The position numbers and the translations under genes were made by a program. The notes below the pieces were generated by a model, which saw only the letters and a program-made list of their open reading frames with translations, had not been told where the DNA came from and searched no databases. This document shows positions 1 through 64,000 of a stretch of DNA of 64,000 bases, piece after piece. Positions within the stretch are counted from its first letter, which is position 1. Each line of letters opens with the position of its first letter. Source of the DNA: Maribacter thermophilus (GTDB lineage: Bacteria; Bacteroidota; Bacteroidia; Flavobacteriales; Flavobacteriaceae); the NCBI RefSeq assembly GCF_001020565.1, contig NZ_LDAS01000001.1, positions 1,154,402 to 1,218,401 on the forward strand, in the 5' to 3' direction.

Positions 1-1279
1 ACGAAGGTGCTTTATCATACCAATTGTCCCATTTCCACATATTCCATGCATAAATGGTCTTTGGCTCCCATTTCTTTTTATTTACCACATACAGGGGTTT
101 CCAAGAGGTATTCACCACCGTATACCCATCCTCTACCAACTGGTTGGGCAAATAACGATTGGTTTCGAACTCAAAAACGATAATATCTTTCGGAATCTTA
201 ATTTTTCCATCGGGTCTAAACCCTTCCCATACACACATTTGCTTGTTGTGTTTCTTTACAATTTGGTTCATCCTTACCAAGAAATGCCTGTATAACTCGT
301 GCACATCGTTGTCTATATTGTGCTTTTTGATGTAATCCTGCACAGAGGGATCATTGGCCACTTTATCAAAAATGGCCTCGTCACCACCAATATGAAAATA
401 AGGGCTGCTCTTGAATATGGATGCTATTTCCCCAATAATTACATCCAAGGCCTCATACGCTTCCTCTTTTCCCATATTTATGATCCAGGGGTTTGTAAGG
501 GTATCCTGGATAGCAAATATTTCGGGATATTCCTTTACGAACGGACTAGAATGGCCCGGTACATCGATCTCGGGAATTATGGTTATTCCCCGTAACTGTG
601 AATATGCCTCCAGTTCCTTCAACTGCTCAAAAGAATAATGCCTGTTAGGGGTAGATAGCTTGGTGTATTTTGTTGAAGGCAACGTAAAGGATTGATAATC
701 GGTAAAATGCAATTGTAAAAAATTGATCTTATAGAATGCCGCCAAATCTATTAACTTTTTTAGTGTAGGTATATCGTGCCATTGTCTTGCCAGATCCACC
801 ATCAGCCCACGGTACGAAGCATCGGGGGCATCTTTTAGGGTCAATACAGGAAACATTAATTTACCTTCCTCCTCTACTACCAGTTGTAACAAGGTGGCTT
901 TGGCCTTTGCCAATGCCTTGTAACTAGCGCCCATTACCTTAACGGTCTTGCCGATCTCAATGGAATAGGCCTCCCCTGCCATTGCAGTATCTATCTGAAA
1001 AAGTATATCCGCTTCATGGTTGTTGGTCTCTGTTGTAACTAATGTGCTATTGGTAATTTTTTGCACTTCAGAGATAAACAGGTCCAATAAAGGGTACACC
1101 TCGGCTTGTGGAGAATACAATTTACTTTGGTCCGATAATACAAGTACTTCGTTTCCCTTGTCAATTGTTTTAGGATAGGGAACAACACTAGCTTCCAAAT
1201 CTTTGGTTTTGACCGTTGTAGTTTGGTCACAGGCAATAAAAAGCAGCATAAAGAACGCTAACGATACTATTTGTCTCAT
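1..1279 (-). CDS. GH20 beta-N-acetylhexosaminidase, lipoprotein (3' end outside window)
   Basis: The reading frame stays open to the left edge, so only the N-terminal ~425 residues are present. It begins with a lipoprotein signal (LLFIAC, lipidated Cys17), followed by a GH20 N-terminal alpha/beta domain and the TIM barrel. The GH20 signature HIGGDE is seen at residues 296-301, with Asp300/Glu301 as the expected substrate-assisting Asp and acid/base Glu; PEIDVPGH upstream is also typical. The family releases terminal beta-linked GlcNAc/GalNAc from glycans. It is the most distal visible gene of the minus-strand polysaccharide locus, 121 bp after the preceding gene, and probably acts at the cell surface or in the periplasm. 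Family assignment is firm; the exact glycan is not known. Confidence 0.93.
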   Translation of the reverse strand, partial: MRQIVSLAFFMLLFIACDQTTTVKTKDLEASVVPYPKTIDKGNEVLVLSDQSKLYSPQAEVYPLLDLFISEVQKITNSTLVTTETNNHEADILFQIDTAMAGEAYSIEIGKTVKVMGASYKALAKAKATLLQLVVEEEGKLMFPVLTLKDAPDASYRGLMVDLARQWHDIPTLKKLIDLAAFYKINFLQLHFTDYQSFTLPSTKYTKLSTPNRHYSFEQLKELEAYSQLRGITIIPEIDVPGHSSPFVKEYPEIFAIQDTLTNPWIINMGKEEAYEALDVIIGEIASIFKSSPYFHIGGDEAIFDKVANDPSVQDYIKKHNIDNDVHELYRHFLVRMNQIVKKHNKQMCVWEGFRPDGKIKIPKDIIVFEFETNRYLPNQLVEDGYTVVNTSWKPLYVVNKKKWEPKTIYAWNMWKWDNWYDKAPS

Positions 1280-1400
1280 TGTTTTTTTGGTTTGGATGGA
1301 TTATATAAACATAAAGGTCGGTCGTTTAAACATTTAATGTAATTAATACCAAGCGAATAGCACATCTCTTTGGATTTTTACCACGAGGGAATCTTCCGTA

Positions 1401-3140
1401 CTATTTTCCCAGTGCCGTGCCGGCGATACGCTTTTCAATATCCGAAACAAAGTTCATGATTCTATCACCGGAAACCAGGTAGTTTTCGGTTCCGTATTTT
1501 TTGTCCATGGTATGTGCCAGTTCCTTCAACCCGTTAAGGGATTTGGTCAATGAAACCAAGTTTTCTTTTGTAGGACGATCACGGTTTATCACATACCGCA
1601 GGTAAGCTTCAATATGTGGCATGCTTATCTTTATAAAATCTTCCATCAGCAAAAGCTCCCCATTGATCTTCTGATACGCTTCTTTTGAAAGTGATTTTTT
1701 AATCGATGCCACATCGGAAATCGATTTTTGGCACATGGCCAAAGCCTCTTTACGGTCGGCGATCGCCATATGTATTATTTCTTCGGTCGGATTATAAACA
1801 AAAGCCTCTATCAAGGCATTGTTCTTAATATCGTCGGGATTCCATTTCATTATGGATTTTCCCGTATGCAATACCTGCCCGGTCATATAATCCAGAGAGG
1901 CTATTCTACTATGCTCTTGAACCCAAACTCCCTTAAAATAATAGACAAGGTTGCCAATATCATTGGTTCTCTTTAGCACTTTTATCATGGTAGGCGCCGC
2001 TGCTTCTCCAAATTTTTCGGTTGCCCAATCTTTCCATACATCCTCTACATTTACATAGGGATCTTTGGTAAAGCGTGCGAGCGCATACAAATTTATCTCG
2101 TTAAAATTATTGAACAACGTTTGGTTATCTTCCCAATAGGTACGCATGGCCAAGGTCTTAATACTCTTGTTATGCTCAATGGCATGCTGTACCCTAGTCT
2201 GTATCTCTTCGGGAAAACAGTACGGCACCAAAGACCTGCCCCAGTATTCGCCAACACCATCGAACAATATGGACGCCTTGGTCTGTGTGCGCATCATAAT
2301 ATTGTTCGGCCCCTTGTACGGATCCCAATCTCCAGGTTGCGACTTATGTACCATTAAGAAAGACTCGTTTCTACGTTCTAGTTCCTTTAAGGCCTCTAAC
2401 AAAAGGTTTTCTTGATAGGGATAATGGCTAAAGGTCAGAATAGAAAAGTCTTTTCCGGCACGGTTGGCCCCTTTGATCACGGCCGCCATAAACTCGGTTA
2501 AATAATCTGCCTGAGAGTAATATTGGTTTTCCCCTTTATGCCATGTAATAGGCTTTTGCCATTTTATACCCGGAAAATAATTAAGGTCATCTAAAATGGG
2601 TGTCTCCCATAGAAAAAAGTCCGTAGCATCTACCTCGGGGAAGGTTTTAAAAAGAGCATAGGTTCTTTCTTCATAAAACTTCCAGAGCAGGCCATTATCT
2701 AAATATTTTGCTTCTGGATAAAGGTTAAAAAAGCTATTTTCATCATTACTATAGTAATCCATGCCCGGTAAACTGGGTTCTCCCCCACTTAGGGTAATTC
2801 GGATCCCATGATCCTTAAACCATTTTAACCCTTTTTTATACTTGGCCAATTCTTCCGGATTTCCTTTTTTATCTATCTCTGGAAAACCTTCTATATCCAA
2901 GTATTTATAGGTAATTGCATTTCCTCCGCCATAGATCCGTACCTCATCTACATCGTATTCAAGAATCTTCTTTTTTGTCATTTCAAAATACCCTTCCAAT
3001 GCAGGATCCATGAGCAGTCCAAGTCTAAATCCTATAGCAAGGTTGTATTTCTTTTCTTCTTTGGTTTGACCGGTTACGCGAAGTACCAGTGCTAATATAA
3101 AAAGTAGTAATAGCGCTCTCTTTTTTATGATGCCTTTCAT
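1401..3140 (-). CDS. Secreted TIM-barrel-like protein, possible glycoside hydrolase, unrecognised family
   Basis: This 579-residue protein has a signal peptide (hydrophobic residues ~9-23, cleavage near VTGQ). I do not recognise a named family. The first ~370 residues have alternating beta/alpha character with Trp-rich loops and acidic residues (FLWETP near residue 175), as in a TIM-barrel hydrolase. The segment NEINLYALARFTKDP followed by VWKDWATEKFG resembles the barrel-to-helical-domain region of GH67/GH115 alpha-glucuronidases, where an N..NWYAFGRL and a W..FG pattern occur; this is a visual resemblance only. The C-terminal ~170 residues are helical. It lies 30 bp downstream of the sulfatase, so it is probably cotranscribed and acts on the same glycan. 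Confidence 0.75.
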   Translation of the reverse strand: MKGIIKKRALLLLFILALVLRVTGQTKEEKKYNLAIGFRLGLLMDPALEGYFEMTKKKILEYDVDEVRIYGGGNAITYKYLDIEGFPEIDKKGNPEELAKYKKGLKWFKDHGIRITLSGGEPSLPGMDYYSNDENSFFNLYPEAKYLDNGLLWKFYEERTYALFKTFPEVDATDFFLWETPILDDLNYFPGIKWQKPITWHKGENQYYSQADYLTEFMAAVIKGANRAGKDFSILTFSHYPYQENLLLEALKELERRNESFLMVHKSQPGDWDPYKGPNNIMMRTQTKASILFDGVGEYWGRSLVPYCFPEEIQTRVQHAIEHNKSIKTLAMRTYWEDNQTLFNNFNEINLYALARFTKDPYVNVEDVWKDWATEKFGEAAAPTMIKVLKRTNDIGNLVYYFKGVWVQEHSRIASLDYMTGQVLHTGKSIMKWNPDDIKNNALIEAFVYNPTEEIIHMAIADRKEALAMCQKSISDVASIKKSLSKEAYQKINGELLLMEDFIKISMPHIEAYLRYVINRDRPTKENLVSLTKSLNGLKELAHTMDKKYGTENYLVSGDRIMNFVSDIEKRIAGTALGK

Positions 3141-3170
3141 TTCTTATGGTTGCGGAATACTTGGTTGGTA

Positions 3171-4616
3171 TTATTGCTGGTTGAATGTAAATACCTCCGA
3201 CGGTGATCTGGCGGTATTAAAAATATCTTCCATTTTTTTAACAACATCGGGGTGCTTGTCCGCTATATTATTCTCTTCTCCGATGTCCGTTTTCAGGTTG
3301 TACAACTCCATCTGTGCATTGGGGCTTTTAAACACATTGTAACGAACGGCCTTCCAATCGCCCATTCTTACAGCCTGTCGGCCGCCCATTTCATGAAACT
3401 CCCAATACAGGTATTCATGTTCTTTTTGCTGTTCGGTTTCCCCTAATAAGGTGGGTAGAAAAGAAATTCCGTCAATATTCGAAGGAGATGCTACACCGGC
3501 AATATCGGAGAAGGTAGGCAGTATGTCCCAAAAGGCCGAAACAAGCGCTGTTTTACTATTTGGTTTAATTTTTCCTGGCCATTTGGCAATCATGGGAACA
3601 CGTATTCCCCCTTCGTAAAGATCTCTTTTAATCCCCTTTAACGGCCCGTTGCTATCAAAGTACTCGGGGTCCGCCCCTCCCTCATTATGTGGGCCGTTGT
3701 CTGAAGTGAATATAATAATCGTATTGTCAGAAATACCCATTTCCTCTACCTTCTTAACTATTTCCCCTACCTGTATATCCAACACTTCCATCATGGCCGC
3801 AAAGGCAGCACGTGGGGTCTCTTGCCCCCCATAATAACCGCCCTCATAGGGTTTTTCTGGAGAAAATTTATCGATATATTTTTTTATGATGTCTTCTGGG
3901 GCGGCCAGCTCTGCATGAGGAATTACGGAAGGCACGAACAAGAAAAAGGGGTTGTCCTTATTGGTTTCTATAAATTGTAACGTCTTTTCTTGAATCAGAT
4001 CTGGCGCATATATTTCCTTTTTCCCATTTATATTTTCAGGGAGCACAATAGAATCTGTATTGCTCCACAGATGATCCGGATAATAGTGATGCGCCTGACG
4101 CTGGCAATTATATCCGTAGAATTGGTCAAAACCTTGTTTGGTCGGGTCCCCTTCAGAACCCGGATACCCAAGTCCCCATTTTCCAAAAGCCCCGGTCACA
4201 TAGCCCGCTTTTTTTAAGGCTTTGGCAACCGTATAGGTACTGTCAGGTATGGGGTACTGCCCCTCTGGCTCCAACTCTTTGTTTCCCCTCACCACGGTAT
4301 GCCCGGTGGTCATCCCCGTCATTAAAGCACAGCGAGAGGGCGCACAAACACTTGTGCCCGCATAATGCTGGGTAAAGACCATACCGTCTGCAGCCAGTTT
4401 ATCTATATTCGGCGTATTAAATTTCTCTTGTCCAAAACAACTTAAGTCCCCATAACCAAGGTCATCCGCAATTATATATATGATATTTGGTTTCTGAACC
4501 ATCTTATCACCCGCTATTTCAGCGGTATCGACTGCAGCTTTTTTTCCTTGTTCTTTACAGCCTATAAAGGCCAGTACAAAAAGTACCGGGAGCAAATAAA
4601 TTGTTCTGTTTTTCAT
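3171..4616 (-). CDS. S1-family formylglycine sulfatase, lipoprotein
   Basis: This 481-residue protein has a lipobox FIGC (Cys20). The sulfatase active-site motif CAPSRCALMTG starts at Cys91, the residue converted to formylglycine, and the early metal-binding Asp pair is seen in ADDLGYGD (Asp51/52). Further typical motifs are GKWGLG, PFFLFVPSVIPHAELAAP, FTSDNGPH and the C-terminal sulfatase subdomain. Family members hydrolyse sulfate esters on carbohydrates. Placement in a SusCD locus next to a GH20 and glycosidase-like proteins indicates removal of sulfate from an imported or surface-bound glycan before exo-glycosidases act. No anaerobic or FGE-type maturase for it is evident in the window; the EgtB protein near 38.2-39.3 kb shares the FGE fold but not that job. 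The substrate subfamily cannot be fixed by eye. Confidence 0.93.
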   Translation of the reverse strand: MKNRTIYLLPVLFVLAFIGCKEQGKKAAVDTAEIAGDKMVQKPNIIYIIADDLGYGDLSCFGQEKFNTPNIDKLAADGMVFTQHYAGTSVCAPSRCALMTGMTTGHTVVRGNKELEPEGQYPIPDSTYTVAKALKKAGYVTGAFGKWGLGYPGSEGDPTKQGFDQFYGYNCQRQAHHYYPDHLWSNTDSIVLPENINGKKEIYAPDLIQEKTLQFIETNKDNPFFLFVPSVIPHAELAAPEDIIKKYIDKFSPEKPYEGGYYGGQETPRAAFAAMMEVLDIQVGEIVKKVEEMGISDNTIIIFTSDNGPHNEGGADPEYFDSNGPLKGIKRDLYEGGIRVPMIAKWPGKIKPNSKTALVSAFWDILPTFSDIAGVASPSNIDGISFLPTLLGETEQQKEHEYLYWEFHEMGGRQAVRMGDWKAVRYNVFKSPNAQMELYNLKTDIGEENNIADKHPDVVKKMEDIFNTARSPSEVFTFNQQ

Positions 4617-4689
4617 ATCGGACTATTTAAACATTATTGTGGATTTATATATAGGCACCAATACATACAATGAACGACTCTTAGTCATA

Positions 4690-6711
4690 TCATTTAAAAT
4701 TAACATGTATCGTATTCCCTTCTCTAATATACCTATCAAATATTGTTTTGTTTTTATCATCCACGACTTTTACATGAAGTTTTTTTCCTTTTCTTTCTAC
4801 ATAAATATCAAAGTCTTCTCCAAACGCCTTTATTCTTTTTAGAGCCATATGATCCCATTTTTTTGGTAATCGGGGCGTGCTTTTAAAACTATGTAACCCT
4901 GTTGGCACAATACCAAAGACCCCTTCTGTGAACACACGACAATAAAGGCCACTCTCGGCGGACAACTGTGCCATATTACCTTCTGGGTATGCCTCTACAA
5001 CATAAGGCACACGATCACCCAAAAGTCGTTTTGTGGAGAACTCATCCAGTTTCTCCAACGATTCTTCCGTATTACCGGCCAAAAACGTACCTCTTAATGC
5101 ATATAAGGTGCCCCTGTCCCAGAAAATTTCTGAAATAGCCTTGTTCTCATCATTTTTTTCGACATGTACCCCGTTTTCTGACCACAGTTTTTCAAAAAGA
5201 GCTTTTATCGTACCTTCTTTACGATCGTTGATCCCTACCACAAGGGGCAGGCAGATCCAATGTCTTAATTTGGTATGTTCTTTATAATATTTATAAGTGT
5301 CGATTCCTTCAATAGTGGCTCCAAAATAAGCTTCTATGGCCTTTTTTAAAGCTTTGGCTTGTTTGGTATAGGTTTGTAACTCCCTACCATTCACGTTTAA
5401 CGAACGCCCAAGGTCTACGGCCAACCCTAAGGCACCGTAGTATAAACTAGAAGTAGATAAATTGGCAGTTCCGGTAGCGATTCTACCTTCCATCTCATCC
5501 GATTCTGAAGCTACCACTCCCTCATCGTTCAATTGCCTTCTATTGTACTCTAAACACCAAGTTATCAAAGGCCACAGCTCTTTTGCAATATTCTTATCTC
5601 CACTTGTCAAGGCAAATTGCGCGGCTCCATAAGCGATCATTGCAGCATCTCCCCTATCTAAAGTACTTTTGGGCGCATCGCCTTCCATTTCAAAAGAATA
5701 GGGAAGGTTGGTGTACGCATCGTTTGTTTCCTTATCAAAGATTCTGTAAACGTTTAAAGACGCTTCGTTTCCAGTGGCATACCCTAAATATGGAAAAAAG
5801 GGTCCTACATATTCCGCTTGATCATTGGCCCAAAAACCAACGTAATATCGGCCTCCTCCCGGAGAGTGTGTCAACCCTAATTTTGATTCAAAAATACTTT
5901 CAGAGGCCCGTATCTTAGAAAAACCGAACAAGGTGTTTAAAGTAGCATCGGGAGTAACCAGTTCTAAAGAATTCTTCATTTGGGCCAAAAACTGTAAACG
6001 TTCCCCGTAAAATTCCTTATCGACAATCTTGATCCTCTCCTCATTGTTCATCGTAGCGGAGATACCGATAGAAAATGTGTACGATTCATTCGGAGCCAAG
6101 GATACCTGACTCTTTATATTCGAATCTACATAAATGGTGTAACTGCCCTTTGCCCCTTCGGTCTTTGATATGGTTTCCTTGTCCCCACCTTTTAATGTTA
6201 TGGTAGAGGTACCTGTATTGGTCATGGTCCATTGTTCGACAAAAAGTCGTTGACTCATAGAAGGGTAAAAAGTACGGGTAAGCGTAATGCCGTTAACCGC
6301 TTCGTGGTTTAATGTCAGCATGCCATTAATAATAACCTCTGAAACGGGTCCGGGTACATAAATTCTATCACCTACGGCAATGGAAGGAAGAATATCGTCC
6401 GAATATGTATTTTTAAGGTAGGCCCTATAGGCTTTCCAGTCCGGATCATCGGTTTTTAAAAACGTGCGCAACTGGGGGAAAAAAATCTCACGGCTCACCG
6501 TAACACCCCTATTCTCATCAATGTCGTAGCTCACGATACCCGAAACCCTTTTTCCCGAAAGCTCTATATTATCTTTATAAGGATGGTTATCATCAGCGGT
6601 AACATTCAGTCGAATTTCATCCAACTTTTTTATTTCCCAATGCTTTTGCTGTGCCATTAGCCCTTGAAAGACCAAGATGGCGGTCAAAGCCAAAATATTC
6701 TTCATTCTCAT
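4690..6711 (-). CDS. Secreted six-hairpin glycosidase-like protein
   Basis: This 673-residue protein has a signal peptide (cleavage near LMAQ). Residues ~25-220 are beta-rich, with the sequence pattern of an N-terminal beta-supersandwich; residues ~260-600 look like an (alpha/alpha)6 toroid, including YYVGFWANDQAEYVGP, YSFEMEGDAPK, ASESDEMEGR and RGTLYALRG, which carry candidate catalytic acids. The C-terminal ~80 residues are beta-rich. This layout occurs in GH65, GH78, GH116 and related six-hairpin glycosidases, but I cannot assign one. It starts 10 bp after the GH63-like gene and is followed 73 bp later by the sulfatase, so it is part of the same operon. It probably acts in the periplasm on oligosaccharides. 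Confidence 0.78.
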   Translation of the reverse strand: MRMKNILALTAILVFQGLMAQQKHWEIKKLDEIRLNVTADDNHPYKDNIELSGKRVSGIVSYDIDENRGVTVSREIFFPQLRTFLKTDDPDWKAYRAYLKNTYSDDILPSIAVGDRIYVPGPVSEVIINGMLTLNHEAVNGITLTRTFYPSMSQRLFVEQWTMTNTGTSTITLKGGDKETISKTEGAKGSYTIYVDSNIKSQVSLAPNESYTFSIGISATMNNEERIKIVDKEFYGERLQFLAQMKNSLELVTPDATLNTLFGFSKIRASESIFESKLGLTHSPGGGRYYVGFWANDQAEYVGPFFPYLGYATGNEASLNVYRIFDKETNDAYTNLPYSFEMEGDAPKSTLDRGDAAMIAYGAAQFALTSGDKNIAKELWPLITWCLEYNRRQLNDEGVVASESDEMEGRIATGTANLSTSSLYYGALGLAVDLGRSLNVNGRELQTYTKQAKALKKAIEAYFGATIEGIDTYKYYKEHTKLRHWICLPLVVGINDRKEGTIKALFEKLWSENGVHVEKNDENKAISEIFWDRGTLYALRGTFLAGNTEESLEKLDEFSTKRLLGDRVPYVVEAYPEGNMAQLSAESGLYCRVFTEGVFGIVPTGLHSFKSTPRLPKKWDHMALKRIKAFGEDFDIYVERKGKKLHVKVVDDKNKTIFDRYIREGNTIHVNFK

Positions 6712-6721
6712 TATCCGTTAT

Positions 6722-8065
6722 TTAGAAATTTTGAAGTTCTTGATCTATATTCAACAACATCCAATTATCGTTCGCTACCCCATCGAGTACATTCTCGATA
6801 CAAAGGTTCCAACTAACAAAACCTACAATTTTTCCATCTTCGTCTACATGATCGTCACTTGGAGCCAAAGCTACCCCGGTATCCGCATCATAGTTTTCGT
6901 GCATGGTATCATGTTTTTCAATGTCTTTCAATAATAGGTTTGCCACAGTGTTTCCCATCCACGCAATTTCTTCTTCATATCCATAATTTTTAAGACCTAT
7001 GGAATAAATGTAATTTACAATTGGCCAAACGGGCCCTTGCCAGTTAGAAAAGGGAACAATTATGTTTTTATTGTTATAGTCCACATCTTGAAGAGAAAGC
7101 GACCTAAAGCCATATTTAGCCTTCATATGATCGGTACTCAACAAATACTTTTCTATCATTGCCTTTCCATCTTTCATCGGTGCGATTCCTGCCATTAAAG
7201 GTACAAAAGAAGAATAGCTTATTCTTTTATAAAAACGTCCGGTCTCCCTATCAACCGTATAATATATTCTATCTTCTTTAGACCACAGGTATTCATTAAT
7301 GGCCTTTTTCAGGTCTTCTGCTTTTTTGGCATATGTTTGCGCATCCTCATCTTTACCGAGTATTTTTGCTATGGCCGATTGGGCAAGGTATTCCTTATAC
7401 TGCAAGGCACTGGCGTCCGGAGCTAAAAAAGAACGGGTATCTTCTTGAAAATAATTCATGGCGGGGTTATTGTCCGCACCACTTTGCATGGCAATATCCC
7501 AATAAAAAAGTCCTGTTTTTTCATCCTGTTGTGTACGCTCCCTATACGCCAAAACTTTTTTTAGCTGTTCGTAATATGGTGCTACCCAAGAAAAATCATT
7601 TGCGCCTTTTGAAGACAAATAAACCCCTTGTGACAAATAGGGTTTCATGGCAAATTTTCCAAAAATGGGTCTTGGTCCCTTCGTGGTGGCACAACCCGAG
7701 ACATACCCCTCTTCATCGATCCCCTTTATCAAGTTCAAGGCCCAGTATTTTAAATATTCCGGCTTTCCTTTGCTTACAAAGTAATTGCCCATAAAAAAGC
7801 CGTCCCAATCCCACATTTGCTTATAAAAACCGGAGGGAATAAGGTACGGGTGCTCTAAATAACCTTCTGCCGGTTGAATCACTTTTTTGGCCTGTTGCTC
7901 AAAGCTTTCGCTTAATTGCGTATATAATTTTTTTAGATGTTCTTTATTCGAAAAGTCATCCACTATATCCGTATTTCTTAATGTATCATTCTTTGGTGTT
8001 TTTTCCTTTTGTTTACAACTTGCTATAACCCCAATGGTTATGCAAAGTAGAAGTGTTTTTTTCAT
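6722..8065 (-). CDS. GH63/GH37-like (alpha/alpha)6 glycosidase, lipoprotein
   Basis: This 447-residue protein has lipobox IASC (Cys17). Typical toroid motifs of the trehalase/GH63 clan are visible: MWDWDGFF (residues 84-90), a DxxSFLAPD-type segment in the middle, PFSNWQGPVWPIVNY (the (N/Y)W(R/Q)GP(V/I)W signature) and MHENYDADTG near the C-terminus. The Asp of WDWD and an acid in the later segments are the expected general acid and base. The family hydrolyses alpha-glycosidic bonds with inversion. It is the first enzyme gene after susD, separated from it by a 290-bp gap rich in inverted repeats. Substrate is unknown. Confidence 0.82.
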   Translation of the reverse strand: MKKTLLLCITIGVIASCKQKEKTPKNDTLRNTDIVDDFSNKEHLKKLYTQLSESFEQQAKKVIQPAEGYLEHPYLIPSGFYKQMWDWDGFFMGNYFVSKGKPEYLKYWALNLIKGIDEEGYVSGCATTKGPRPIFGKFAMKPYLSQGVYLSSKGANDFSWVAPYYEQLKKVLAYRERTQQDEKTGLFYWDIAMQSGADNNPAMNYFQEDTRSFLAPDASALQYKEYLAQSAIAKILGKDEDAQTYAKKAEDLKKAINEYLWSKEDRIYYTVDRETGRFYKRISYSSFVPLMAGIAPMKDGKAMIEKYLLSTDHMKAKYGFRSLSLQDVDYNNKNIIVPFSNWQGPVWPIVNYIYSIGLKNYGYEEEIAWMGNTVANLLLKDIEKHDTMHENYDADTGVALAPSDDHVDEDGKIVGFVSWNLCIENVLDGVANDNWMLLNIDQELQNF

Positions 8066-8143
8066 CTATCTCTTAGTTCTAATAATATGTGGCCCCAATG
8101 GGGCAAATATTTTTTTTCAAAATTTGAAACCATTGATCAGGTC

Positions 8144-8177
8144 TCATTCAATACTTACTTGCCGTAAAATTGAATGA
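8144..8177. repeat. Inverted repeat between susD and the first enzyme gene
   Basis: The arms TCATTCAAT (8144-8152) and ATTGAATGA (8169-8177) are a perfect 9-bp inverted repeat with a 16-nt spacer. In the transcript of the minus-strand locus this would be a stem-loop 60-75 nt downstream of a second potential structure-rich region and upstream of the GH63-like gene. A second, GC-rich hairpin (GCCCC-AAT-GGGGC, 8091-8103) lies just before the next start codon. Possible roles are partial termination or mRNA processing that lowers enzyme expression relative to SusCD. Arms are seen; role is inference. Confidence 0.45.
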
Positions 8178-8355
8178 ATCGGTTTTAGTTAATATTTGGA
8201 GTCATGAACAACATTACTTTTTCATAAACGACATTAGCCGAAAAGAACGCCCAATACTCTTTCTCTTTCTTTTAAGGGAAATACCCGAAGCATTTTGCGA
8301 CGTCCTTTTTTCGACTAACAAACTAACAGCCAATTCAACAATTATAAATATTTTA

Positions 8356-9819
8356 CTACCAATTAGGGTTGTTGGGAGCCAAATTCGGGTTAATATCGAT
8401 CTCACTCTGTGGTACCGGCCATAGCTCGTGCTTACCGGCCACAAAATTGTATCCCTTACTTGTCATGACTTCCGCCGCCTTGCCCCATCGAACCAAGTCG
8501 AAGTATCTTTTTTGCTCAAAGCACAGTTCTACCCTTCTTTCATGGTAAATGGCCTCTCTCATTTGTTCTTTTGATATAGTGGCATTGATCAATGGCACTT
8601 GTGCACGCGTTCTGATAGGATTTATATAATCAACAGCTTCTGAGGTACGATCTAATTCATTCAATACTTCTGCCTGTAACAACATAATATCTCCCAAACG
8701 TATTACCACGTAGTTGTTATCTACAAAGTATGGAGTACCAGCGGTATAGTCTTCAAAAGCGACCAATCCTTTTTTACAGTTGTAACCAGTGGTAGACCAT
8801 TCTTCTTTATAGACATCACCACTAAATATGTCACCGTCACGAAGAATAGAAGCTGCCAAACGAATATCACCAGGTTCAAATTCATCTACCAAATCTTGGG
8901 TAGGCAGCATAAAGCCGATACCGCCCCAATCTATGTCTGAAGTTCTAGGGGCCATCCATCCGTTACGGTTATAACCTTCACGGTCACTGGAGCCACCTGT
9001 CTGAAAGTTTACTTGAAAGATGACCTCTTGGTTGGTTTCGTTACCTATACCAAAAATAGCCGCAAAGTCATCAGATAGTCCGTACCCATAATCATTGATC
9101 ACACTATTAAGCAAAGGTTCCGCTTCTTTCCATTTTTTCTGAAAAACATAGGCTTTTGCCAAAAGGGCTTTTGCAGCACCTTCGGTGGCTCTTCCCAAGT
9201 CACCATCAGATAATTCGTTTGGTTTTTTAAGACCCTCTATAGCCGACATTAGATCACCTTCAATAAACGCCCATACTTCGCTAGCGGGACTTCTAGAGAT
9301 ATCATAGTCCTCCGGACTATTAGGTTCGGTAACAATTGGCATATCGCCGTACCTTATCACTAGGTCGAAATAGCATAGTGCCCTAAGAAATTTGGCTTCT
9401 GACAATAATTGCTCTTTGGCAGCTGCATCTATGCTTTCAGTTGGCATCTCCTGGATCTTTTGAATGGCAAGGTTGGCCCTGAATACAGGAACAAAATAAG
9501 CCTTCCATTTATCTACAAAAATGTGGTTATCGGCAGATGCTATAAATTTCTGAACCTGATCCATACCAGGTTGGTCAGAGGGGCCTCCCCCTCCTTTATC
9601 GGCATCATCGGACTGTACGTCCTCTACAATAGACATTGCTCCGTACACGGTATAACCTTGTATACCGTCATAAATTGAATTGACAGCCTGTGTGGCCTCT
9701 TCTTCATTTGTATAGAAAGTACCTACACTAAGTGACCCCAAGGGTTCTTTTTCCAAGAAAGAATCATCGCAAGAATATACGCCTAAAGCCAGTAAACTAA
9801 TATATATGTATTTCTTCAT
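8356..9819 (-). CDS. SusD/RagB-family glycan-binding lipoprotein
   Basis: This 487-residue protein has a lipoprotein signal (GVYSC, Cys17) followed by DDSFLEKEP, the usual SusD N-terminus. The TPR-like helices with the ALCYFDLVIRYGDMPIV segment, the SusD-specific insertion and the C-terminal RRVELCFEQKRYFDLVRWG and KHELWPVPQSEIDINPNL motifs are all family hallmarks. SusD proteins sit on the outer membrane and form a lid over the SusC channel, capturing oligosaccharides. It is 16 bp downstream of susC, forming the usual susCD pair. Confidence 0.97.
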   Translation of the reverse strand: MKKYIYISLLALGVYSCDDSFLEKEPLGSLSVGTFYTNEEEATQAVNSIYDGIQGYTVYGAMSIVEDVQSDDADKGGGGPSDQPGMDQVQKFIASADNHIFVDKWKAYFVPVFRANLAIQKIQEMPTESIDAAAKEQLLSEAKFLRALCYFDLVIRYGDMPIVTEPNSPEDYDISRSPASEVWAFIEGDLMSAIEGLKKPNELSDGDLGRATEGAAKALLAKAYVFQKKWKEAEPLLNSVINDYGYGLSDDFAAIFGIGNETNQEVIFQVNFQTGGSSDREGYNRNGWMAPRTSDIDWGGIGFMLPTQDLVDEFEPGDIRLAASILRDGDIFSGDVYKEEWSTTGYNCKKGLVAFEDYTAGTPYFVDNNYVVIRLGDIMLLQAEVLNELDRTSEAVDYINPIRTRAQVPLINATISKEQMREAIYHERRVELCFEQKRYFDLVRWGKAAEVMTSKGYNFVAGKHELWPVPQSEIDINPNLAPNNPNW

Positions 9820-9835
9820 TATTTCGTTTTTTAAA

Positions 9836-12800
9836 TTATAAGGATAAGTTTACGCCAAGTACCAAAGAGCTGGCTACGGGATATTTGGCCCTATCTACAC
9901 CAAGATCGGTTCTTGACCCCTTGGTCTGATACATCTCTGGATCAAAACCACGGTACGAAGTAAAAGTGTACAAGTTTTCGGCGCTAATGTACAAGCGCAA
10001 GCGCTCTATCTTTAATTTTTCTACCACACTTTTTGGCATAGAATAGCCTAATTGAACGTTTTTGATTCTTAAGAAAGAACCATCCTCTACCATACGTGAA
10101 GAACTTCTCGTGTTTTGGTTCACATCATCTCGGGTAACCCTTGGTACAGAGTTAGAAGTACCTTCACCCGTCCATCTATCCAAAATATAGGACCATTTAT
10201 TATATGGTTCAGAAGCAGTCTCTAACTGACGGATCATACCGTTATAAATATCGTTACCGTAAGAACCGTATAAACGTAGGCTAAAATCAAGGTTTTTATA
10301 GTTGGCCTGTGCATACGCAGAAAAAGTAAAATCGGGGTTCGGGTCACCTATATAGGTACGGTCTTGATCATCTAAAACACCATCTTCGTTAACATCCTTG
10401 AATCTGATATCCCCTGGTTCTGCATTTGGTTGTATCCCATGTTCCGTGATATCGGCTTCATTTTGGAAAAGACCATCTGCCACATACCCAAAAAATTGAC
10501 TTACAGGCTTACCTACCTCGGTACGTGTCCATCTTTCCCCCAAATAATCTTGATCGCTCCAAATATAATCTACGGTACCCAAGTCTTTCACCTCGTTTTT
10601 GATCTTGGTAAAGTTTCCTCCTATATTATAGGTAAATGCCTTATCGGATGGAGATTGATAGTCCAAAGCCAACTCAATACCAGAGTTTCTAATCTTACCT
10701 ACATTGGTGTAAGCTGTTGTAGAGTAACCCGAAGTAGCAGGTGCAGGCAAGGTCAATAACATATCTTCGGTATCTTTTATAAAGTAGTCTGCCGTAAAGG
10801 AAACACTGCTATTGAACATTTTTACATCAACACCAAAGTTGCTCTGAATAGTGGTTTCCCAAGTAACATCTGGATTAGATGCCGCATTTGGCGCATAACC
10901 TGCCACTGTAGATTGCGACGTTCCGAAAGGATAATAAACCAAGTCAAGATTATTGGCCCATGGATAGTTGCTATAAATATCCTGGTTTCCCAATTTACCA
11001 TAACTCGCACGTAACTTAACATAGTTAAAAGCCTTTACGTTTTCAAAGAAATTTTCTTCGCTCACGATCCAGCCCCCCGATACAGATGGGAAGGTTCCAA
11101 AACGGTTTGATTCTCCAAATCTGGAAGAGCCATCACGTCTTACGTTCGCCTGAAAAAGGTATCTGTTCTTATAGTTGTAGTTAATTCTTCCTAAATACGA
11201 CATTAAAGCATATTCTGAAGTTCCACCACTATTGTCCCTGGTACCTGTTCCTGCATCTAAATACCAAATATATTCCTGATTGTTAGGATAGTCTTTTCTA
11301 CTGGCATTTAACGTTTCGTATTTATCTTCTTGTTTGGTAATACCTGCCAAAACATCAAAATGATGATCTTCGCCAAGGTCAAAAGTATAATTAACGGTAT
11401 TTTCCCATACCCAAGTCGTATTCAACGAAGATGTTTCAAAAAGCTGGTTCTGTATTGCCTGTGTACTACCCTCTATATAGGTAGGGTCAAAGTTTTTTCC
11501 TTTAGAATATAAAAAATCATACCCAAAAGAACTTTTAAAGGTGAAATTGGAGACAGGTGTGTACTCTAAGTAAGAGTTACCCAACATTCTGTATGTTTTT
11601 CGAGTATCGTAGTTCAACAAAGCCAAACGCACAGGGTTTCCTCCATCGCCCACATACTCTGCCGGTCCGATGTTTCCTCCCCAATTGCCATCGGCATCCT
11701 TCACGGGTACCATAGGTCTTTCCCTTAGTGCACCAAAAAGTACACTGGTCCATGAATGATCGTCGGGCACCACATCTTGGGTACTTGTAGACAAAGATAA
11801 ATTGGTACCTATCTTAAACTTGTCAGAGAACTTGGTGCTACCATTGATACGGGCAGATATTCTTTCGAAACCACTACCTATAACAATACCGTCCAGACCA
11901 TAGTATCCTAGAGAAAATAAATAATCCGATTTTTCGGATCCCCCTGAAAATGTAAACTGATGATTTTGGATGGCGGCGTTTCTGAACACTTCATCTTGCC
12001 AATCGGTATCGGTAGGGTATTTTCTTCCTTCACCATAATCACTGGGGTCTCCCCAAAACTCATCGTCTGGAAGGCCAGAGTTCCTATATGCTTCCTTGGT
12101 GATCATAACATAATCGTGCGAATCCAAAACATCTATCTTGTTGGCCGCTTGTTGAAAACCGTAATAACTTTCAATATTAATTTTTGATACACCTGCCTTA
12201 CCCTTTTTGGTGGTTATTATGATTACCCCATTGGCAGCTCTTGCCCCATATATTGCGGAAGCAGCGGCATCTTTAAGGATGGATATCGAAGCAATGTCGG
12301 ATGGGTTCACAGAACTGATTCCCGATTTTGTCGGAAAACCATCTATTACGTACAATGGATCATTGTTACCAAAAGTACCTGTACCACGAATTCTAACGGC
12401 AATGCCGCCTCCTGGCTCACCAGAATCTGCCGTAATCTGTACCCCGGCAACTTTACCTTGTAGAGCTTGTGATACCGTAGGAACAGAACTTTCTTTTAGT
12501 ACATCCTCATCCACAAAACCCACACTACCCGTAAGGTCTTTTACTTTTTGCTTTCCATAACCAACAACCATAACCCCTTCTAAAGAATTGGCCTCTGGTT
12601 CCATTACTATTTTTAAATTGGATTGGGCTCCTACGGTAATTTCCATTGTCTTGTATCCTAAATAGGAAATTACCAATACCGAACTTTCTGAAGGAACTTC
12701 GATTTTGAAATTACCATCAAAATCGGTGGTAGTACCCGTGGTGGTACCTTTAATTACGACCGCGGCACCTGGTAAGGGAATACCTTGATCATCGATAACG

Positions 12801-12943
12801 TTACCCGTTATCTCCTTTTCTTTTCCGTCTGACGACAATGCCAGATCATTGTTGGCACTTGCGCTGGACACAAAAGCCACATAACAGACCAAAAAGCCTA
12901 TAAGCTTGGTCTTAGTGATTGCGCTTTTAAATTGTTTCATCAT
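9836..12943 (-). CDS. SusC/RagA-family TonB-dependent outer-membrane transporter
   Basis: This protein of about 1035 residues has a signal peptide, an N-terminal carboxypeptidase-regulatory-like domain (GNVIDDQGIPLPGAAVVIKG, ~residues 50-130), a TonB-dependent plug with the SusC-type LQGKVAGVQI and IRGTGTFGNNDPLYVIDG motifs, and a 22-strand barrel ending in LVLGVNLSL. Importers of this type take up oligosaccharides with the SusD lid, powered by TonB. I chose the Met pair that precedes KQFKSAITKTKL at 12940-12943 rather than an upstream in-frame ATG at 12973, because the signal peptide then starts with its basic region directly. It heads the operon, 240 bp downstream of the regulator gene. Confidence 0.96.
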   Translation of the reverse strand: MMKQFKSAITKTKLIGFLVCYVAFVSSASANNDLALSSDGKEKEITGNVIDDQGIPLPGAAVVIKGTTTGTTTDFDGNFKIEVPSESSVLVISYLGYKTMEITVGAQSNLKIVMEPEANSLEGVMVVGYGKQKVKDLTGSVGFVDEDVLKESSVPTVSQALQGKVAGVQITADSGEPGGGIAVRIRGTGTFGNNDPLYVIDGFPTKSGISSVNPSDIASISILKDAAASAIYGARAANGVIIITTKKGKAGVSKINIESYYGFQQAANKIDVLDSHDYVMITKEAYRNSGLPDDEFWGDPSDYGEGRKYPTDTDWQDEVFRNAAIQNHQFTFSGGSEKSDYLFSLGYYGLDGIVIGSGFERISARINGSTKFSDKFKIGTNLSLSTSTQDVVPDDHSWTSVLFGALRERPMVPVKDADGNWGGNIGPAEYVGDGGNPVRLALLNYDTRKTYRMLGNSYLEYTPVSNFTFKSSFGYDFLYSKGKNFDPTYIEGSTQAIQNQLFETSSLNTTWVWENTVNYTFDLGEDHHFDVLAGITKQEDKYETLNASRKDYPNNQEYIWYLDAGTGTRDNSGGTSEYALMSYLGRINYNYKNRYLFQANVRRDGSSRFGESNRFGTFPSVSGGWIVSEENFFENVKAFNYVKLRASYGKLGNQDIYSNYPWANNLDLVYYPFGTSQSTVAGYAPNAASNPDVTWETTIQSNFGVDVKMFNSSVSFTADYFIKDTEDMLLTLPAPATSGYSTTAYTNVGKIRNSGIELALDYQSPSDKAFTYNIGGNFTKIKNEVKDLGTVDYIWSDQDYLGERWTRTEVGKPVSQFFGYVADGLFQNEADITEHGIQPNAEPGDIRFKDVNEDGVLDDQDRTYIGDPNPDFTFSAYAQANYKNLDFSLRLYGSYGNDIYNGMIRQLETASEPYNKWSYILDRWTGEGTSNSVPRVTRDDVNQNTRSSSRMVEDGSFLRIKNVQLGYSMPKSVVEKLKIERLRLYISAENLYTFTSYRGFDPEMYQTKGSRTDLGVDRAKYPVASSLVLGVNLSL

Positions 12944-13096
12944 AAATAATAGATTTAAGTTAGCTTGATCCAAACCTTTTATATTAGGTTCAACAAATAC
13001 AGATAAAAGTGTGCATTTGTTCTTTGTAAAATTATCGGTATCCTATGCCGCAAAACTTATAATCCCATATCAAATGCTTATAAAATAGTATCATAT

Positions 13097-13132
13097 CCAT
13101 AATATTTATGGGGTTTACAAAGCATTTGTAAA
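13097..13132. promoter_or_regulatory. Two adjacent dyads between the hybrid regulator and susC
   Basis: CCATAA-TAT-TTATGG (13097-13111) is followed, after 2 bp, by TTTACAAA-GCA-TTTGTAAA (13114-13132). Both are perfect inverted repeats with 3-bp centres. A further single TTTGTAAA half-site occurs at 13024-13031, closer to susC. Their place upstream of susC and downstream of the AraC-type regulator gene suggests an operator for that regulator or the susC promoter region. The second dyad could alternatively end the regulator transcript, but it lacks a T-run on the minus strand. Confidence 0.4.
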
Positions 13133-13184
13133 AATGATGACTTATGTATAATAAATAGATGAGTTTTTTAAAGAGGAGAATTTC

Positions 13185-16100
13185 TCAGTCTTTTCTATAC
13201 TCTTTTGGACTACATCCGTACGCTTCTTTGAAGCATCTGGAAAAGTAACTTGGTTCTTTAAAACCAGAAAGAAACGCAATTTCAGAAATCTGGAATTTAT
13301 CTTCTTCCAGTAACAAGACCGCATACTTTAAACGAATGGATTTAATAAAATTGTTGGGGGTAAGTCCGGTCAATGCCTTTACTTTTCTAAACAATTGGGC
13401 TCTGCTCACCCCTACTTCGGTGGCCAACATCTCTAAGGTAAGGTTTTGATCCTGTATATTGTCTTCGATAGTTTGTTTCAGTTTGTGCAACAACTTTTCA
13501 TCAACCGAGGTCGCCGTTACCTTTGAAGGTTCTAAAATTTTGGCATTTTGAAACATCAATCTAAGCTTTTCCCTATTTTTTATAAGGTTATTGATCTTGG
13601 CAACCAATATATCGCTATTAAAGGGTTTGGTTATATAAGCATCGGCCCCAGAATTTATACCTTCTACCACCTGCTGGTCTATAGCTCTGGCACTAAGCAA
13701 TATTATAGGTATGTGGCTCGTTTCAAAATCATCTTTAATTCGTTTACAAAGCTCAAGACCATTAATTTCGGGCATTAGAATATCGCTAACCACTACATCG
13801 GGGTTTTCTTCCTTTATTAGGTCAATTCCTTCTAAACCATTATTTGCGGTAAAGACATTAAAACTATTTTGCAAAATGCGTTTTAAATAGATCCGCAATT
13901 CGTCATTGTCCTCTATAATGGCTACACTATAATCTTTCTTTTCTATTGTTTTAAATTGTTCTTCGCTAGTAGTGGCATGCAATGTTTCTGTATGAACATT
14001 GGGCATTACCGATTGCGGTACCGCCGTTTTAGAAACTTTATATAGATCGTTGTTTTTAGGCAATAGTATCACAAACGAAGCTCCTTTGTTCTTTTTACTT
14101 TTTAACAAAACGGAGCCATGGTGCATCTCGGCAAGTTGTTTTACCATGTATAGCCCGATTCCCGTACCGGAACTAACGGTATCTTCTTGATAAAAACGAA
14201 CAAATATATCCTTCATTTTTTCTTCGGATATTCCCCCACCATTATCCTGAACCTTTATATACACATAATTGTTCAGATCTACTTGCTCTTTTTTTCCACA
14301 AATAAGTTTGTATTGATGCCCTTGAAATTTCTTTTTCTTTTCTCTTAACTCTCCGATCGACACCTTCACCTTACCTTTATTATCAACGGCCTTAAAGGCA
14401 TTTGACAATAAATTATAGAGTATCTTCTCTACCTTGTCCTTGTCATAAAACATGAGTATTGGTGTGGTCGGTAGATCTATCTTATAATGTATATTCTTGA
14501 TCTTTGACATATGCACGAACGAATTGGCAATTTCGTGAACGGTCTCTACCATATCGCCTTGGCCTATATGCAGGTCTAATTTTCCGTATTCATATTTTCT
14601 AAAATCCATTATTTGATCTACCAGCATACGCAACCGTTCTACATTGGTTTTAACAATGCCCAACAATTCGTTATCGCTGCCCATTCTTTTTTGCCTAATC
14701 AAACTTTGTATAGGATCCAATATCAGGGACAACGGAGTTCTTAGTTCATGGGAAATATTAGTAAAGAAGACTAGTTTGGACTCATTGATCTCGGAGAGTT
14801 TTTTACGCTCCATTTCTTGGATCTTCAGTTCATTTCTACTGTCTCGTATCTTTATAAGTACCAGCACAAACGATGCTATTACGGACAAACCGATAAAGTA
14901 CCACAATAATCTCATCCACCAAGTGGCATACCAAGCTGGCAATACCTCGATATCAAAAACAAGCTCTTTAGGGTTCCAAACTCCATCGTTATTAGTTCCC
15001 ATGAGGTGAAACTGATAATTGCCCTTCGGAAGATTTGCGTAGTTAATAGACCTCTTGTTTCCTAAATAGCGCCAATCGGCATCTACCCCTACCAACTTAC
15101 ATTTATAATAATTATTGCTCGAATATGGCAAGTGTAACGAGGCAAATTCCAATCCAACAGTATTTTGCCCGGATTTTAGGGTTATGGCCTTTGTATAGGA
15201 TATTTCCTCTTTTAATATTTGATTCTGGTCATTGGCTCTTACCTGTTTACCATTAACGTTTAATTTGGTCAACACGAGATTTGGGCGGTAGTTATTTTTA
15301 TGTATTTCTACAGAAGAATCATACCTATTTAACCCATTGGCTCCTCCAAAATATAAGTTTCCCGAACTACCGCGATGTACAGAGTTTCCGTTGAACTCCA
15401 AAGATTGTAAGCCATCTTTAACACCAAACCTTTCTAGTTCATCGGTATTTATGTCATAAGTGAACAACCCGTTATTGGTACTTGCCCATAGTCTGTTCTT
15501 TGCCCGGTCGTAAAGTATACCATAAACATACCCTGCTCCCATGCCCAAAGATTCGGGTGACCTGTTCAAAGAAAAGAAAGGCATAATTTCTTTCTTGGAC
15601 ACATCTATTTCGCAAATCCCAAAATTTGTACCCACCAGAACTTTGTTGCCCGAGACTTCACAAAGGTTATAGGATTCATAGTTCTCGAAATACTGTTTAT
15701 AGGTTTCGGGAATTCTAATGATCTTAAAGTCCAACGGTTTTCCAATATTCATGTACTTAGACATGTGTATACTGTAATCTGCAAATTCTAAATAAGCCAC
15801 CCTACCGTTCAACGTACCAAACCATATCCTATCTTTACTATCCAATAGCATAGAGTATATAATTTTGTTATCCAGCGAAGTTTGCACCGAAGTATTGGTC
15901 ACCTGCCTTAATACCCCTGAAGCGGTGTACACATATAATCCATTAGAGGTACTGATCCATTTATTGGTGTCTTTGTCCTCTAAAATAGCATAGACGTTTT
16001 CACCGGACAAAAGGCTTGGTCTTTGATGGTAAAATTGATCTCTAAGTTCCTTATTAATTATTATGGGCTTTTTTATAATATAAATGCCATTTTGGGTGCC

Positions 16101-17396
16101 GACCCACACGAACCCTTTTTTATCTTGAACAACAGACCTTATATGCCCTAAAGCGTTGTTTATATTTGGTGACACATGTAACTGCCTATCCTTATTTAAG
16201 ACAAAAAGCCCCTTACCACGTGTACCTATCCATAAATTAGAATCGGTATCTTCCAATATGCCATGAACATTGACAATTTCTGAATCATTTTCACCGCCTT
16301 GTTCTATTTTATTGATAACATGAAACCTACGCTCTAGGGTAACTACGGTATTTACTCCTGCATCGGTACCTACAACGATCATTCCCGAAGGGTCTTCGTA
16401 CAGTGCTCTTACAAAATCGTTGTTTAGTGTATTGGCATAATTTATCTTATGTCTATAATTCTTCCAATTTTCTGTTTCCTCGTGAAAAACAAACAAACCT
16501 TCACCCTCCGTACCTATCCAAATTGCGCCGTTTACATCTTCCAAAAAATTATTAATCACCCCAGCATTGGGCCAATTACTATATTTATTTGAAATTGGCC
16601 TTAATTTTAAGGGTAAATCTTTGACTATATCTTCTTCCTTAAATTCGGAATAATATGTTTCCCCATCCGCAAAAACAAGCAGATCATTAGACTTGGTAAG
16701 ATACAGTGTCCTGCAATTTTTTGGAGTGCCTTTCTCCTGCTCCAATACCATATCTACATTTTTTGCAATGGTATTACCCTGTCTGACAAAGAAAATACCC
16801 GCCGATGTTCTAATCAATGCCCCCATGTACGCCACCATAACCTGATATACATCTGGAAGAACACCTGTATTATCATACCCTTCGAATTGAATCTCTTTTA
16901 TCGTATGTGACCCTTCTTTTTGCAATTTTACCAAAAAAAGTCCGTCAATAGTGCCCACATAAACGCCCTTATCATTAACATCTAAAGAGGTAATGTAATT
17001 ACTGTGTTCAGGATTGGTTTCGGACGGAAAAATGTAATCAAAAGTACCTTTGGACCTATTCAATATATTTAGACCGTTCTTGGTACCAACCACTAAAAAA
17101 TCATTGAACCCGTTTACCGCCGTTACCCACGGATTGCTAAGCCCGGTCTTATCGTTAAAAGTGTTGGAAAAAATTTCATAGTCGTACCCGTTATACCTAT
17201 ATAGACCGTCCATTTTGCCTATCCATAAAAAGCCCTTATCATCTTTGTAAAAAGAAGACGTTACGTTGTCGGTAATATCCAATTTATCGGAGAGCGAGCT
17301 GATCTTATAGTCAAAATCCTGTCCAAAACAAGCAGTAAAGGCCACTAGGACGAAAAACGCAAAACAGTATAAATTAGTTTTCTTAACAAACATCAA
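13185..17396 (-). CDS. Hybrid two-component system sensor/regulator (HTCS) of the polysaccharide locus
   Basis: This 1403-residue protein combines a full two-component system. It has a signal peptide (~1-25), a periplasmic double beta-propeller of repeated DxxGxxWIGT-type units (~30-750), a Y_Y_Y domain (~760-825), one membrane helix (~835-857), HisKA with phospho-acceptor His883 in ISHELRTPLS, HATPase with QDNGGGIS and GTGIGLYMVKQL, a receiver domain with Asp1205 in VVVSDILMPEI, and a C-terminal AraC-type DNA-binding domain ending near KEYRKD. In Bacteroidota such proteins sense an oligosaccharide released from the target glycan and switch on the neighbouring susCD operon. All key phosphotransfer residues are present, so it should be functional. 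Confidence 0.97.
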   Translation of the reverse strand: MMFVKKTNLYCFAFFVLVAFTACFGQDFDYKISSLSDKLDITDNVTSSFYKDDKGFLWIGKMDGLYRYNGYDYEIFSNTFNDKTGLSNPWVTAVNGFNDFLVVGTKNGLNILNRSKGTFDYIFPSETNPEHSNYITSLDVNDKGVYVGTIDGLFLVKLQKEGSHTIKEIQFEGYDNTGVLPDVYQVMVAYMGALIRTSAGIFFVRQGNTIAKNVDMVLEQEKGTPKNCRTLYLTKSNDLLVFADGETYYSEFKEEDIVKDLPLKLRPISNKYSNWPNAGVINNFLEDVNGAIWIGTEGEGLFVFHEETENWKNYRHKINYANTLNNDFVRALYEDPSGMIVVGTDAGVNTVVTLERRFHVINKIEQGGENDSEIVNVHGILEDTDSNLWIGTRGKGLFVLNKDRQLHVSPNINNALGHIRSVVQDKKGFVWVGTQNGIYIIKKPIIINKELRDQFYHQRPSLLSGENVYAILEDKDTNKWISTSNGLYVYTASGVLRQVTNTSVQTSLDNKIIYSMLLDSKDRIWFGTLNGRVAYLEFADYSIHMSKYMNIGKPLDFKIIRIPETYKQYFENYESYNLCEVSGNKVLVGTNFGICEIDVSKKEIMPFFSLNRSPESLGMGAGYVYGILYDRAKNRLWASTNNGLFTYDINTDELERFGVKDGLQSLEFNGNSVHRGSSGNLYFGGANGLNRYDSSVEIHKNNYRPNLVLTKLNVNGKQVRANDQNQILKEEISYTKAITLKSGQNTVGLEFASLHLPYSSNNYYKCKLVGVDADWRYLGNKRSINYANLPKGNYQFHLMGTNNDGVWNPKELVFDIEVLPAWYATWWMRLLWYFIGLSVIASFVLVLIKIRDSRNELKIQEMERKKLSEINESKLVFFTNISHELRTPLSLILDPIQSLIRQKRMGSDNELLGIVKTNVERLRMLVDQIMDFRKYEYGKLDLHIGQGDMVETVHEIANSFVHMSKIKNIHYKIDLPTTPILMFYDKDKVEKILYNLLSNAFKAVDNKGKVKVSIGELREKKKKFQGHQYKLICGKKEQVDLNNYVYIKVQDNGGGISEEKMKDIFVRFYQEDTVSSGTGIGLYMVKQLAEMHHGSVLLKSKKNKGASFVILLPKNNDLYKVSKTAVPQSVMPNVHTETLHATTSEEQFKTIEKKDYSVAIIEDNDELRIYLKRILQNSFNVFTANNGLEGIDLIKEENPDVVVSDILMPEINGLELCKRIKDDFETSHIPIILLSARAIDQQVVEGINSGADAYITKPFNSDILVAKINNLIKNREKLRLMFQNAKILEPSKVTATSVDEKLLHKLKQTIEDNIQDQNLTLEMLATEVGVSRAQLFRKVKALTGLTPNNFIKSIRLKYAVLLLEEDKFQISEIAFLSGFKEPSYFSRCFKEAYGCSPKEYRKD

Positions 17397-17701
17397 CGGC
17401 CACGGAAAATTGAAATTATCAACCGCTAAAGTTAGTGAAATAGAATATGAATCCTCTCTTTTACAAGATTAATACGCCCCATATACATCGCAAGATTTTT
17501 TTCGCCATATAGTACCCATTATATCAATGGAATAAAACAAAATATGTAATGAAAAAAGCAAAAAAATTATATACACTGAGCGTATGACATATAATAAATG
17601 GTCTTTGTATATTTATAAAGTAACTACATAGAAAGTTTCTTCCCCCATTAAACAATCTAAATTTGTAAGCAACAAGAAAACAACCAACCAAAGAGCAACG
17701 C
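17397..17701. other. Divergent intergenic region (305 bp)
   Basis: This gap lies between the divergently transcribed hybrid regulator and the DUF6653-type gene, so it must hold both promoters. On the plus strand a TAAATTTG -7 element is seen at 17658-17665. I see no further coding sequence, no clear dyad and no RNA gene. A short minus-strand frame overlapping the next gene has no protein-like features. Confidence 0.5.
17658..17665 (+). promoter_or_regulatory. Bacteroidota-type -7 promoter element
   Basis: TAAATTTG matches the TAnnTTTG -7 consensus of Bacteroidota primary-sigma promoters. A TTTC at 17636-17639, 18 bp upstream, could be a weak -33 element. Transcription would start near 17672, leaving a leader of about 30 nt before the ATG at 17702. 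Confidence 0.45.
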
Positions 17702-18187
17702 ATGACTTTAGAAGAAAAAATAGCAAAAGCCTTCGGTCTTAAAGGCGATAGTTGGATGAGACATGCCAATCCATGGTCCGTTTGGACAAGGTTTATATCA
17801 TTGCCATTTATAATTTTGGCGGTATGGTCCAGGTTATGGATCGGTTGGTACTGCTTAATTCCAATACTGCTATTGATTGTTTGGATAAAAATAAACCCTA
17901 CACTATTTAAAAAACCAAAAAGCTTTGATAATTGGGGCTCAAAGGCTGTACTTGGTGAAAAATATTGGTCCGAAAGAATAAAAAACCGAATTCCGAAACA
18001 TCATAAAACACCTGTCTTAATTCTTACCATCTTACAAATCATAGGTGCTATCGTTCTAATATTCGGTCTATGGAAACTAAAAATAGATTGGACCATAACC
18101 GGAACCATAATTGTTTATTTTGCCAAAATGTGGTTTTTAGATAGAATGGTTTGGGTATTTGAGGATATGGCAGCAAACACTAAATAG
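17702..18187 (+). CDS. DUF6653-type membrane protein
   Basis: This 161-residue protein starts with MTLEEKIAKAFGL and carries WMRHANPWSVWTRF, which I associate with the DUF6653 family of small membrane proteins (recognition by memory, not by search). There are three to four predicted membrane segments (~31-60, ~101-120, ~126-145). The function of the family is unknown. It stands 67 bp upstream of two DUF3592-type genes; the spacing allows cotranscription. Confidence 0.75.
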   Translation: MTLEEKIAKAFGLKGDSWMRHANPWSVWTRFISLPFIILAVWSRLWIGWYCLIPILLLIVWIKINPTLFKKPKSFDNWGSKAVLGEKYWSERIKNRIPKHHKTPVLILTILQIIGAIVLIFGLWKLKIDWTITGTIIVYFAKMWFLDRMVWVFEDMAANTK

Positions 18188-18254
18188 CCGGAACAGTAAT
18201 TAAACGATATAAACTGTGATAAAAACACCTTACGATAGATTATAACCAAGTCCA

Positions 18255-18806
18255 ATGAAACATCTGATCAAGGCCTTATATTTTTTAACGTTGACCATAC
18301 TTTTTCTTTTTTTGGTACTGCAGGTAGTTCTCAGTTGCTATTCTTTCTATAAACCGCTGCAACGGATATTGGAAAACAATAGGTTTCTGTGGGAAAAGCG
18401 AGTCGCAAATATCGAGTTGGTCGAACTCGATAACCGTCCCAATCCCGATATGCCCAAAGAAACGTCGATGGTCTTCCCTATCAATGAATGTAAAATCAAA
18501 TATGCTTACGAATATAACGGTAAACACTATAGCAATATGCAAATAGGCCTTAATACCAAAAAAGAATACGATAGTAAATTTCATACAGAGCTGTACGGTA
18601 AATTAAAAGAGATGAATACGGTAGCTGTTTACGTTAATCCGGAAAATCCGGGACAATCGTCCATTCTTAAATACGACCTTGACCTAAAGGATATTGGAGC
18701 CGGCATTGCCCTGCTCATATTCCCTTTGCTTCTGGGGTATTGGATATATATAGGTAAAAAACATCCGGCCAATTATCTAGCGGACCAAATAAAAACGTTG
18801 TCATGA
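18255..18806 (+). CDS. DUF3592-type membrane protein (first copy)
   Basis: This 183-residue protein has a membrane segment near each end (~8-30 and ~152-168) around an extracytoplasmic beta-rich segment. The segment contains the DUF3592 pattern: a KIKYAYEYNGKHYSN strand and VAVYVNPENPGQSSIL. The family is of unknown function and is often found in paralogous runs. Its stop codon overlaps the start of the next gene by an ATGA, so the two are translationally coupled. Confidence 0.8.
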   Translation: MKHLIKALYFLTLTILFLFLVLQVVLSCYSFYKPLQRILENNRFLWEKRVANIELVELDNRPNPDMPKETSMVFPINECKIKYAYEYNGKHYSNMQIGLNTKKEYDSKFHTELYGKLKEMNTVAVYVNPENPGQSSILKYDLDLKDIGAGIALLIFPLLLGYWIYIGKKHPANYLADQIKTLS

Positions 18807-19294
18807 TCATCACATTTTTTATTGGCTTCACGGTTTTCTTTTTTGGGGTAAGCTCCTATATACTTGATAAAGGTTCGAAAAAATGGAATCGGACCATAGG
18901 AAGGATTGTACATTCGGAAATAAAGGAAAGAACGATGAAGGATTCGGACGGCCGAAAAGAAATAAGTTATAGGCCAGATTTGGAGTATGCTTATCGCCCA
19001 AACGGCCAAGAAAATGAAATTATCGGTAAAAAACTTTTCCCTTATTTTGAGTTCTGGTCTCCCAATAAAAAAGAGATAAAAGCCATATCGGACAAGTTAA
19101 AGGATAACACCCAGGTCTATGTCTTCCATCATCCTAAAAAACCCACCAAATCGTGCCTAATTGTGGGACATAACTATTATGTGTATTACGCGATTTCCGC
19201 AGGAATGTTCTTTATGGCCCTTGCCCTTGTCATATGGATCTATGAGCTAAGCGAAGACCTTACCTTGGTCATGGATCAAATTACCGCAAGATAG
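18803..19294 (+). CDS. DUF3592-type membrane protein (second copy)
   Basis: This 163-residue protein has membrane segments at ~2-20 and ~130-150. The soluble part has the same order of motifs as the preceding gene: GRIVHSEIK, then RPDLEYAYRPNGQE, then VYVFHHPKKPTKSCLIV, the DUF3592 layout. It starts inside the stop codon of the first copy (ATGA overlap). Function unknown. Confidence 0.8.
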   Translation: MIITFFIGFTVFFFGVSSYILDKGSKKWNRTIGRIVHSEIKERTMKDSDGRKEISYRPDLEYAYRPNGQENEIIGKKLFPYFEFWSPNKKEIKAISDKLKDNTQVYVFHHPKKPTKSCLIVGHNYYVYYAISAGMFFMALALVIWIYELSEDLTLVMDQITAR

Positions 19295-19444
19295 TCGGAC
19301 CAATGAAAGGGCCATCTATACGCATGGGTACATCCCCGCCAACACTATACAAAGTCAAGACAAAAAATCGCCAAAAAAATATAAAATAGTAGCTTTGGGC
19401 CCTAAAGAACGAAACTGGACAAGGAGTATAAAAACCCATACAGC

Positions 19445-20539
19445 ATGATTGCAATTTTGTACCAAGCCCAACCATCGCCTATAAAAAATGGCATACAAAA
19501 ACCCATGAAACCGGGCGGATATTCCGACAGTGGTGCCGATATCACCTTCGAATTGTATTCCAAGGGCGTAAAGGTGTGTACACCGGTAGACCGGCCCCAC
19601 ATTGAAAAGGATCTGGACTGGGTTTTTCCGGACACCGAGGAGGGAATTGAAAATGCGATCCGTAAAGGGGCCAAAATACTTTGGTTGAATACCGTACTTT
19701 ACAAAGGGCACCCTATAGGGAAGTTCTTTGATCGCGATATAGAACTTGTAGGGCAATTGCCCCATCAGGTAGACACGTACGACGATAAATGGACTACCAA
19801 CAAATTATTGAGGGAGCACGGTATTTTTATTCCCAAAACCACTTTAATAACCCAAGACCAAGGCAAGGACTACGATCAACAAGACCTCAATTTTCCCGTG
19901 GTCGTAAAACCTATTCGTGGTAGGGGAAGCCAAGGGGTTGCCGTGGTCAGGGACAAAAACGAACTGGACGCTAAACTGGCAGATCTGTTTTCAAGTGGAC
20001 ATTACGGCTCGTCGGTATACATAGAACAGTTTTTAAGCGGACAAGAAATAACCGTTACCGTAATGCCTCCGGGCGATTATTATATAGAGGGTGAAAAACA
20101 ACACTTTGAAGCCCCCTGGTGCCTTCCCCCTGTAAAAAGGTTTAACCATAAAGACGGGATCGCCCCCTACAACGGAGTTGTGGCCGTAGTGGAGAACAGT
20201 GCCCTGTTGGATGACGGGGAACGGCGTTCCAAAGAAATTACGGATACCTGCCGCCAGTGCGAAAAAGCGGCGGAATTGTTAACTATTAAAGCCCCCATAA
20301 GAATCGATTGCAGGGCCGATGAAAACGGTCGCTACTTTTTGTTCGACCTGAACATGAAACCCAATATGACCGGACCATCAAGGCCCCATAGAAAAAACCA
20401 GGACAGCCTGTCGTTATTGGCTGCCAAAGGTATAGGATGGAACTACTTTGATCTACTCCAAAATATGCTCCGGCAACGTTGGAAGGCCTCTAAATCACGA
20501 CAGGCAAAGAAGCCGAATACGACCGGTTCTATAACATAA
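19445..20539 (+). CDS. ATP-grasp ligase (D-Ala-D-Ala ligase-like)
   Basis: This 364-residue soluble protein has the ATP-grasp fold. An N-terminal Rossmann-like part is followed by VVVKPIRGRGSQGVAVV (ATP-binding loop), VYIEQFLSGQEITVTVMP, PIRIDCRADENGRYFLFDLNMKPNMTGPS (metal-binding Asp/Asn strand) and a C-terminal helix. The family joins a carboxylate to an amine or thiol using ATP. It resembles D-Ala-D-Ala ligase but lacks obvious peptidoglycan neighbours; it is enclosed by DUF3592-type genes. The substrate cannot be named. The start follows a 150-bp gap after the second DUF3592 gene. Confidence 0.82.
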   Translation: MIAILYQAQPSPIKNGIQKPMKPGGYSDSGADITFELYSKGVKVCTPVDRPHIEKDLDWVFPDTEEGIENAIRKGAKILWLNTVLYKGHPIGKFFDRDIELVGQLPHQVDTYDDKWTTNKLLREHGIFIPKTTLITQDQGKDYDQQDLNFPVVVKPIRGRGSQGVAVVRDKNELDAKLADLFSSGHYGSSVYIEQFLSGQEITVTVMPPGDYYIEGEKQHFEAPWCLPPVKRFNHKDGIAPYNGVVAVVENSALLDDGERRSKEITDTCRQCEKAAELLTIKAPIRIDCRADENGRYFLFDLNMKPNMTGPSRPHRKNQDSLSLLAAKGIGWNYFDLLQNMLRQRWKASKSRQAKKPNTTGSIT

Positions 20540-20557
20540 ACCCCGACCGATCCAAAA

Positions 20558-21129
20558 ATGAACTTCGACCATTGGAATTATAGTATCACCGCCACCCTAT
20601 TTATCATCATATTTACCCCTTTGGCACTCTATTTTGGGTATTGGTTATTAATTACGGGAATAGTAGGGGCTCTAAAAATGCTTCAAAGTAAAAAATGGAA
20701 ACCTGTAATCGGAAAAATAATAGCTTCACAAATTAGATTAATACCTACAGTAACGATTCGAGTATGGGTACCAATTTTAGATTCGTACTTAAAAAAACAT
20801 ATACCTATAGTTTTAACGGAAAAACATTTACCTCGGGTCAGACTTTAGCTTCCGATTATCTGTACGACAAAGAATTTAAGAATATTGAAAAGTTTCCCCA
20901 AAAGTATGGGGATTATAAAAATTATCCTGAATACATCGCTTTAGAAAAAATATCCGTCACTGTAATAGGCAAACCAGTGACGGTGTATGTAAATCCTAAC
21001 AATCCTACATCGGCTTGTTTAGAAAATAGGTTTGAAAAGGAAATATTTTTACCGATTTTTATGGGGTTAATTTTAAGTTCTGGGGCAACGTATTTTTTAT
21101 ACACCGTTTTTAAAAGTTTAATACCATAA
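20558..21129 (+). pseudogene. Frameshifted DUF3592-type gene (third copy)
   Basis: Two overlapping frames together make one DUF3592-like protein. The first frame (20558-20848) supplies the N-terminal membrane segment and KKWKPVIGKIIASQ. The second (20764-21129) supplies FVLKKTYTYSFNGKTFTSG, VTVYVNPNNPTSACL and the C-terminal membrane segment. After ~20760 the first frame loses family character, and the second frame has a stop at 20734-20736, so the shift of one base must lie in ~20737-20760. Either a real frameshift has inactivated the gene or the sequence has an indel error. The order matches the intact copies at 18255 and 18803. Confidence 0.75.
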
Positions 21130-21303
21130 AAAATACCAATGAACAAGAACGTTCTGGTTCATCTAAACGCTCATGTTTATGACATCATCAAAATAAGAAT
21201 TCGTCTCTGAGACAGATTCCAAACTCTGGCCCAGAAAAGAAATAAACAAATCAAAAACAACGGATCGGGCCCTGTGTCCGATCAAAAACCAATTTAAAAC
21301 AGT

Positions 21304-22503
21304 ATGAGTAATTATTTTAAAAAGTACCCCGACAGCGAAGGCTTTTTTGAAGATTATGGCGGTGCTTTTATTCCGCCTGCCCTAGAGGTAGAAATGAAAA
21401 AGATAGCTGACGCCTATCACACCATCAGTAAATCGCACAATTTTATTCAAGAATTGCGAAGTATTCGTAAACATTATCAAGGGCGTCCGACTCCCGTTTA
21501 CTACTGTTCGCGCTTATCACAAAAATACGGAGGGCGTATATACCTAAAACGTGAAGACCTTAACCATACGGGTGCACACAAGTTAAACCATTGCATGGGC
21601 GAGGCCTTACTTGCAAAGTATTTGGGCAAAAAGAAACTTATTGCAGAGACCGGTGCCGGTCAACATGGTGTAGCTTTGGCCACTGCAGCGGCATATTTTG
21701 GATTGGAGTGTGAAATACACATGGGCGAGGTAGATATAAAAAAACAGCATCCGAATGTAGTTCGCATGAAAATATTGGGCGCCAAGGTGATACCTGCCAC
21801 CCATGGTCTAAAAACCCTAAAAGAAGCTGTTGACTCTGCATTTGAAGCCTATTTAAAAGATCCGGAAAATAGTATTTATTGTATAGGTTCTGTAGTGGGG
21901 CCACATCCTTTTCCGATGATGGTCCGCGATTTTCAACGTGTGGTAGGCATCGAGGCTCGAGAGCAATTTATGGATATGACAGGGGAATTACCCGATAGCG
22001 TGGTTGCCTGTGTAGGTGGTGGCAGTAATGCCATTGGTATATTCTCTGCCTTTTTGGATGATGAAGAATGTAACTTGTACGGCGTAGAACCTGGGGGGCG
22101 TTCTTTAGAGATGGGCGAACATGCCGCCACGATGACATTTGGCACCCCAAATGTCATACATGGTTTTAAATGCTATACATTACAGGACGAGAACGGTGAG
22201 CCAGCTCCGGTATATTCCGTGGCAAGTGGACTGGACTATCCAGGTGTAGGGCCCGAACATAGTATGCTTAAAGATATGGGAGCGGTCAATTACGATGTAA
22301 TAAACGACAAAGAGGCCATTGACGCTTTTTATGAGCTCAGTAGATTGGAAGGCATTATTCCTGCCCTAGAAAGCTCTCATGCCGTTGCTTACGGCCTAAA
22401 ATTAGCGAAAGAACATCCCCACAAATCGGTATTGATCAATTTAAGCGGTAGAGGTGATAAGGATATCGACTATGTGGTAGAAAACTATGACTTGCCCGAG
22501 TAA
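21304..22503 (+). CDS. trpB: Tryptophan synthase beta chain-like PLP enzyme (stand-alone)
   Basis: This 399-residue protein matches TrpB along its length. It has [14 protein letters not shown], the PLP lysine motif [19 protein letters not shown] with the catalytic Glu, [12 protein letters not shown] (phosphate loop), [13 protein letters not shown]-like [13 protein letters not shown] and [13 protein letters not shown]. It condenses indole with serine to give tryptophan. No trpA or other trp gene adjoins it, so it may be a second, stand-alone copy using free indole. The HTGAHKxN motif is followed by His where the classical enzyme has Asn. A strong terminator follows. Confidence 0.9.
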
Positions 22504-22572
22504 AACATGGTCAAGACCCTATATAAATTCTCTATTGGATTCTAATAAATAGAAGAATCATACGAGGGTTGG

Positions 22573-22613
22573 TATGTGATGTTCTTTGTAAACGCTATAA
22601 AGAGCATCACATA
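22573..22613 (+). terminator. Intrinsic terminator of trpB
   Basis: Arms TATGTGATGTTCTTT (22573-22587) and AAAGAGCATCACATA (22599-22613) form a 15-bp stem with one G-U wobble and an 11-nt loop. A T-rich tail follows. Confidence 0.75.
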
Positions 22614-22751
22614 TTTATTTATGCCCCCTACCCCAATATTACCCTATGTACAAAAAACAAGAATTCCCATTTCTTTCCAACATCTTAAAGTAAATTTAAA
22701 ACGTGAAAATTTCCGTAAGAAAAGAAAAGCAACTACTTCTTTGCAAGAGTA

Positions 22752-22776
22752 AAGCATTCTTTAAAATGGAATGTTT
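22752..22776 (+). terminator. Terminator-like hairpin upstream of the histidine kinase
   Basis: AAGCATTC (22752-22759) pairs with GAATGTTT (22769-22776), an 8-bp stem with one G-U pair and a 9-nt loop, running into six T residues (22774-22779). It lies 80 bp before the kinase start, where it could end a short RNA or attenuate kinase transcription. Confidence 0.4.
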
Positions 22777-22857
22777 TTTAGTTAAACCCAATTGCAGTTA
22801 CCTTCTTGGCAAAAAAAAGATGCCAGATTTCGGCATTGGTAATTACCCCTTTTAAAG

Positions 22858-24144
22858 ATGAAATTACTAAACCAATCCATAAAATATATCTCCATTTCTA
22901 TCTTGGCCATAGTTACTGTCTGGGCCGCGGTATTCTATTATAATATGCTCAACGAAATAAAAGGAAGCATAGACGAGGGATTGGAACATTACAAACGAAT
23001 CATCATAAACAACGCCCAAAAAGATTCTACCATTTTAAACAAAAGGCAATTTGACGAAAGTTTTTTTGCCACTAGAAAAATACCGAAAAAACAAGCCCTT
23101 TCAGTAACGGACACCTATCTGGACACTATTTTTTATATGCAGGATGCAGATGACAAAAAACCGGAAGCAGAACCTGTAAGAATGCTTGTTACCGCCTTTG
23201 AGGTAGACGGGGAGTATTATGAGCTAAAAGTAGCCAATTCTATGGTCGAAGAAGACGATTTGATCAAAGAACTCTTTAATGATACCATTTGGCTTTATTT
23301 TAGCTTGATCATTGGTGTAGTTCTAATCAATAATTTTGTACTTAAGAGGCTATGGAAGCCATTTTATGAGTTTTTGGGCCAGTTAAAGAACTTTCGTCTT
23401 GGTCACAGCCGAACATTTCCGAAAGTAAAAACCAATACCAAAGAATTTACTGATCTACAAAATGCCGTAAATGTACTGTTACAACATACGTTAGAAACCT
23501 ACGAACAGCAAAAACAGTTTATCGGAAATGCCTCCCATGAGTTGCAAACGCCTTTGGCCATAGCAACCAACAAACTAGAACTGTTAATAGAAAAAGGCAA
23601 CCTAGAAAATGAACAGGCCCAAAATATTGCCGAAATATTACAGATTATAGAACGCTTGGTAAAACTGAACAAATCATTATTGCTGTTGACCAAAATTGAA
23701 AACAAGCAATTTTTAGAGAACCAAGAAGTGTCGCTCAACAAAGTAGTCACAAAAAGTATGGGCGACCTTGAAGATATAGCCGCCTTTAAAGATGTAACCA
23801 TATCTTTGAGAAAGAAGGCAGAACTGTCCTTTAAAATGGACGCATCACTTGCTAACGTAATTATATCCAATTTATTAAGAAATGCTATATTCCATAATAT
23901 TCCCAACGGAAAAGTGACCGTCGAAATTACAGAAAGCTCACTTAAAATAAGTAACACCGGCGATCCACAAAAGCTTGATGAAAATCTGATTTTTACACGT
24001 TTTTACAAGCCGGACAATGTGTCTAAGGGAACGGGGCTCGGCCTAGCCATCGTAAAGGCAATTTCCGACCTTTATGGTTTAAAGGTCTCGTATGCCTTTG
24101 AGAACGATTTACATTCCTTTAAAATAATATTTCCCATAACATAG
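22858..24144 (+). CDS. Membrane sensor histidine kinase (no adjacent response regulator)
   Basis: This 428-residue protein has two membrane helices (~8-29 and ~142-162) around a ~110-residue periplasmic sensor, then HisKA with phospho-acceptor His227 in NASHELQTPLA, an N-box (NLLRNAIFHN), a shortened G1 region (SNTGDPQ), the F-box FTRFYKP and the G2 box KGTGLGLAIV. It should autophosphorylate and pass phosphate to a response regulator. Such kinases normally follow their regulator in the same operon, but none is found here. Downstream lie a PepSY-like protein (65 bp) and a DUF2490 protein, which may be its output genes or accessory sensors. Confidence 0.92.
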   Translation: MKLLNQSIKYISISILAIVTVWAAVFYYNMLNEIKGSIDEGLEHYKRIIINNAQKDSTILNKRQFDESFFATRKIPKKQALSVTDTYLDTIFYMQDADDKKPEAEPVRMLVTAFEVDGEYYELKVANSMVEEDDLIKELFNDTIWLYFSLIIGVVLINNFVLKRLWKPFYEFLGQLKNFRLGHSRTFPKVKTNTKEFTDLQNAVNVLLQHTLETYEQQKQFIGNASHELQTPLAIATNKLELLIEKGNLENEQAQNIAEILQIIERLVKLNKSLLLLTKIENKQFLENQEVSLNKVVTKSMGDLEDIAAFKDVTISLRKKAELSFKMDASLANVIISNLLRNAIFHNIPNGKVTVEITESSLKISNTGDPQKLDENLIFTRFYKPDNVSKGTGLGLAIVKAISDLYGLKVSYAFENDLHSFKIIFPIT

Positions 24145-24209
24145 CCCCCTTTCCCAAGTTTTTCCAAATTCGGGTCGTTGATTTGTCTTATAATTAAAAA
24201 CATAATAAG

Positions 24210-24656
24210 ATGAAAAAGCAAGTTTTATTTATTGGCATATTAATAGCTACAGTCTTTTCTTCACAAGCCCAAGATTTAGTACAAAACCAAGTACCGTCGG
24301 TTATTCTAAACAAGTTTCATGAACAGTTTGCAAAGGCAACGGATATAGAATGGGAAATGGACGGACTCTTATACAATGTCGAATTTGAAATAGGCTGGAA
24401 CACCGACCATGAAATATGGTACGATACCGAAGGAAACATCATAAAACACAAAGAGGACATCTCTAGAAGCGAATTGCCCGAAGCGGTCAGAAATGTTATA
24501 AAAACAAATTTTAAGGGGTATACCATAGATGATTTGGAACGTATAACCGACAATGGAAAAGTTTGCTATAAAATGGAGCTTAATTCATTGGTGAAAGAAG
24601 ATTGGGACGTGGTCATGGATGTTGATGGAACGGTGTTAAGCAAAATTGCCGATTAA
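24210..24656 (+). CDS. PepSY-like (BLIP-type) periplasmic protein
   Basis: This 148-residue protein has a signal peptide (cleavage near SSQAQ). Two tandem PepSY-like modules are seen: IEWEMDGLLYNVEFEIG...HEIWYDTEGNIIKHKED, then VCYKMELNSLVKEDWDVVMDVDGTVLSKI. These small periplasmic proteins are of uncertain function, are thought to bind or inhibit other proteins, and are commonly next to two-component genes in Bacteroidota. It is 65 bp after the kinase and 14 bp before the DUF2490 gene. Confidence 0.82.
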   Translation: MKKQVLFIGILIATVFSSQAQDLVQNQVPSVILNKFHEQFAKATDIEWEMDGLLYNVEFEIGWNTDHEIWYDTEGNIIKHKEDISRSELPEAVRNVIKTNFKGYTIDDLERITDNGKVCYKMELNSLVKEDWDVVMDVDGTVLSKIAD

Positions 24657-24670
24657 AACCGTTACCGAAC

Positions 24671-25441
24671 ATGCGAAGGTTTTTTTTGATTTTCTCATTG
24701 GTGTCCATCTATTGCTTCAATGGTCTTGCCCAATTCACCCCTCCGGGATTGGGCAAGGCAAAAACCGCTTCTTGGTTCGCTATAGGGGTAAAACAAAAAT
24801 TGAACGAGAAAGGAACCATTAGTTCCGCAACGCATTTGGGATTGGGACGTATTAGCGATCCAGATAATTATAATTTATTTCAAAAACAGTCCATTTACGT
24901 TCTTAACGAAGAAATATCCCATCGTTTCAAAGAACATTGGGCCTATTCCATAGCTTTAAGTTATAGATGGCAGAATAGGTACAAGGGTACCGAACCCTAC
25001 GAATTGGATGACCCTAATGCGCGCCAAGAAATTAGGGCTTACGGCCGTTTATCTTATCTCGTGACTTTCAAGAAAATGGATTTTGCCATAGATTTTCGTC
25101 CCGAATATAGACGGTTTTACGACCCTGATTTTTCCTCAGCTACCGAAAACACCCAATTCCGTTCCCGATTTCGGGGAAAAATGACCATCGGGCTTAATTC
25201 CACTAGGACGGATAAACTTATTACAACCGCCGAGTTTTTGTTCTCTACTACAAAAACAGGCTCTTGGAGTGCTTTTAAGTATAAGGAAACGCGTTTATGC
25301 CTGTATTATTCCCATACCGTTCCGAAACTAAAAACCACGTTCAATTTAGGGTATATGAACAATATTTTGGGGACATCATCAATAACGGGTGTACACTACC
25401 TGGCCTTTGATATAGCGATTAAAAATATCTTTGGCACCTAA
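24671..25441 (+). CDS. DUF2490-type outer-membrane protein
   Basis: This 256-residue protein has a signal peptide (FNGLAQF). Its alternating hydrophobic/aromatic strands, for example WAYSIALSYRWQNRYKG and KMDFAIDFRPEYRRFY, are those of a small outer-membrane barrel of the DUF2490 type. Function is unknown. It ends the kinase-PepSY-DUF2490 gene set, which suggests a shared envelope role. Confidence 0.75.
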   Translation: MRRFFLIFSLVSIYCFNGLAQFTPPGLGKAKTASWFAIGVKQKLNEKGTISSATHLGLGRISDPDNYNLFQKQSIYVLNEEISHRFKEHWAYSIALSYRWQNRYKGTEPYELDDPNARQEIRAYGRLSYLVTFKKMDFAIDFRPEYRRFYDPDFSSATENTQFRSRFRGKMTIGLNSTRTDKLITTAEFLFSTTKTGSWSAFKYKETRLCLYYSHTVPKLKTTFNLGYMNNILGTSSITGVHYLAFDIAIKNIFGT

Positions 25442-25610
25442 GAAACGGGGCAATACCAACCTTTGGTCCAAAATAGGTACAATGCATGTGTACCTTCGGT
25501 TCAAATCCTCTGGGGAGGACATTTAGTACATCTTAACAAACTAGATTTGCGCCATTGTTTTATTAAGAATACATCATAAACTTTCAATACTGTTTTAAGA
25601 GGCCAATTAG

Positions 25611-25618
25611 TACCTTTG
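25611..25618 (+). promoter_or_regulatory. -7 promoter element of the guanine deaminase gene
   Basis: TACCTTTG fits the TAnnTTTG consensus. Transcription would start near 25625, about 26 nt before the ATG at 25652. This rules out an upstream in-frame start at 25616, which lies inside the element. Confidence 0.5.
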
Positions 25619-25651
25619 ACAAAAATTGTTAAAACAATCCGGCATACCATT

Positions 25652-26128
25652 ATGGATAACAAACATGAATTTTTTATGCACAGGGCCATTGAAATGGCGG
25701 CAAAGGGAATGAACTCAAATGCAGGCGGGCCCTTTGGTGCAGTGGTGGTAAAGAACGGCGAAATTATTGCCGAGGGGCACAATCGTGTCACTTCTACCAA
25801 CGACCCCACGGCCCATGCCGAAATGGTCGTGATCAGGGAAGCCTGTAAAAAACTAAATACCTTTCAGTTAACCGATTGTGTGATCTATACCTCTTGTGAA
25901 CCCTGCCCTATGTGCCTGGGCGCCATCTATTGGGCAAGGCCCAAGGCGGTATTCTACGCCTGTACAAAAGAAGATGCGAAGGCCATAGATTTCGACGACC
26001 AGTTTATTTATGATGAATTGGACAAGGAAATGGCCGATCGACAAATAAAATTTGTTCAATTGCTGCGAAACGATGCCCTGCCCGTTTTTAAAAGCTGGGA
26101 AGAAAAAAACGACAAAACGGAATACTAG
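25652..26128 (+). CDS. guaD: Guanine deaminase-type nucleobase deaminase
   Basis: This 158-residue protein is a cytidine/deoxycytidylate-deaminase-fold enzyme. It has the zinc/catalytic HAE motif in PTAHAEMVVIREAC and the zinc-binding CEPCPMC motif. FDDQFIYDELDK and the C-terminal NDALPVFKSWEEKNDKTEY are typical of bacterial GuaD, which converts guanine to xanthine. An alternative is a tRNA adenosine deaminase, but the C-terminus favours GuaD. I placed the start at the MDNKHEFF methionine because the TACCTTTG promoter element overlaps the upstream one. A partial copy occurs at 28635-28870. Confidence 0.88.
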   Translation: MDNKHEFFMHRAIEMAAKGMNSNAGGPFGAVVVKNGEIIAEGHNRVTSTNDPTAHAEMVVIREACKKLNTFQLTDCVIYTSCEPCPMCLGAIYWARPKAVFYACTKEDAKAIDFDDQFIYDELDKEMADRQIKFVQLLRNDALPVFKSWEEKNDKTEY

Positions 26129-26287
26129 TACCGCCGAGATATTGGCTTTCTTCAAGCAGGGCCATCAACGGCCGTTTGATGGAAAACAAGGCTTATCTAT
26201 TTTCAAAATTATAAGTTACAGGTACTCCATAAAAACAAAATATCAGGAAGTAATAAGCGGAGCCTCAGAAGCATGGGATATAAAAAA

Positions 26288-26326
26288 ATGCATTGATATA
26301 GACCTTTTATACCTATATCAATGCAT
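26288..26326 (-). terminator. Terminator of the alcohol dehydrogenase gene (convergent with guaD)
   Basis: ATGCATTGATATAG (26288-26301) and CTATATCAATGCAT (26313-26326) form a perfect 14-bp stem with an 11-nt loop. Seven A residues on the plus strand just before it give a T7 tail for minus-strand transcription. Confidence 0.8.
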
Positions 26327-26364
26327 CTTGATATGAACTTATTTTTACTGGAGAACAATTTATT

Positions 26365-27399
26365 TTAAGGAACTAATACAGCACGCCCATTAATTTTTCC
26401 ATGATGTAACTTTTCATACACTTCATTGGCCTCATCCAAGGTATATTTTTCCAATGCAATATTCAATTTGCCCTGGTTTGCCAAAGCAATGACTTCAATA
26501 AGTTCTGCCCTTGACCCCCAATAGGGATTGCTTACATTCACCCCAAAGGGTATCTGGCCCGATGAAACATCCACTTGTCCCCCACCAAGACCTACTATCA
26601 CCATATCACCATTTAGGCCTATTACTTTTTTCGCAAGGTTAATGGTTGCATTTATTCCTACGAAATCAAGTACCACCGCAGCTTTCTTTATTCCGGTAAC
26701 CTTTAAAATTTGTTCGGCCGCATCGGCATCCATAGTATTGATAACCATATCTGCGCCGTGTTCTTTGGCCAAGGCAAGCTTATCCTCAGATATATCCCCC
26801 GCGATAACAAACGAGCCGCAAACTGCTTTTAATATTTGAAGTGCCATATGTCCCAATCCTCCTATACCCAATACCACAACAGTTGCATCGGTTGTCATTT
26901 TATCCAAAGAACGTTTAATGGCAGAGTAAGGTGTTAGGGCGGCATCACTAAGGGGTGCTGCCACTACAGGGTCCAAATCCATAATGGGTACCAACAAGCG
27001 CTCTGATGGAACTATCATATACTCGGCAAGTCCTCCGTTCAGTCCCAAACCACCACCATAAGCCTGAATGGACTGGTAGTCGCAATAATTCTCCGATGAC
27101 ATTTGACAAGGCTTACAATGTCCACAGCCCCAAGGTCCGTATACAATTACCGCATCCCCTTTTTTGTAACCTGTAACCCCTTCGCCAACTGCTTCTACCC
27201 AGCCTGCATTTTCATGGCCTAAGGTAAAAGGGGGTATATCTCCTATTATATCATCTTTTATGATGTGTAGATCGGAGTGGCATACCCCGGCCCCACCAAT
27301 TTTTATCAATACTTCACCCCCTTTTGGAGTTGGTTTTTCAATTTCTTCTATTCGTACATCATCTTTTCCGTAAAACCGGACTGCTTTCATTTTTTCCAT
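26365..27399 (-). CDS. Zinc-dependent alcohol dehydrogenase (MDR family)
   Basis: This 344-residue medium-chain dehydrogenase has catalytic zinc ligands Cys40 (GAGVCHSDLH) and His62-Glu63 (GHENAGWVEAVG), a structural-zinc lobe with four Cys (CGHCKPCQMSSENYC) and the coenzyme loop GIGGLGHMALQ. An acidic residue in the following strand (GDISEDK) favours NAD over NADP. It oxidises alcohols or reduces aldehydes; the substrate is open. It is divergent from an AraC-type gene 241 bp away, which probably regulates it. Confidence 0.92.
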   Translation of the reverse strand: MEKMKAVRFYGKDDVRIEEIEKPTPKGGEVLIKIGGAGVCHSDLHIIKDDIIGDIPPFTLGHENAGWVEAVGEGVTGYKKGDAVIVYGPWGCGHCKPCQMSSENYCDYQSIQAYGGGLGLNGGLAEYMIVPSERLLVPIMDLDPVVAAPLSDAALTPYSAIKRSLDKMTTDATVVVLGIGGLGHMALQILKAVCGSFVIAGDISEDKLALAKEHGADMVINTMDADAAEQILKVTGIKKAAVVLDFVGINATINLAKKVIGLNGDMVIVGLGGGQVDVSSGQIPFGVNVSNPYWGSRAELIEVIALANQGKLNIALEKYTLDEANEVYEKLHHGKINGRAVLVP

Positions 27400-27640
27400 T
27401 GTCTATTTAATTTTTTTTGATACGTTAAGCCACTGATAGCTCTACAAATACATTTTGTTTTCTTTTAGCCCGCAATCTATAAAAGGGCTCTGAACAATTT
27501 GTAATTCTAAAAAAACCAAAGGTATTTATTAATATAATTTACTCCGAAATCGCCAATATTCATTCGAAAAATTAGGTTTTTGACAATTTGGGACACATAT
27601 CAAAGTTATCTATTGTAAAATCCATATTTTTGACAAAAAG

Positions 27641-28588
27641 ATGTCTTTTTTTAACAAAAACACCTTAAAAGTTAGAAGCCGGTTTATGCACCACAAAATT
27701 TCAAATCTGGACATTACCAAGGTTACCCCAAGGGAAAATAATTTTTGGAACGCATTGGATTACCATATAACCGAAGTCTTTAAACCTGATTTCTTACATT
27801 TTTATCCGGTACGCCATAACTATTATCAGTTAGCGCTTTGTGTTTCCGGAAATATACGGACAAGGATAAACGGGGAAAATATCCAATACGATGCAAATAC
27901 CTTTGCCGTATTTACACCTTCTACCATTTTGGAAGTCATCGAAGTTTCTGAAGATTATAGTTGCCAAATGGTGATTTTTAAGAAAAGCTTTCTTATCGAA
28001 ACCTTAAACAACATCTATTTTCTTGAACGCTTTCAAATGTTGAACAGCACCGGACTTGACTATGTTAAACTTGATGATGCAGAAGTAGCAACCTTGACCT
28101 CGCTTTTTAAGGGCATACAGGATAAAGCACAAGAAACAAACCACCCTTTTAGAAGGGATATCATACGAAACCTAATTATTATTCTACTCTATGAAACTGA
28201 AAATATGCTGTCAAAAAACAGGATAAAGTTTAGTCGTATAGCGAATAGAATAGGCAATAAAAGAATTCTGTCCGAATTTCAAGAACTCCTTCGCAGACAT
28301 TTCTACAAAGAAAGAAAAGTAAGTTTTTATGCCCAACATCTTGCCATATCAACAAACCATTTGACCAAAGTACTTCAAGAATTAACAGGCCGTTCGGCAA
28401 AAAAACATATCAACGAAATTGTTTTGTCGCAAGCCAAGTCCTTATTAAATTCGGGCACTTACAACGTCTCTGAGATAGCTTCTTTATTATATTTTGACAA
28501 CATAGAAGAGTTTAGTCGTTTTTTTAAAAAAGAAACAGGTACTTCACCTCTGAAATACAAAAAAAAGAACCTCGAAACTAGTCCCTGA
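27641..28588 (+). CDS. AraC-family transcriptional regulator
   Basis: This protein has up to 315 residues, with an N-terminal cupin-like ligand domain (~50-170) and a C-terminal AraC double helix-turn-helix. The latter includes KVSFYAQHLAISTNHLTKVLQE and SEIASLLYFDNIEEFSRFFKKETGTSPLKYKK. It is divergent from the alcohol dehydrogenase, whose gene it probably controls. A TATTTTTG -7 element at 27625-27632 lies only 8 bp before the ATG at 27641, so translation may instead begin at the Met of MHHKISNLD (27686). The gene is followed by the guanine deaminase fragment. Confidence 0.9.
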   Translation: MSFFNKNTLKVRSRFMHHKISNLDITKVTPRENNFWNALDYHITEVFKPDFLHFYPVRHNYYQLALCVSGNIRTRINGENIQYDANTFAVFTPSTILEVIEVSEDYSCQMVIFKKSFLIETLNNIYFLERFQMLNSTGLDYVKLDDAEVATLTSLFKGIQDKAQETNHPFRRDIIRNLIIILLYETENMLSKNRIKFSRIANRIGNKRILSEFQELLRRHFYKERKVSFYAQHLAISTNHLTKVLQELTGRSAKKHINEIVLSQAKSLLNSGTYNVSEIASLLYFDNIEEFSRFFKKETGTSPLKYKKKNLETSP

Positions 28589-28634
28589 TATATGATCTAC
28601 AATCAAGTAGACAACTCTATCCAGAAATACAACT

Positions 28635-28870
28635 CCTGCGAACCCTACCCTATGTGCCTGGGTGCCATCTATTGGGCAAGGCCCAAAGCGGTATTCTACG
28701 CCTGTACAAAAGAAGATGCGAAGGCCATAGATTTCGGCGACCAATTTATTTATGATAAATTGGACAAGAAAATGGCCGATCGCCAAATAAAATTTATTCA
28801 ATTGCTGCGAAACGATACCCTGCCCGTTTTTAAAAGCAGGGAAGAAAAAAACGACAAAACGGAATACTGA
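28635..28870 (+). pseudogene. Partial duplicate of the guanine deaminase gene
   Basis: This stretch repeats 25893-26128, the last ~78 codons of guaD, in the same orientation with about 12 differences in ~235 bases, most of them G/C to A/T. The N-terminal half with the HAE zinc/catalytic motif is absent, and the first cysteine of the zinc motif is Tyr (CEPYPMC), so it cannot be an active deaminase. An ATG at 28592 gives an open frame of 92 residues, but the first 14 residues are unrelated. It reads as a recombination remnant. The similarity ends at the stop codon. Confidence 0.88.
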
Positions 28871-28894
28871 GTACAGGATTACTTTGACCTTAGC

Positions 28895-29281
28895 ATGGAC
28901 GGAACCTTGAACATAGAAGAAAGAAAACCCATTTGGACCGCGCTATCCGAATTCTATCGCGATACCGAACTTCAGGATGCCGACTTCAGGTATATGGCTC
29001 GAAAAATTTTGGAAAGTCCCTATTCTTTTGAAGAAGTTAGGGTGATTGATAAATACGAAGTTTTTCCTGTCTTACGGTCGAATTTAATGGACGTTGCCGG
29101 GGTATGGACCGGATTTAAGGAGGAGTGGTTGGTTAACAAGATACTGCAATCGCTATCAAAACGAAGCGCGGTAAAAAAAATAGAGATCGAAACTTCTTAC
29201 CGGGCCTTAAAATGGATGAATAGGGATTACTGGAGAAAACTTGAAAAAGTCTACAATGAAATAAAATCAAATACCCTTTAA
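28895..29281 (+). CDS. DUF7079-type small protein
   Basis: This 128-residue soluble protein carries ERKPIWTALSEFYRDTELQDADFRYMARKILESPYS-like features: an N-terminal helix with PIW..LS.F..DTEL, then SPYSFEEV and a middle WTGF..EWL segment. I associate these with the DUF7079 family; this is from memory. Function unknown. It begins 24 bp after the deaminase fragment; before the duplication it may have been the gene after guaD. Confidence 0.7.
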   Translation: MDGTLNIEERKPIWTALSEFYRDTELQDADFRYMARKILESPYSFEEVRVIDKYEVFPVLRSNLMDVAGVWTGFKEEWLVNKILQSLSKRSAVKKIEIETSYRALKWMNRDYWRKLEKVYNEIKSNTL

Positions 29282-29292
29282 AAGGTATTTGA
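29267..29292 (+). terminator. Hairpin spanning the stop codon of the DUF7079-type gene
   Basis: TCAAATACC (29267-29275) and GGTATTTGA (29284-29292) are a perfect 9-bp inverted repeat separated by CTTTAAAA, which can pair further. It covers the TAA stop. No T-run follows, so termination is only likely. Confidence 0.4.
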
Positions 29293-29459
29293 CAGAACAA
29301 CAAAAAGCACCCTGTTCCGGGGTTGCAACCCAAAAACCAATGCTTCATACGCCCGTAGCCAGAACCCTGGGCAAGGTCAAGAACCAAACATAGACCTATC
29401 CCACCAAAAAGTATACACCATTCGTAAATCTGTATAAGGAGGTATGGGCACCTTACACC

Positions 29460-29467
29460 TACCTTTG
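29460..29467 (+). promoter_or_regulatory. -7 promoter element of the SDR operon
   Basis: TACCTTTG matches TAnnTTTG, 26 bp upstream of the SDR start codon. The short leader contains a CCTGTT...AACAGG hairpin (29469-29488). No good -33 element is seen. Confidence 0.4.
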
Positions 29468-29493
29468 TCCTGTTATTTGAAAAACAGGAAAAG

Positions 29494-30447
29494 ATGAGTT
29501 CTAAAAATCAATTTGGCAAACAAGGGTGGACACCCGATAGAATTGGGTCTCTCAAGGGAAAAACCTTTGTGATTACGGGTACAACCAGTGGTACGGGATT
29601 TGAGGCGGCCAAAATACTGCTATCGAAGCAAGCAAAAGTGGTGATGTTGAACCGAAACCCCAAGAAAGCGGCCGATACCCTGGCTACCTTGAAACAAGAG
29701 CTTGGCAATGCCATTGATGTAACCAATATACAAATGGACTTGGCATCGCTGGTTTCCGTAAGAAAGGCTGCGGAAGAAATATTGGACACCGTTGCACGAA
29801 TCGATGCCCTCATGTGCAATGCGGCCATTGCCCAAGTACCCAAACAGACCTTTACCGTTGATGGTTTTGAAAGTCAGTTGGGCGTAAACCATTATGGCAA
29901 CTTTTTACTTCAGGCACTGCTTTACCCCAAAATCGAAGCCTCTAACGGACGTATTGTTGTGGTAGGAAGCATGGGGTACAATTTAGGTATTAAAACCATA
30001 CAGTTCGACGATATGAACTGGGACAAGAATTATAGTCCGAATGGGGTATACAGTCAAAGTAAATTGGGGCAGATCATGTGTGTTTACGAATTGCAAGACC
30101 GATTGAAACAGGCAGGCAATACGAAGGTAAAGGCATATGCCTGCCACCCTGGGGCATCTTCAACCTCACTGATCAAGACCAGTGGCAGCCTTTTAACAAG
30201 GTTCGTATGGCAAATCATGAAATTGACCCCCATGGTACAATCGGCCGAAAAAGGTGCCTACCCCGAATTGATGTGTGCCACGGAACCCGATTTGGACCAA
30301 GAAGGATTCTATGGTCCCACGGGCAAAAATTATTGGACGGGACCCGTTGGAGAATGTAAGCTAGAGCCCCATGCCAAAGACAAACCGGTGATGGAAAGGC
30401 TTTGGGAATTGTCGGAAAAGGAAACGGGTGTAAAGTGGAATTTGTAA
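29494..30447 (+). CDS. Short-chain dehydrogenase/reductase (protochlorophyllide reductase-like subgroup)
   Basis: This 317-residue SDR has the nucleotide-binding TGTTSGTGFEAAK glycine motif near residue 29, CNAAIA (NAG-type motif) and the catalytic YSQSK with an upstream Ser (VVGSMGYN). The length and the C-terminal GKNYWTGPVGECKLEPHAKD segment place it with the retinol-dehydrogenase/light-dependent POR-like subgroup that reduces small lipophilic carbonyls. The Arg after NxNP (LNRNPKKA) suggests NADPH. It heads an operon with a membrane protein and an AraC regulator. Confidence 0.9.
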   Translation: MSSKNQFGKQGWTPDRIGSLKGKTFVITGTTSGTGFEAAKILLSKQAKVVMLNRNPKKAADTLATLKQELGNAIDVTNIQMDLASLVSVRKAAEEILDTVARIDALMCNAAIAQVPKQTFTVDGFESQLGVNHYGNFLLQALLYPKIEASNGRIVVVGSMGYNLGIKTIQFDDMNWDKNYSPNGVYSQSKLGQIMCVYELQDRLKQAGNTKVKAYACHPGASSTSLIKTSGSLLTRFVWQIMKLTPMVQSAEKGAYPELMCATEPDLDQEGFYGPTGKNYWTGPVGECKLEPHAKDKPVMERLWELSEKETGVKWNL

Positions 30448-30530
30448 ATTAGTAAACTACCTAAAACCTTCGGGACAGATCCCCAAGATCTAAACACCGA
30501 AGTAAGGGGCAAATATTAAAAACTTAAAAC

Positions 30531-31043
30531 ATGGATATTTTAAAGGCAGCGACCGATTGGGCAAAGGCAGAACTTTTTTCAACGCCGTTTTTCATGCTCT
30601 TCGGAGTCGCGTTCTTGGTGGCTAGCTTGGGCTTTTGGCAACTGGGAAAAACAGAAATGGCCAGGGCCTACATTATTCCCACTTTGGTAGCAGGCACCTT
30701 GCTTTTGATCATAGGGCTGGGCTTGTTTTTTACCAACAAAACAAGAATCACCCAATTTGAAAAAGCATACCGAACAGATGCAGCGGCATTTGTGGCTTCT
30801 GAGCTAGAGCGTGCCGATGGCACCTTAAAAGAATACAATACCATTGTTTTTACGGCCATTCCGATACTAATCGCTACCTGTGCTTTGGTCTTGTTGTTCG
30901 TAAATACACCGATTTGGAGGGCAAGTATGATAACCACCATAGCCATGCTGGTCGTTATTCTATTGGTAGACGGTACGGCCTATGCCCGAATAGACGCCTA
31001 CAACAAACAATTGTTATTAGTGGAAAAAGACTTAAAAAAGTAA
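30531..31043 (+). CDS. Four-helix membrane protein of unknown function
   Basis: This 170-residue protein has four predicted membrane helices (~18-38, ~45-67, ~103-123, ~130-150) with a charged loop (KTRITQFEKAYRTDAAAF) between the second and third. I do not recognise a family. It is 83 bp after the SDR gene and separated by 1 bp from the AraC gene, so all three are likely one transcript. Confidence 0.75.
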   Translation: MDILKAATDWAKAELFSTPFFMLFGVAFLVASLGFWQLGKTEMARAYIIPTLVAGTLLLIIGLGLFFTNKTRITQFEKAYRTDAAAFVASELERADGTLKEYNTIVFTAIPILIATCALVLLFVNTPIWRASMITTIAMLVVILLVDGTAYARIDAYNKQLLLVEKDLKK

Positions 31044-31044
31044 C

Positions 31045-31956
31045 ATGCAGCATTTTAAAACCTTATCGGCCTATATGGATTATCTGGAACTTCCGCGTCC
31101 GGAACACCCGATGCTGAGCGTGTTTTCCGCTTCGGAAAACGGTTTTTTGCCTTGTCCGAAAGAGAGCTCACCGCCCATCACCAACGATTGCTATTCCATT
31201 AGTTTAAAAAAGATCGTGAAAGGTAACCTAACCTACGGTAGAACCAAATACGATTTCACCAACGGTGCCATGATTTTTCTTGCGCCCAGGCAGGTATTGC
31301 AGTGGGACAATAGTGCGGTGTTCGAACAAAAAGGCTTTTCCATCAACTTTCACGAAGATTTTCTGAAAGGGACGGAGTTGGCGCATCAAATCAAAAAATA
31401 TGGCTTCTTTTCATATTCGGCCAATGAGGCCCTGCATCTTTCCCCCAAGGAGGAAAAGCAGATAGAATCGATTGTGGAGAATATTGAGATCGAGTATCAC
31501 AACAATCAGGACGAATTCAGTAAAGACATCATCATCTCGCAATTGAGCACTCTTCTAAAATATGCCAACCGTTTTTACGAAAGGCAATTTTTACATAGAA
31601 AAGAGCTTTCCAATAGCCTGTTGGAGCAGTTTAACCTGCAAGTATCCTCATATTTTGAATCGGGCCAACTGCAGGAAAATGGGATTCCTAGTATAGAACA
31701 TATCGCAGATCAGATGTCGGTTTCGCAACGCTACCTTAGCGATACGCTCAAAAAGGAAACCGGCAAGACCACGACCGAACATTTGCAGTTACGTTTGATC
31801 GACGAGGCCAAGAATGCGTTATTACAGCCCAATAAAAGTATAGCTGAGGTGGCCTATGAGCTGGGCTTTGAATATCCTCCCTATTTCTCGCGCCTGTTCA
31901 AAAAGAAAGAAGGCATCAGCCCTACCGAGTATCGGGAAAAATATAAGATGAACTAA
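31045..31956 (+). CDS. AraC-family transcriptional regulator
   Basis: This 303-residue protein has an AraC_N-like cupin domain, including MLSVFSASENGFLPCPKES and a GRTKYDFTNGAMIFLAPRQVLQW strand pair. The C-terminal AraC DNA-binding domain includes SIEHIADQMSVSQRYLSDTLKKETG and IAEVAYELGFEYPPYFSRLFKKKEGISPTEYRE. It is the last gene of the SDR-membrane protein-AraC operon, which it may autoregulate; regulators of this subgroup frequently sit with SDR genes. Confidence 0.92.
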   Translation: MQHFKTLSAYMDYLELPRPEHPMLSVFSASENGFLPCPKESSPPITNDCYSISLKKIVKGNLTYGRTKYDFTNGAMIFLAPRQVLQWDNSAVFEQKGFSINFHEDFLKGTELAHQIKKYGFFSYSANEALHLSPKEEKQIESIVENIEIEYHNNQDEFSKDIIISQLSTLLKYANRFYERQFLHRKELSNSLLEQFNLQVSSYFESGQLQENGIPSIEHIADQMSVSQRYLSDTLKKETGKTTTEHLQLRLIDEAKNALLQPNKSIAEVAYELGFEYPPYFSRLFKKKEGISPTEYREKYKMN

Positions 31957-32266
31957 ACGTATGGTATTGTTTCGTATGCCCGCCATGGTGGTGATTATCT
32001 TGTTGTTTTTTTAGATGAACATTAAGGGTTTTAACCATTCTAATTTTATCCAAAGCCTACAGTAAACAATGCTGATGGGAAGTGTAACCTTACATTTAAA
32101 GCTATTTGCTTCAAAATTTGGAGAACCATTTATAAAAAAATAATCCTCCATGAACAAAGTATTTCCGCATCCATAGATAAAATATTTGTATCCGTAGATA
32201 TTGTTTTATTGTAAAGATCCCTACCTATATCTTTGGTATATCACTTGTTAGAAACAATGTCATAAA
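31957..32266. other. Intergenic region (310 bp)
   Basis: The region is AT-rich and lies between the AraC gene and the DUF1566 lipoprotein gene. I see no coding sequence. A TATCTTTG -7 element at 32228-32235 with a TTG at 32209-32211 (16-bp spacing) probably drives the lipoprotein gene, with a leader of about 25 nt. Confidence 0.45.
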
Positions 32267-33598
32267 ATGAACACGATAAAATCAATATCCACCATCAAGA
32301 CCACGAGATGGGGTATTATTCTTTTAAGCGGGGCCTTTCTTCTGTCCTGTAACCAAACGAAAAACAAAGGAGGTCAACAAGGTACTGGGCCGACGACCGA
32401 TACCCCTCAATACACCCAGGTGGCCACGGGGCAAACAACCCTCTATGGCCTTGATGGGGAAGTCGTTAATGCCCTGTTGCCAGGCGATTCGCTCTACGGA
32501 CAAGACGCCAATTATCTAAAGGGCAAAAAGATGGCCTACGAAAAGAACGGTGATGGAACCGTTACTGACTTGAATACAGGACTCATGTGGCAAGAAATAC
32601 CGACCACGGAAGGTTTTGATTGGAACGATGCTAAGGAATATTGCGAGAACCTAGAACTTGGGGGTTATGACGATTGGCGAATGCCGACGGCTAAAGAATT
32701 ATTCTCCATAAGCGACTTTAGCTCGGGATGGCCCTACCTGAACACCGATTATTTTTATTTGGTCAATAACGATCATGTAGATAAAAGCGAACAATATTGG
32801 ACGGCCAACCAATACGTAGGGCATACCGAAGAAGGCAAGTACACCGCAGCCTTTGGGGTAAACCATGCCACGGGCCACATTAAGGCCTATCCTGGCGAAG
32901 CTCCCGAGGGCGGCAGGCCCCAAGGTCCCCCTCCCGGGGAAAACAATGCGCCCCAAGAACAGGATGGGGAAGGCCATAGACCTCCCCCTCCTGGGCAAGG
33001 ACAGGGAGATGGCAACGAAAACGGGGATAGACCCATAGGCAACCCGATGCTAAAACACGTACGTGCCGTTCGTGGAAAGAGCTATGGTATCAATAATTTT
33101 GTGGACAATGGCGACGGAACGATCAGCGACACATCTACGGGATTGATGTGGGCCAAATACGACAGCCAAAAAGGTATGGATTGGGGCGACGCCCTAGCCT
33201 ATGCCGAAAACTCGGATCTAGCAAATTATTCCGATTGGCGATTGCCCAATGTAAAAGAGCTTCAGGGAATTGTAGACTATTCCTATGCGCCAAATGCCCA
33301 GGACCCCGACTTGGTAGGGCCTGCCATAGACCCCATGTTCAGCTGTTCGGAAATTACCAATGAAAATGGCGATCAGGATTACCCTTATTACTGGACCAGC
33401 ACTTCGGCAAGGTTTCAAAAGGGAAAACCCTATTACTATGCCTGGTACGTAGCCTTTGGACGTGCGGTTAATCCCCAAGGTCTTGATTTTCACGGAGCAG
33501 GTGCGGTACGTTTCGATACCAAGCACCAGAACGGTCCGGCCGGTGAAGGTGGTGAAAGGTATTACAACTATGTAAGGTTGGTAAGGGATATCCAATAA
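32267..33598 (+). CDS. Tandem DUF1566 (Lcl C-terminal type) lipoprotein
   Basis: This 443-residue protein has lipobox LLSC (Cys28). Two DUF1566 modules are visible. The first starts near residue 98 (NGDGTVTDLNTGLMWQE, then YDDWRMPTAKELFSI); the second starts near residue 283 (NGDGTISDTSTGLMWAK, then YSDWRLPNVKELQGI). Each has the NGDGTV.D..TGLMW and DWR(M/L)P..KEL signatures. Between residues ~212 and 262 the first module is interrupted by a Pro/Gly/Glu-rich low-complexity stretch. The family is surface-exposed with C-type-lectin-like folds in related proteins; the role is unknown. It appears monocistronic. Confidence 0.88.
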   Translation: MNTIKSISTIKTTRWGIILLSGAFLLSCNQTKNKGGQQGTGPTTDTPQYTQVATGQTTLYGLDGEVVNALLPGDSLYGQDANYLKGKKMAYEKNGDGTVTDLNTGLMWQEIPTTEGFDWNDAKEYCENLELGGYDDWRMPTAKELFSISDFSSGWPYLNTDYFYLVNNDHVDKSEQYWTANQYVGHTEEGKYTAAFGVNHATGHIKAYPGEAPEGGRPQGPPPGENNAPQEQDGEGHRPPPPGQGQGDGNENGDRPIGNPMLKHVRAVRGKSYGINNFVDNGDGTISDTSTGLMWAKYDSQKGMDWGDALAYAENSDLANYSDWRLPNVKELQGIVDYSYAPNAQDPDLVGPAIDPMFSCSEITNENGDQDYPYYWTSTSARFQKGKPYYYAWYVAFGRAVNPQGLDFHGAGAVRFDTKHQNGPAGEGGERYYNYVRLVRDIQ

Positions 33599-33616
33599 AA
33601 GAATTTCTAAATTAGA

Positions 33617-33648
33617 TGACCTGTTTTTTCGCAAGGGATTACAGGTCA
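33617..33648 (+). terminator. Possible terminator after the DUF1566 gene
   Basis: TGACCTGT (33617-33624) and ACAGGTCA (33641-33648) form an 8-bp stem with a 16-nt loop, followed by CTTTAC. The tail is weak. Confidence 0.35.
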
Positions 33649-33672
33649 CTTTACAAAACGTCTCGTCTCCTT

Positions 33673-33680
33673 TATATTTG
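33673..33680 (+). promoter_or_regulatory. -7 promoter element of the ABC exporter gene
   Basis: TATATTTG matches TAnnTTTG, 33 bp upstream of the TTG start codon at 33714. No clear -33 element is seen. Confidence 0.4.
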
Positions 33681-33713
33681 TCTTTTTATAATTTGTACAA
33701 ATAAGGGATACTA

Positions 33714-35528
33714 TTGAATAACAAAAAAAATACAGATCAAAGGTCGGGCATAGGCCTCATAGCGCTTTTTAAAAAATTGACCAGGTATGTAAAACCCTAT
33801 AAGTATCTGGTAATAGCCACCCTCACCCTAACTTTGATAGGTTCTTTCTTGGCCCAGGTAAATGCCTTGGTGCTTCGCTATACAGTAGATGAACTCACCC
33901 TCTTGACAGAAAACAACAATGGATTTAAAGAAGGTATTTCGCTGTTGCTAACAATCAGTGCCATTCTACTCTCAAAAGAACTGATTTATGCAGGCATACA
34001 ATACGGACAAAAATATTATGGTGAAAAATTAAAGATTTACATATCGCGTGATTTTGCCCAGAAGGTAGTAGATAAGATCCTGACCTACAGGATGTCTTTT
34101 TACAGTTCTCCCGAGAATGAAAGCGGAAAGCTTCAAACAAGAATAGATTTGGGTATTTCCAGTCTTACCCAACTGGTCAAGAATTTCTTCATCGATATAC
34201 TTCCCCTATTTTCTAATGCCATAATAGCCTTATTTCTTATGTTCCAGGCCAACTTTTATGTCGGTTTGGTAAGTGTGGGAATCATCCCTATATTTTTTTA
34301 CATCAGTAGCCTACAGGCCAACAAATTAAAAGGCTTTAGACGAAAAATGAGAGGTTTTAGGGAAACTCGGAACAATGGTATCATTGACCTGATCAACTCC
34401 ATTACCGTTATAAAATCGTTTACCCGGGAAGACTTGGAAAGCAAAAAGCACGAGGATATTCAGTTTGATATGACCGAAAATCAGCTAAAGACACGCCGAC
34501 TAAGTTTTTTGTTCAATGGGGTCAAGGTTTTTATTGAGCAATTTGGGGTGGTCATTATTATCGTTTTAACTTCCTACTTTGTATTGAACGGTACCATGAG
34601 CATTGGGGCGATTATGTTTCATATCTTATTGTTCAACAATGTTTCGGCACCCATACGGGAGTTGCATAGAATATATGATGAGGTAAACGATGCCTTGATC
34701 TATTCAGAGGCCTTCTTCGACATTATGGACGCCGATGAGACCGAGACCGGGGGCTCTTATATACCTGAAAAAGTAGTAGGGAAATTTGAATTGAGAAATG
34801 TTGATTTTACCTATCCGAACGGTACCAAGGCACTTTACGATGTTTCTGCCCTGATCAAACCCAACACGATCAATGCCTTGGTCGGTTTAAGTGGTGCCGG
34901 AAAAAGCACCATCATTAACCTATTGGATAAATTCTTTGAGCCGAGTGCGGGAAGCATTCTTTTGGACGGTGTAGACCTGAAGGAATATGACACCCATTGG
35001 TTGCGGAACAATATTGGATTGGTGCTACAGAAAAACCATATTTTTAACGGGAGCATAAAGGAAAATATCTTGTACGGACAAGAAAACGCTACCCACGAAG
35101 AAGTAGTAAAAGCCGCAATGAAAGCCCACATCCATGATCAAATCATGGATTTGCCCAAGGGATATGATTCAAAGGCCACCCTGCTTTCGGGCGGTCAAAA
35201 GCAAAGAGTGGCCATTGCCAGGTTGTTTTTAAAGAATCCGCCGATAATTTTTCTCGATGAGCCTACCGCCAGTTTGGATGCCATTGCTACCGAACAGATC
35301 AAAAAGAGCTTGGATTCCATTAAAAAGGGCAGGACCGTTATTATTATTTCGCACAGTATTTCCCAAATTATAGACGCTGAAAACGTCATCGTATTGGAAA
35401 AAGGAAGGGTGGTCGAAGAAGGCACCCATGAGGAACTGTACGACAACGAGGGTACCTATCATAAAATCTTTAACGCCATGGCCAATAGCCTGAACCTTGA
35501 TAAAATAGCGGATACCCTTCATGAATGA
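33714..35528 (+). CDS. ABC exporter, fused permease/ATPase
   Basis: This 604-residue half-transporter has an N-terminal six-helix exporter domain (~30-330) and a C-terminal ATPase. The ATPase has Walker A GLSGAGKST, Q-loop VLQKNH, signature LLSGGQKQRVAIARL, Walker B IIFLDEPTASLD and the H-loop IISHS. It should work as a homodimer or with a partner and export lipids, drugs or peptides; the cargo is open. The start is TTG: no ATG precedes the first membrane domain in this frame. It stands alone, following the DUF1566 gene by 115 bp. Confidence 0.92.
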   Translation: MNNKKNTDQRSGIGLIALFKKLTRYVKPYKYLVIATLTLTLIGSFLAQVNALVLRYTVDELTLLTENNNGFKEGISLLLTISAILLSKELIYAGIQYGQKYYGEKLKIYISRDFAQKVVDKILTYRMSFYSSPENESGKLQTRIDLGISSLTQLVKNFFIDILPLFSNAIIALFLMFQANFYVGLVSVGIIPIFFYISSLQANKLKGFRRKMRGFRETRNNGIIDLINSITVIKSFTREDLESKKHEDIQFDMTENQLKTRRLSFLFNGVKVFIEQFGVVIIIVLTSYFVLNGTMSIGAIMFHILLFNNVSAPIRELHRIYDEVNDALIYSEAFFDIMDADETETGGSYIPEKVVGKFELRNVDFTYPNGTKALYDVSALIKPNTINALVGLSGAGKSTIINLLDKFFEPSAGSILLDGVDLKEYDTHWLRNNIGLVLQKNHIFNGSIKENILYGQENATHEEVVKAAMKAHIHDQIMDLPKGYDSKATLLSGGQKQRVAIARLFLKNPPIIFLDEPTASLDAIATEQIKKSLDSIKKGRTVIIISHSISQIIDAENVIVLEKGRVVEEGTHEELYDNEGTYHKIFNAMANSLNLDKIADTLHE

Positions 35529-35634
35529 CCTACAGACACATAATTACAAATTCACGCATTAAGAACTTAAAAAATAACCCTTCATGTTACAAATTTCATA
35601 AAGGGAATACGTATAAACTAAACCATACATCAAG

Positions 35635-35826
35635 ATGAAAAAATATCGAAGAAAAAAAACAATGCTTCTAATGTCCGTAGGTATGCTTGTGATTGGAGCT
35701 TCTCAAATAATAGCACATTATATGCAACCTAACGATTTGACAAAAGGGCTCTTTTGGGGTATTGGTATAGGACTCTTGCTTACCGCTCTAATCTTCGGAA
35801 AATTTAAGACTGTACCATTTAAGTAA
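35635..35826 (+). CDS. Small two-helix membrane protein
   Basis: This 63-residue protein has a basic N-terminus (MKKYRRKK) and two membrane helices (~9-28 and ~38-56). No family is recognised. It is located between the ABC exporter and the DUF1648-type gene, 70 bp before the latter. Confidence 0.65.
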   Translation: MKKYRRKKTMLLMSVGMLVIGASQIIAHYMQPNDLTKGLFWGIGIGLLLTALIFGKFKTVPFK

Positions 35827-35896
35827 GTTTTACAAACAAGCTTTGCCTACGCCCTACTACTTGTATCGGTTATAATATTTTCTTTTTTTTGATAAA

Positions 35897-36406
35897 ATGA
35901 ATCGTCCAAAAATTAATATAAGGAAGACTAACCTAGATAAGAGAATCGAAATTCTGACATTTGTCCTAATTTTAATTTCGGTAATACTTATTGCCGTTTA
36001 TTACAACCAACTTCCAAAGAAACTCCCCATCTATTTTAACTGGCCATCAAAAGATCAAAACGGATTTGGCGAGAAAAACCTGTTATGGGTCGGCCCTATC
36101 ATCTGTACGGTGATAACTATCGTTTTTTATAAACTGAATCAATATCCCTGGATTTTGAACTACCCCGTAAAAATCAATAAGGAAAATGCCAGATACCATT
36201 ATACGATGGCTACAAAGGCTTTACGCACATTAGCCTTAGTCCTTGCTATTATGTGCCTATTATTGACCTTGACCTCTATTTTATATGGCCTCGGATTTAA
36301 TACCGGATATAGTAACTATCTTTTTCCTTTATTTCCAGTCCTATTAATAGGAATCCCTGTTTTTTTGGTTATCAAAATGCTAATGCATAAAAGAAATAGT
36401 CATTGA
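35897..36406 (+). CDS. DUF1648-type membrane protein
   Basis: This 169-residue protein has four membrane helices. Between the first two is the DUF1648 signature: YNQLPKKLPIYFNWPSKDQNGFGEK, with the LP..(I/V)..H(F/W)-type core ending in a Gly-rich turn. The family includes SdpI-like proteins and membrane subunits found beside regulators. Its TGA stop overlaps the TTG start of the following AraC-type gene by three bases, so the two are coupled and may act in one pathway. Confidence 0.8.
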   Translation: MNRPKINIRKTNLDKRIEILTFVLILISVILIAVYYNQLPKKLPIYFNWPSKDQNGFGEKNLLWVGPIICTVITIVFYKLNQYPWILNYPVKINKENARYHYTMATKALRTLALVLAIMCLLLTLTSILYGLGFNTGYSNYLFPLFPVLLIGIPVFLVIKMLMHKRNSH

Positions 36407-37266
36407 ACAGCATACCTAATATATCATTTGTAAGTAAGGAGGGATTCACCGATATAGAGTTCATTCGGTTGGACGAAATATTAACACGAGTAGAAAAAAA
36501 TCCGGATCACGATCCGCAAAAACCACATAGAATTTCCTTCTTTGCATTATTGATAGTAACGGAAGGATCGGGAATACATCAAATAGATTTAAAGAATTAT
36601 GATATAAAGAAAGGTTCTGTTCTTAAGATCGCAAAGGGCCAAGTGCACGCTTTTCAAAAAAATTATCAATATCGAGGTTATCTTGTTGTATTTACGGAAG
36701 ATTTTGTTCTAAAGTATTTTTCAAAATCATCTATCGATTTTATTTCCCATTTGTACAACTATCATATTTCTGAGCCATTGGTAGAAAACAGTACGTTCAA
36801 CCATTTTTTTTTAGAACAGGTAACAAAAGAGCTCAAAAGCGAGGACACCTACGCCCAAAAAGAAATAATTGCCAAAATACTAGAGTTATATCTACTACGA
36901 CTAGAACGCTACGCTCAAAAGCAACCGCTTAAAAAGTTAAATAGAAAACACCAAACACTCTTCATTAAATTTAAAGATCTGGTAGAAAAAAATTATACCA
37001 AAACCAGAAATGTAAAAGATTATGCCGACCTACTCCACATCTCTTCTAAACACCTTAACCAAATAGTTAGGGCAGTTACCTTGAATACCGCCAAGCATTT
37101 TATAGACCAGTACGTTATCTTGGAAATAAAGAGAACCATATTCAGTAATAGAATCAGCCTAAAAGAAGTGGCGTACAAAATTGGCTTTGACGAAATAACC
37201 AACTTTACCAAGTTCTTTAAAAGAAATACAGGCCTTTCGCCAAAAGAATTTAAATCCACATTGTAG
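36403..37266 (+). CDS. AraC-family transcriptional regulator
   Basis: This 287-residue protein has an N-terminal cupin (RISFFALLIVTEGSGIHQIDLKNYDIKKGSVLKIAKGQVHAF-like order: strand, G, H, then the KGQVH turn) and a C-terminal AraC helix-turn-helix pair. The latter includes NVKDYADLLHISSKHLNQIVRA and SLKEVAYKIGFDEITNFTKFFKRNTGLSPKEFK. The start is TTG overlapping the preceding stop codon, as the frame has no earlier ATG that would not run into the DUF1648 gene. The target genes are probably those directly upstream or the egt operon downstream. Confidence 0.9.
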   Translation: MNSIPNISFVSKEGFTDIEFIRLDEILTRVEKNPDHDPQKPHRISFFALLIVTEGSGIHQIDLKNYDIKKGSVLKIAKGQVHAFQKNYQYRGYLVVFTEDFVLKYFSKSSIDFISHLYNYHISEPLVENSTFNHFFLEQVTKELKSEDTYAQKEIIAKILELYLLRLERYAQKQPLKKLNRKHQTLFIKFKDLVEKNYTKTRNVKDYADLLHISSKHLNQIVRAVTLNTAKHFIDQYVILEIKRTIFSNRISLKEVAYKIGFDEITNFTKFFKRNTGLSPKEFKSTL

Positions 37267-37354
37267 TACTACGGTTTCATATTTACCATTTTTAACAGCT
37301 AATCTACCTTTTGCAAAAATAGCACTTGGTCGAAATTTGTTGAAAAAACAAATT

Positions 37355-37546
37355 ATGAGTGCAGTAGCAAAATGCCCTACCTGTGGAGGCACCTGTAAAA
37401 TAAAGGAAAAAGACGGCGATACTATATACCAAGCCGTTCAAGATGAAGAACTTATTAAAAAAATAGGACAGTTAAAAAAAGCCATGGAAAAGTTCAAGAC
37501 CAAAGCTGAAGCCCTAGAAAAACAACTGGAAGAGGTAAAATCATAA
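37355..37546 (+). CDS. Small Cys-rich coiled-coil protein
   Basis: This 63-residue protein, when read from the Met of MSAVAKCPTCGG, begins with CPTCGGTC, a rubredoxin/zinc-knuckle-like CxxCxxxC cluster. It continues as a charged amphipathic helix (DEELIKKIGQLKKAMEKFKTKAEALEKQLEE) that should form a coiled coil. An upstream in-frame ATG at 37337 would add six residues. I do not recognise the family. It is 7 bp before the MsrQ-like gene and probably in its operon, perhaps as a metal- or redox-binding accessory. Confidence 0.68.
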   Translation: MSAVAKCPTCGGTCKIKEKDGDTIYQAVQDEELIKKIGQLKKAMEKFKTKAEALEKQLEEVKS

Positions 37547-37553
37547 AAACACC

Positions 37554-38183
37554 ATGGCGTTCATAAAAAGAAATTATGGTTGGATCATAGTAGTGATTTT
37601 AGCCTGTTTGCCCTTGATTCCGCTTTTGAATATGTTACAAATCGATTTTTCGAATGGCATATCTGTTTCTTTAACAGAAAGTGCAGGCAACAACGGCAGA
37701 ACCACTGCAGAAATGATGTACCATGTTTCTGGTGAATTCGCCATAAGGTGGATGACGGCCGTATTAACCTTAACCCCATGGTTTATCTTATTTGGGACCA
37801 CCAATCTTTTTGTTAGACAAGCTATGGGAATCGCCACAGCAGTTTGGAGTTTTCTACATTTTATCATTTTTGTTTGGATAGAAGGCTTTTTAGAAACCTT
37901 TACCGAAGTAAACTATATAGCTGGTTTTATAGCAGTATTAATCATTATTCCTTTGTTTTTAACTTCCAATAGAAAATCTATGAAGCGATTAAAAACAAAT
38001 TGGAAAAAACTGCAAAGTTTTTCTTATGCCGTTATTTTTCTTAGCTTGTTACATGTTGCCATTTTAGAAAAGACCTGGCTAATCTATGCCTTGATCGTTG
38101 GTATTGGCTTTATAGTTCGACTACCTTTTGTAAAAGAAAGAATAATAGCATTTCGAAATAAAAGAAGCGCATCAAATTTCTGA
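37554..38183 (+). CDS. MsrQ/YedZ-like ferric-reductase-type haem membrane protein
   Basis: This 209-residue protein has six membrane helices and the order of features of MsrQ/YedZ: AEMMYHVSGEFAIRWMTAVLTLTPW (haem His), VRQAMGIATAVWSFLHFIIFVW (second His), FLTSNRKSMKRLKTNWKKLQSFSYAVIFLSLLHVA (third His). The family binds b-type haem and passes electrons across the inner membrane to the periplasmic methionine sulfoxide reductase MsrP. No msrP gene adjoins it here; the gene is 5 bp from egtB instead. Its electron acceptor is therefore open, but a redox job beside thiol-histidine synthesis is plausible. Confidence 0.78.
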   Translation: MAFIKRNYGWIIVVILACLPLIPLLNMLQIDFSNGISVSLTESAGNNGRTTAEMMYHVSGEFAIRWMTAVLTLTPWFILFGTTNLFVRQAMGIATAVWSFLHFIIFVWIEGFLETFTEVNYIAGFIAVLIIIPLFLTSNRKSMKRLKTNWKKLQSFSYAVIFLSLLHVAILEKTWLIYALIVGIGFIVRLPFVKERIIAFRNKRSASNF

Positions 38184-38188
38184 TAAAG

Positions 38189-39343
38189 ATGAATATTAGT
38201 AAAAAGTATAAACAGGTTAGAGAACAAACGGTTTCGTTCTGCAGTCACTTACATATGGAGGATTACTCTATTCAGGTAGTAAAATTTGCCAGTCCGGCCA
38301 AATGGCATTTGGCACATACAACCTGGTTTTTTGAAGCATTTATCTTGAAAAAATATGTTCCAGATTACGTGGAGTTCGATGTAAATTTCAATTTCCTCTT
38401 CAATAGCTATTATAACAACGCCGGAGATAGGATCATGCAGGCTAACAGGGGCAATATGTCTCGACCAAGTACAGAAGAAATATATAAATACAGGGATTAT
38501 GTGGACGCTAACATGGCTAAACTTTTAGATCGTGTTACAGATAAACAAATTCTAGATTTGGTTACCCTAGGGCTAAATCATGAACAACAACATCAAGAAT
38601 TATTGGTGACCGATGTAAAATACATGTTCGGCCACAATCCTATTTTTCCTGTTTTTGACATAAACGCCAACCTGGTAAAGGACAAAAACAACAGTTCTAA
38701 AAGTATACACATAAAGTCTGGGGTTTACGACATTGGTTACCAAGGAGATGATTTTTGTTACGATAATGAATTGGGCGTGCACAAGGTTTATATAGACGAT
38801 TTTGAAATTAACGATAACTTTGTCACCAATGGGGAGTTTATTGAATTTATGGAGTCTGGAGGCTATTCCGATTTTAACCTTTGGCTAGACGAAGGTTGGG
38901 CTTGGTTAAACGAACAGAACATAAACGCTCCCCTATACTGGCATAAAAAAGAAGGTGAATGGCACTACTACACCCTTGCCGGATTACAGAAAGTAGACCC
39001 GGATGCCATTCTAAGCCATATTAGTTACTATGAAGCCAATGCCTTTGCCGAATGGAAAGAAATGCGATTGCCTACCGAGTTCGAATGGGAAATAGCTTCT
39101 TCTAAGTTGCACTGGGGCCAACGTTGGGAGTGGACGAACAGTGCTTACCTGCCCTACCCAAACTTTGAAAAGGAAAATGGTGCCGTTGGTGAATATAACG
39201 GTAAGTTCATGAGCAACAAAATGGTACTTAGAGGTGCATCTGTAGCAACTTCTAAAAACCATAGTAGACCCACCTACCGAAACTTTTTCGGCCCCAAGGA
39301 AAGATGGCAATATACAGGAATACGATTAGTAAAAAAAGCATGA
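38189..39343 (+). CDS. egtB: EgtB-type iron-dependent sulfoxide synthase (ergothioneine pathway)
   Basis: This 384-residue protein has an N-terminal DinB-like helix bundle and a C-terminal FGE/SUMF1-like domain. The iron ligands expected for EgtB are present: His43 in WHLAHTTWFF, and His131/His135 in LNHEQQHQEL. The C-terminal domain has the FGE pattern (DDFEINDNFVTNGEFIEFM, MRLPTEFEWEIA, and RPTYRNFFGP..RW). EgtB joins trimethylhistidine to a cysteine-containing thiol as a sulfoxide using O2. It overlaps egtD by ATGA. Distinguishing the gamma-glutamylcysteine type from the cysteine type, or ovothiol-like chemistry, needs alignment. FGE homology does not make it a sulfatase maturase. Confidence 0.9.
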   Translation: MNISKKYKQVREQTVSFCSHLHMEDYSIQVVKFASPAKWHLAHTTWFFEAFILKKYVPDYVEFDVNFNFLFNSYYNNAGDRIMQANRGNMSRPSTEEIYKYRDYVDANMAKLLDRVTDKQILDLVTLGLNHEQQHQELLVTDVKYMFGHNPIFPVFDINANLVKDKNNSSKSIHIKSGVYDIGYQGDDFCYDNELGVHKVYIDDFEINDNFVTNGEFIEFMESGGYSDFNLWLDEGWAWLNEQNINAPLYWHKKEGEWHYYTLAGLQKVDPDAILSHISYYEANAFAEWKEMRLPTEFEWEIASSKLHWGQRWEWTNSAYLPYPNFEKENGAVGEYNGKFMSNKMVLRGASVATSKNHSRPTYRNFFGPKERWQYTGIRLVKKA

Positions 39344-40287
39344 TAACCTCGCTTAAAAAAGAGGTGGCACAAGGGCTGGAAAAGAGTCTGAAAACACTTC
39401 CATCAAAATATTTTTACAACAAAAAAGGTGATGCCCTGTTTGTAGAGATTATGAACTTACCCGAATACTATCTTACCCGGAGCGAACTGGATATTTTTAA
39501 AAACAAATCGCTGCAATTAATAGATTCATTTGAGGTTGAGCCCGATAATTATTTTGAGCTGATAGAGCTTGGGGCGGGCGACGGATTAAAGACCAAAGAA
39601 CTTTTAAAAACTTTGGATGCCCAAAATTATAATTTCGACTATTACCCTATCGATATTTCGGCAAATGCCCTAACGTTATTGAAAAAAGACATCAATACCG
39701 TACTGCCCAACGTATCTGTAAAAACCCAAGAAGGAGATTATTTTGAAGTGTTGGATTCGTTGAAGGAAAGTAAGAACCCTAAAGTCATTCTTTTTTTGGG
39801 CTCAAATATTGGCAATATGACCGATGAACAGGCCTCTTTGTTCATTTATAATTTAGGCGATAATCTACAAGAAGGTGACAAACTGTTATTAGGAGTGGAT
39901 TTAATAAAATCAAAAGAGATCGTATTACCTGCCTACAACGATAGTCAGGGAATCACGGCGGCCTTCAACCTAAATCTACTGCAAAGAATTAATGAAGAAC
40001 TAGAGGGTAATTTTAATTTGAACAATTTTGAACACCGACCGGAGTACAACGAAAAAGAAGGAATCGCAAAAAGTTTTATTGTAAGCACCACTGATCAAAC
40101 GGTAGAAATAAAAGCGCTAGGTGCATCATATCATTTTGCAAAAGGAGAAAAAATACACACCGAAATTTCAAGAAAATACAACGATGCCCTGATAGACAAA
40201 ATAATATCGGATACAGATTTCACCATCGGCAATAAAATAATGGACAGTAAAAGATACTTTGCAGATTACATTCTAACAAGAAACTGA
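39340..40287 (+). CDS. egtD: EgtD-type histidine N-alpha-methyltransferase
   Basis: Read from the ATG that overlaps the egtB stop (ATGA), the protein has 315 residues. It has LPEYYLTRSELDIF (substrate-binding Tyr), the SAM-binding ELGAGDGLKTKELL and YYPIDISANAL, LGSNIGNM (Asn contacting histidine) and the C-terminal KGEKIHTEISRKYN with the Glu and Ser of the EgtD active site. It trimethylates histidine to hercynine with SAM, the substrate of EgtB. A longer in-frame start at 39304 inside egtB is less likely. Confidence 0.92.
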   Translation: MITSLKKEVAQGLEKSLKTLPSKYFYNKKGDALFVEIMNLPEYYLTRSELDIFKNKSLQLIDSFEVEPDNYFELIELGAGDGLKTKELLKTLDAQNYNFDYYPIDISANALTLLKKDINTVLPNVSVKTQEGDYFEVLDSLKESKNPKVILFLGSNIGNMTDEQASLFIYNLGDNLQEGDKLLLGVDLIKSKEIVLPAYNDSQGITAAFNLNLLQRINEELEGNFNLNNFEHRPEYNEKEGIAKSFIVSTTDQTVEIKALGASYHFAKGEKIHTEISRKYNDALIDKIISDTDFTIGNKIMDSKRYFADYILTRN

Positions 40288-40355
40288 AAAGAAGTAAAAT
40301 CTAGTCAACAACATATATCAAATAGGTTATAAAGACCTTTTTATAAAAACATATT

Positions 40356-41204
40356 ATGAAAATAGCGGTTACATCGGCAAGCGGAAAGTTAGGAGCTTCC
40401 ATCGTAAAACACCTTATCAGAGAAATTGGAAAAGACAATGTAATAGGCATAGCCCGCACACCGGAAAAAGCCACGCATTTAGGAATAGAAATAAGAAAAG
40501 GTGATTACAACAACAAACAAGAATTCAACGATGCTCTTAAAGGTGTCGATACCGTTCTTTTGGTGTCGGGAATGGATGCTCCTCAAAAAAGAATAGAACA
40601 ACATAGAAATGTCATTGAAGCGGCAAAATATAAAGGTGTAAAAAAAATAGTCTACACAAGTATCATAGGGGCAGAAGAAAACAATGCTTTCAGCCCTATA
40701 GTACAAACGAACCGGCAAACGGAAAGAGACGTGAAAAATTCTGGGTTGGAATGGGTAATCGGAAGAAACAGTATTTATATAGAGCCTGACCTAGATTATA
40801 TAGACACCTATGTAAAAGAGGGTGAAATCAGAAATTGTGCAGCAGATGGCAAATGTACCTACACCAGCAGGAAAGAATTAGGATATGCCTACACAAAAAT
40901 GCTTTTAGAGGACCAACACAACGGACACACATATAATTTGGCAGGAGAAGGTATTACCCAAAGTCAACTCGCGGATTATATAAATAAAGTATATAAAACA
41001 TCACTTGTTTTTAAAACCGTTTCCGTAGAGGAGTATAAAAAAGAAAGAACGGCCGCCTTGGGAGATTTCATGGGAACCATTATAGCAGGTATTTATGAAG
41101 GTATTAGAAACGGAGCCAACGATGTACCTTCCGACTACATGAAAGCAACTGGAAGACCCCATATATCCCCAATGGAAATGATAGAGAATTATCATAATAA
41201 ATAG
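40356..41204 (+). CDS. NmrA-like NAD(P)H-binding oxidoreductase
   Basis: This 282-residue protein has an N-terminal Rossmann fold with TSASGKLGASIVKHL (GxxGxxG-type), then an Arg (GIARTPEKA) expected to favour NADPH, and the atypical SDR core with DTVLLVSGMD and KIVYTSIIGAE. It resembles quinone-oxidoreductase QorB or NmrA-type sensors, which bind NADPH and sometimes act as regulators. It follows egtD by 68 bp and precedes a terminator, so it is probably in the egt operon. Confidence 0.85.
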   Translation: MKIAVTSASGKLGASIVKHLIREIGKDNVIGIARTPEKATHLGIEIRKGDYNNKQEFNDALKGVDTVLLVSGMDAPQKRIEQHRNVIEAAKYKGVKKIVYTSIIGAEENNAFSPIVQTNRQTERDVKNSGLEWVIGRNSIYIEPDLDYIDTYVKEGEIRNCAADGKCTYTSRKELGYAYTKMLLEDQHNGHTYNLAGEGITQSQLADYINKVYKTSLVFKTVSVEEYKKERTAALGDFMGTIIAGIYEGIRNGANDVPSDYMKATGRPHISPMEMIENYHNK

Positions 41205-41240
41205 GACATAATTCTTTGCCAAAATAATCGAGTCATAAAC

Positions 41241-41263
41241 AAGGCCTAAACATTTTAGGCCTT
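41241..41263 (+). terminator. Terminator after the egt operon
   Basis: AAGGCCTAAA (41241-41250) and TTTAGGCCTT (41254-41263) form a perfect 10-bp stem with a 3-nt loop. The tail is only short in T. Confidence 0.6.
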
Positions 41264-41431
41264 TAACGAATCTAAAACACAGGTTATCAATACATTGTGT
41301 TTTAATAGCTGTTGTTTATCAACGCTATTATTCTTTAACGAAAATCCTTAACTTTATGTCTTATAATTGTTCTTTCCGTGAACTGTATTTACAACAAGGC
41401 CATTGGCCATAATTAATTTAAAATATCACTG

Positions 41432-43048
41432 ATGAAGCATTACTTAAAACTTTTGGTAGTTCTATTGTTCACAAGTTGTGGAAATAATGAAAAGAACACG
41501 GCCACCGTGGCAGAGGTCGATACCGGCACCATTGCAAAACATATAGAGCGGTTGGCCTCAGATGAGTTTTTAGGTAGAAAACCTTTTACCGAGGGTGAAA
41601 CAAAAACAGTGAATTATTTAAAGGATGAGTTTAAAAAACTAGGTCTTTTGCCAGGAAATGGAGACAGCTACTTTCAAGATGTTCCAATGGTTGAAATCAC
41701 GGGATCTCCTTCGGAAAAAATGGTTATTTCTGGATCGTCGGCAAACATAGAATTAGATTATTTAAAAGATTTTGTGGCCACCACTAACAAAGCCGTACCC
41801 GAAGTCGCCCTAGAAAATTCTGAGCTGGTATTTGCAGGTTATGGCATAGTTGCCCCCGAATATGGATGGAACGATTATGAAGGTATAGATTGGAAAGGAA
41901 AAACAGCAGTGGTTCTAATTAACGACCCAGGTTTTAAATCTGGTGATTCCACTTTGTTTAAAGGCAATGAAATGACATATTATGGTCGTTGGACCTACAA
42001 ATACGAGGAAGCTGCCAGACAAGGTGCGGCCGGCCTTATCATTGTTCATGATACCGAACCTGCCTCCTATGGATGGAATGTAATCGAATCTGGTTGGACA
42101 GGTGCAAGATTGACGATTGCGAGCGATCAGCCTCTTTTAGACGTAGAATCATGGATGAGCGGTGAGAGCGCTCAAAAAATGTTCGATGCTTCGACCATGA
42201 AAGGGCAAGATTTTAAAGAATTGGCAAGAAATAAGGATTTTAAGCCCGTTCCATTAGACTTAAACGTTTCTGTTTCCATTAAAAATGAAATTAAAAAAGA
42301 TGTTTCTAAAAATGTGGTAGCTCTTATTCCAGGTACAGAGAGAAAAGACGAAGTCATCATCTACTCTGCCCACTGGGATCATTTTGGTATTGGAAAGGCC
42401 ATTAATGGCGACTCTATCTATAATGGTGCCGTGGACAATGCTTCGGGTACTGCCGGTTTGTTGGCTATTGCAGAAGCTTTTAAAAAGAGTAATCCCACAA
42501 AGCGTTCCATCGCATTTATAGCTGTTACAGGCGAGGAACAAGGTTTGCTAGGATCGGCATATTATGCCGAAAATCCTATTTTCGACCCGCAAAAAACAGT
42601 AGCGAACATTAATATAGATGCCTTAGAAAGTCCCGGAAAAATGAAAGACCTTACCATAACCGGGTATGGCCAATCTGAAATGGACGAATATGCCAAAGCG
42701 GCAGCAGAGGAACAGGGTAGATATATTATTCCCGACCCAGATGCCGAAAAAGGGTATTTCTTTAGGTCGGACCATTTTAATTTTGCCAAAATCGGTATTC
42801 CGGCCTTATATGCCAGTGGTTCATATGAAGGGTTCGATAAAAGTATAAAAGAAATAAAGGCGATCAAAGATGATTACCTTACCAATAGATACCATCAACC
42901 TTCTGACGAGTACGACCCGGAAAAAACTGTATTAAGTGGAGTACAATTAGACCTGCAACTATTTTTTAATGTTGGTTCTAAATTGGCCAATGAGGATTAT
43001 TTTCCGAAATGGTACGATGGTAGCGAGTTTAAGGCTGCCAGGGAATAG
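41432..43048 (+). CDS. M28-family zinc peptidase with PA domain, lipoprotein
   Basis: This 538-residue protein has lipobox LFTSC (Cys16). An N-terminal M28 part is interrupted by a protease-associated (PA) domain (~110-270), then the catalytic core resumes. Zinc-site motifs are seen in order: YSAHWDHFG, GAVDNASGTAGLLAIAEAF, VTGEEQGLLGSAYY and FFRSDHFNFAKIGIPALYASG. Family members are aminopeptidases or carboxypeptidases that remove single residues from peptides. It is an exported surface or periplasmic enzyme, standing alone. Confidence 0.93.
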   Translation: MKHYLKLLVVLLFTSCGNNEKNTATVAEVDTGTIAKHIERLASDEFLGRKPFTEGETKTVNYLKDEFKKLGLLPGNGDSYFQDVPMVEITGSPSEKMVISGSSANIELDYLKDFVATTNKAVPEVALENSELVFAGYGIVAPEYGWNDYEGIDWKGKTAVVLINDPGFKSGDSTLFKGNEMTYYGRWTYKYEEAARQGAAGLIIVHDTEPASYGWNVIESGWTGARLTIASDQPLLDVESWMSGESAQKMFDASTMKGQDFKELARNKDFKPVPLDLNVSVSIKNEIKKDVSKNVVALIPGTERKDEVIIYSAHWDHFGIGKAINGDSIYNGAVDNASGTAGLLAIAEAFKKSNPTKRSIAFIAVTGEEQGLLGSAYYAENPIFDPQKTVANINIDALESPGKMKDLTITGYGQSEMDEYAKAAAEEQGRYIIPDPDAEKGYFFRSDHFNFAKIGIPALYASGSYEGFDKSIKEIKAIKDDYLTNRYHQPSDEYDPEKTVLSGVQLDLQLFFNVGSKLANEDYFPKWYDGSEFKAARE

Positions 43049-43187
43049 AATTTTTAGAAAAACCCGTCTATTTAACCACTATTTTCAATAGTAAAAAAGT
43101 ATCTAAATTCTATGGGTAGAAACTAGTTAAATAGTAGTCTTTTGATTAATTTCAACCTAGAATAAACATACTGGAGCCCATATCACA

Positions 43188-44084
43188 ATGAATTTTATCG
43201 ATTATTACAAAGTACTGGGGTTAACGAAATCGGCAACGGAAAAAGAGATTAAATCCGCTTACAGAAAACTGGCTAGAAAACATCATCCAGACTTAAACCC
43301 AAACAACAAGGTAGCTGAGGAAAAGTTTAAACAAATAAATGAGGCCCATGAAGTATTGAGCGACCCCGAAAAGCGTAAAAAATACGATCAATACGGAAAA
43401 GATTGGGAACATGCGGAGGAGTTTGAAAAAGCAAAGGCAAGAAGAAAGTCTAGCGGTGGCGGCTCTAGGCAATATACCTACAGTGGTGGTCAAGAAAGTG
43501 ATTTCTCCGATTTCTTCGAATCTATGTTCGGTGGCGCCGGTGGCTTTGGCAGACAACAATCACAGGCGAGGTTTAGAGGTCAGGATTTTAATGCAGAGCT
43601 AAGGTTAAACCTTACCGAGGTTATAGAAACGCACAAAAGAACACTTACGGTTAATGGTAAAAATATTAGGATCACCATTCCGGCAGGTATAGAAGACGGA
43701 CAAACAATCAAGATAAAGGGATACGGAGGAGAAGGCATCAACGGGGGGCCAAAAGGTGACCTTTATATTACTTTTTCAATAAACAATGACACCTCTTTTA
43801 AAAGGGACGGCGCCAACCTTTACAAGACAGTAGAAATACCATTGACCAAGGCCGTTCTGGGAGGTGACATTATAGTGGAAACACTGAACAGCAAAGTAAA
43901 GCTTAAGGTAAAACCTGGAACCCAAAACGGTGCACAGGTAAAATTAAAAGGAAAAGGTTTTCCTATATATAAAAAGAACGGACATGGGGACCTATACATT
44001 ACCTATAAAGTAAAAATTCCTGCAAAGCTTAACGATGAACAGGAAAAGCTGTTTAGGCAATTGGAGCAAAGTGGATTAAATTAA
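43188..44084 (+). CDS. cbpA: CbpA-type DnaJ chaperone
   Basis: This 298-residue protein has an N-terminal J domain (residues ~4-68) with HPD at 33-35, a Gly/Phe-rich linker (~90-125), and the two C-terminal substrate-binding domains (~130-290). The Cys-rich zinc-finger of DnaJ is absent, which marks the CbpA/type II group. It stimulates DnaK ATPase and delivers substrates. A CbpM-like gene follows by 7 bp, as in enteric cbpAM. Confidence 0.93.
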
Positions 44085-44091
44085 TTACAAA

Positions 44092-44385
44092 ATGAAAACA
44101 GAGACCTATATTCAGATAGAACAAATATGTACACACTACGGTGTAGAAACATCTTTTATACATCAATTAAAGGAATTTGAGATCGTACATATTGAAGAGT
44201 CCGAAAATACGGAAGTCATCAAGGATTCAGAATTGCCCAAGCTAGAAAAAATGGTAAGACTTCATCAAGAACTAGAAATAAATCCACAAGGTTTACAAGC
44301 TATAGATCATCTTTTAAAAAAAGTGGTGGACCTACAAGATGAAGTTATGACGCTTAAAAGAAAGCTGGACTTATTTGAGATGTAG
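44092..44385 (+). CDS. cbpM: CbpM-like chaperone modulator (MerR-fold)
   Basis: This 97-residue protein has an N-terminal MerR-like winged-helix pattern (QIEQICTHYGVETSFIHQLKEFEIV) and a helical C-terminus (LEKMVRLHQELEINPQGLQAIDHLLKKV). This is the CbpM architecture. CbpM binds the J domain of CbpA and inhibits it. It is too short, and too closely linked to cbpA, for an ordinary MerR transcription factor. Confidence 0.85.
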   Translation: MKTETYIQIEQICTHYGVETSFIHQLKEFEIVHIEESENTEVIKDSELPKLEKMVRLHQELEINPQGLQAIDHLLKKVVDLQDEVMTLKRKLDLFEM

Positions 44386-44967
44386 TGCTAAAGAAACACA
44401 ATTCTTTTTAGAGGGTTAAAATAGTTTACCAACTAACTTATATGCTATTTTCCTATCTGTGGCCAAGATGCTAAATTTAAACACGAACAGTGTTTAACCG
44501 TTACATATCTCCTATAATAAAAGGACCGATCAAAGATTGTTGGCAATAATGGCCCATTAAACAAGTATTCGGTTAATTACGAGTAAATCAACCATTTAAA
44601 CACTTAAAAATTTCTTTCTTTTTTTTTGAGAAATAAGACATATTTCATTCATTCCCTTTGAGTGAAAGTTGATTCTTACAAAGTTTGTTTTTAACAATTA
44701 AACCGTGCATTTCATCGATAATACATTGATATTGTGTATCTAAGATTTTAATATTGAGACATGTTTAAAGCCAGGTTAAATTCTTTGGTTTTAAACTTCT
44801 TCCCCCGAGGTGCAGACAACTACTGTACTACATAAATTTTAATGAACGAGGATTGTCTTACGGGTGCAAAAGCATCCTTAAGATTACGTGGATACACTTT
44901 TTTTTAATCTAAAAAAGCAATAGACAAGTATGTACTAACCTTTTAATCAATAATTAATCTAAATTTT
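44386..44967. promoter_or_regulatory. Long regulatory region upstream of the curli operon (582 bp)
   Basis: No coding sequence is seen. The region contains a perfect dyad TTAAACAC-GAACA-GTGTTTAA (44477-44497), and a further TTTAAACAC near 44595. Additional TTTAAA-centred sequences occur near 44763 and 44792. A hairpin (GGGTGC-AAAA-GCATCC, 44862-44877) lies about 90 bp before the start codon, probably in the leader of the major curlin mRNA. No exact TAnnTTTG element is present, so an alternative sigma factor or activator may be used. Curli genes are normally tightly regulated, but no CsgD-like regulator is encoded nearby. Confidence 0.5.
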
Positions 44968-45990
44968 ATGAAAAAAGTAGTTTTAAGTGCTTTGGCACTA
45001 GCAATGGGGTCTTTTGTTATGGCTCAGAACGTAAGTAACGTTACGCAAGAAAGGGCCACCGCCGCAGCCACTGTTAATGTAGACCAGGATGGAAACGGCA
45101 ACAAATCCACTGTTGAACAAATTGGTGTTGACGAACACGGTACTACCGCTAGTAGCGTTAAGGTCAAACAACAAGGAAAAGACAATAAGTCTACCATAGA
45201 CCAAGGAGATATTTGGGACAATGGTGCCACCGCCACTGGAGTTGCCACCGATGTTAACCAAAATGGTATGGAAAACAACTCCATCATTAGTCAAGGAGGG
45301 CGTTTAAACGTGGCCGATGTTGATCAAGTTGGAGATAACAACTTATCAAAAATCGATGTTCAGGGAGGTTATAAAAACCGTATAAAAGTAAAACAAAACG
45401 ATGACGATAATAAGTCTACAGTTTGGCAAAACTGGTCTTATAACGAGGTATTCGTAACACAATCAGGAGACAATGCTTATAACGGAGCCAATGTATCGGA
45501 CGTAAACCAAACATCGGCAAATAGCTTGGTCGATATTGATCAGGTAGGTAGAAGAAACAACTCTACAGTTGACCAATATGGTGCCAACACTTCTGGATAT
45601 GGAACAGACCTTACCACAACTGTTAACCAGAATGGTAATGACAACAAGTCGGTAGTTTCGCAAACAGGAATCTCAAACCTTGTTTCAGTAGTACAAAACG
45701 GTAATGATAACTATGCTAAATCTACCCAAGATGGTGTATCCAATAAAATGTATACTACACAACGTAACGGTAACGGCAACAGAAGTTATGCATCACAAGA
45801 CATTACTACTTCTAACAGTGTTATAAAAACAATGCAACAAAACGGAAACAACAACATTAGCACAGCCAATCAATATTCCACAACAGACGCGATGATATCG
45901 GTAACACAAAGTGGTAATGGCAACAATAGCATTGTAAACCAAACATTGGTAGACAGCAACACGAGCGTTATTGTAAATCAAAGCAACTAA
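44968..45990 (+). CDS. csgA: Major curlin subunit-like amyloid repeat protein
   Basis: This 340-residue protein has a signal peptide (GSFVMAQ) and then about 12 repeats of the curlin type, spaced about 20-25 residues. The units have the pattern (V/I)xQxGxxNxSxxxQ, for example VNQNGNDNKSVVSQTG and VTQSGNGNNSIVNQ. Gln and Asn line up as amyloid ladder residues. It is more than twice the length of E. coli CsgA (~150 residues). Secreted subunits assemble on the cell surface as adhesive beta-helical fibres. It opens the operon csgA-csgB-csgE-csgF-csgG-lipoprotein and is separated from the rest by a hairpin. A/B assignment is by position and length. Confidence 0.9.
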   Translation: MKKVVLSALALAMGSFVMAQNVSNVTQERATAAATVNVDQDGNGNKSTVEQIGVDEHGTTASSVKVKQQGKDNKSTIDQGDIWDNGATATGVATDVNQNGMENNSIISQGGRLNVADVDQVGDNNLSKIDVQGGYKNRIKVKQNDDDNKSTVWQNWSYNEVFVTQSGDNAYNGANVSDVNQTSANSLVDIDQVGRRNNSTVDQYGANTSGYGTDLTTTVNQNGNDNKSVVSQTGISNLVSVVQNGNDNYAKSTQDGVSNKMYTTQRNGNGNRSYASQDITTSNSVIKTMQQNGNNNISTANQYSTTDAMISVTQSGNGNNSIVNQTLVDSNTSVIVNQSN

Positions 45991-46024
45991 AGACCAATCA
46001 ACATTTACAACGATTAGAGTTCTT

Positions 46025-46057
46025 AGGATACGGGACATTCAAAATGTTCCGTATCCT
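46025..46057 (+). terminator. Hairpin between the major and minor curlin genes
   Basis: AGGATACGGGACATT (46025-46039) and AATGTTCCGTATCCT (46043-46057) form a 15-bp stem with one G-U pair, followed by TTTT and A-rich sequence. It lies between the major curlin gene and the minor gene (start 46084). A partially effective terminator or an mRNA-stabilising 3' structure would make the major subunit much more abundant than the secretion genes. Confidence 0.7.
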
Positions 46058-46083
46058 TTTAAAAATTATAAAGTATAAAATAC

Positions 46084-46602
46084 ATGAAATACCGATCGTT
46101 TCCCTTTCTAATTGTTCTTTCCATTATAAGTTTATCCACACTAAATGCCCAAGGTATTATAGACGGCAATACAACTAATGAAAATGACCTGAACACCGGT
46201 ACCCAGCAGCTAAACTATTTTTTACAACAATCCAATGAAACCAACCACATTAACGTAAACAATACAGGTGTTTTTATCCATCAGATCGGAGACGATAACA
46301 CAAGTTCGGTTACGGCACAATCTCATGTTACCAATGTAGAAGTGAACCAGCTAGGAAATGCCAATACAGTAGATTTAACACTTAAAGCCGACGAAATAGA
46401 CTACTCGGTAACACAAAAAGGAAACAATAATCTGTTGTTGGAACACAGTACCCAAAACGGAAAACAATTATTGCAAAGAACAATACAGCAAAATGGCAAT
46501 AATCAAAATCTTGTAATATACGGCAGAAACAGCATTGTCGATAAAATGAAGATTACGATGGGCAATGGCAGCCAGAGCATAATCATTAGAAACACGAACT
46601 AA
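46084..46602 (+). CDS. csgB: Minor curlin (nucleator)-like repeat protein
   Basis: This 172-residue protein has a signal peptide (STLNAQG) and four to five imperfect curlin repeats, including IHQIGDDNTSSV, VNQLGNANTVDL, VTQKGNNNLLLE and IQQNGNNQNLVI. Its size and its place beside the large repeat protein match CsgB, which nucleates the fibre on the outer membrane. Repeats are less regular than in the major protein, as is usual for CsgB. Confidence 0.85.
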   Translation: MKYRSFPFLIVLSIISLSTLNAQGIIDGNTTNENDLNTGTQQLNYFLQQSNETNHINVNNTGVFIHQIGDDNTSSVTAQSHVTNVEVNQLGNANTVDLTLKADEIDYSVTQKGNNNLLLEHSTQNGKQLLQRTIQQNGNNQNLVIYGRNSIVDKMKITMGNGSQSIIIRNTN

Positions 46603-46618
46603 AGTTTCCTTGTCCACC

Positions 46619-47392
46619 ATGGCTAAACGTTTTTATATTTTATTTTTCCTTATCCTTTTTATAGGGCCAATGATCAGAGCTCAAAACTTCAATAAAGAAG
46701 TAGAGGCTAAAATAAATATAGACTCAAAGGGTGTGTTAACCGACATTATCTTCTCTGCCTACAACAAAACAAGTATAAAAAAGAGTCTCAGGTATAAAGC
46801 TTTAATCGTAAAAAATGCGAGCCCCACATCCTCAAAGGAACAGTTCGATGACGAACAATATTTTGTCATCGAAGCGGGCGAGCGCAAAAATATCAGCAAA
46901 ACAACGTTATCATTGGAAAACAAAGAGAGAACAATAGTTTTTGTTCTCTTGTACGAAGAAGAAAAGGTAATCGGCAAAGACCGTATCGTAATCAACGGTT
47001 TTGAGGGAGAGGATGATATGCAGCCAAAAGTGGTTCAAAAAGACAATTTAATAGAGCCCAACAAAAGGAAGCAATCTCAAGACATAGATTTAATGAAGGG
47101 GCTTGTATTTGAAAATACAAAAACAAAACCTGGGCGGGATTTCTATCAAATGTTTTACCTAGCCTACCAAAACAATAACATCAATGGAAACGAAATCGTC
47201 AAGGTCGATGAGGTATTGGCCATAGGCGGCAACACCCAAATTAAGATATACGCAGGTAATGAACTGGTGGTTCAGTTCTTTTTAAATCCACGAAGTTCAT
47301 ATATCAAAGAAATGGTAGATCAATCCATTTTAAGAATCAACCAATATTTTATTCACAATAGGGCTATCAGTCAAAATACTATTCAATATTAA
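46619..47392 (+). CDS. csgE: CsgE-like curli adaptor with an extra N-terminal CsgH/CsgC-like domain
   Basis: This protein of 257 residues (I prefer the ATG at 46619 to a TTG at 46610) has a signal peptide (GPMIRAQ). The C-terminal part (~155-250) matches CsgE: GRDFYQMFYLAYQNN, then IKIYAGNELVVQFFLNPRSSYIKEMV and a final helix. CsgE is about 129 residues in E. coli; here ~125 residues precede it. That stretch looks like an immunoglobulin-like beta-sandwich, with KKSLRYKALIVKNASPT, EQYFVIEAGERKNIS and TIVFVLLYEEEKVIG, the strand order of CsgH/CsgC, periplasmic inhibitors of curlin aggregation. CsgE identity is firm; the CsgH reading is inference. Confidence 0.85.
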   Translation: MAKRFYILFFLILFIGPMIRAQNFNKEVEAKINIDSKGVLTDIIFSAYNKTSIKKSLRYKALIVKNASPTSSKEQFDDEQYFVIEAGERKNISKTTLSLENKERTIVFVLLYEEEKVIGKDRIVINGFEGEDDMQPKVVQKDNLIEPNKRKQSQDIDLMKGLVFENTKTKPGRDFYQMFYLAYQNNNINGNEIVKVDEVLAIGGNTQIKIYAGNELVVQFFLNPRSSYIKEMVDQSILRINQYFIHNRAISQNTIQY

Positions 47393-47393
47393 T

Positions 47394-47786
47394 ATGAAAC
47401 TACTAACCTTTTTATCTTTTTTATTTACAATATCGGTATACTCGCAACAATTGGTGTATACTCCCAAAAATCCAAACTTTGGTGGAGAAACCTTTAATTA
47501 CCAATGGTTGCTAAGTTCGGCACAGGCGCAAAACTCCTTTACCGATGATCGTGGTTCGAACGACGAACAATCTGAGCTCGAATACTTTCAAGAAAGCTTA
47601 AACAGCCAACTTCTGGGGCAGCTTACAAGGTCCGTTTACAATTCTGAGCTTGGTGACGGCCTAGAGCCGGGTACTTTTAATGTTGGCGATCTGCTGTTAG
47701 AAATTTTTGAATCTGGAGAAGGCTTAGTCGTAAATATTCTTGACACCACTACAGGAGAACAAACCCAAATCATAATTCCGAACTAA
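47394..47786 (+). CDS. csgF: CsgF-like curli assembly protein
   Basis: This 130-residue protein has a signal peptide followed at once by the CsgF signature QQLVYTPKNPNFGGETFNYQ, then LLSSAQAQNSF. In E. coli, the mature CsgF N-terminus inserts into the CsgG channel and couples secretion to nucleation. It starts 1 bp after the csgE stop and is 5 bp before csgG, so translation is coupled. Confidence 0.93.
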   Translation: MKLLTFLSFLFTISVYSQQLVYTPKNPNFGGETFNYQWLLSSAQAQNSFTDDRGSNDEQSELEYFQESLNSQLLGQLTRSVYNSELGDGLEPGTFNVGDLLLEIFESGEGLVVNILDTTTGEQTQIIIPN

Positions 47787-47791
47787 AAAAT

Positions 47792-49183
47792 ATGAAACTT
47801 TACCAAAGTTCCCTCGCCATAGGGCTTCTTGTACTGCTATGTGGTTGTGGCACCTATTTTAACCAACCCTTGGCACCAAGCAAGGCAAGAATAGGAGAAA
47901 CCACCCAGAAATCTTATTATTTAAAAAACCTACCCTTGCCAAAAGAACCTATTGTCGTAGGGGTATATAATTTTAAGGACCAAACAGGCCAGTATAAAAG
48001 TGTTGAAAATGCCAGCACGTTCAGTACTGCCGTGCCACAAGGTGCGACTACGATGCTCATTAAAGCCCTAGAGGATTCTAAATGGTTTACCCCAATAGAA
48101 AGAGAAAATTTATCCAACCTTTTGAACGAGCGGAACATTATACGATCTACTCGGCAAGAATATACCGGAGACCAAAGCGGGCAACCAAATCTACCCCCAT
48201 TGTTATACGCCGGTATTTTACTTGAAGGGGGTATAATTTCATATGACACAAATATTATAACGGGGGGCTATGGTGCACGCTATTTTGGCACCGGTGGTTC
48301 TACACAATACAGGCAAGACCGTATAACCATATACCTTAGGGCGGTCTCTACCTCCAACGGAAAAATATTAAAGACCGTTTACGTGTCCAAGACTATATTA
48401 TCACAAGCACTGGATGCCAGTTTGTTTAAATATGTAAAATTTCAACGCCTATTAGAAGTTGAAACCGGTATTACTAAAAACGAACCTATACAATTGGCCA
48501 TCCAAAATGCCATAGAAAATGCTGTTGAATCACTGATAATAGAAGGCATACAGGACAATCTGTGGAGCACCATGGAAGGTACGGCAGTAAACGATTCTAT
48601 TGTTTCTTTATACAATCAAAGAAAACTGGAAGAGGAATCCACTCTTTTGTACAATAGAAAACAGGCCCCTCATGTACTAAAGAACAGTATAGGTATTTTT
48701 GGGGGTACTCCAGTGCTTAATGCCGATTTTTCAAAGAAATCCCTTGGTGCCGGTGGCGGAATAAAATATAGCCGTTACCTATCCCCTAAAATAGACATAG
48801 GTATAAAAGGGGATTATTTCTACTTTACCGGTGGCCAAAATTTCTATAAAGAATATATGTCCGGTAACTTTCAATTGGGATATACCATTTTACCGTTTGA
48901 TGATTTGACCCCATATATTTATGGTGGTATAGGAGGCATTTTCGATTTACGGTCACCAGACCCAAACCTTACCGAAGATACCTCGGGCATAAACCTACAA
49001 TACGGCCTAGCATTAAAATACAACATTAACCCTAGACTCTCCCTTTTCGTAAACGCAGAAAACAACCACACTACCAGTGACGCCATAGATGATGTGGTAA
49101 ATGGAAAAAGAGACGATTTCTATTATAATTTCTCTATCGGATTAGAGTGGAGATTTGGCAAAAACATGAATAAACGTAATTGA
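47792..49183 (+). CDS. csgG: CsgG-type curli secretion pore with C-terminal barrel-like extension
   Basis: This 463-residue lipoprotein (LLCGCG lipobox) matches CsgG over residues ~30-275: VGVYNFKDQTGQYKS, FSTAVPQGATTMLIKALEDSKWF, NLLNERNIIR, GGYGARYFGTGGSTQYRQDRI and SKTILSQALDASLFKYV. The pore is a nonameric outer-membrane channel for curlin. In the constriction region, the F of FSTAVPQ is kept, but the residues aligned with E. coli Tyr51 and Asn55 appear to differ. E. coli CsgG ends near residue 277; here ~170 residues follow with the pattern of a small outer-membrane beta-barrel (IGIFGGTPVLNADFSKKS... YGLALKYNINPRLSLFVNAE... YNFSIGLEWRFG). Confidence 0.93.
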   Translation: MKLYQSSLAIGLLVLLCGCGTYFNQPLAPSKARIGETTQKSYYLKNLPLPKEPIVVGVYNFKDQTGQYKSVENASTFSTAVPQGATTMLIKALEDSKWFTPIERENLSNLLNERNIIRSTRQEYTGDQSGQPNLPPLLYAGILLEGGIISYDTNIITGGYGARYFGTGGSTQYRQDRITIYLRAVSTSNGKILKTVYVSKTILSQALDASLFKYVKFQRLLEVETGITKNEPIQLAIQNAIENAVESLIIEGIQDNLWSTMEGTAVNDSIVSLYNQRKLEEESTLLYNRKQAPHVLKNSIGIFGGTPVLNADFSKKSLGAGGGIKYSRYLSPKIDIGIKGDYFYFTGGQNFYKEYMSGNFQLGYTILPFDDLTPYIYGGIGGIFDLRSPDPNLTEDTSGINLQYGLALKYNINPRLSLFVNAENNHTTSDAIDDVVNGKRDDFYYNFSIGLEWRFGKNMNKRN

Positions 49184-49190
49184 AAATATA

Positions 49191-50720
49191 ATGAGCATTT
49201 TTAAGAATCAATATTTTAAGGCCACATTTCTTATAGTCTTCTTATTACTAGTATCATGTGAAGAGGATACCATAGGCGATGAAGCCTTCGGAACTTTGGA
49301 AGGAAAAGTGGTTTCCAATAGTTTCAACGTTCCCCTAGAGAATGTAAAAATAACCACAAACCCTTCTTCTACTACCGTTTTTACTGATAAAGATGGGTAT
49401 TTCGTTATTGAGGATATTAGTATCGGCGACTATTCCGTACAAGCCGATAAAGATGATTTTGAGACTTCTTTTGAACCATCTACCATTTATAGCAATAAAA
49501 CCACTACGGTAGTTTTTGAACTGGATAGTGTGGCCTCTAAGAATTTACAACCGGCCATACCAACCTTGATTTCCCCACAAGACAAGGCAACGGATATCTC
49601 CAATCCCGTACAATTTGTTTGGTCTTCGTCTAAAAATGATTCCGATACCATTACCTATACATTTGAATTAAGGGAAGGCAATACGGGAGAAATTCAAATT
49701 TTTGAAAATATACAAGACACTACCCTAACTATCGATAATTTATCGGTGGGTGCAAATTATTTTTGGCAAGTTACCGCCAATGATGCTATCACAGAGTCTA
49801 CACAAAGTAAAATAAGCAGTTTTCAATTAAGAGGAATTGAAAACAACAGGTTTTTATATGTTAGAACGCTTAACGGAAACAATGTTATCTTTTCGGGAGG
49901 AGAACCCAGTGGGGTAAACAACTCTGAGGTAAACCAACATGAAATTCAATTGACATCCTCTGAATTAAACTGTTATAGACCCAAAGCAAACAGAACCGTA
50001 AACAAAATAGCCTATATAAGTAATCAAGGAGGAGAATCACATTTATTTACCATGAATTTGGACGGAAGCGATAAAACACAATTGACCCAGAGTATTCCGA
50101 TAGCAGGGTTTAGAAACGATGAAATTGAATTTGCCTGGTCTAACAATGGTAACGTTATCTACTACCCTAATTTCAACAGTTTATATGCCATAAATATTGA
50201 TGGATCGGGGTTATCAAAGGTTTACGAATCACCTTCTGGAGAATTTATTACAGAAGTGGCGACCAACCTATCGAACAATTTAATAGCCATAAAGACCAAT
50301 GATGCCGCCGGATACAATGTTAAGATACAAACAATAAACCCAGTCAGTAACACCGTTACAAGAACTATAGTAGAAGGAATCCCCGGAGCTTTTGGAGGAT
50401 TGGACTATTCTATAAACGGAAACAAAATATTGTATACGAGAGATATTTCGGGAATTGAAAATGCTCAATACCGTCAACTCGATAGCCGAATTTTTGAATA
50501 CGACATTGCAAATGAGAGTTCCTTAGAGATAGATACCGATAAGCCAACTGGTTATAACAACCTTGATGTGGGATATGCACCAAACGAAGGTTATGTAATT
50601 TATATACTTACATCCAATGATGGTATATCTGAAAAGAAAATTTACAGAAAGGAAATTAATGCCAGCGAAGCTGACCCAGAATTGTTGTTCACCAATGCTT
50701 TCATGCCCAATTGGGAATAA
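49191..50720 (+). CDS. Curli-operon lipoprotein with regulatory-like, Fn3-like and beta-propeller domains
   Basis: This 509-residue protein has lipobox LLVSC (Cys23). Three parts can be seen. The first (~33-112) is a carboxypeptidase-regulatory-like domain (GTLEGKVVSNSFNVPLENVKITT, then TDKDGYFVIEDI). The second (~120-218) is an Fn3-like sandwich (PTLISPQDKATDISNPVQFVW). The third (~225-509) is a TolB/PD40-type propeller (IAYISNQGGESHLFTMNLDGSDKTQLT). It starts 7 bp after csgG, is in the curli operon and has no counterpart in E. coli csg. It may anchor or gate fibres at the surface; that is inference. Confidence 0.85.
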   Translation: MSIFKNQYFKATFLIVFLLLVSCEEDTIGDEAFGTLEGKVVSNSFNVPLENVKITTNPSSTTVFTDKDGYFVIEDISIGDYSVQADKDDFETSFEPSTIYSNKTTTVVFELDSVASKNLQPAIPTLISPQDKATDISNPVQFVWSSSKNDSDTITYTFELREGNTGEIQIFENIQDTTLTIDNLSVGANYFWQVTANDAITESTQSKISSFQLRGIENNRFLYVRTLNGNNVIFSGGEPSGVNNSEVNQHEIQLTSSELNCYRPKANRTVNKIAYISNQGGESHLFTMNLDGSDKTQLTQSIPIAGFRNDEIEFAWSNNGNVIYYPNFNSLYAINIDGSGLSKVYESPSGEFITEVATNLSNNLIAIKTNDAAGYNVKIQTINPVSNTVTRTIVEGIPGAFGGLDYSINGNKILYTRDISGIENAQYRQLDSRIFEYDIANESSLEIDTDKPTGYNNLDVGYAPNEGYVIYILTSNDGISEKKIYRKEINASEADPELLFTNAFMPNWE

Positions 50721-50864
50721 TAATTATCATGGTCTAACTAAGAAACTGTCTATTATTTAAGATTTATTTTAATAAGTTTAAAATACTGATCCAGCTAATA
50801 AAAAAACATAACGCACTACCTGTAGTTAATTTGCTCACTTGTTCATGATTAGCGCTCAAAATCG

Positions 50865-50872
50865 TAGTTTTG
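50865..50872 (+). promoter_or_regulatory. -7 promoter element of uvrA
   Basis: TAGTTTTG matches TAnnTTTG, 17 bp upstream of the uvrA start. A TTG at 50839-50841 is 23 bp further upstream. The leader would be ~10 nt. Confidence 0.4.
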
Positions 50873-50889
50873 CAACTTTGCTATGATTC

Positions 50890-53724
50890 ATGATCGATTA
50901 CGAAGAAAATATTGAGGTTCAAGGTGCCCGTGTACACAACCTTAAAAATATAGATGTTACCATACCCAGGGAAAAACTCGTTGTTATTACGGGGCTTTCT
51001 GGAAGCGGAAAATCCTCATTGGCCTTTGATACCATATATGCAGAGGGACAAAGACGATATATCGAAACTTTTTCGGCCTATGCCAGACAATTTTTGGGTG
51101 GTTTGGAAAGACCCGACGTAGATAAAATAGACGGTCTTTCCCCTGTAATTGCTATTGAACAAAAAACAACCTCTAAATCTCCGAGGTCTACGGTAGGTAC
51201 CATAACAGAGGTCTACGACTTTCTTCGTCTTTTGTATGCACGTGCCGGTGATGCACATAGTTACAATACTGGAGAAAAAATGGTCAGCTACAGTGATGAC
51301 CAGATAAAAAAACTGATCATTGATTCTTATAGAGATAAGAAAATAAATATACTCGCACCGATAATAAAAGCAAGAAAAGGACATTACAGAGAGCTGTTTG
51401 AACAAATTGCCAAGCAAGGTTTTGTTAAAGTGAGAGTAGACGGGGAAATCAAGGATCTCGTAAAAGGGATGAAGGTAGACCGTTATAAGACCCATGATAT
51501 AGAAATTGTCATAGACCGACTCAAAGTGGTAGAGAACGACGATTTGCACAAGCGTCTATCAGAAACCATAAATACCGCTATGTACAGTGGCGACAATGTG
51601 TTAATGGTTTTGGAAGAAGGCACTGAAGACCCCCGCTATTTTAGCAGAGACCTCATGTGCCCTACCACAGGCATCTCATACCCTACACCAGAGCCCAATA
51701 CATTTTCGTTTAACTCCCCAAAGGGCATGTGCCCACACTGTAGTGGTTTGGGGCACGTGTACGAAGTAAACGAGAACAAAATTTTTCCGAACAAAAAACT
51801 ATCTATAAAAAGTGGAGGCATTGCCCCATTAGGAGAATACAAAAAATCATGGGCTTTTAAACAAATAGAGATAATTGCCCAACGCTATAATTTTGAACTT
51901 ACAGATCCTATTAACAAAATACCACAGCAAGCCTTAGAGGTTATATTGCACGGTAGTAACGAAAGTTTTGAGGTAGATTCAAAATCACTTGGTGTAAAAA
52001 GAACTTATAAAATTGATTATGAAGGTATTTCAAACTTCATAAAAAGCCAATTCGAAGAAGCCGAATCCACCACTATAAAGCGATGGGCAAAAGAATATAT
52101 GGACAAAACCAGTTGCTCGGTATGTGGTGGCAGCAGGTTAAGAAAAGAGTCCCTTTATTTTAAAATAGACGATAAAAATATTGCCGAGCTCGCAAACATG
52201 GATATTGCGGAATTGGCAGACTTCTTTAAAGGACTGGAAAAAAAACTGGAAGGCAACCAATTAAAGATAGCCCAAGAGATCATCAAAGAAATTAAAACAA
52301 GAATTCAATTTCTTCTAGATGTAGGTTTAGACTATCTTTCCTTAAACCGAAGCTCCAAATCACTATCGGGTGGCGAAGCACAAAGAATTAGGCTGGCAAC
52401 GCAGATAGGTTCACAATTGGTAGGTGTGCTATATATACTCGATGAACCCAGTATTGGTCTTCATCAAAGAGACAATAGCCGCCTAATAAAATCTCTAGAA
52501 GCCTTAAGAGACATAGGCAATTCCGTTATTGTGGTAGAGCATGACCGCGATATGATAGAGCGTGCGGATCATGTCATAGACATTGGACCAAAAGCAGGAA
52601 AACATGGCGGCGAAATAATATCGGAAGGAACCCCCGAAGAACTTAAAAACCACCATACCCTTACAGCGGATTATATTACCGGGGTAAAAGAAATAAAAGT
52701 ACCGGAAACCAGGAGAAAAGGCAACGGAAAAAAAATTATACTATCAGGTTGTACGGGCAACAACCTAAAAAATATTACGGTAGAATTTCCTCTAGGTAAA
52801 ATGATTGGTGTAACCGGCGTTTCGGGAAGCGGAAAATCTACACTTATAAACGAGACCTTATACCCTATCATGAACGCCCATTATTTTAATGGTGTAAAAA
52901 AACCGATGCCCTATAAAAAGATTACCGGACTGGAGCATATTGATAAAGTTATTGACATAAACCAATCACCCATAGGGCGAACACCACGTTCCAACCCTGC
53001 CACCTATACAGGTGTTTTTAGCGAAATAAGATCATTGTTCGCAAAAACACCTGAAGCCTCCATAAGAGGGTACAAACCCGGGAGGTTTAGTTTTAATGTA
53101 AAGGGAGGACGTTGCGAAACCTGCCAAGGTGGAGGTCTACGTGTTATCGAAATGAATTTCTTACCGGACGTTTTTGTAGAATGCGAAACATGTAACGGAA
53201 AACGTTTTAATAGGGAAACCTTAGAAATACGCTATAAGGGAAAATCTATTTCGGATGTACTTGAAATGACCATTAATGAAGCCGTGGATTTTTTTGAACC
53301 AATTCCGAAAATCCATCGTAAATTAAAAACAATACAAGATGTTGGCCTAGGTTATATATCTTTAGGGCAACAATCCACTACCCTATCGGGTGGCGAGGCC
53401 CAACGTATTAAATTGGCTACCGAACTATCCAAAAGAGATACGGGAAACACCTTCTATATATTGGATGAACCCACCACCGGTCTTCATTTTGAAGATATTA
53501 GGGTATTAATGGATGTGCTTAACAAACTGGTGAACAAAGGAAATACCGTATTGGTAATAGAACATAATTTAGACGTTATTAAAATGGTAGACCATGTTAT
53601 AGACATTGGTTATGAAGGTGGACGATCTGGAGGGCAATTAGTGGCATCGGGGACACCGGAAGAAATTTGTAAAGTAAAAAAAAGCTATACGGCAGAGTTT
53701 TTGAAGAAAGAATTAAAAATGTGA
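50890..53724 (+). CDS. uvrA: Excinuclease ABC subunit UvrA
   Basis: This 944-residue protein is full length for UvrA. Two ABC ATPase modules are seen, with Walker [10 protein letters not shown] and GVSGSGKST and signatures [17 protein letters not shown] and [17 protein letters not shown]. Zinc motifs [19 protein letters not shown] and CETCQGGG...CETCNGKRF are present. UvrA scans DNA for bulky lesions and loads UvrB in nucleotide excision repair. It stands 8 bp before the LOG-family gene. Confidence 0.98.
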
Positions 53725-53731
53725 TTTATAT

Positions 53732-54418
53732 ATGAGAAACGAAAAACACCCTAAAGGATGGAATGAAATAAAGACCAATGACTCATGGGCCATCTTTAAG
53801 ATTATGGGAGAGTTCGTAAACGGTTTTGAAAAAATGAGCAAAATAGGACCCTGTGTTTCTATTTTTGGCTCGGCCAGAACCAAAGAACATAATAAATATT
53901 ACCAATTGGCGGTCAGTATTGCAAAAAAAATATCGGAAGCCGGCTATGGTGTTATTACAGGAGGTGGCCCCGGTATTATGGAAGCTGGCAACAGGGGCGC
54001 CAATCTTGCCGGTGGCACATCGGTAGGCCTTAACATAGATTTGCCTTTTGAACAACACGACAACCCCTATATAGACGGTGATAAAAGTCTAGATTTCGAT
54101 TACTTTTTTGTTAGAAAGGTAATGTTCGTTAAATATTCACAGGGTTTTGTGGTTATGCCGGGCGGTTTTGGAACGCTGGACGAACTTTTTGAAGCGATAA
54201 CCCTTATACAAACTCACAAAATTGGTAAATTTCCCATTATTTTGGTCGGAAGCGATTTCTGGTCCGGTCTTTTTGATTGGATAAAAGATACTATGCTCAG
54301 TTTTGGTAACATAAGTGCCGAAGACTTGGACCTGATCAAAATTGTAGATACCGAGGAAGAAGTCGTAAACATTATCGATTCGTTCTATAAAGGTCATACT
54401 CTTAGTCCTAATTTTTAG
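53732..54418 (+). CDS. LOG-family phosphoribohydrolase-like protein (TIGR00730 type)
   Basis: This 228-residue protein has the LOG pattern. SIFGSARTKEHNKYY, GYGVITGGGPGIMEAGNRGA and the signature VVMPGGFGTLDELFEAITLIQTHKIGKFP are seen. Family members cleave cytokinin- or AMP-type nucleoside monophosphates to a base and ribose phosphate; older notes as lysine decarboxylase are not supported. It is 8 bp after uvrA, and its stop shares a base with the following GTG start. Confidence 0.93.
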   Translation: MRNEKHPKGWNEIKTNDSWAIFKIMGEFVNGFEKMSKIGPCVSIFGSARTKEHNKYYQLAVSIAKKISEAGYGVITGGGPGIMEAGNRGANLAGGTSVGLNIDLPFEQHDNPYIDGDKSLDFDYFFVRKVMFVKYSQGFVVMPGGFGTLDELFEAITLIQTHKIGKFPIILVGSDFWSGLFDWIKDTMLSFGNISAEDLDLIKIVDTEEEVVNIIDSFYKGHTLSPNF

Positions 54419-57276
54419 TGTTCATATTGAAAAACGTCCTGCCCTACAAATTACTTTTGTCATTAATACTATGCTACATCGGGAGCAGGACCACATACGC
54501 CCAATATGAAACAAGTTTAAATGTTAAGCTCAATGAATTTACCAAAGAGCTGGACATAAAACAGGAGTTTACCTATTACAACAACTCCAACTATTCTTTG
54601 GGTATTATCTACTTTAACGATTGGGCCCACGCCTACTCTAACAAAAACACCGGTCTGGCCAAGCGGTTTGCCCAAGAATTCAAGAAAAGTCTGCACTTGG
54701 CAAAAAAAAGTGAAAGGGGGCATACTACCATTATAAGTGTGGTAGATGATGAATACGAGGGTTTGGAGTGGGAAAGAACAAAAGATGAAGACATTTTAAA
54801 AGTTAGGCTTAACAAGGCTTTGGTACCCAAAGGGTCTACCAAAATTATCATCACCTATAAAGTTAAGTTGCCCCCGAACAAATACACACCGTACGGCTAT
54901 GACAACAAAGGCAACTACTATTTAAAGGACTGGTATTTAACACCTGCCGTTTACGATGGAAAATGGCACCTATATTCAAATAAAAACCTAGAAGACCTAT
55001 ATACCAACATTACAAAAACAACCATTGATTTTACATACCCCGATAGTCTGCATCTGGTTTCCAATTTCAAAGAAGAGGACAATACCAAATTATCCAATGT
55101 TCAAAATGTAAAACTTACATCTAAAAATCAAAAAAGTGCAGAGATCATATTAAATCGTGAAAATACTTTTTCAACACATATTACCCCGCATATAAAGGTG
55201 GTAACCAATATAGCCGCACCAAGGTACAGCCCAATAGAACAAGGAATATCCATTAACAAAATAACCGATTTCATTTACCAAAACCTTGGTGAATATCCCC
55301 ATGACAAACTATTGGTAAGTCAAATAGATTATGATAAAGACCCACTATATGGCATAAATCAACTGCCCTCGTTTATTCGTCCTTATGACCAAAAATTTCA
55401 ATTTGAGATGAAATTTTTGAAAACGGCCCTGAACAGTATCCTGAAGGAAACAATTTTTCTGAACCCCCGAAAAGAACAGTGGTTGAACAATGCAATTGCC
55501 AATTATCTAATGATAGAATATGTGGAGGAGAACTATCCGGATCAAAAGCTATTGGGCAATTTAAGCCGTATCTGGGGATTGCGGAGTTTTAACTTGGCAA
55601 AAATGGGTTTCAACGAGCAATATCCGTTTTTATATAATCTAACCGCCAGAAAAAATTTAGATCAGGCTTTGACGACCCCAAATGATTCTTTGATAAAGTT
55701 CAATCAAAAAATCGCCAATAAATACAAGGCAGGTTTAGGCTTGGCCTATTTGGCCGATTATATAGGTAAAGAAAAGGTCGACGAAAGCATTAAAACCTTT
55801 TTTAAGTATTACCAGCTGAACAAAGTTAAAATTATTGATTTCGAATCTATTTTAAAAAGGTCTACGAATAAAGACATTGATTGGTTCTTTAAAGATTATG
55901 TTTCGACCGACCGGAGAATAGACTTTAAGATAAAAAAGGTAAAAAAATCGGAAGACTCCTTAAACGTTACAATCAAGAATAAAGAAGGTACCAATGTGCC
56001 CATTAGTATGTTCGGGTTAAAAAACGACTCTGTAGTTTCAAAATATTGGTTTAAGAACATAGAGACCTATAAAACATTTACCATACCCAACAACAAAGAG
56101 GACAAACTGGTTTTAAACTACGATCAAAAAATTCCGGAATTTAACCAAAGAGACAACTGGAAATCCCTTAAAGGCTTTCTATCAAGCAACAAAAAACTGA
56201 AATTTACTTTTTTCAAAGATTCTGAAAATCCATATTACAATCAGGTTTTTTATGTTCCTGTTATCAACTTTAATATATATGATGGTTGGGCTCCTGGTCT
56301 ACGATTGTACAACAAAACACTTTTAGAACGGCCTTTTGTATATGATTTTGCCCCCTCTTATTCCTTTAGGGAAAAAGCGTTTGTTGGCTATGGCAAGTTT
56401 AATTATAGAAAATATTTAAGTAAAAGCGGTCTCTATGTTGCCAATTATTCTTTAGGGGCCTCTACCTCACATTTTAACGTCAACTCACGTTACACCTCCA
56501 TTACGCCGGCCTTAAGTTTTGGTTGGCGACCAGATGATCTTATATCCGACAAAAGGCAATTTCTATCTTTTAGATATGTAAATATCTTTAGAAACTTTGA
56601 TGAAAGTTTGGGCAGCATTGCAAATGATTCCGAACATCCGGACTATAGTGTTTTCAATGCGAGATATATAAACAGGGACAATGGTATTTTAGATTACAGT
56701 TCCTGGTTTTTGGATTTTCAGTTGGCGGGCAATTTCAGTAAGCTCGCATTTGAGTATGAATATCGAAAACTTTTTGAGAACAACAGACAGTTTAACCTTC
56801 GTTTTTTCGCCGGTAAATTTTTAAGCAACAATACCAATACCAATTTCTTTAGTTTTGCCCTTGACCGCCCTACTGACTATCTTTTTGACTATAACTATCT
56901 TGGAAGATCTGAGGATTCGGGCATTTACAGCCAGCAGATCATTATTGCCGAGGGTGGCTTTAAATCTTTCTTGGACGAACGCTATCGATATTCCGATAAT
57001 TGGATGGCCACTGTAAATACAAGCTTCAACTTATGGAGATGGATAGAACTTTATGGTGATGCCGGTTTGGTAAAGAACAAAGGTTTAGACGAAAAATTTG
57101 TATATGATTCGGGTGTAAGATTAAATCTTGTTACAGATTATTTTGAATTGTATTTTCCCTTATATTCAAACAATGGTTGGGAAATATCTCAACCCGATTA
57201 TGGCGAAAAAATACGTTTTATAATAACGGTAAGCCCAAAAACTTTGACGGGACTGTTTACCAGAAAATGGTTTTGA
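54418..57276 (+). CDS. Outer-membrane protein fusing an inactive M1-peptidase-like domain to a beta-barrel
   Basis: This 952-residue protein has a signal peptide (GSRTTYAQ) and a GTG start that shares one base with the preceding stop. Residues ~30-560 follow an M1 (gluzincin) peptidase order: beta-saddle domain, then a helical catalytic-like domain. Where HExxHxW should be, the sequence reads LKTALNSILKE, and WLNNAIANYLMIEYVEE stands for the usual W(L/I)xEGxAxY segment, so both zinc His are missing. Residues ~618-952 have alternating amphipathic strands (LYVANYSLGASTSHF, FLSFRYVNIF, FNLRFFAGKF) and end in KWF, a typical outer-membrane barrel terminus. It is probably a surface-located pseudo-protease anchored by its own barrel. 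Function unknown. Confidence 0.82.
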   Translation: MFILKNVLPYKLLLSLILCYIGSRTTYAQYETSLNVKLNEFTKELDIKQEFTYYNNSNYSLGIIYFNDWAHAYSNKNTGLAKRFAQEFKKSLHLAKKSERGHTTIISVVDDEYEGLEWERTKDEDILKVRLNKALVPKGSTKIIITYKVKLPPNKYTPYGYDNKGNYYLKDWYLTPAVYDGKWHLYSNKNLEDLYTNITKTTIDFTYPDSLHLVSNFKEEDNTKLSNVQNVKLTSKNQKSAEIILNRENTFSTHITPHIKVVTNIAAPRYSPIEQGISINKITDFIYQNLGEYPHDKLLVSQIDYDKDPLYGINQLPSFIRPYDQKFQFEMKFLKTALNSILKETIFLNPRKEQWLNNAIANYLMIEYVEENYPDQKLLGNLSRIWGLRSFNLAKMGFNEQYPFLYNLTARKNLDQALTTPNDSLIKFNQKIANKYKAGLGLAYLADYIGKEKVDESIKTFFKYYQLNKVKIIDFESILKRSTNKDIDWFFKDYVSTDRRIDFKIKKVKKSEDSLNVTIKNKEGTNVPISMFGLKNDSVVSKYWFKNIETYKTFTIPNNKEDKLVLNYDQKIPEFNQRDNWKSLKGFLSSNKKLKFTFFKDSENPYYNQVFYVPVINFNIYDGWAPGLRLYNKTLLERPFVYDFAPSYSFREKAFVGYGKFNYRKYLSKSGLYVANYSLGASTSHFNVNSRYTSITPALSFGWRPDDLISDKRQFLSFRYVNIFRNFDESLGSIANDSEHPDYSVFNARYINRDNGILDYSSWFLDFQLAGNFSKLAFEYEYRKLFENNRQFNLRFFAGKFLSNNTNTNFFSFALDRPTDYLFDYNYLGRSEDSGIYSQQIIIAEGGFKSFLDERYRYSDNWMATVNTSFNLWRWIELYGDAGLVKNKGLDEKFVYDSGVRLNLVTDYFELYFPLYSNNGWEISQPDYGEKIRFIITVSPKTLTGLFTRKWF

Positions 57277-57282
57277 TTTAAC

Positions 57283-57326
57283 TATTCGTAAATAACAACT
57301 CAATAAAACCGAGTATATTACGAATA
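57283..57326 (+). terminator. Nested hairpin after the pseudo-protease gene
   Basis: TATTCGTAA (57283-57291) and TTACGAATA (57318-57326) form a perfect 9-bp outer stem. Inside, ACTC and GAGT form a second short stem. No long T-run follows, so it may be a factor-aided or processing structure. Confidence 0.45.
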
Positions 57327-57406
57327 TTTTAAAATATTGACCATTAAATTAATTTATCATCAATAAATTAAACATTCCCATCATTGCTAAAACGATTTCT
57401 ATTCGG

Positions 57407-57414
57407 TATTTTTG
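57407..57414 (+). promoter_or_regulatory. Promoter of the E1 dehydrogenase gene
   Basis: TATTTTTG (57407-57414) matches the -7 consensus, and TTG at 57384-57386 lies 20 bp upstream as a -33 element. The leader is ~10 nt before the ATG at 57432. Confidence 0.5.
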
Positions 57415-57431
57415 GTAAAATTTGATAAAAC

Positions 57432-59843
57432 ATGGATGTTTCTTCTAAAACAAGCAACGATATATCATTTGAAGATTTCAAGGAGCAGATTATTAGTGAC
57501 TATAAAATTGCATTTTTAAGTAGAACATGTAGCCTGCTAGGAAGAAAAGAGGTACTTACCGGCAAAGCCAAATTCGGAATATTTGGTGACGGAAAAGAGC
57601 TTCCGCAATTGGCGATGGCGAAATCTTTTAAAAATGGTGATTTTAGAAGCGGTTACTACAGAGACCAAACCTTTATGATGGCCACCGGGCTTTTAAAGCC
57701 CAAAGATTTCTTTCACGGTCTGTATGCCACTACCAATATAGAAAAAGAGCCCATGAGCGCAGGAAGACAAATGGGCGGGCATTTTGTTACCTATAGTTTA
57801 AATGAGGACGGTAGCTGGAAAGATTTGACAAAACAAAAGAATAGCAGCTCTGATATATCATGCACCGCAGGGCAAATGCCAAGATTATTGGGCTTGGCAC
57901 AGGCCTCTAAAGTGTACAGGGAACTGCGCGACCTTGATTCCTCCAAGTTTTCGAACAACGGAAATGAAGTAGCTTGGGGTACCATTGGAAACGCCAGTAC
58001 CAGCGAAGGTATGTTCTGGGAGACCATAAACGCGGCAGGTGTATTACAGGTACCTTTGATATTAAGTATCTGGGATGATGAATATGGCATATCGGTACCT
58101 GCAAAATATCATACCACCAAAGAAGACATTTCAAAAATTTTATCAGGCTTTCAAAGAGACGACAAAAACAAAGGGGTAGAAATTTTAAAGGTAAAAGGTT
58201 GGGATTATACGGCCCTTATGCACGCCTACGAAAATGCGGCCGATATAGCCCGCCAAGAACATGTTCCGGTTATTATACATGTTACCGAGCTCACCCAGCC
58301 ACAAGGCCATTCTACTTCTGGTTCCCACGAAAGATACAAAGATGATAAGCGCTTGGCCTGGGAACGCGACAACGACTGCAACAAAAGGTTTAAAGAATGG
58401 ATCTTAGAATCGGGTATCGCCACGGCCAAAGAATTGGAGCTGATTGAAAAAGACATAAAAAAAACAGTTCGAGAGGCCAAGAAACAGGCTTGGACAGAAT
58501 ATTTGGAAGAGCATTTGAACTTAAAGAAAGACCTTGTTCGAATACTTAATTCGGCCGCGAACAAAAGTTCCAACAAAAACTTTCTGAACAAAATTAAAAA
58601 CGACCTAATAGCGATTGAGGAGCCTCTAAAAAAAGATTTGGCCATAGCCGCAAGAAAATCACTGCGCTATTTATTGGGCGAAAAATCTGCAGAGAGACAA
58701 ACTTTGGTAAATTGGCTATCCAATTTTGAGAAAGAGACTCAACCTAAATTTAGCTCACATCTCTACAGTGAAAACCAAAACAATGTCAGAAATATAAAAG
58801 CCATAGCCCCCGAATATAAAAATGGCACCGAAAAAGTGGATGGGCGAGTAGTATTACGCGACAATTTTGACAAGCTTTTTGAAAAATATCCAAATGCATT
58901 GGTCTTTGGGGAAGATACAGGAGCTATCGGTGATGTAAACCAAGGTTTGGAAGGTCTTCAAGAAAAGTACGGAAAAATTAGAATTGCCGATACGGGCATT
59001 AGGGAAACGACCATTATAGGCCAAGGTATAGGAATGGCCTTAAGAGGGCTGCGACCTATAGCCGAAATTCAATATCTAGATTATATTTTTTATGCCATTG
59101 CCACCATGACAGATGATCTGGCAACTCTTTTATATAGAACTTATGGCAAACAAAAGGCGCCATTGATTATTCGTACCAGAGGTCACAGATTAGAGGGCAT
59201 ATGGCATTCAGGTTCTGAAATGGGAGGGTTAATACACCTACTAAGGGGTATTCACATTCTTGCTCCTAGAAACATGACACAGGCGGCAGGTTTCTATAAC
59301 ACCTTAATGAAAAGCGACGAGCCTGCATTGATCATAGAAAGTCTTAACGGATATCGACTTAAAGAAAACAAACCCAGTAACCTGGGCGAGTTCTGTACTC
59401 CCATCGGCGTTGTCGAGACTATAAAAAAAGGGAGCGATATTACTTTGGTTTCTTACGGTTCTACCTTAAGAATTGTAGAACAGGCCGCTAAAGATTTACT
59501 TGAAGTGGGTATTGATGCCGAGATAATAGACGCACAAACATTGTTACCTTTTGATATTGCCCATGACACGGTTAAAAGTGTTCAAAAAACAAATAGGTTA
59601 TTGGTAATAGACGAGGATGTACCCGGGGGATGCTCTGCTTATCTTTTAAATGAGATAATAGAAAAACAAGGAGCCTACCAATATCTAGACAGTGCACCAC
59701 AAACCTTGACGGCAAAAGCACATAGACCTGCCTACGGTAGCGACGGAGACTATTTTTCTAAACCAAATGCAGAAGATATTTTTGAAAAGGTTTATGAAAT
59801 TATGAACGAAGCAAACCCCGAAGAGTTTCCCAGTTTAAAGTAA
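57432..59843 (+). CDS. Fused 2-oxoacid dehydrogenase E1 alpha/beta
   Basis: This 803-residue protein joins both E1 subunits. The alpha part (~1-340) has SGYYRDQTFMMATGL, the thiamine-diphosphate motif GNASTSEGMFWETINAAG...DDEYGISVP and the THPQGHST-type phosphorylation-loop region TQPQGHSTSGSHERYK. The beta part (~475-803) has VFGEDTGAIGDVNQGLEGLQEKYG, GMALRGLRPIAEIQYLDYI and DAQTLLPFDI. E1 decarboxylates a 2-oxoacid and passes the acyl group to E2; the organisation is that of branched-chain 2-oxoacid or pyruvate dehydrogenase. No E2/E3 gene adjoins it, so the complex is dispersed. A terminator follows. Confidence 0.92.
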   Translation: MDVSSKTSNDISFEDFKEQIISDYKIAFLSRTCSLLGRKEVLTGKAKFGIFGDGKELPQLAMAKSFKNGDFRSGYYRDQTFMMATGLLKPKDFFHGLYATTNIEKEPMSAGRQMGGHFVTYSLNEDGSWKDLTKQKNSSSDISCTAGQMPRLLGLAQASKVYRELRDLDSSKFSNNGNEVAWGTIGNASTSEGMFWETINAAGVLQVPLILSIWDDEYGISVPAKYHTTKEDISKILSGFQRDDKNKGVEILKVKGWDYTALMHAYENAADIARQEHVPVIIHVTELTQPQGHSTSGSHERYKDDKRLAWERDNDCNKRFKEWILESGIATAKELELIEKDIKKTVREAKKQAWTEYLEEHLNLKKDLVRILNSAANKSSNKNFLNKIKNDLIAIEEPLKKDLAIAARKSLRYLLGEKSAERQTLVNWLSNFEKETQPKFSSHLYSENQNNVRNIKAIAPEYKNGTEKVDGRVVLRDNFDKLFEKYPNALVFGEDTGAIGDVNQGLEGLQEKYGKIRIADTGIRETTIIGQGIGMALRGLRPIAEIQYLDYIFYAIATMTDDLATLLYRTYGKQKAPLIIRTRGHRLEGIWHSGSEMGGLIHLLRGIHILAPRNMTQAAGFYNTLMKSDEPALIIESLNGYRLKENKPSNLGEFCTPIGVVETIKKGSDITLVSYGSTLRIVEQAAKDLLEVGIDAEIIDAQTLLPFDIAHDTVKSVQKTNRLLVIDEDVPGGCSAYLLNEIIEKQGAYQYLDSAPQTLTAKAHRPAYGSDGDYFSKPNAEDIFEKVYEIMNEANPEEFPSLK

Positions 59844-59881
59844 ATTGGTACCTACAACGTAAAGATTGTTCAATAAACATT

Positions 59882-59908
59882 AAAAATCTCGCTTGCAGCG
59901 GGATTTTT
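59882..59908 (+). terminator. Intrinsic terminator of the E1 gene
   Basis: AAAAATCTCGC (59882-59892) and GCGGGATTTTT (59898-59908) form an 11-bp stem with one G-U pair and a 5-nt loop, running into T-rich sequence. Confidence 0.85.
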
Positions 59909-60087
59909 TTATTCTTTCCATTACTTTTTTTCTTTCATTCCATTTTACAAAGATAATGACCAAAACACCTGGTTCCCAATAAAATACAGAGATGCCAATG
60001 ATTGAATAAAAATGGACATGCTTATATATTTACCTATTTTAAGAAAAGTAATTAAGTAGAATATTTCAAAAAATCTTAAAAAAATAA

Positions 60088-60102
60088 TACTTTTAAAAAG
60101 TA
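60088..60102. promoter_or_regulatory. Palindrome upstream of doxX
   Basis: TACTTTT-A-AAAAGTA is a perfect 7-1-7 palindrome 15 bp upstream of the DoxX start codon, with a further AAAAGTA directly after it (60103-60108 overlap region). It could be an operator in the promoter region; it may also be chance in AT-rich sequence. Confidence 0.35.
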
Positions 60103-60117
60103 AAAGTAGATTATATA

Positions 60118-60495
60118 ATGAAAAGTCCCCTTTTAAAAGACATCGGATTGGCATTTTTTAGAATTGCCGTTTCGGTGATGATGCTTACACATGGCCTACC
60201 CAAATTTCAAAAATTAATTTCTGGTAATTTTCAATTCGGAGATCCTATTGGAATCGGTGCCGCACCTTCATTGTTTTTAGCAGTTATAAGTGAATTTATT
60301 TGCCCCATTTTAATAATAATTGGCTATAGAACAAGATTGCTATCCATACCTGTAGCCATTACTATGGCCGTAGCCGCTTTTATAGCTCATGGTAGCGACC
60401 CTTTCGGTACTAAAGAAAAAGCATTGTTCTATTTGGTAGCCTTTATTACCATCGCACTTGTTGGCCCGGGCAAATACAGTATAGACAGAAAGTAA
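60118..60495 (+). CDS. DoxX-family membrane protein
   Basis: This 125-residue protein has four membrane helices with the DoxX pattern: LAFFRIAVSVMMLTHGLPKFQK, SLFLAVISEFICPILIIIGYRTRLLSIPVAITMAVAAFIAHG-like succession and KALFYLVAFITIALVGPGKYSID. DoxX-type proteins are linked to thiol/redox or quinone-related functions in bacteria, without one defined reaction. The stop codon is one base from that of the convergent holA. Confidence 0.9.
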   Translation: MKSPLLKDIGLAFFRIAVSVMMLTHGLPKFQKLISGNFQFGDPIGIGAAPSLFLAVISEFICPILIIIGYRTRLLSIPVAITMAVAAFIAHGSDPFGTKEKALFYLVAFITIALVGPGKYSIDRK

Positions 60496-60496
60496 C

Positions 60497-61498
60497 TTAA
60501 ATAACTTTCACCAAGAGTTCTTTCAAAAGGTCGGCCTCACTTATTTTTACGGAGCCAACCCCTTTACTTTTCATATCCAGCTCTCGCAAACTAGATATGA
60601 TTTGGCTTACCCTTTTCATAGGATAGTTTCTGGCCGCTGTTTGAAATTCTCCCACAAAGTAAGGATTGATCCTAAGAGAACTGGCTACATTTTTTGGTGA
60701 ATGGTCTCTTAACCCATGGTACTGCAATAGTTGCGAAAAGAAAATTTGCAATAATGTAACCGTTAATACAAAAGGATTATCTTTTGGGTTTTGGGCAAAA
60801 TAATTAACAATTTTAGTTGCCTTTACAATATTGCGCTCCCCTATCGCCTTCTTTAACTCAAAGTTATTGTAATCTTTACTGATTCCGATATTCTGTTCAA
60901 TATCCAATGGTGTTATTTCCCTTTTTTCAGGTAAGGCCAACTTTAGCTTAACGAGCTCATTATTAATTTTGCCTAAATCCGTGCCTAAATATTCAACTAG
61001 TAAAATGGCGGCTTTGTGTGAAATTGAATATCCACTGGACAATAATGTCTTTCGCAACCACTCCGTCACCTGATTTTCGTACAACTTTTTACTTTCGAAC
61101 AAAACACCGCACTTCTTAACGGTTTTGTACAGCGCTTTTCGCTTGTCCAGTTTGTTATACTTGTAACAAATGACCAACACGGTTGTCATTTGCGGATTTT
61201 CCGCATAAGCGGTTAACTTTTCTATACTTCTAGATAGGTGTTGGGCCTCTTTGACAATGACCACTTGTTTCTCGGCCATCATAGGGTACCTCTTGGCGTT
61301 CCCTACAATATCGTCTATAGAAACGTCCTTACCGTACAATACCATTTGGTTAAAGCCCTTTTCTTCTTCTGAAAGTACATTATCGGCAATATATGAGGAT
61401 ATCTTATCTATAAAATAAGCTTCTTCCCCATATAAAAAATAGATAGGCTTTACCGCCCCTTTTTTTATATCATTAACAATCTGTAGTGCTTCATCCAT
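60497..61498 (-). CDS. holA: DNA polymerase III subunit delta
   Basis: This 333-residue protein, read from the Met of MDEALQIVNDI, matches HolA. It begins IKKGAVKPIYFLYGEEAYFIDKISSYI and continues with the AAA+-like fold (NAKRYPMMAEKQVVIVKEAQ). The C-terminal helical collar domain is AIGERNIVKATKIVNYFAQNPKDNPF. HolA opens the sliding clamp in the clamp loader. A longer in-frame start at 61534 would add 12 residues and overlap the divergent gene, so I reject it. The frame is convergent with doxX. Confidence 0.93.
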   Translation of the reverse strand: MDEALQIVNDIKKGAVKPIYFLYGEEAYFIDKISSYIADNVLSEEEKGFNQMVLYGKDVSIDDIVGNAKRYPMMAEKQVVIVKEAQHLSRSIEKLTAYAENPQMTTVLVICYKYNKLDKRKALYKTVKKCGVLFESKKLYENQVTEWLRKTLLSSGYSISHKAAILLVEYLGTDLGKINNELVKLKLALPEKREITPLDIEQNIGISKDYNNFELKKAIGERNIVKATKIVNYFAQNPKDNPFVLTVTLLQIFFSQLLQYHGLRDHSPKNVASSLRINPYFVGEFQTAARNYPMKRVSQIISSLRELDMKSKGVGSVKISEADLLKELLVKVI

Positions 61499-61524
61499 TC
61501 GGAAAAAATCATCAAATTTGTACC

Positions 61525-61971
61525 ATGCAACCACTTAATTTTCCAGGTTACACCTTCAGGTTCAAAAATAGGCAAAATAAAGAGCTCATTTTTGACATAG
61601 TCCGTAAAAAATTTATGGTGCTTACTCCCGAAGAATGGGTTAGACAACATGTGGTACATTACCTTCATATGAACAAAAGCTACCCTTTAAGCCTCATAAA
61701 TGTAGAAAAACAGATCGTTCTCAACGGACTAAAAAAAAGATACGACATTGTGGTCTTTAACAGCGATGGCAGTATACACATATTGGTAGAATGCAAGGCT
61801 CCCCATATTCGTATTACCCAAGAAACCTTTGATCAAATAGCCCGGTACAATTTTAATCTCAATGCTACACATCTTATGGTGACCAATGGATTAGAGCACT
61901 ATTCTTGTCAAATGTTGTTCGATGAGGAAAAATACAGGTTTTTAAAGGAAATTCCTGAATTTAGCCGTTAA
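61525..61971 (+). CDS. HsdR N-terminal-like PD-(D/E)xK protein
   Basis: This 149-residue protein, from the ATG at 61525, contains the HSDR_N-type nuclease core: EEWVRQHVVHYLHMNKSYP, then KRYDIVVFNSDG...ILVECKAP (the D...ExK catalytic order). It continues with the Q-containing helix ETFDQIARYNFNL. Type I restriction enzymes have this domain at the start of HsdR, but here it stands alone without hsdM, hsdS or a helicase. It is divergent from holA with 26 bp between the starts, and 12 bp before the glycosyltransferase. The function of the free-standing form is not known to me. Confidence 0.85.
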   Translation: MQPLNFPGYTFRFKNRQNKELIFDIVRKKFMVLTPEEWVRQHVVHYLHMNKSYPLSLINVEKQIVLNGLKKRYDIVVFNSDGSIHILVECKAPHIRITQETFDQIARYNFNLNATHLMVTNGLEHYSCQMLFDEEKYRFLKEIPEFSR

Positions 61972-61983
61972 TTTGCAGTCGTT

Positions 61984-62988
61984 TTGAAAATCGCTGTTGT
62001 CATACTCAATTGGAACGGAGAAGTGCTGTTAGAGCGCTATCTTCCTTCTGTCCTTAAGTTTTCGGAGGACGATGTGGATATTTATGTAGCAGACAATGCA
62101 TCGACCGATGGGTCCATTGATTTTTTAAGAACAAACCATCCTACTGTCAAAATAATTCAAAATACGGCCAACGAAGGTTTTGCCAAGGGCTATAACGATG
62201 CTTTAAAACATGTTGAGGCAGATATCTTCTGTTTGCTCAATTCTGATGTAGAGGTTACTAAAAATTGGTTGGAACCCATAAAAAAAGCCTTTACGGAAAT
62301 GCCCGAGGCAGCGGTGATCCAACCCAAAATATTAGACCTGTTAAAACAAGATCATTTTGAATATGCAGGTGCCGCTGGTGGCTTTATAGATCAGCTAGGG
62401 TATCCTTTTTGCAGGGGAAGAATATTTCAAAGTCTCGAGAAAGATAAGGGCCAATACAATGACATAAAGGAGATTTTCTGGGCAACCGGAGCTTGTATGT
62501 TCGTTCGCAGTGCCATTTTTAAAGAACTAAATGGTTTCGACGAAGATTATTTTGCCCATCAAGAAGAGGTTGATTTTTGTTGGAGAGCAAAAAACCAAGG
62601 ACATAGAATTTATTACGTAGGACACTCAAAAGTATTTCATCTTGGCGGATCTACCTTAAGCAACATGAACCCCAAGAAAACTTATTTAAACTTCAGAAAC
62701 ACCCTATTCTCCATAACCAAAAACTTACCTCGCAGAAAGGCATTTCTTATTATTGCCATACGCTTATTATTAGACGGTATTGCTGCCCTACGCTTTATAA
62801 TGCAACTTAGGTTTAAGCATTGTTTTGCAATCTTAAGGGCCCATTTGAGCTTCTATAGACAGTTTAGAAAAATGTACAAGAAAAGGGAAAAAGCTAAATT
62901 TATACTAAAGTACTATACAACGAAGTCCATTGTGTGGTCTTATTTCGTAAATGGAGTAAGAAATTTTAACATTTTAGTAAAAGATTAA
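61984..62988 (+). CDS. GT2 glycosyltransferase (rhamnosyltransferase-like)
   Basis: This 334-residue protein has the GT-A fold motifs: VVILNWNGEVLLERYLPSVL, VADNASTDGS, NEGFAKGYNDAL, the NSDVEV (DxD-like) motif and WATGACMFVRSAIFKELNGFDEDYFAHQEEVDFCWR. It ends with a basic, partly hydrophobic C-terminus. It transfers a sugar from a nucleotide donor in cell-surface polysaccharide synthesis; acceptor and sugar are unknown. The start is TTG, 12 bp after the HsdR_N-like gene. Confidence 0.92.
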   Translation: MKIAVVILNWNGEVLLERYLPSVLKFSEDDVDIYVADNASTDGSIDFLRTNHPTVKIIQNTANEGFAKGYNDALKHVEADIFCLLNSDVEVTKNWLEPIKKAFTEMPEAAVIQPKILDLLKQDHFEYAGAAGGFIDQLGYPFCRGRIFQSLEKDKGQYNDIKEIFWATGACMFVRSAIFKELNGFDEDYFAHQEEVDFCWRAKNQGHRIYYVGHSKVFHLGGSTLSNMNPKKTYLNFRNTLFSITKNLPRRKAFLIIAIRLLLDGIAALRFIMQLRFKHCFAILRAHLSFYRQFRKMYKKREKAKFILKYYTTKSIVWSYFVNGVRNFNILVKD

Positions 62989-63021
62989 CTAAGTACCAGA
63001 ATAAACGAATGACAAAATATA

Positions 63022-63029
63022 TAATTTTG
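63022..63029 (+). promoter_or_regulatory. -7 promoter element of the OmpA-family gene
   Basis: TAATTTTG matches TAnnTTTG, with a leader of about 46 nt. No good -33 element is seen. Confidence 0.35.
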
Positions 63030-63082
63030 GTACTGATGTTTAAGAATAAGTAAACCACAATCAATAAATATAGAATACAACT

Positions 63083-63937
63083 ATGAAAAAAATCATTTTA
63101 GGGTGTCTTGGAGTAACTCTTTTATTATCTTCTTGTGTTTCACAGAAGAAATATTCAGATCTTGAGGCAAAACAAAAAGAAACACAAGATTTATTAAATT
63201 CAGCAACTGTTAAGCTTAACGATTGTTTAGAAGAAAAAGCAACTACCGCTTCTAGACTTCAAACTTTAGAGGATCAAAATGCTTTCTTGAAGGCTAATAA
63301 TCAAGAACTCATCAACAACATGGGCAACTTGACTACTTTGACTACCAAAGGAGCTGAAAACTTAGAAAAATCGTTGGAAAGTCTTCAAGAAAAAGACTTG
63401 ACTATTCGTAAGTTGAACGATGCTATTACAAGAAGAGATTCTGTTAACCTATCTTTAGTACAAAGCCTAAAAGGAGTTTTGGGCAATTTGGACGATGAGG
63501 ATATAGAGATCAGTGTTGAAAAAGGTGTGGTATTCGTTTCTATATCTGACAAATTATTGTTCAGCAGTGGTAGCTACAATGTAACCAGCAGAGCTAAAGA
63601 AGTACTAGGTAAAGTTGCAAAAGTCGTTAACAACAAACCTGATTTTGAGTTTATGGTAGAAGGCCATACAGATGACGTACCTTACAGAGGCAGAGGTGGT
63701 GTATTGTTAGATAACTGGGATTTGAGTGTAAAACGTGCAACAGCCGTGGTACGTATTTTACAAAACGATTTCAATGTTGATCCTAAGCGTATGACCGCAG
63801 CAGGTAGAGCAGAGTATGTTCCTGTATCGCAAACAGAAAAATCAAAGAACAGAAGAACAAGAATTGTAGTTCTTCCAAAAATTGATCAGTTCTACAGCAT
63901 GATCGAGGATGGAATGAAAGATCCTGCCATTAAATAA
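63083..63937 (+). CDS. OmpA-family peptidoglycan-binding lipoprotein
   Basis: This 284-residue protein has lipobox LLSSC (Cys18). Residues ~25-120 are a charged coiled coil (DLEAKQKETQDLL; SLESLQEKDLTIRKLND), followed by the OmpA C-terminal domain (~140-270). The OmpA domain has FSSGSYNVTSRAKEVL, FMVEGHTDDVPY and DNWDLSVKRATAVVRIL, the peptidoglycan-binding loop with the conserved Asp and Arg. It tethers the outer membrane to the cell wall. A strong terminator follows. Confidence 0.95.
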   Translation: MKKIILGCLGVTLLLSSCVSQKKYSDLEAKQKETQDLLNSATVKLNDCLEEKATTASRLQTLEDQNAFLKANNQELINNMGNLTTLTTKGAENLEKSLESLQEKDLTIRKLNDAITRRDSVNLSLVQSLKGVLGNLDDEDIEISVEKGVVFVSISDKLLFSSGSYNVTSRAKEVLGKVAKVVNNKPDFEFMVEGHTDDVPYRGRGGVLLDNWDLSVKRATAVVRILQNDFNVDPKRMTAAGRAEYVPVSQTEKSKNRRTRIVVLPKIDQFYSMIEDGMKDPAIK

Positions 63938-63958
63938 TTTCCTATAATGGAGTAAATT

Positions 63959-63984
63959 AAAAGCGGCCTTTTAAGGCCGCTTTT
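63959..63984 (+). terminator. Intrinsic terminator of the OmpA-family gene
   Basis: AAAAGCGGCC (63959-63968) and GGCCGCTTTT (63975-63984) form a GC-rich 10-bp stem with a 6-nt loop, followed by TTT. Confidence 0.92.
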
Positions 63985-64000
63985 TTTATGTTCTTACGAC

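Follow-up and report, generated by a model that had tools for sequence, protein, structure and literature searches.

CsgG with a fused, predicted OmpA-like β-barrel in the curli operon of Maribacter thermophilus and its relatives

The curli operon and its gene products

The window, a 64,000-nucleotide stretch of contig NZ_LDAS01000001.1 of Maribacter thermophilus (positions 1,154,402 to 1,218,401 of the forward strand, assembly GCF_001020565.1), carries an operon for curli, the sticky amyloid fibres of bacteria, in which csgG lies together with curlin, csgE and csgF genes, all on the forward strand. The curlin subunit (44968–45990) is CsgA-like, with eight stretches matching PF07012 (E 1.1e-23), and is followed by a putative CsgA/CsgB-like protein (46084–46602), a weak assignment made from NF007470 at E 0.0052 only and from its position in the operon. 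Next come csgE (46610–47392), csgF (47394–47786; PF10614, E 4e-35) and csgG (47792–49183), and a conserved lipoprotein gene lies downstream (49191–50720), the product of which matches CarboxypepD_reg over the cutoff, and fn3 and PD40 below it. The gene order CsgE-CsgF-CsgG-lipoprotein recurs in 73 of the 78 related loci evaluated for neighbours; in two others, L050 and L059, CsgG is missing from the set of non-overlapping ORFs. Acidic residues after the lipobox resemble the surface-export signal of Bacteroidota, suggesting that the lipoprotein is exported to the cell surface, where it could represent a curli component not described so far.

The csgG gene is a single ORF of 463 codons from ATG to stop, encoding a protein that matches both PF03783 (CsgG) and PF13505 (OMP_b-brl); since Pfam detects both domains, the architecture is visible in databases. 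Its lipoprotein signal (47792–47848) ends at a lipobox cysteine, Cys19, which is invariant in the two alignments used here, a 78-sequence close alignment (A2) and a set of 18 diverse sequences (A1). A2 excludes the near-copies L054 and L061 and also L097, whose sequence begins at the edge of a contig. The CsgG core, described in the first-pass annotation as clear, is indeed so: residues 46–260 (47927–48571) match PF03783 at E 5.8e-66 and 222.2 bits, over a cutoff of 20.8, and correspond to the E. coli CsgG structures. The equivalog model NF011731 (PRK15184) scores 235.7 bits, under its curated cutoff of 505. The source genome has one PF03783 match, and a full-length profile found only the csgG of the window there, with no second full-length copy. 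Like E. coli CsgG (4uv3, 6si7 and 6l7a), the window protein is a lipoprotein, with a core homologous over about residues 28–284, encoded in an operon with csgE and csgF. Unlike the E. coli PDB chains, which stop after the core (at most 285 residues), it has 203 residues C-terminal to the Pfam core. A sequence search of the PDB up to E 1 retrieved chains under the name CsgG, all of them aligning to the core alone.

The CsgE protein carries a second domain as well. Its CsgE domain (PF10627) occupies residues 162–252, and about residues 30–132 (46697–47005) are predicted to form a seven-stranded, CsgC-like domain, for which CsgC was ranked first by Foldseek, while VIA gave Z scores of 12.5 for CsgC (95 residues aligned), 11.0 for CsgH and up to 12.2 for many other β-sandwiches. 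Sequence evidence favours CsgC: a profile of this domain matches CsgC of the PDB at E 0.0052, and a Tafi-CsgC match (E up to 1) was obtained in 22 of 61 members (best 5e-5), the window CsgE not being among them. The underlying CsgE alignment (A3) holds 60 of the 79 CsgE matches, 70 having passed a length filter and 10 more having been removed by hand. This N-terminal domain may be a chaperone acting against amyloid formation that has become joined to the cap protein of the secretion pore. Bacteroidetes are described as lacking csgC in the accessible text of Dueholm (2012, PMC3521004), and a Bacteroidetes CsgH sub-family is mentioned by Taylor (2016, PMC4838910), so that a CsgC/H-like chaperone was already known in the phylum; the words 'fusion' and 'fused' are absent from the accessible text of the latter.

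An eight-stranded barrel predicted after the CsgG core

The first-pass annotation had read the ~170 residues following the core as a small outer-membrane barrel, a prediction supported by Pfam, AlphaFold2 and fold comparison alike. PF13505 spans residues 315–455 of the window protein (E 3.2e-7, 31.1 bits against a cutoff of 28.7) and reaches E ≤ 0.01 in 63 of the 78 A2 members, the other 15 falling short. AlphaFold2 modelling with the 78 sequences predicted a C-terminal helix (residues 264–283, 48581–48640) and, after a linker (residues 284–297, 48641–48682), eight strands at residues 298–310, 320–329, 334–347, 351–365, 372–387, 399–411, 416–427 and 443–455, which together make up a predicted OmpA-like barrel from residue 298 to 455 (48683–49156). 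When residues 301–460 were taken in ten-residue blocks, pLDDT was 85–95 in 11 of 16; for the core (41–260) it was 44–66 in 13 of 22, and the overall pTM was 0.56; given this low confidence in the core, the placement of the barrel relative to the core is not fixed by the model. The monomer prediction, which had been proposed as a check, thus returned a barrel and not a periplasmic globular domain.

Foldseek placed CsgG chains at ranks 1–25, followed by OmpA and other barrels. In VIA-align, the core aligned with E. coli CsgG 4uv3 (Z 17.9, rmsd 7.7, 220 residues), and the best match to the barrel (residues 292–459) was the Legionella Dot/Icm porin III 9nh2 (Z 19.9, rmsd 2.5, 162 residues), followed by NspA 1p4t (Z 18.0), OmpA 1bxw (Z 17.5) and OmpW 2f1v (Z 17.3). 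A PDB sequence search with the extension alone gave no match up to E 5. The inside/outside alternation of hydrophobicity summed over the eight strands in A2 was 8.83, against a mean of 4.09 (sd 1.05) for within-strand shuffles, none of 20,000 of which reached this score; taken singly, strands 1 and 3 alternate weakly.

Closed OmpA-like barrels have an interior lined with charged and polar residues. Inward-facing positions of the same character are conserved in the family, namely Asp359 (54 of 78 sequences), Asn361 (71), Glu363 (63), Lys401 (73), Gln403 (73), Glu409 (57), Glu423 (59) and Asn425 (67), and on the strength of this polar, conserved lining the barrel interior is read as probably closed. 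That reading is weaker for the window protein itself, which keeps only Gln403, Glu423 and Asn425 of these eight consensus residues; its other five are Asn359, Gln361, Gly363, Asn401 and Lys409. The last strand contains a putative BAM-type β-signal (residues 448–455, 49133–49156). Such a signal is defined by the pattern G-x-x-hydrophobic-x-hydrophobic, which is present in all 78 A2 sequences and, in its strict form, in 13 of the 18 A1 sequences.

The median identity to the window protein in A2 is 30% for the barrel versus 77% for the core, and this faster divergence is easier to reconcile with an anchor in lipid than with a closely fitted interface. In the linker, Leu286 (71 of 78) and Arg289 (77 of 78) are conserved, arguing that the attachment is fixed rather than loose. 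Tails of at least 20 residues extend beyond the last strand in 22 of the 78 sequences, and Lys, Asn, Arg and Glu are abundant when tails of every length are taken together; in the alignment, the tails of L047, L053, L062 and L083 reach up to 65 residues.

Several known systems resemble parts of this protein. OmpA, OmpW and NspA barrels (PF13505) share the fold, the number of strands and the aromatic last strand, but here the barrel is fused C-terminally to a subunit of an oligomeric secretion pore. PorG of the type IX secretion system, a small barrel attached to a ring in the periplasm, is a separate protein; its model NF052316 gave a weak sequence match over residues 370–448 (E 4.5e-7), although at 29.8 bits the window protein stays far under the cutoff of 130. 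The Legionella Dot/Icm porin III is likewise a small barrel in a secretion machine, according to its entry title, but belongs to another secretion system and is a 224-residue chain without a CsgG core.

Distribution and origin of the fusion

NF011731 was searched against 395 genomes of the phylum, none of which passed its curated cutoff. The search gave 52 matches of at least 170 bits, the next standing at 44 bits. Of these strong matches, 41 (from 41 genomes) have open frames of 454–552 residues, while the remaining 11 (from 10 genomes of one family) have frames of 296–344 residues. The family with the short forms is that of the green sulfur bacteria, as the FMO protein (PF02327) was found in nine of the ten genomes, the tenth being 88% complete. 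The core and barrel are encoded in one ORF in all 41 strong matches outside the green sulfur bacteria, confirming that the extension is part of csgG itself and not a separate gene. A barrel profile, built with 18 of the 41 surveyed sequences (the A1 rows) and hence independent of the other 23, gave a worst E-value of 2.5e-16 among these forms, for a row outside the profile, and matched none of the 11 green sulfur CsgG sequences. The first-pass annotation had suggested that a pore carrying extra barrels would be unusual; within the phylum the extension is not, since the long form is the rule there apart from the green sulfur bacteria. PF03783 alone was discarded as a survey tool because it also catches a different short paralog in family f18; L006 and L025 of that family have short PF03783 paralogs in frames of 246 and 275 residues, and no curli gene was recognised alongside them by eye.

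A long CsgG is also encoded in all 80 loci taken as the best of at least 587 tblastn matches to the full-length window protein, a set that is biased to full-length forms, unlike the 395-genome survey. The titles of these records are mostly Flavobacteriaceae or genera of that family, with a few broader or different names such as Sphingobacterium. Matches were obtained in 47 plasmid records, in seven of them over 80% or more of the protein length; these seven are presumably those of Hymenobacter (two), Spirosoma (two) and Salinibacter (three) in the organism tally, five of them being among the matches listed. The other 25 plasmid rows among the matches listed have 41–61% cover, of the core only, and Pseudomonadota names.

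A tree of the core (75 rows, with every fourth of the 80 loci, 20 of 80, a midpoint root, one genome's duplicates and flagged long-branch joins) places all 59 barrel-bearing rows on one side of a single branch (98/96), and the tree needs only one change; the green sulfur CsgG sequences group with three rows from alphaproteobacteria (100/96). The simplest reading of these core sequences would be one ancient fusion within the Bacteroidota lineage and another origin for the green sulfur CsgG. No separate barrel gene was found near csgG at E 1e-3 in the 78 loci or in the 41 surveyed loci, all of which have the fused form. In the 11 green sulfur loci, taken with flanks of at most about 5 kb, with L144, L145, L149 and L151 ending early at contig ends, one weak barrel-like ORF was detected (L143:9764-10432, E 2.3e-7). 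This ORF, on the opposite strand and some 4 kb away from csgG, was tentatively taken for an unrelated outer-membrane protein. As a separate observation, the green sulfur loci L141–L151 have curli genes with a barrel-less CsgG near the alphaproteobacterial rows, which suggests horizontal transfer.

The joining of two known folds in the barrel-bearing CsgG is genuine and conserved; it is new for CsgG within the literature searched and ordinary in the phylum. No description of a CsgG-barrel fusion was found in the open-licence literature searched. Dueholm (2012, PMC3521004) describes CsgG size as independent of CsgA size, and the words 'barrel', 'fusion' and 'C-terminal' are absent from its accessible text.

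Proposed architecture, alternatives and the constriction

In E. coli, nine CsgG subunits are described as forming a 36-strand pore (PMC7304575), the periplasmic side of which is capped by CsgE (PMC6957492, PMC6050966), and the C-terminal region of CsgG faces the periplasm (PMC12822426). By homology, the core of the window protein would form the same nonameric pore, and its periplasmic C-terminal helix would be followed by the short conserved linker leading back to the membrane and into the barrel, both ends of which would lie on the periplasmic side, given the usual topology of eight-stranded outer-membrane proteins. On balance we favour, with moderate confidence, the reading that the fused OmpA-like barrel provides each curli pore subunit with an additional anchor in the membrane and a spacer, lying beside the pore, and that as many as nine such satellites would surround the pore once assembled. 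A point against this arrangement is the periplasmic C-terminus of E. coli CsgG, which means that the short linker must reach back to the membrane. The rapid divergence of the barrel, the strict β-signal in only 13 of the 18 A1 members and the 15 A2 members short of the PF13505 threshold also count against it. A ring of nine barrels is geometrically possible, which does not imply its existence: in an ideal-barrel calculation with assumed radii, nine neighbours would be spaced 28.9–35.5 Å apart versus the 23.4–26.8 Å needed.

Other roles for the extension have to be weighed against this. A barrel that sits in the outer membrane mainly to dock a partner, be it the downstream lipoprotein or CsgF/CsgB at the surface, and not as a structural anchor, is in our view unlikely, although the lipoprotein gene directly follows csgG in all 77 loci with a following ORF and at least two acidic residues lie within the six after the lipobox in 65 of the 68 lipoboxes detected by pattern (79 lipoproteins examined). 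Within the survey, a lipoprotein match was obtained in 27 of the 41 loci, some of these matches being weak or non-adjacent and many loci being short, and the barrel-bearing L154, L155, L156 and L160 have no lipoprotein match in the 10–11 kb examined. The much faster evolution of the barrel compared with the core could also fit a small outer-membrane protein released from CsgG by cleavage once exported and acting independently of the pore, but the fusion is unsplit in 41 of 41 surveyed genomes outside the green sulfur bacteria and the linker is conserved at Leu286 and Arg289, which makes such cleavage highly improbable.

The two remaining readings concern the nature of the extension itself. OmpW-type eight-stranded barrels can have channels, and the window barrel has fewer charged residues in its interior than the family consensus, so that the satellites might be imagined as extra conducting pores in a ten-channel complex; the family interior, however, has a conserved lining of charged and polar side chains like that of closed OmpA-like barrels, and we regard this reading as very improbable indeed. 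A periplasmic or surface globular β-domain with no transmembrane barrel would agree with the position of the extension behind a periplasmic helix and with the weak alternation in strands 1 and 3, but is rendered improbable in the extreme by the eight-strand prediction, the fold matches to OmpA, OmpW and NspA, the overall hydrophobic alternation and the OMP_b-brl matches.

Returning to the anchor and spacer reading, an OmpA-like barrel normally needs BAM, and the β-signal in the last strand would be consistent with such a need. Wza, GspD and CsgG are described as having no BamA requirement in E. coli in a 2026 review (PMC13067283). A more far-reaching proposal, offered tentatively as one that may well not hold, is a 108-strand machine composed of a pore of the BamA-free type and nine BAM-inserted barrels, which would hold the pore in place in the membrane and bear a surface lipoprotein. 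If this were true, one polypeptide would use two outer-membrane insertion routes, and the contradiction between a BamA-independent core and a BAM-type barrel is the most testable part of the proposal. CsgG serves as a model for pore assembly without BamA. The fused barrel makes it testable whether such a fusion imposes BAM dependence, and what function satellite barrels would have in a secretion pore.

The constriction loop of the window CsgG (residues 66–81, 47987–48034) also departs from that of E. coli. The E. coli positions Tyr51, Asn55 and Phe56 of the mature protein, which correspond to Tyr66, Asn70 and Phe71 of the precursor, align with Val71, Thr76 and Phe77, in agreement with the first-pass annotation that Tyr51 and Asn55 appear changed; the third residue, Phe56, is kept. 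The Tyr51 position holds Tyr in none of the 78 or 18 sequences and the Asn55 position holds Asn in two of each set, while the Phe56 position is aromatic throughout (Phe, Trp or Tyr in 78/78; Phe or Trp in 18/18). The loop is one residue longer than that of E. coli, with Glu at position 72 in 71 of the 78 sequences. CsgG is in use as a nanopore, and this family gives a different constriction for such work, perhaps together with a membrane collar. In E. coli, the constriction is described as lined by these three precursor residues, with a second eyelet added by CsgF and Asn36 of its precursor (PMC7304575). The window CsgF has Phe at the position aligned to that Asn36, and Phe is likewise found in the commonest CsgF segment of the relatives, present in 31 of the 70 sequences fitting the pattern (76 CsgF matches).
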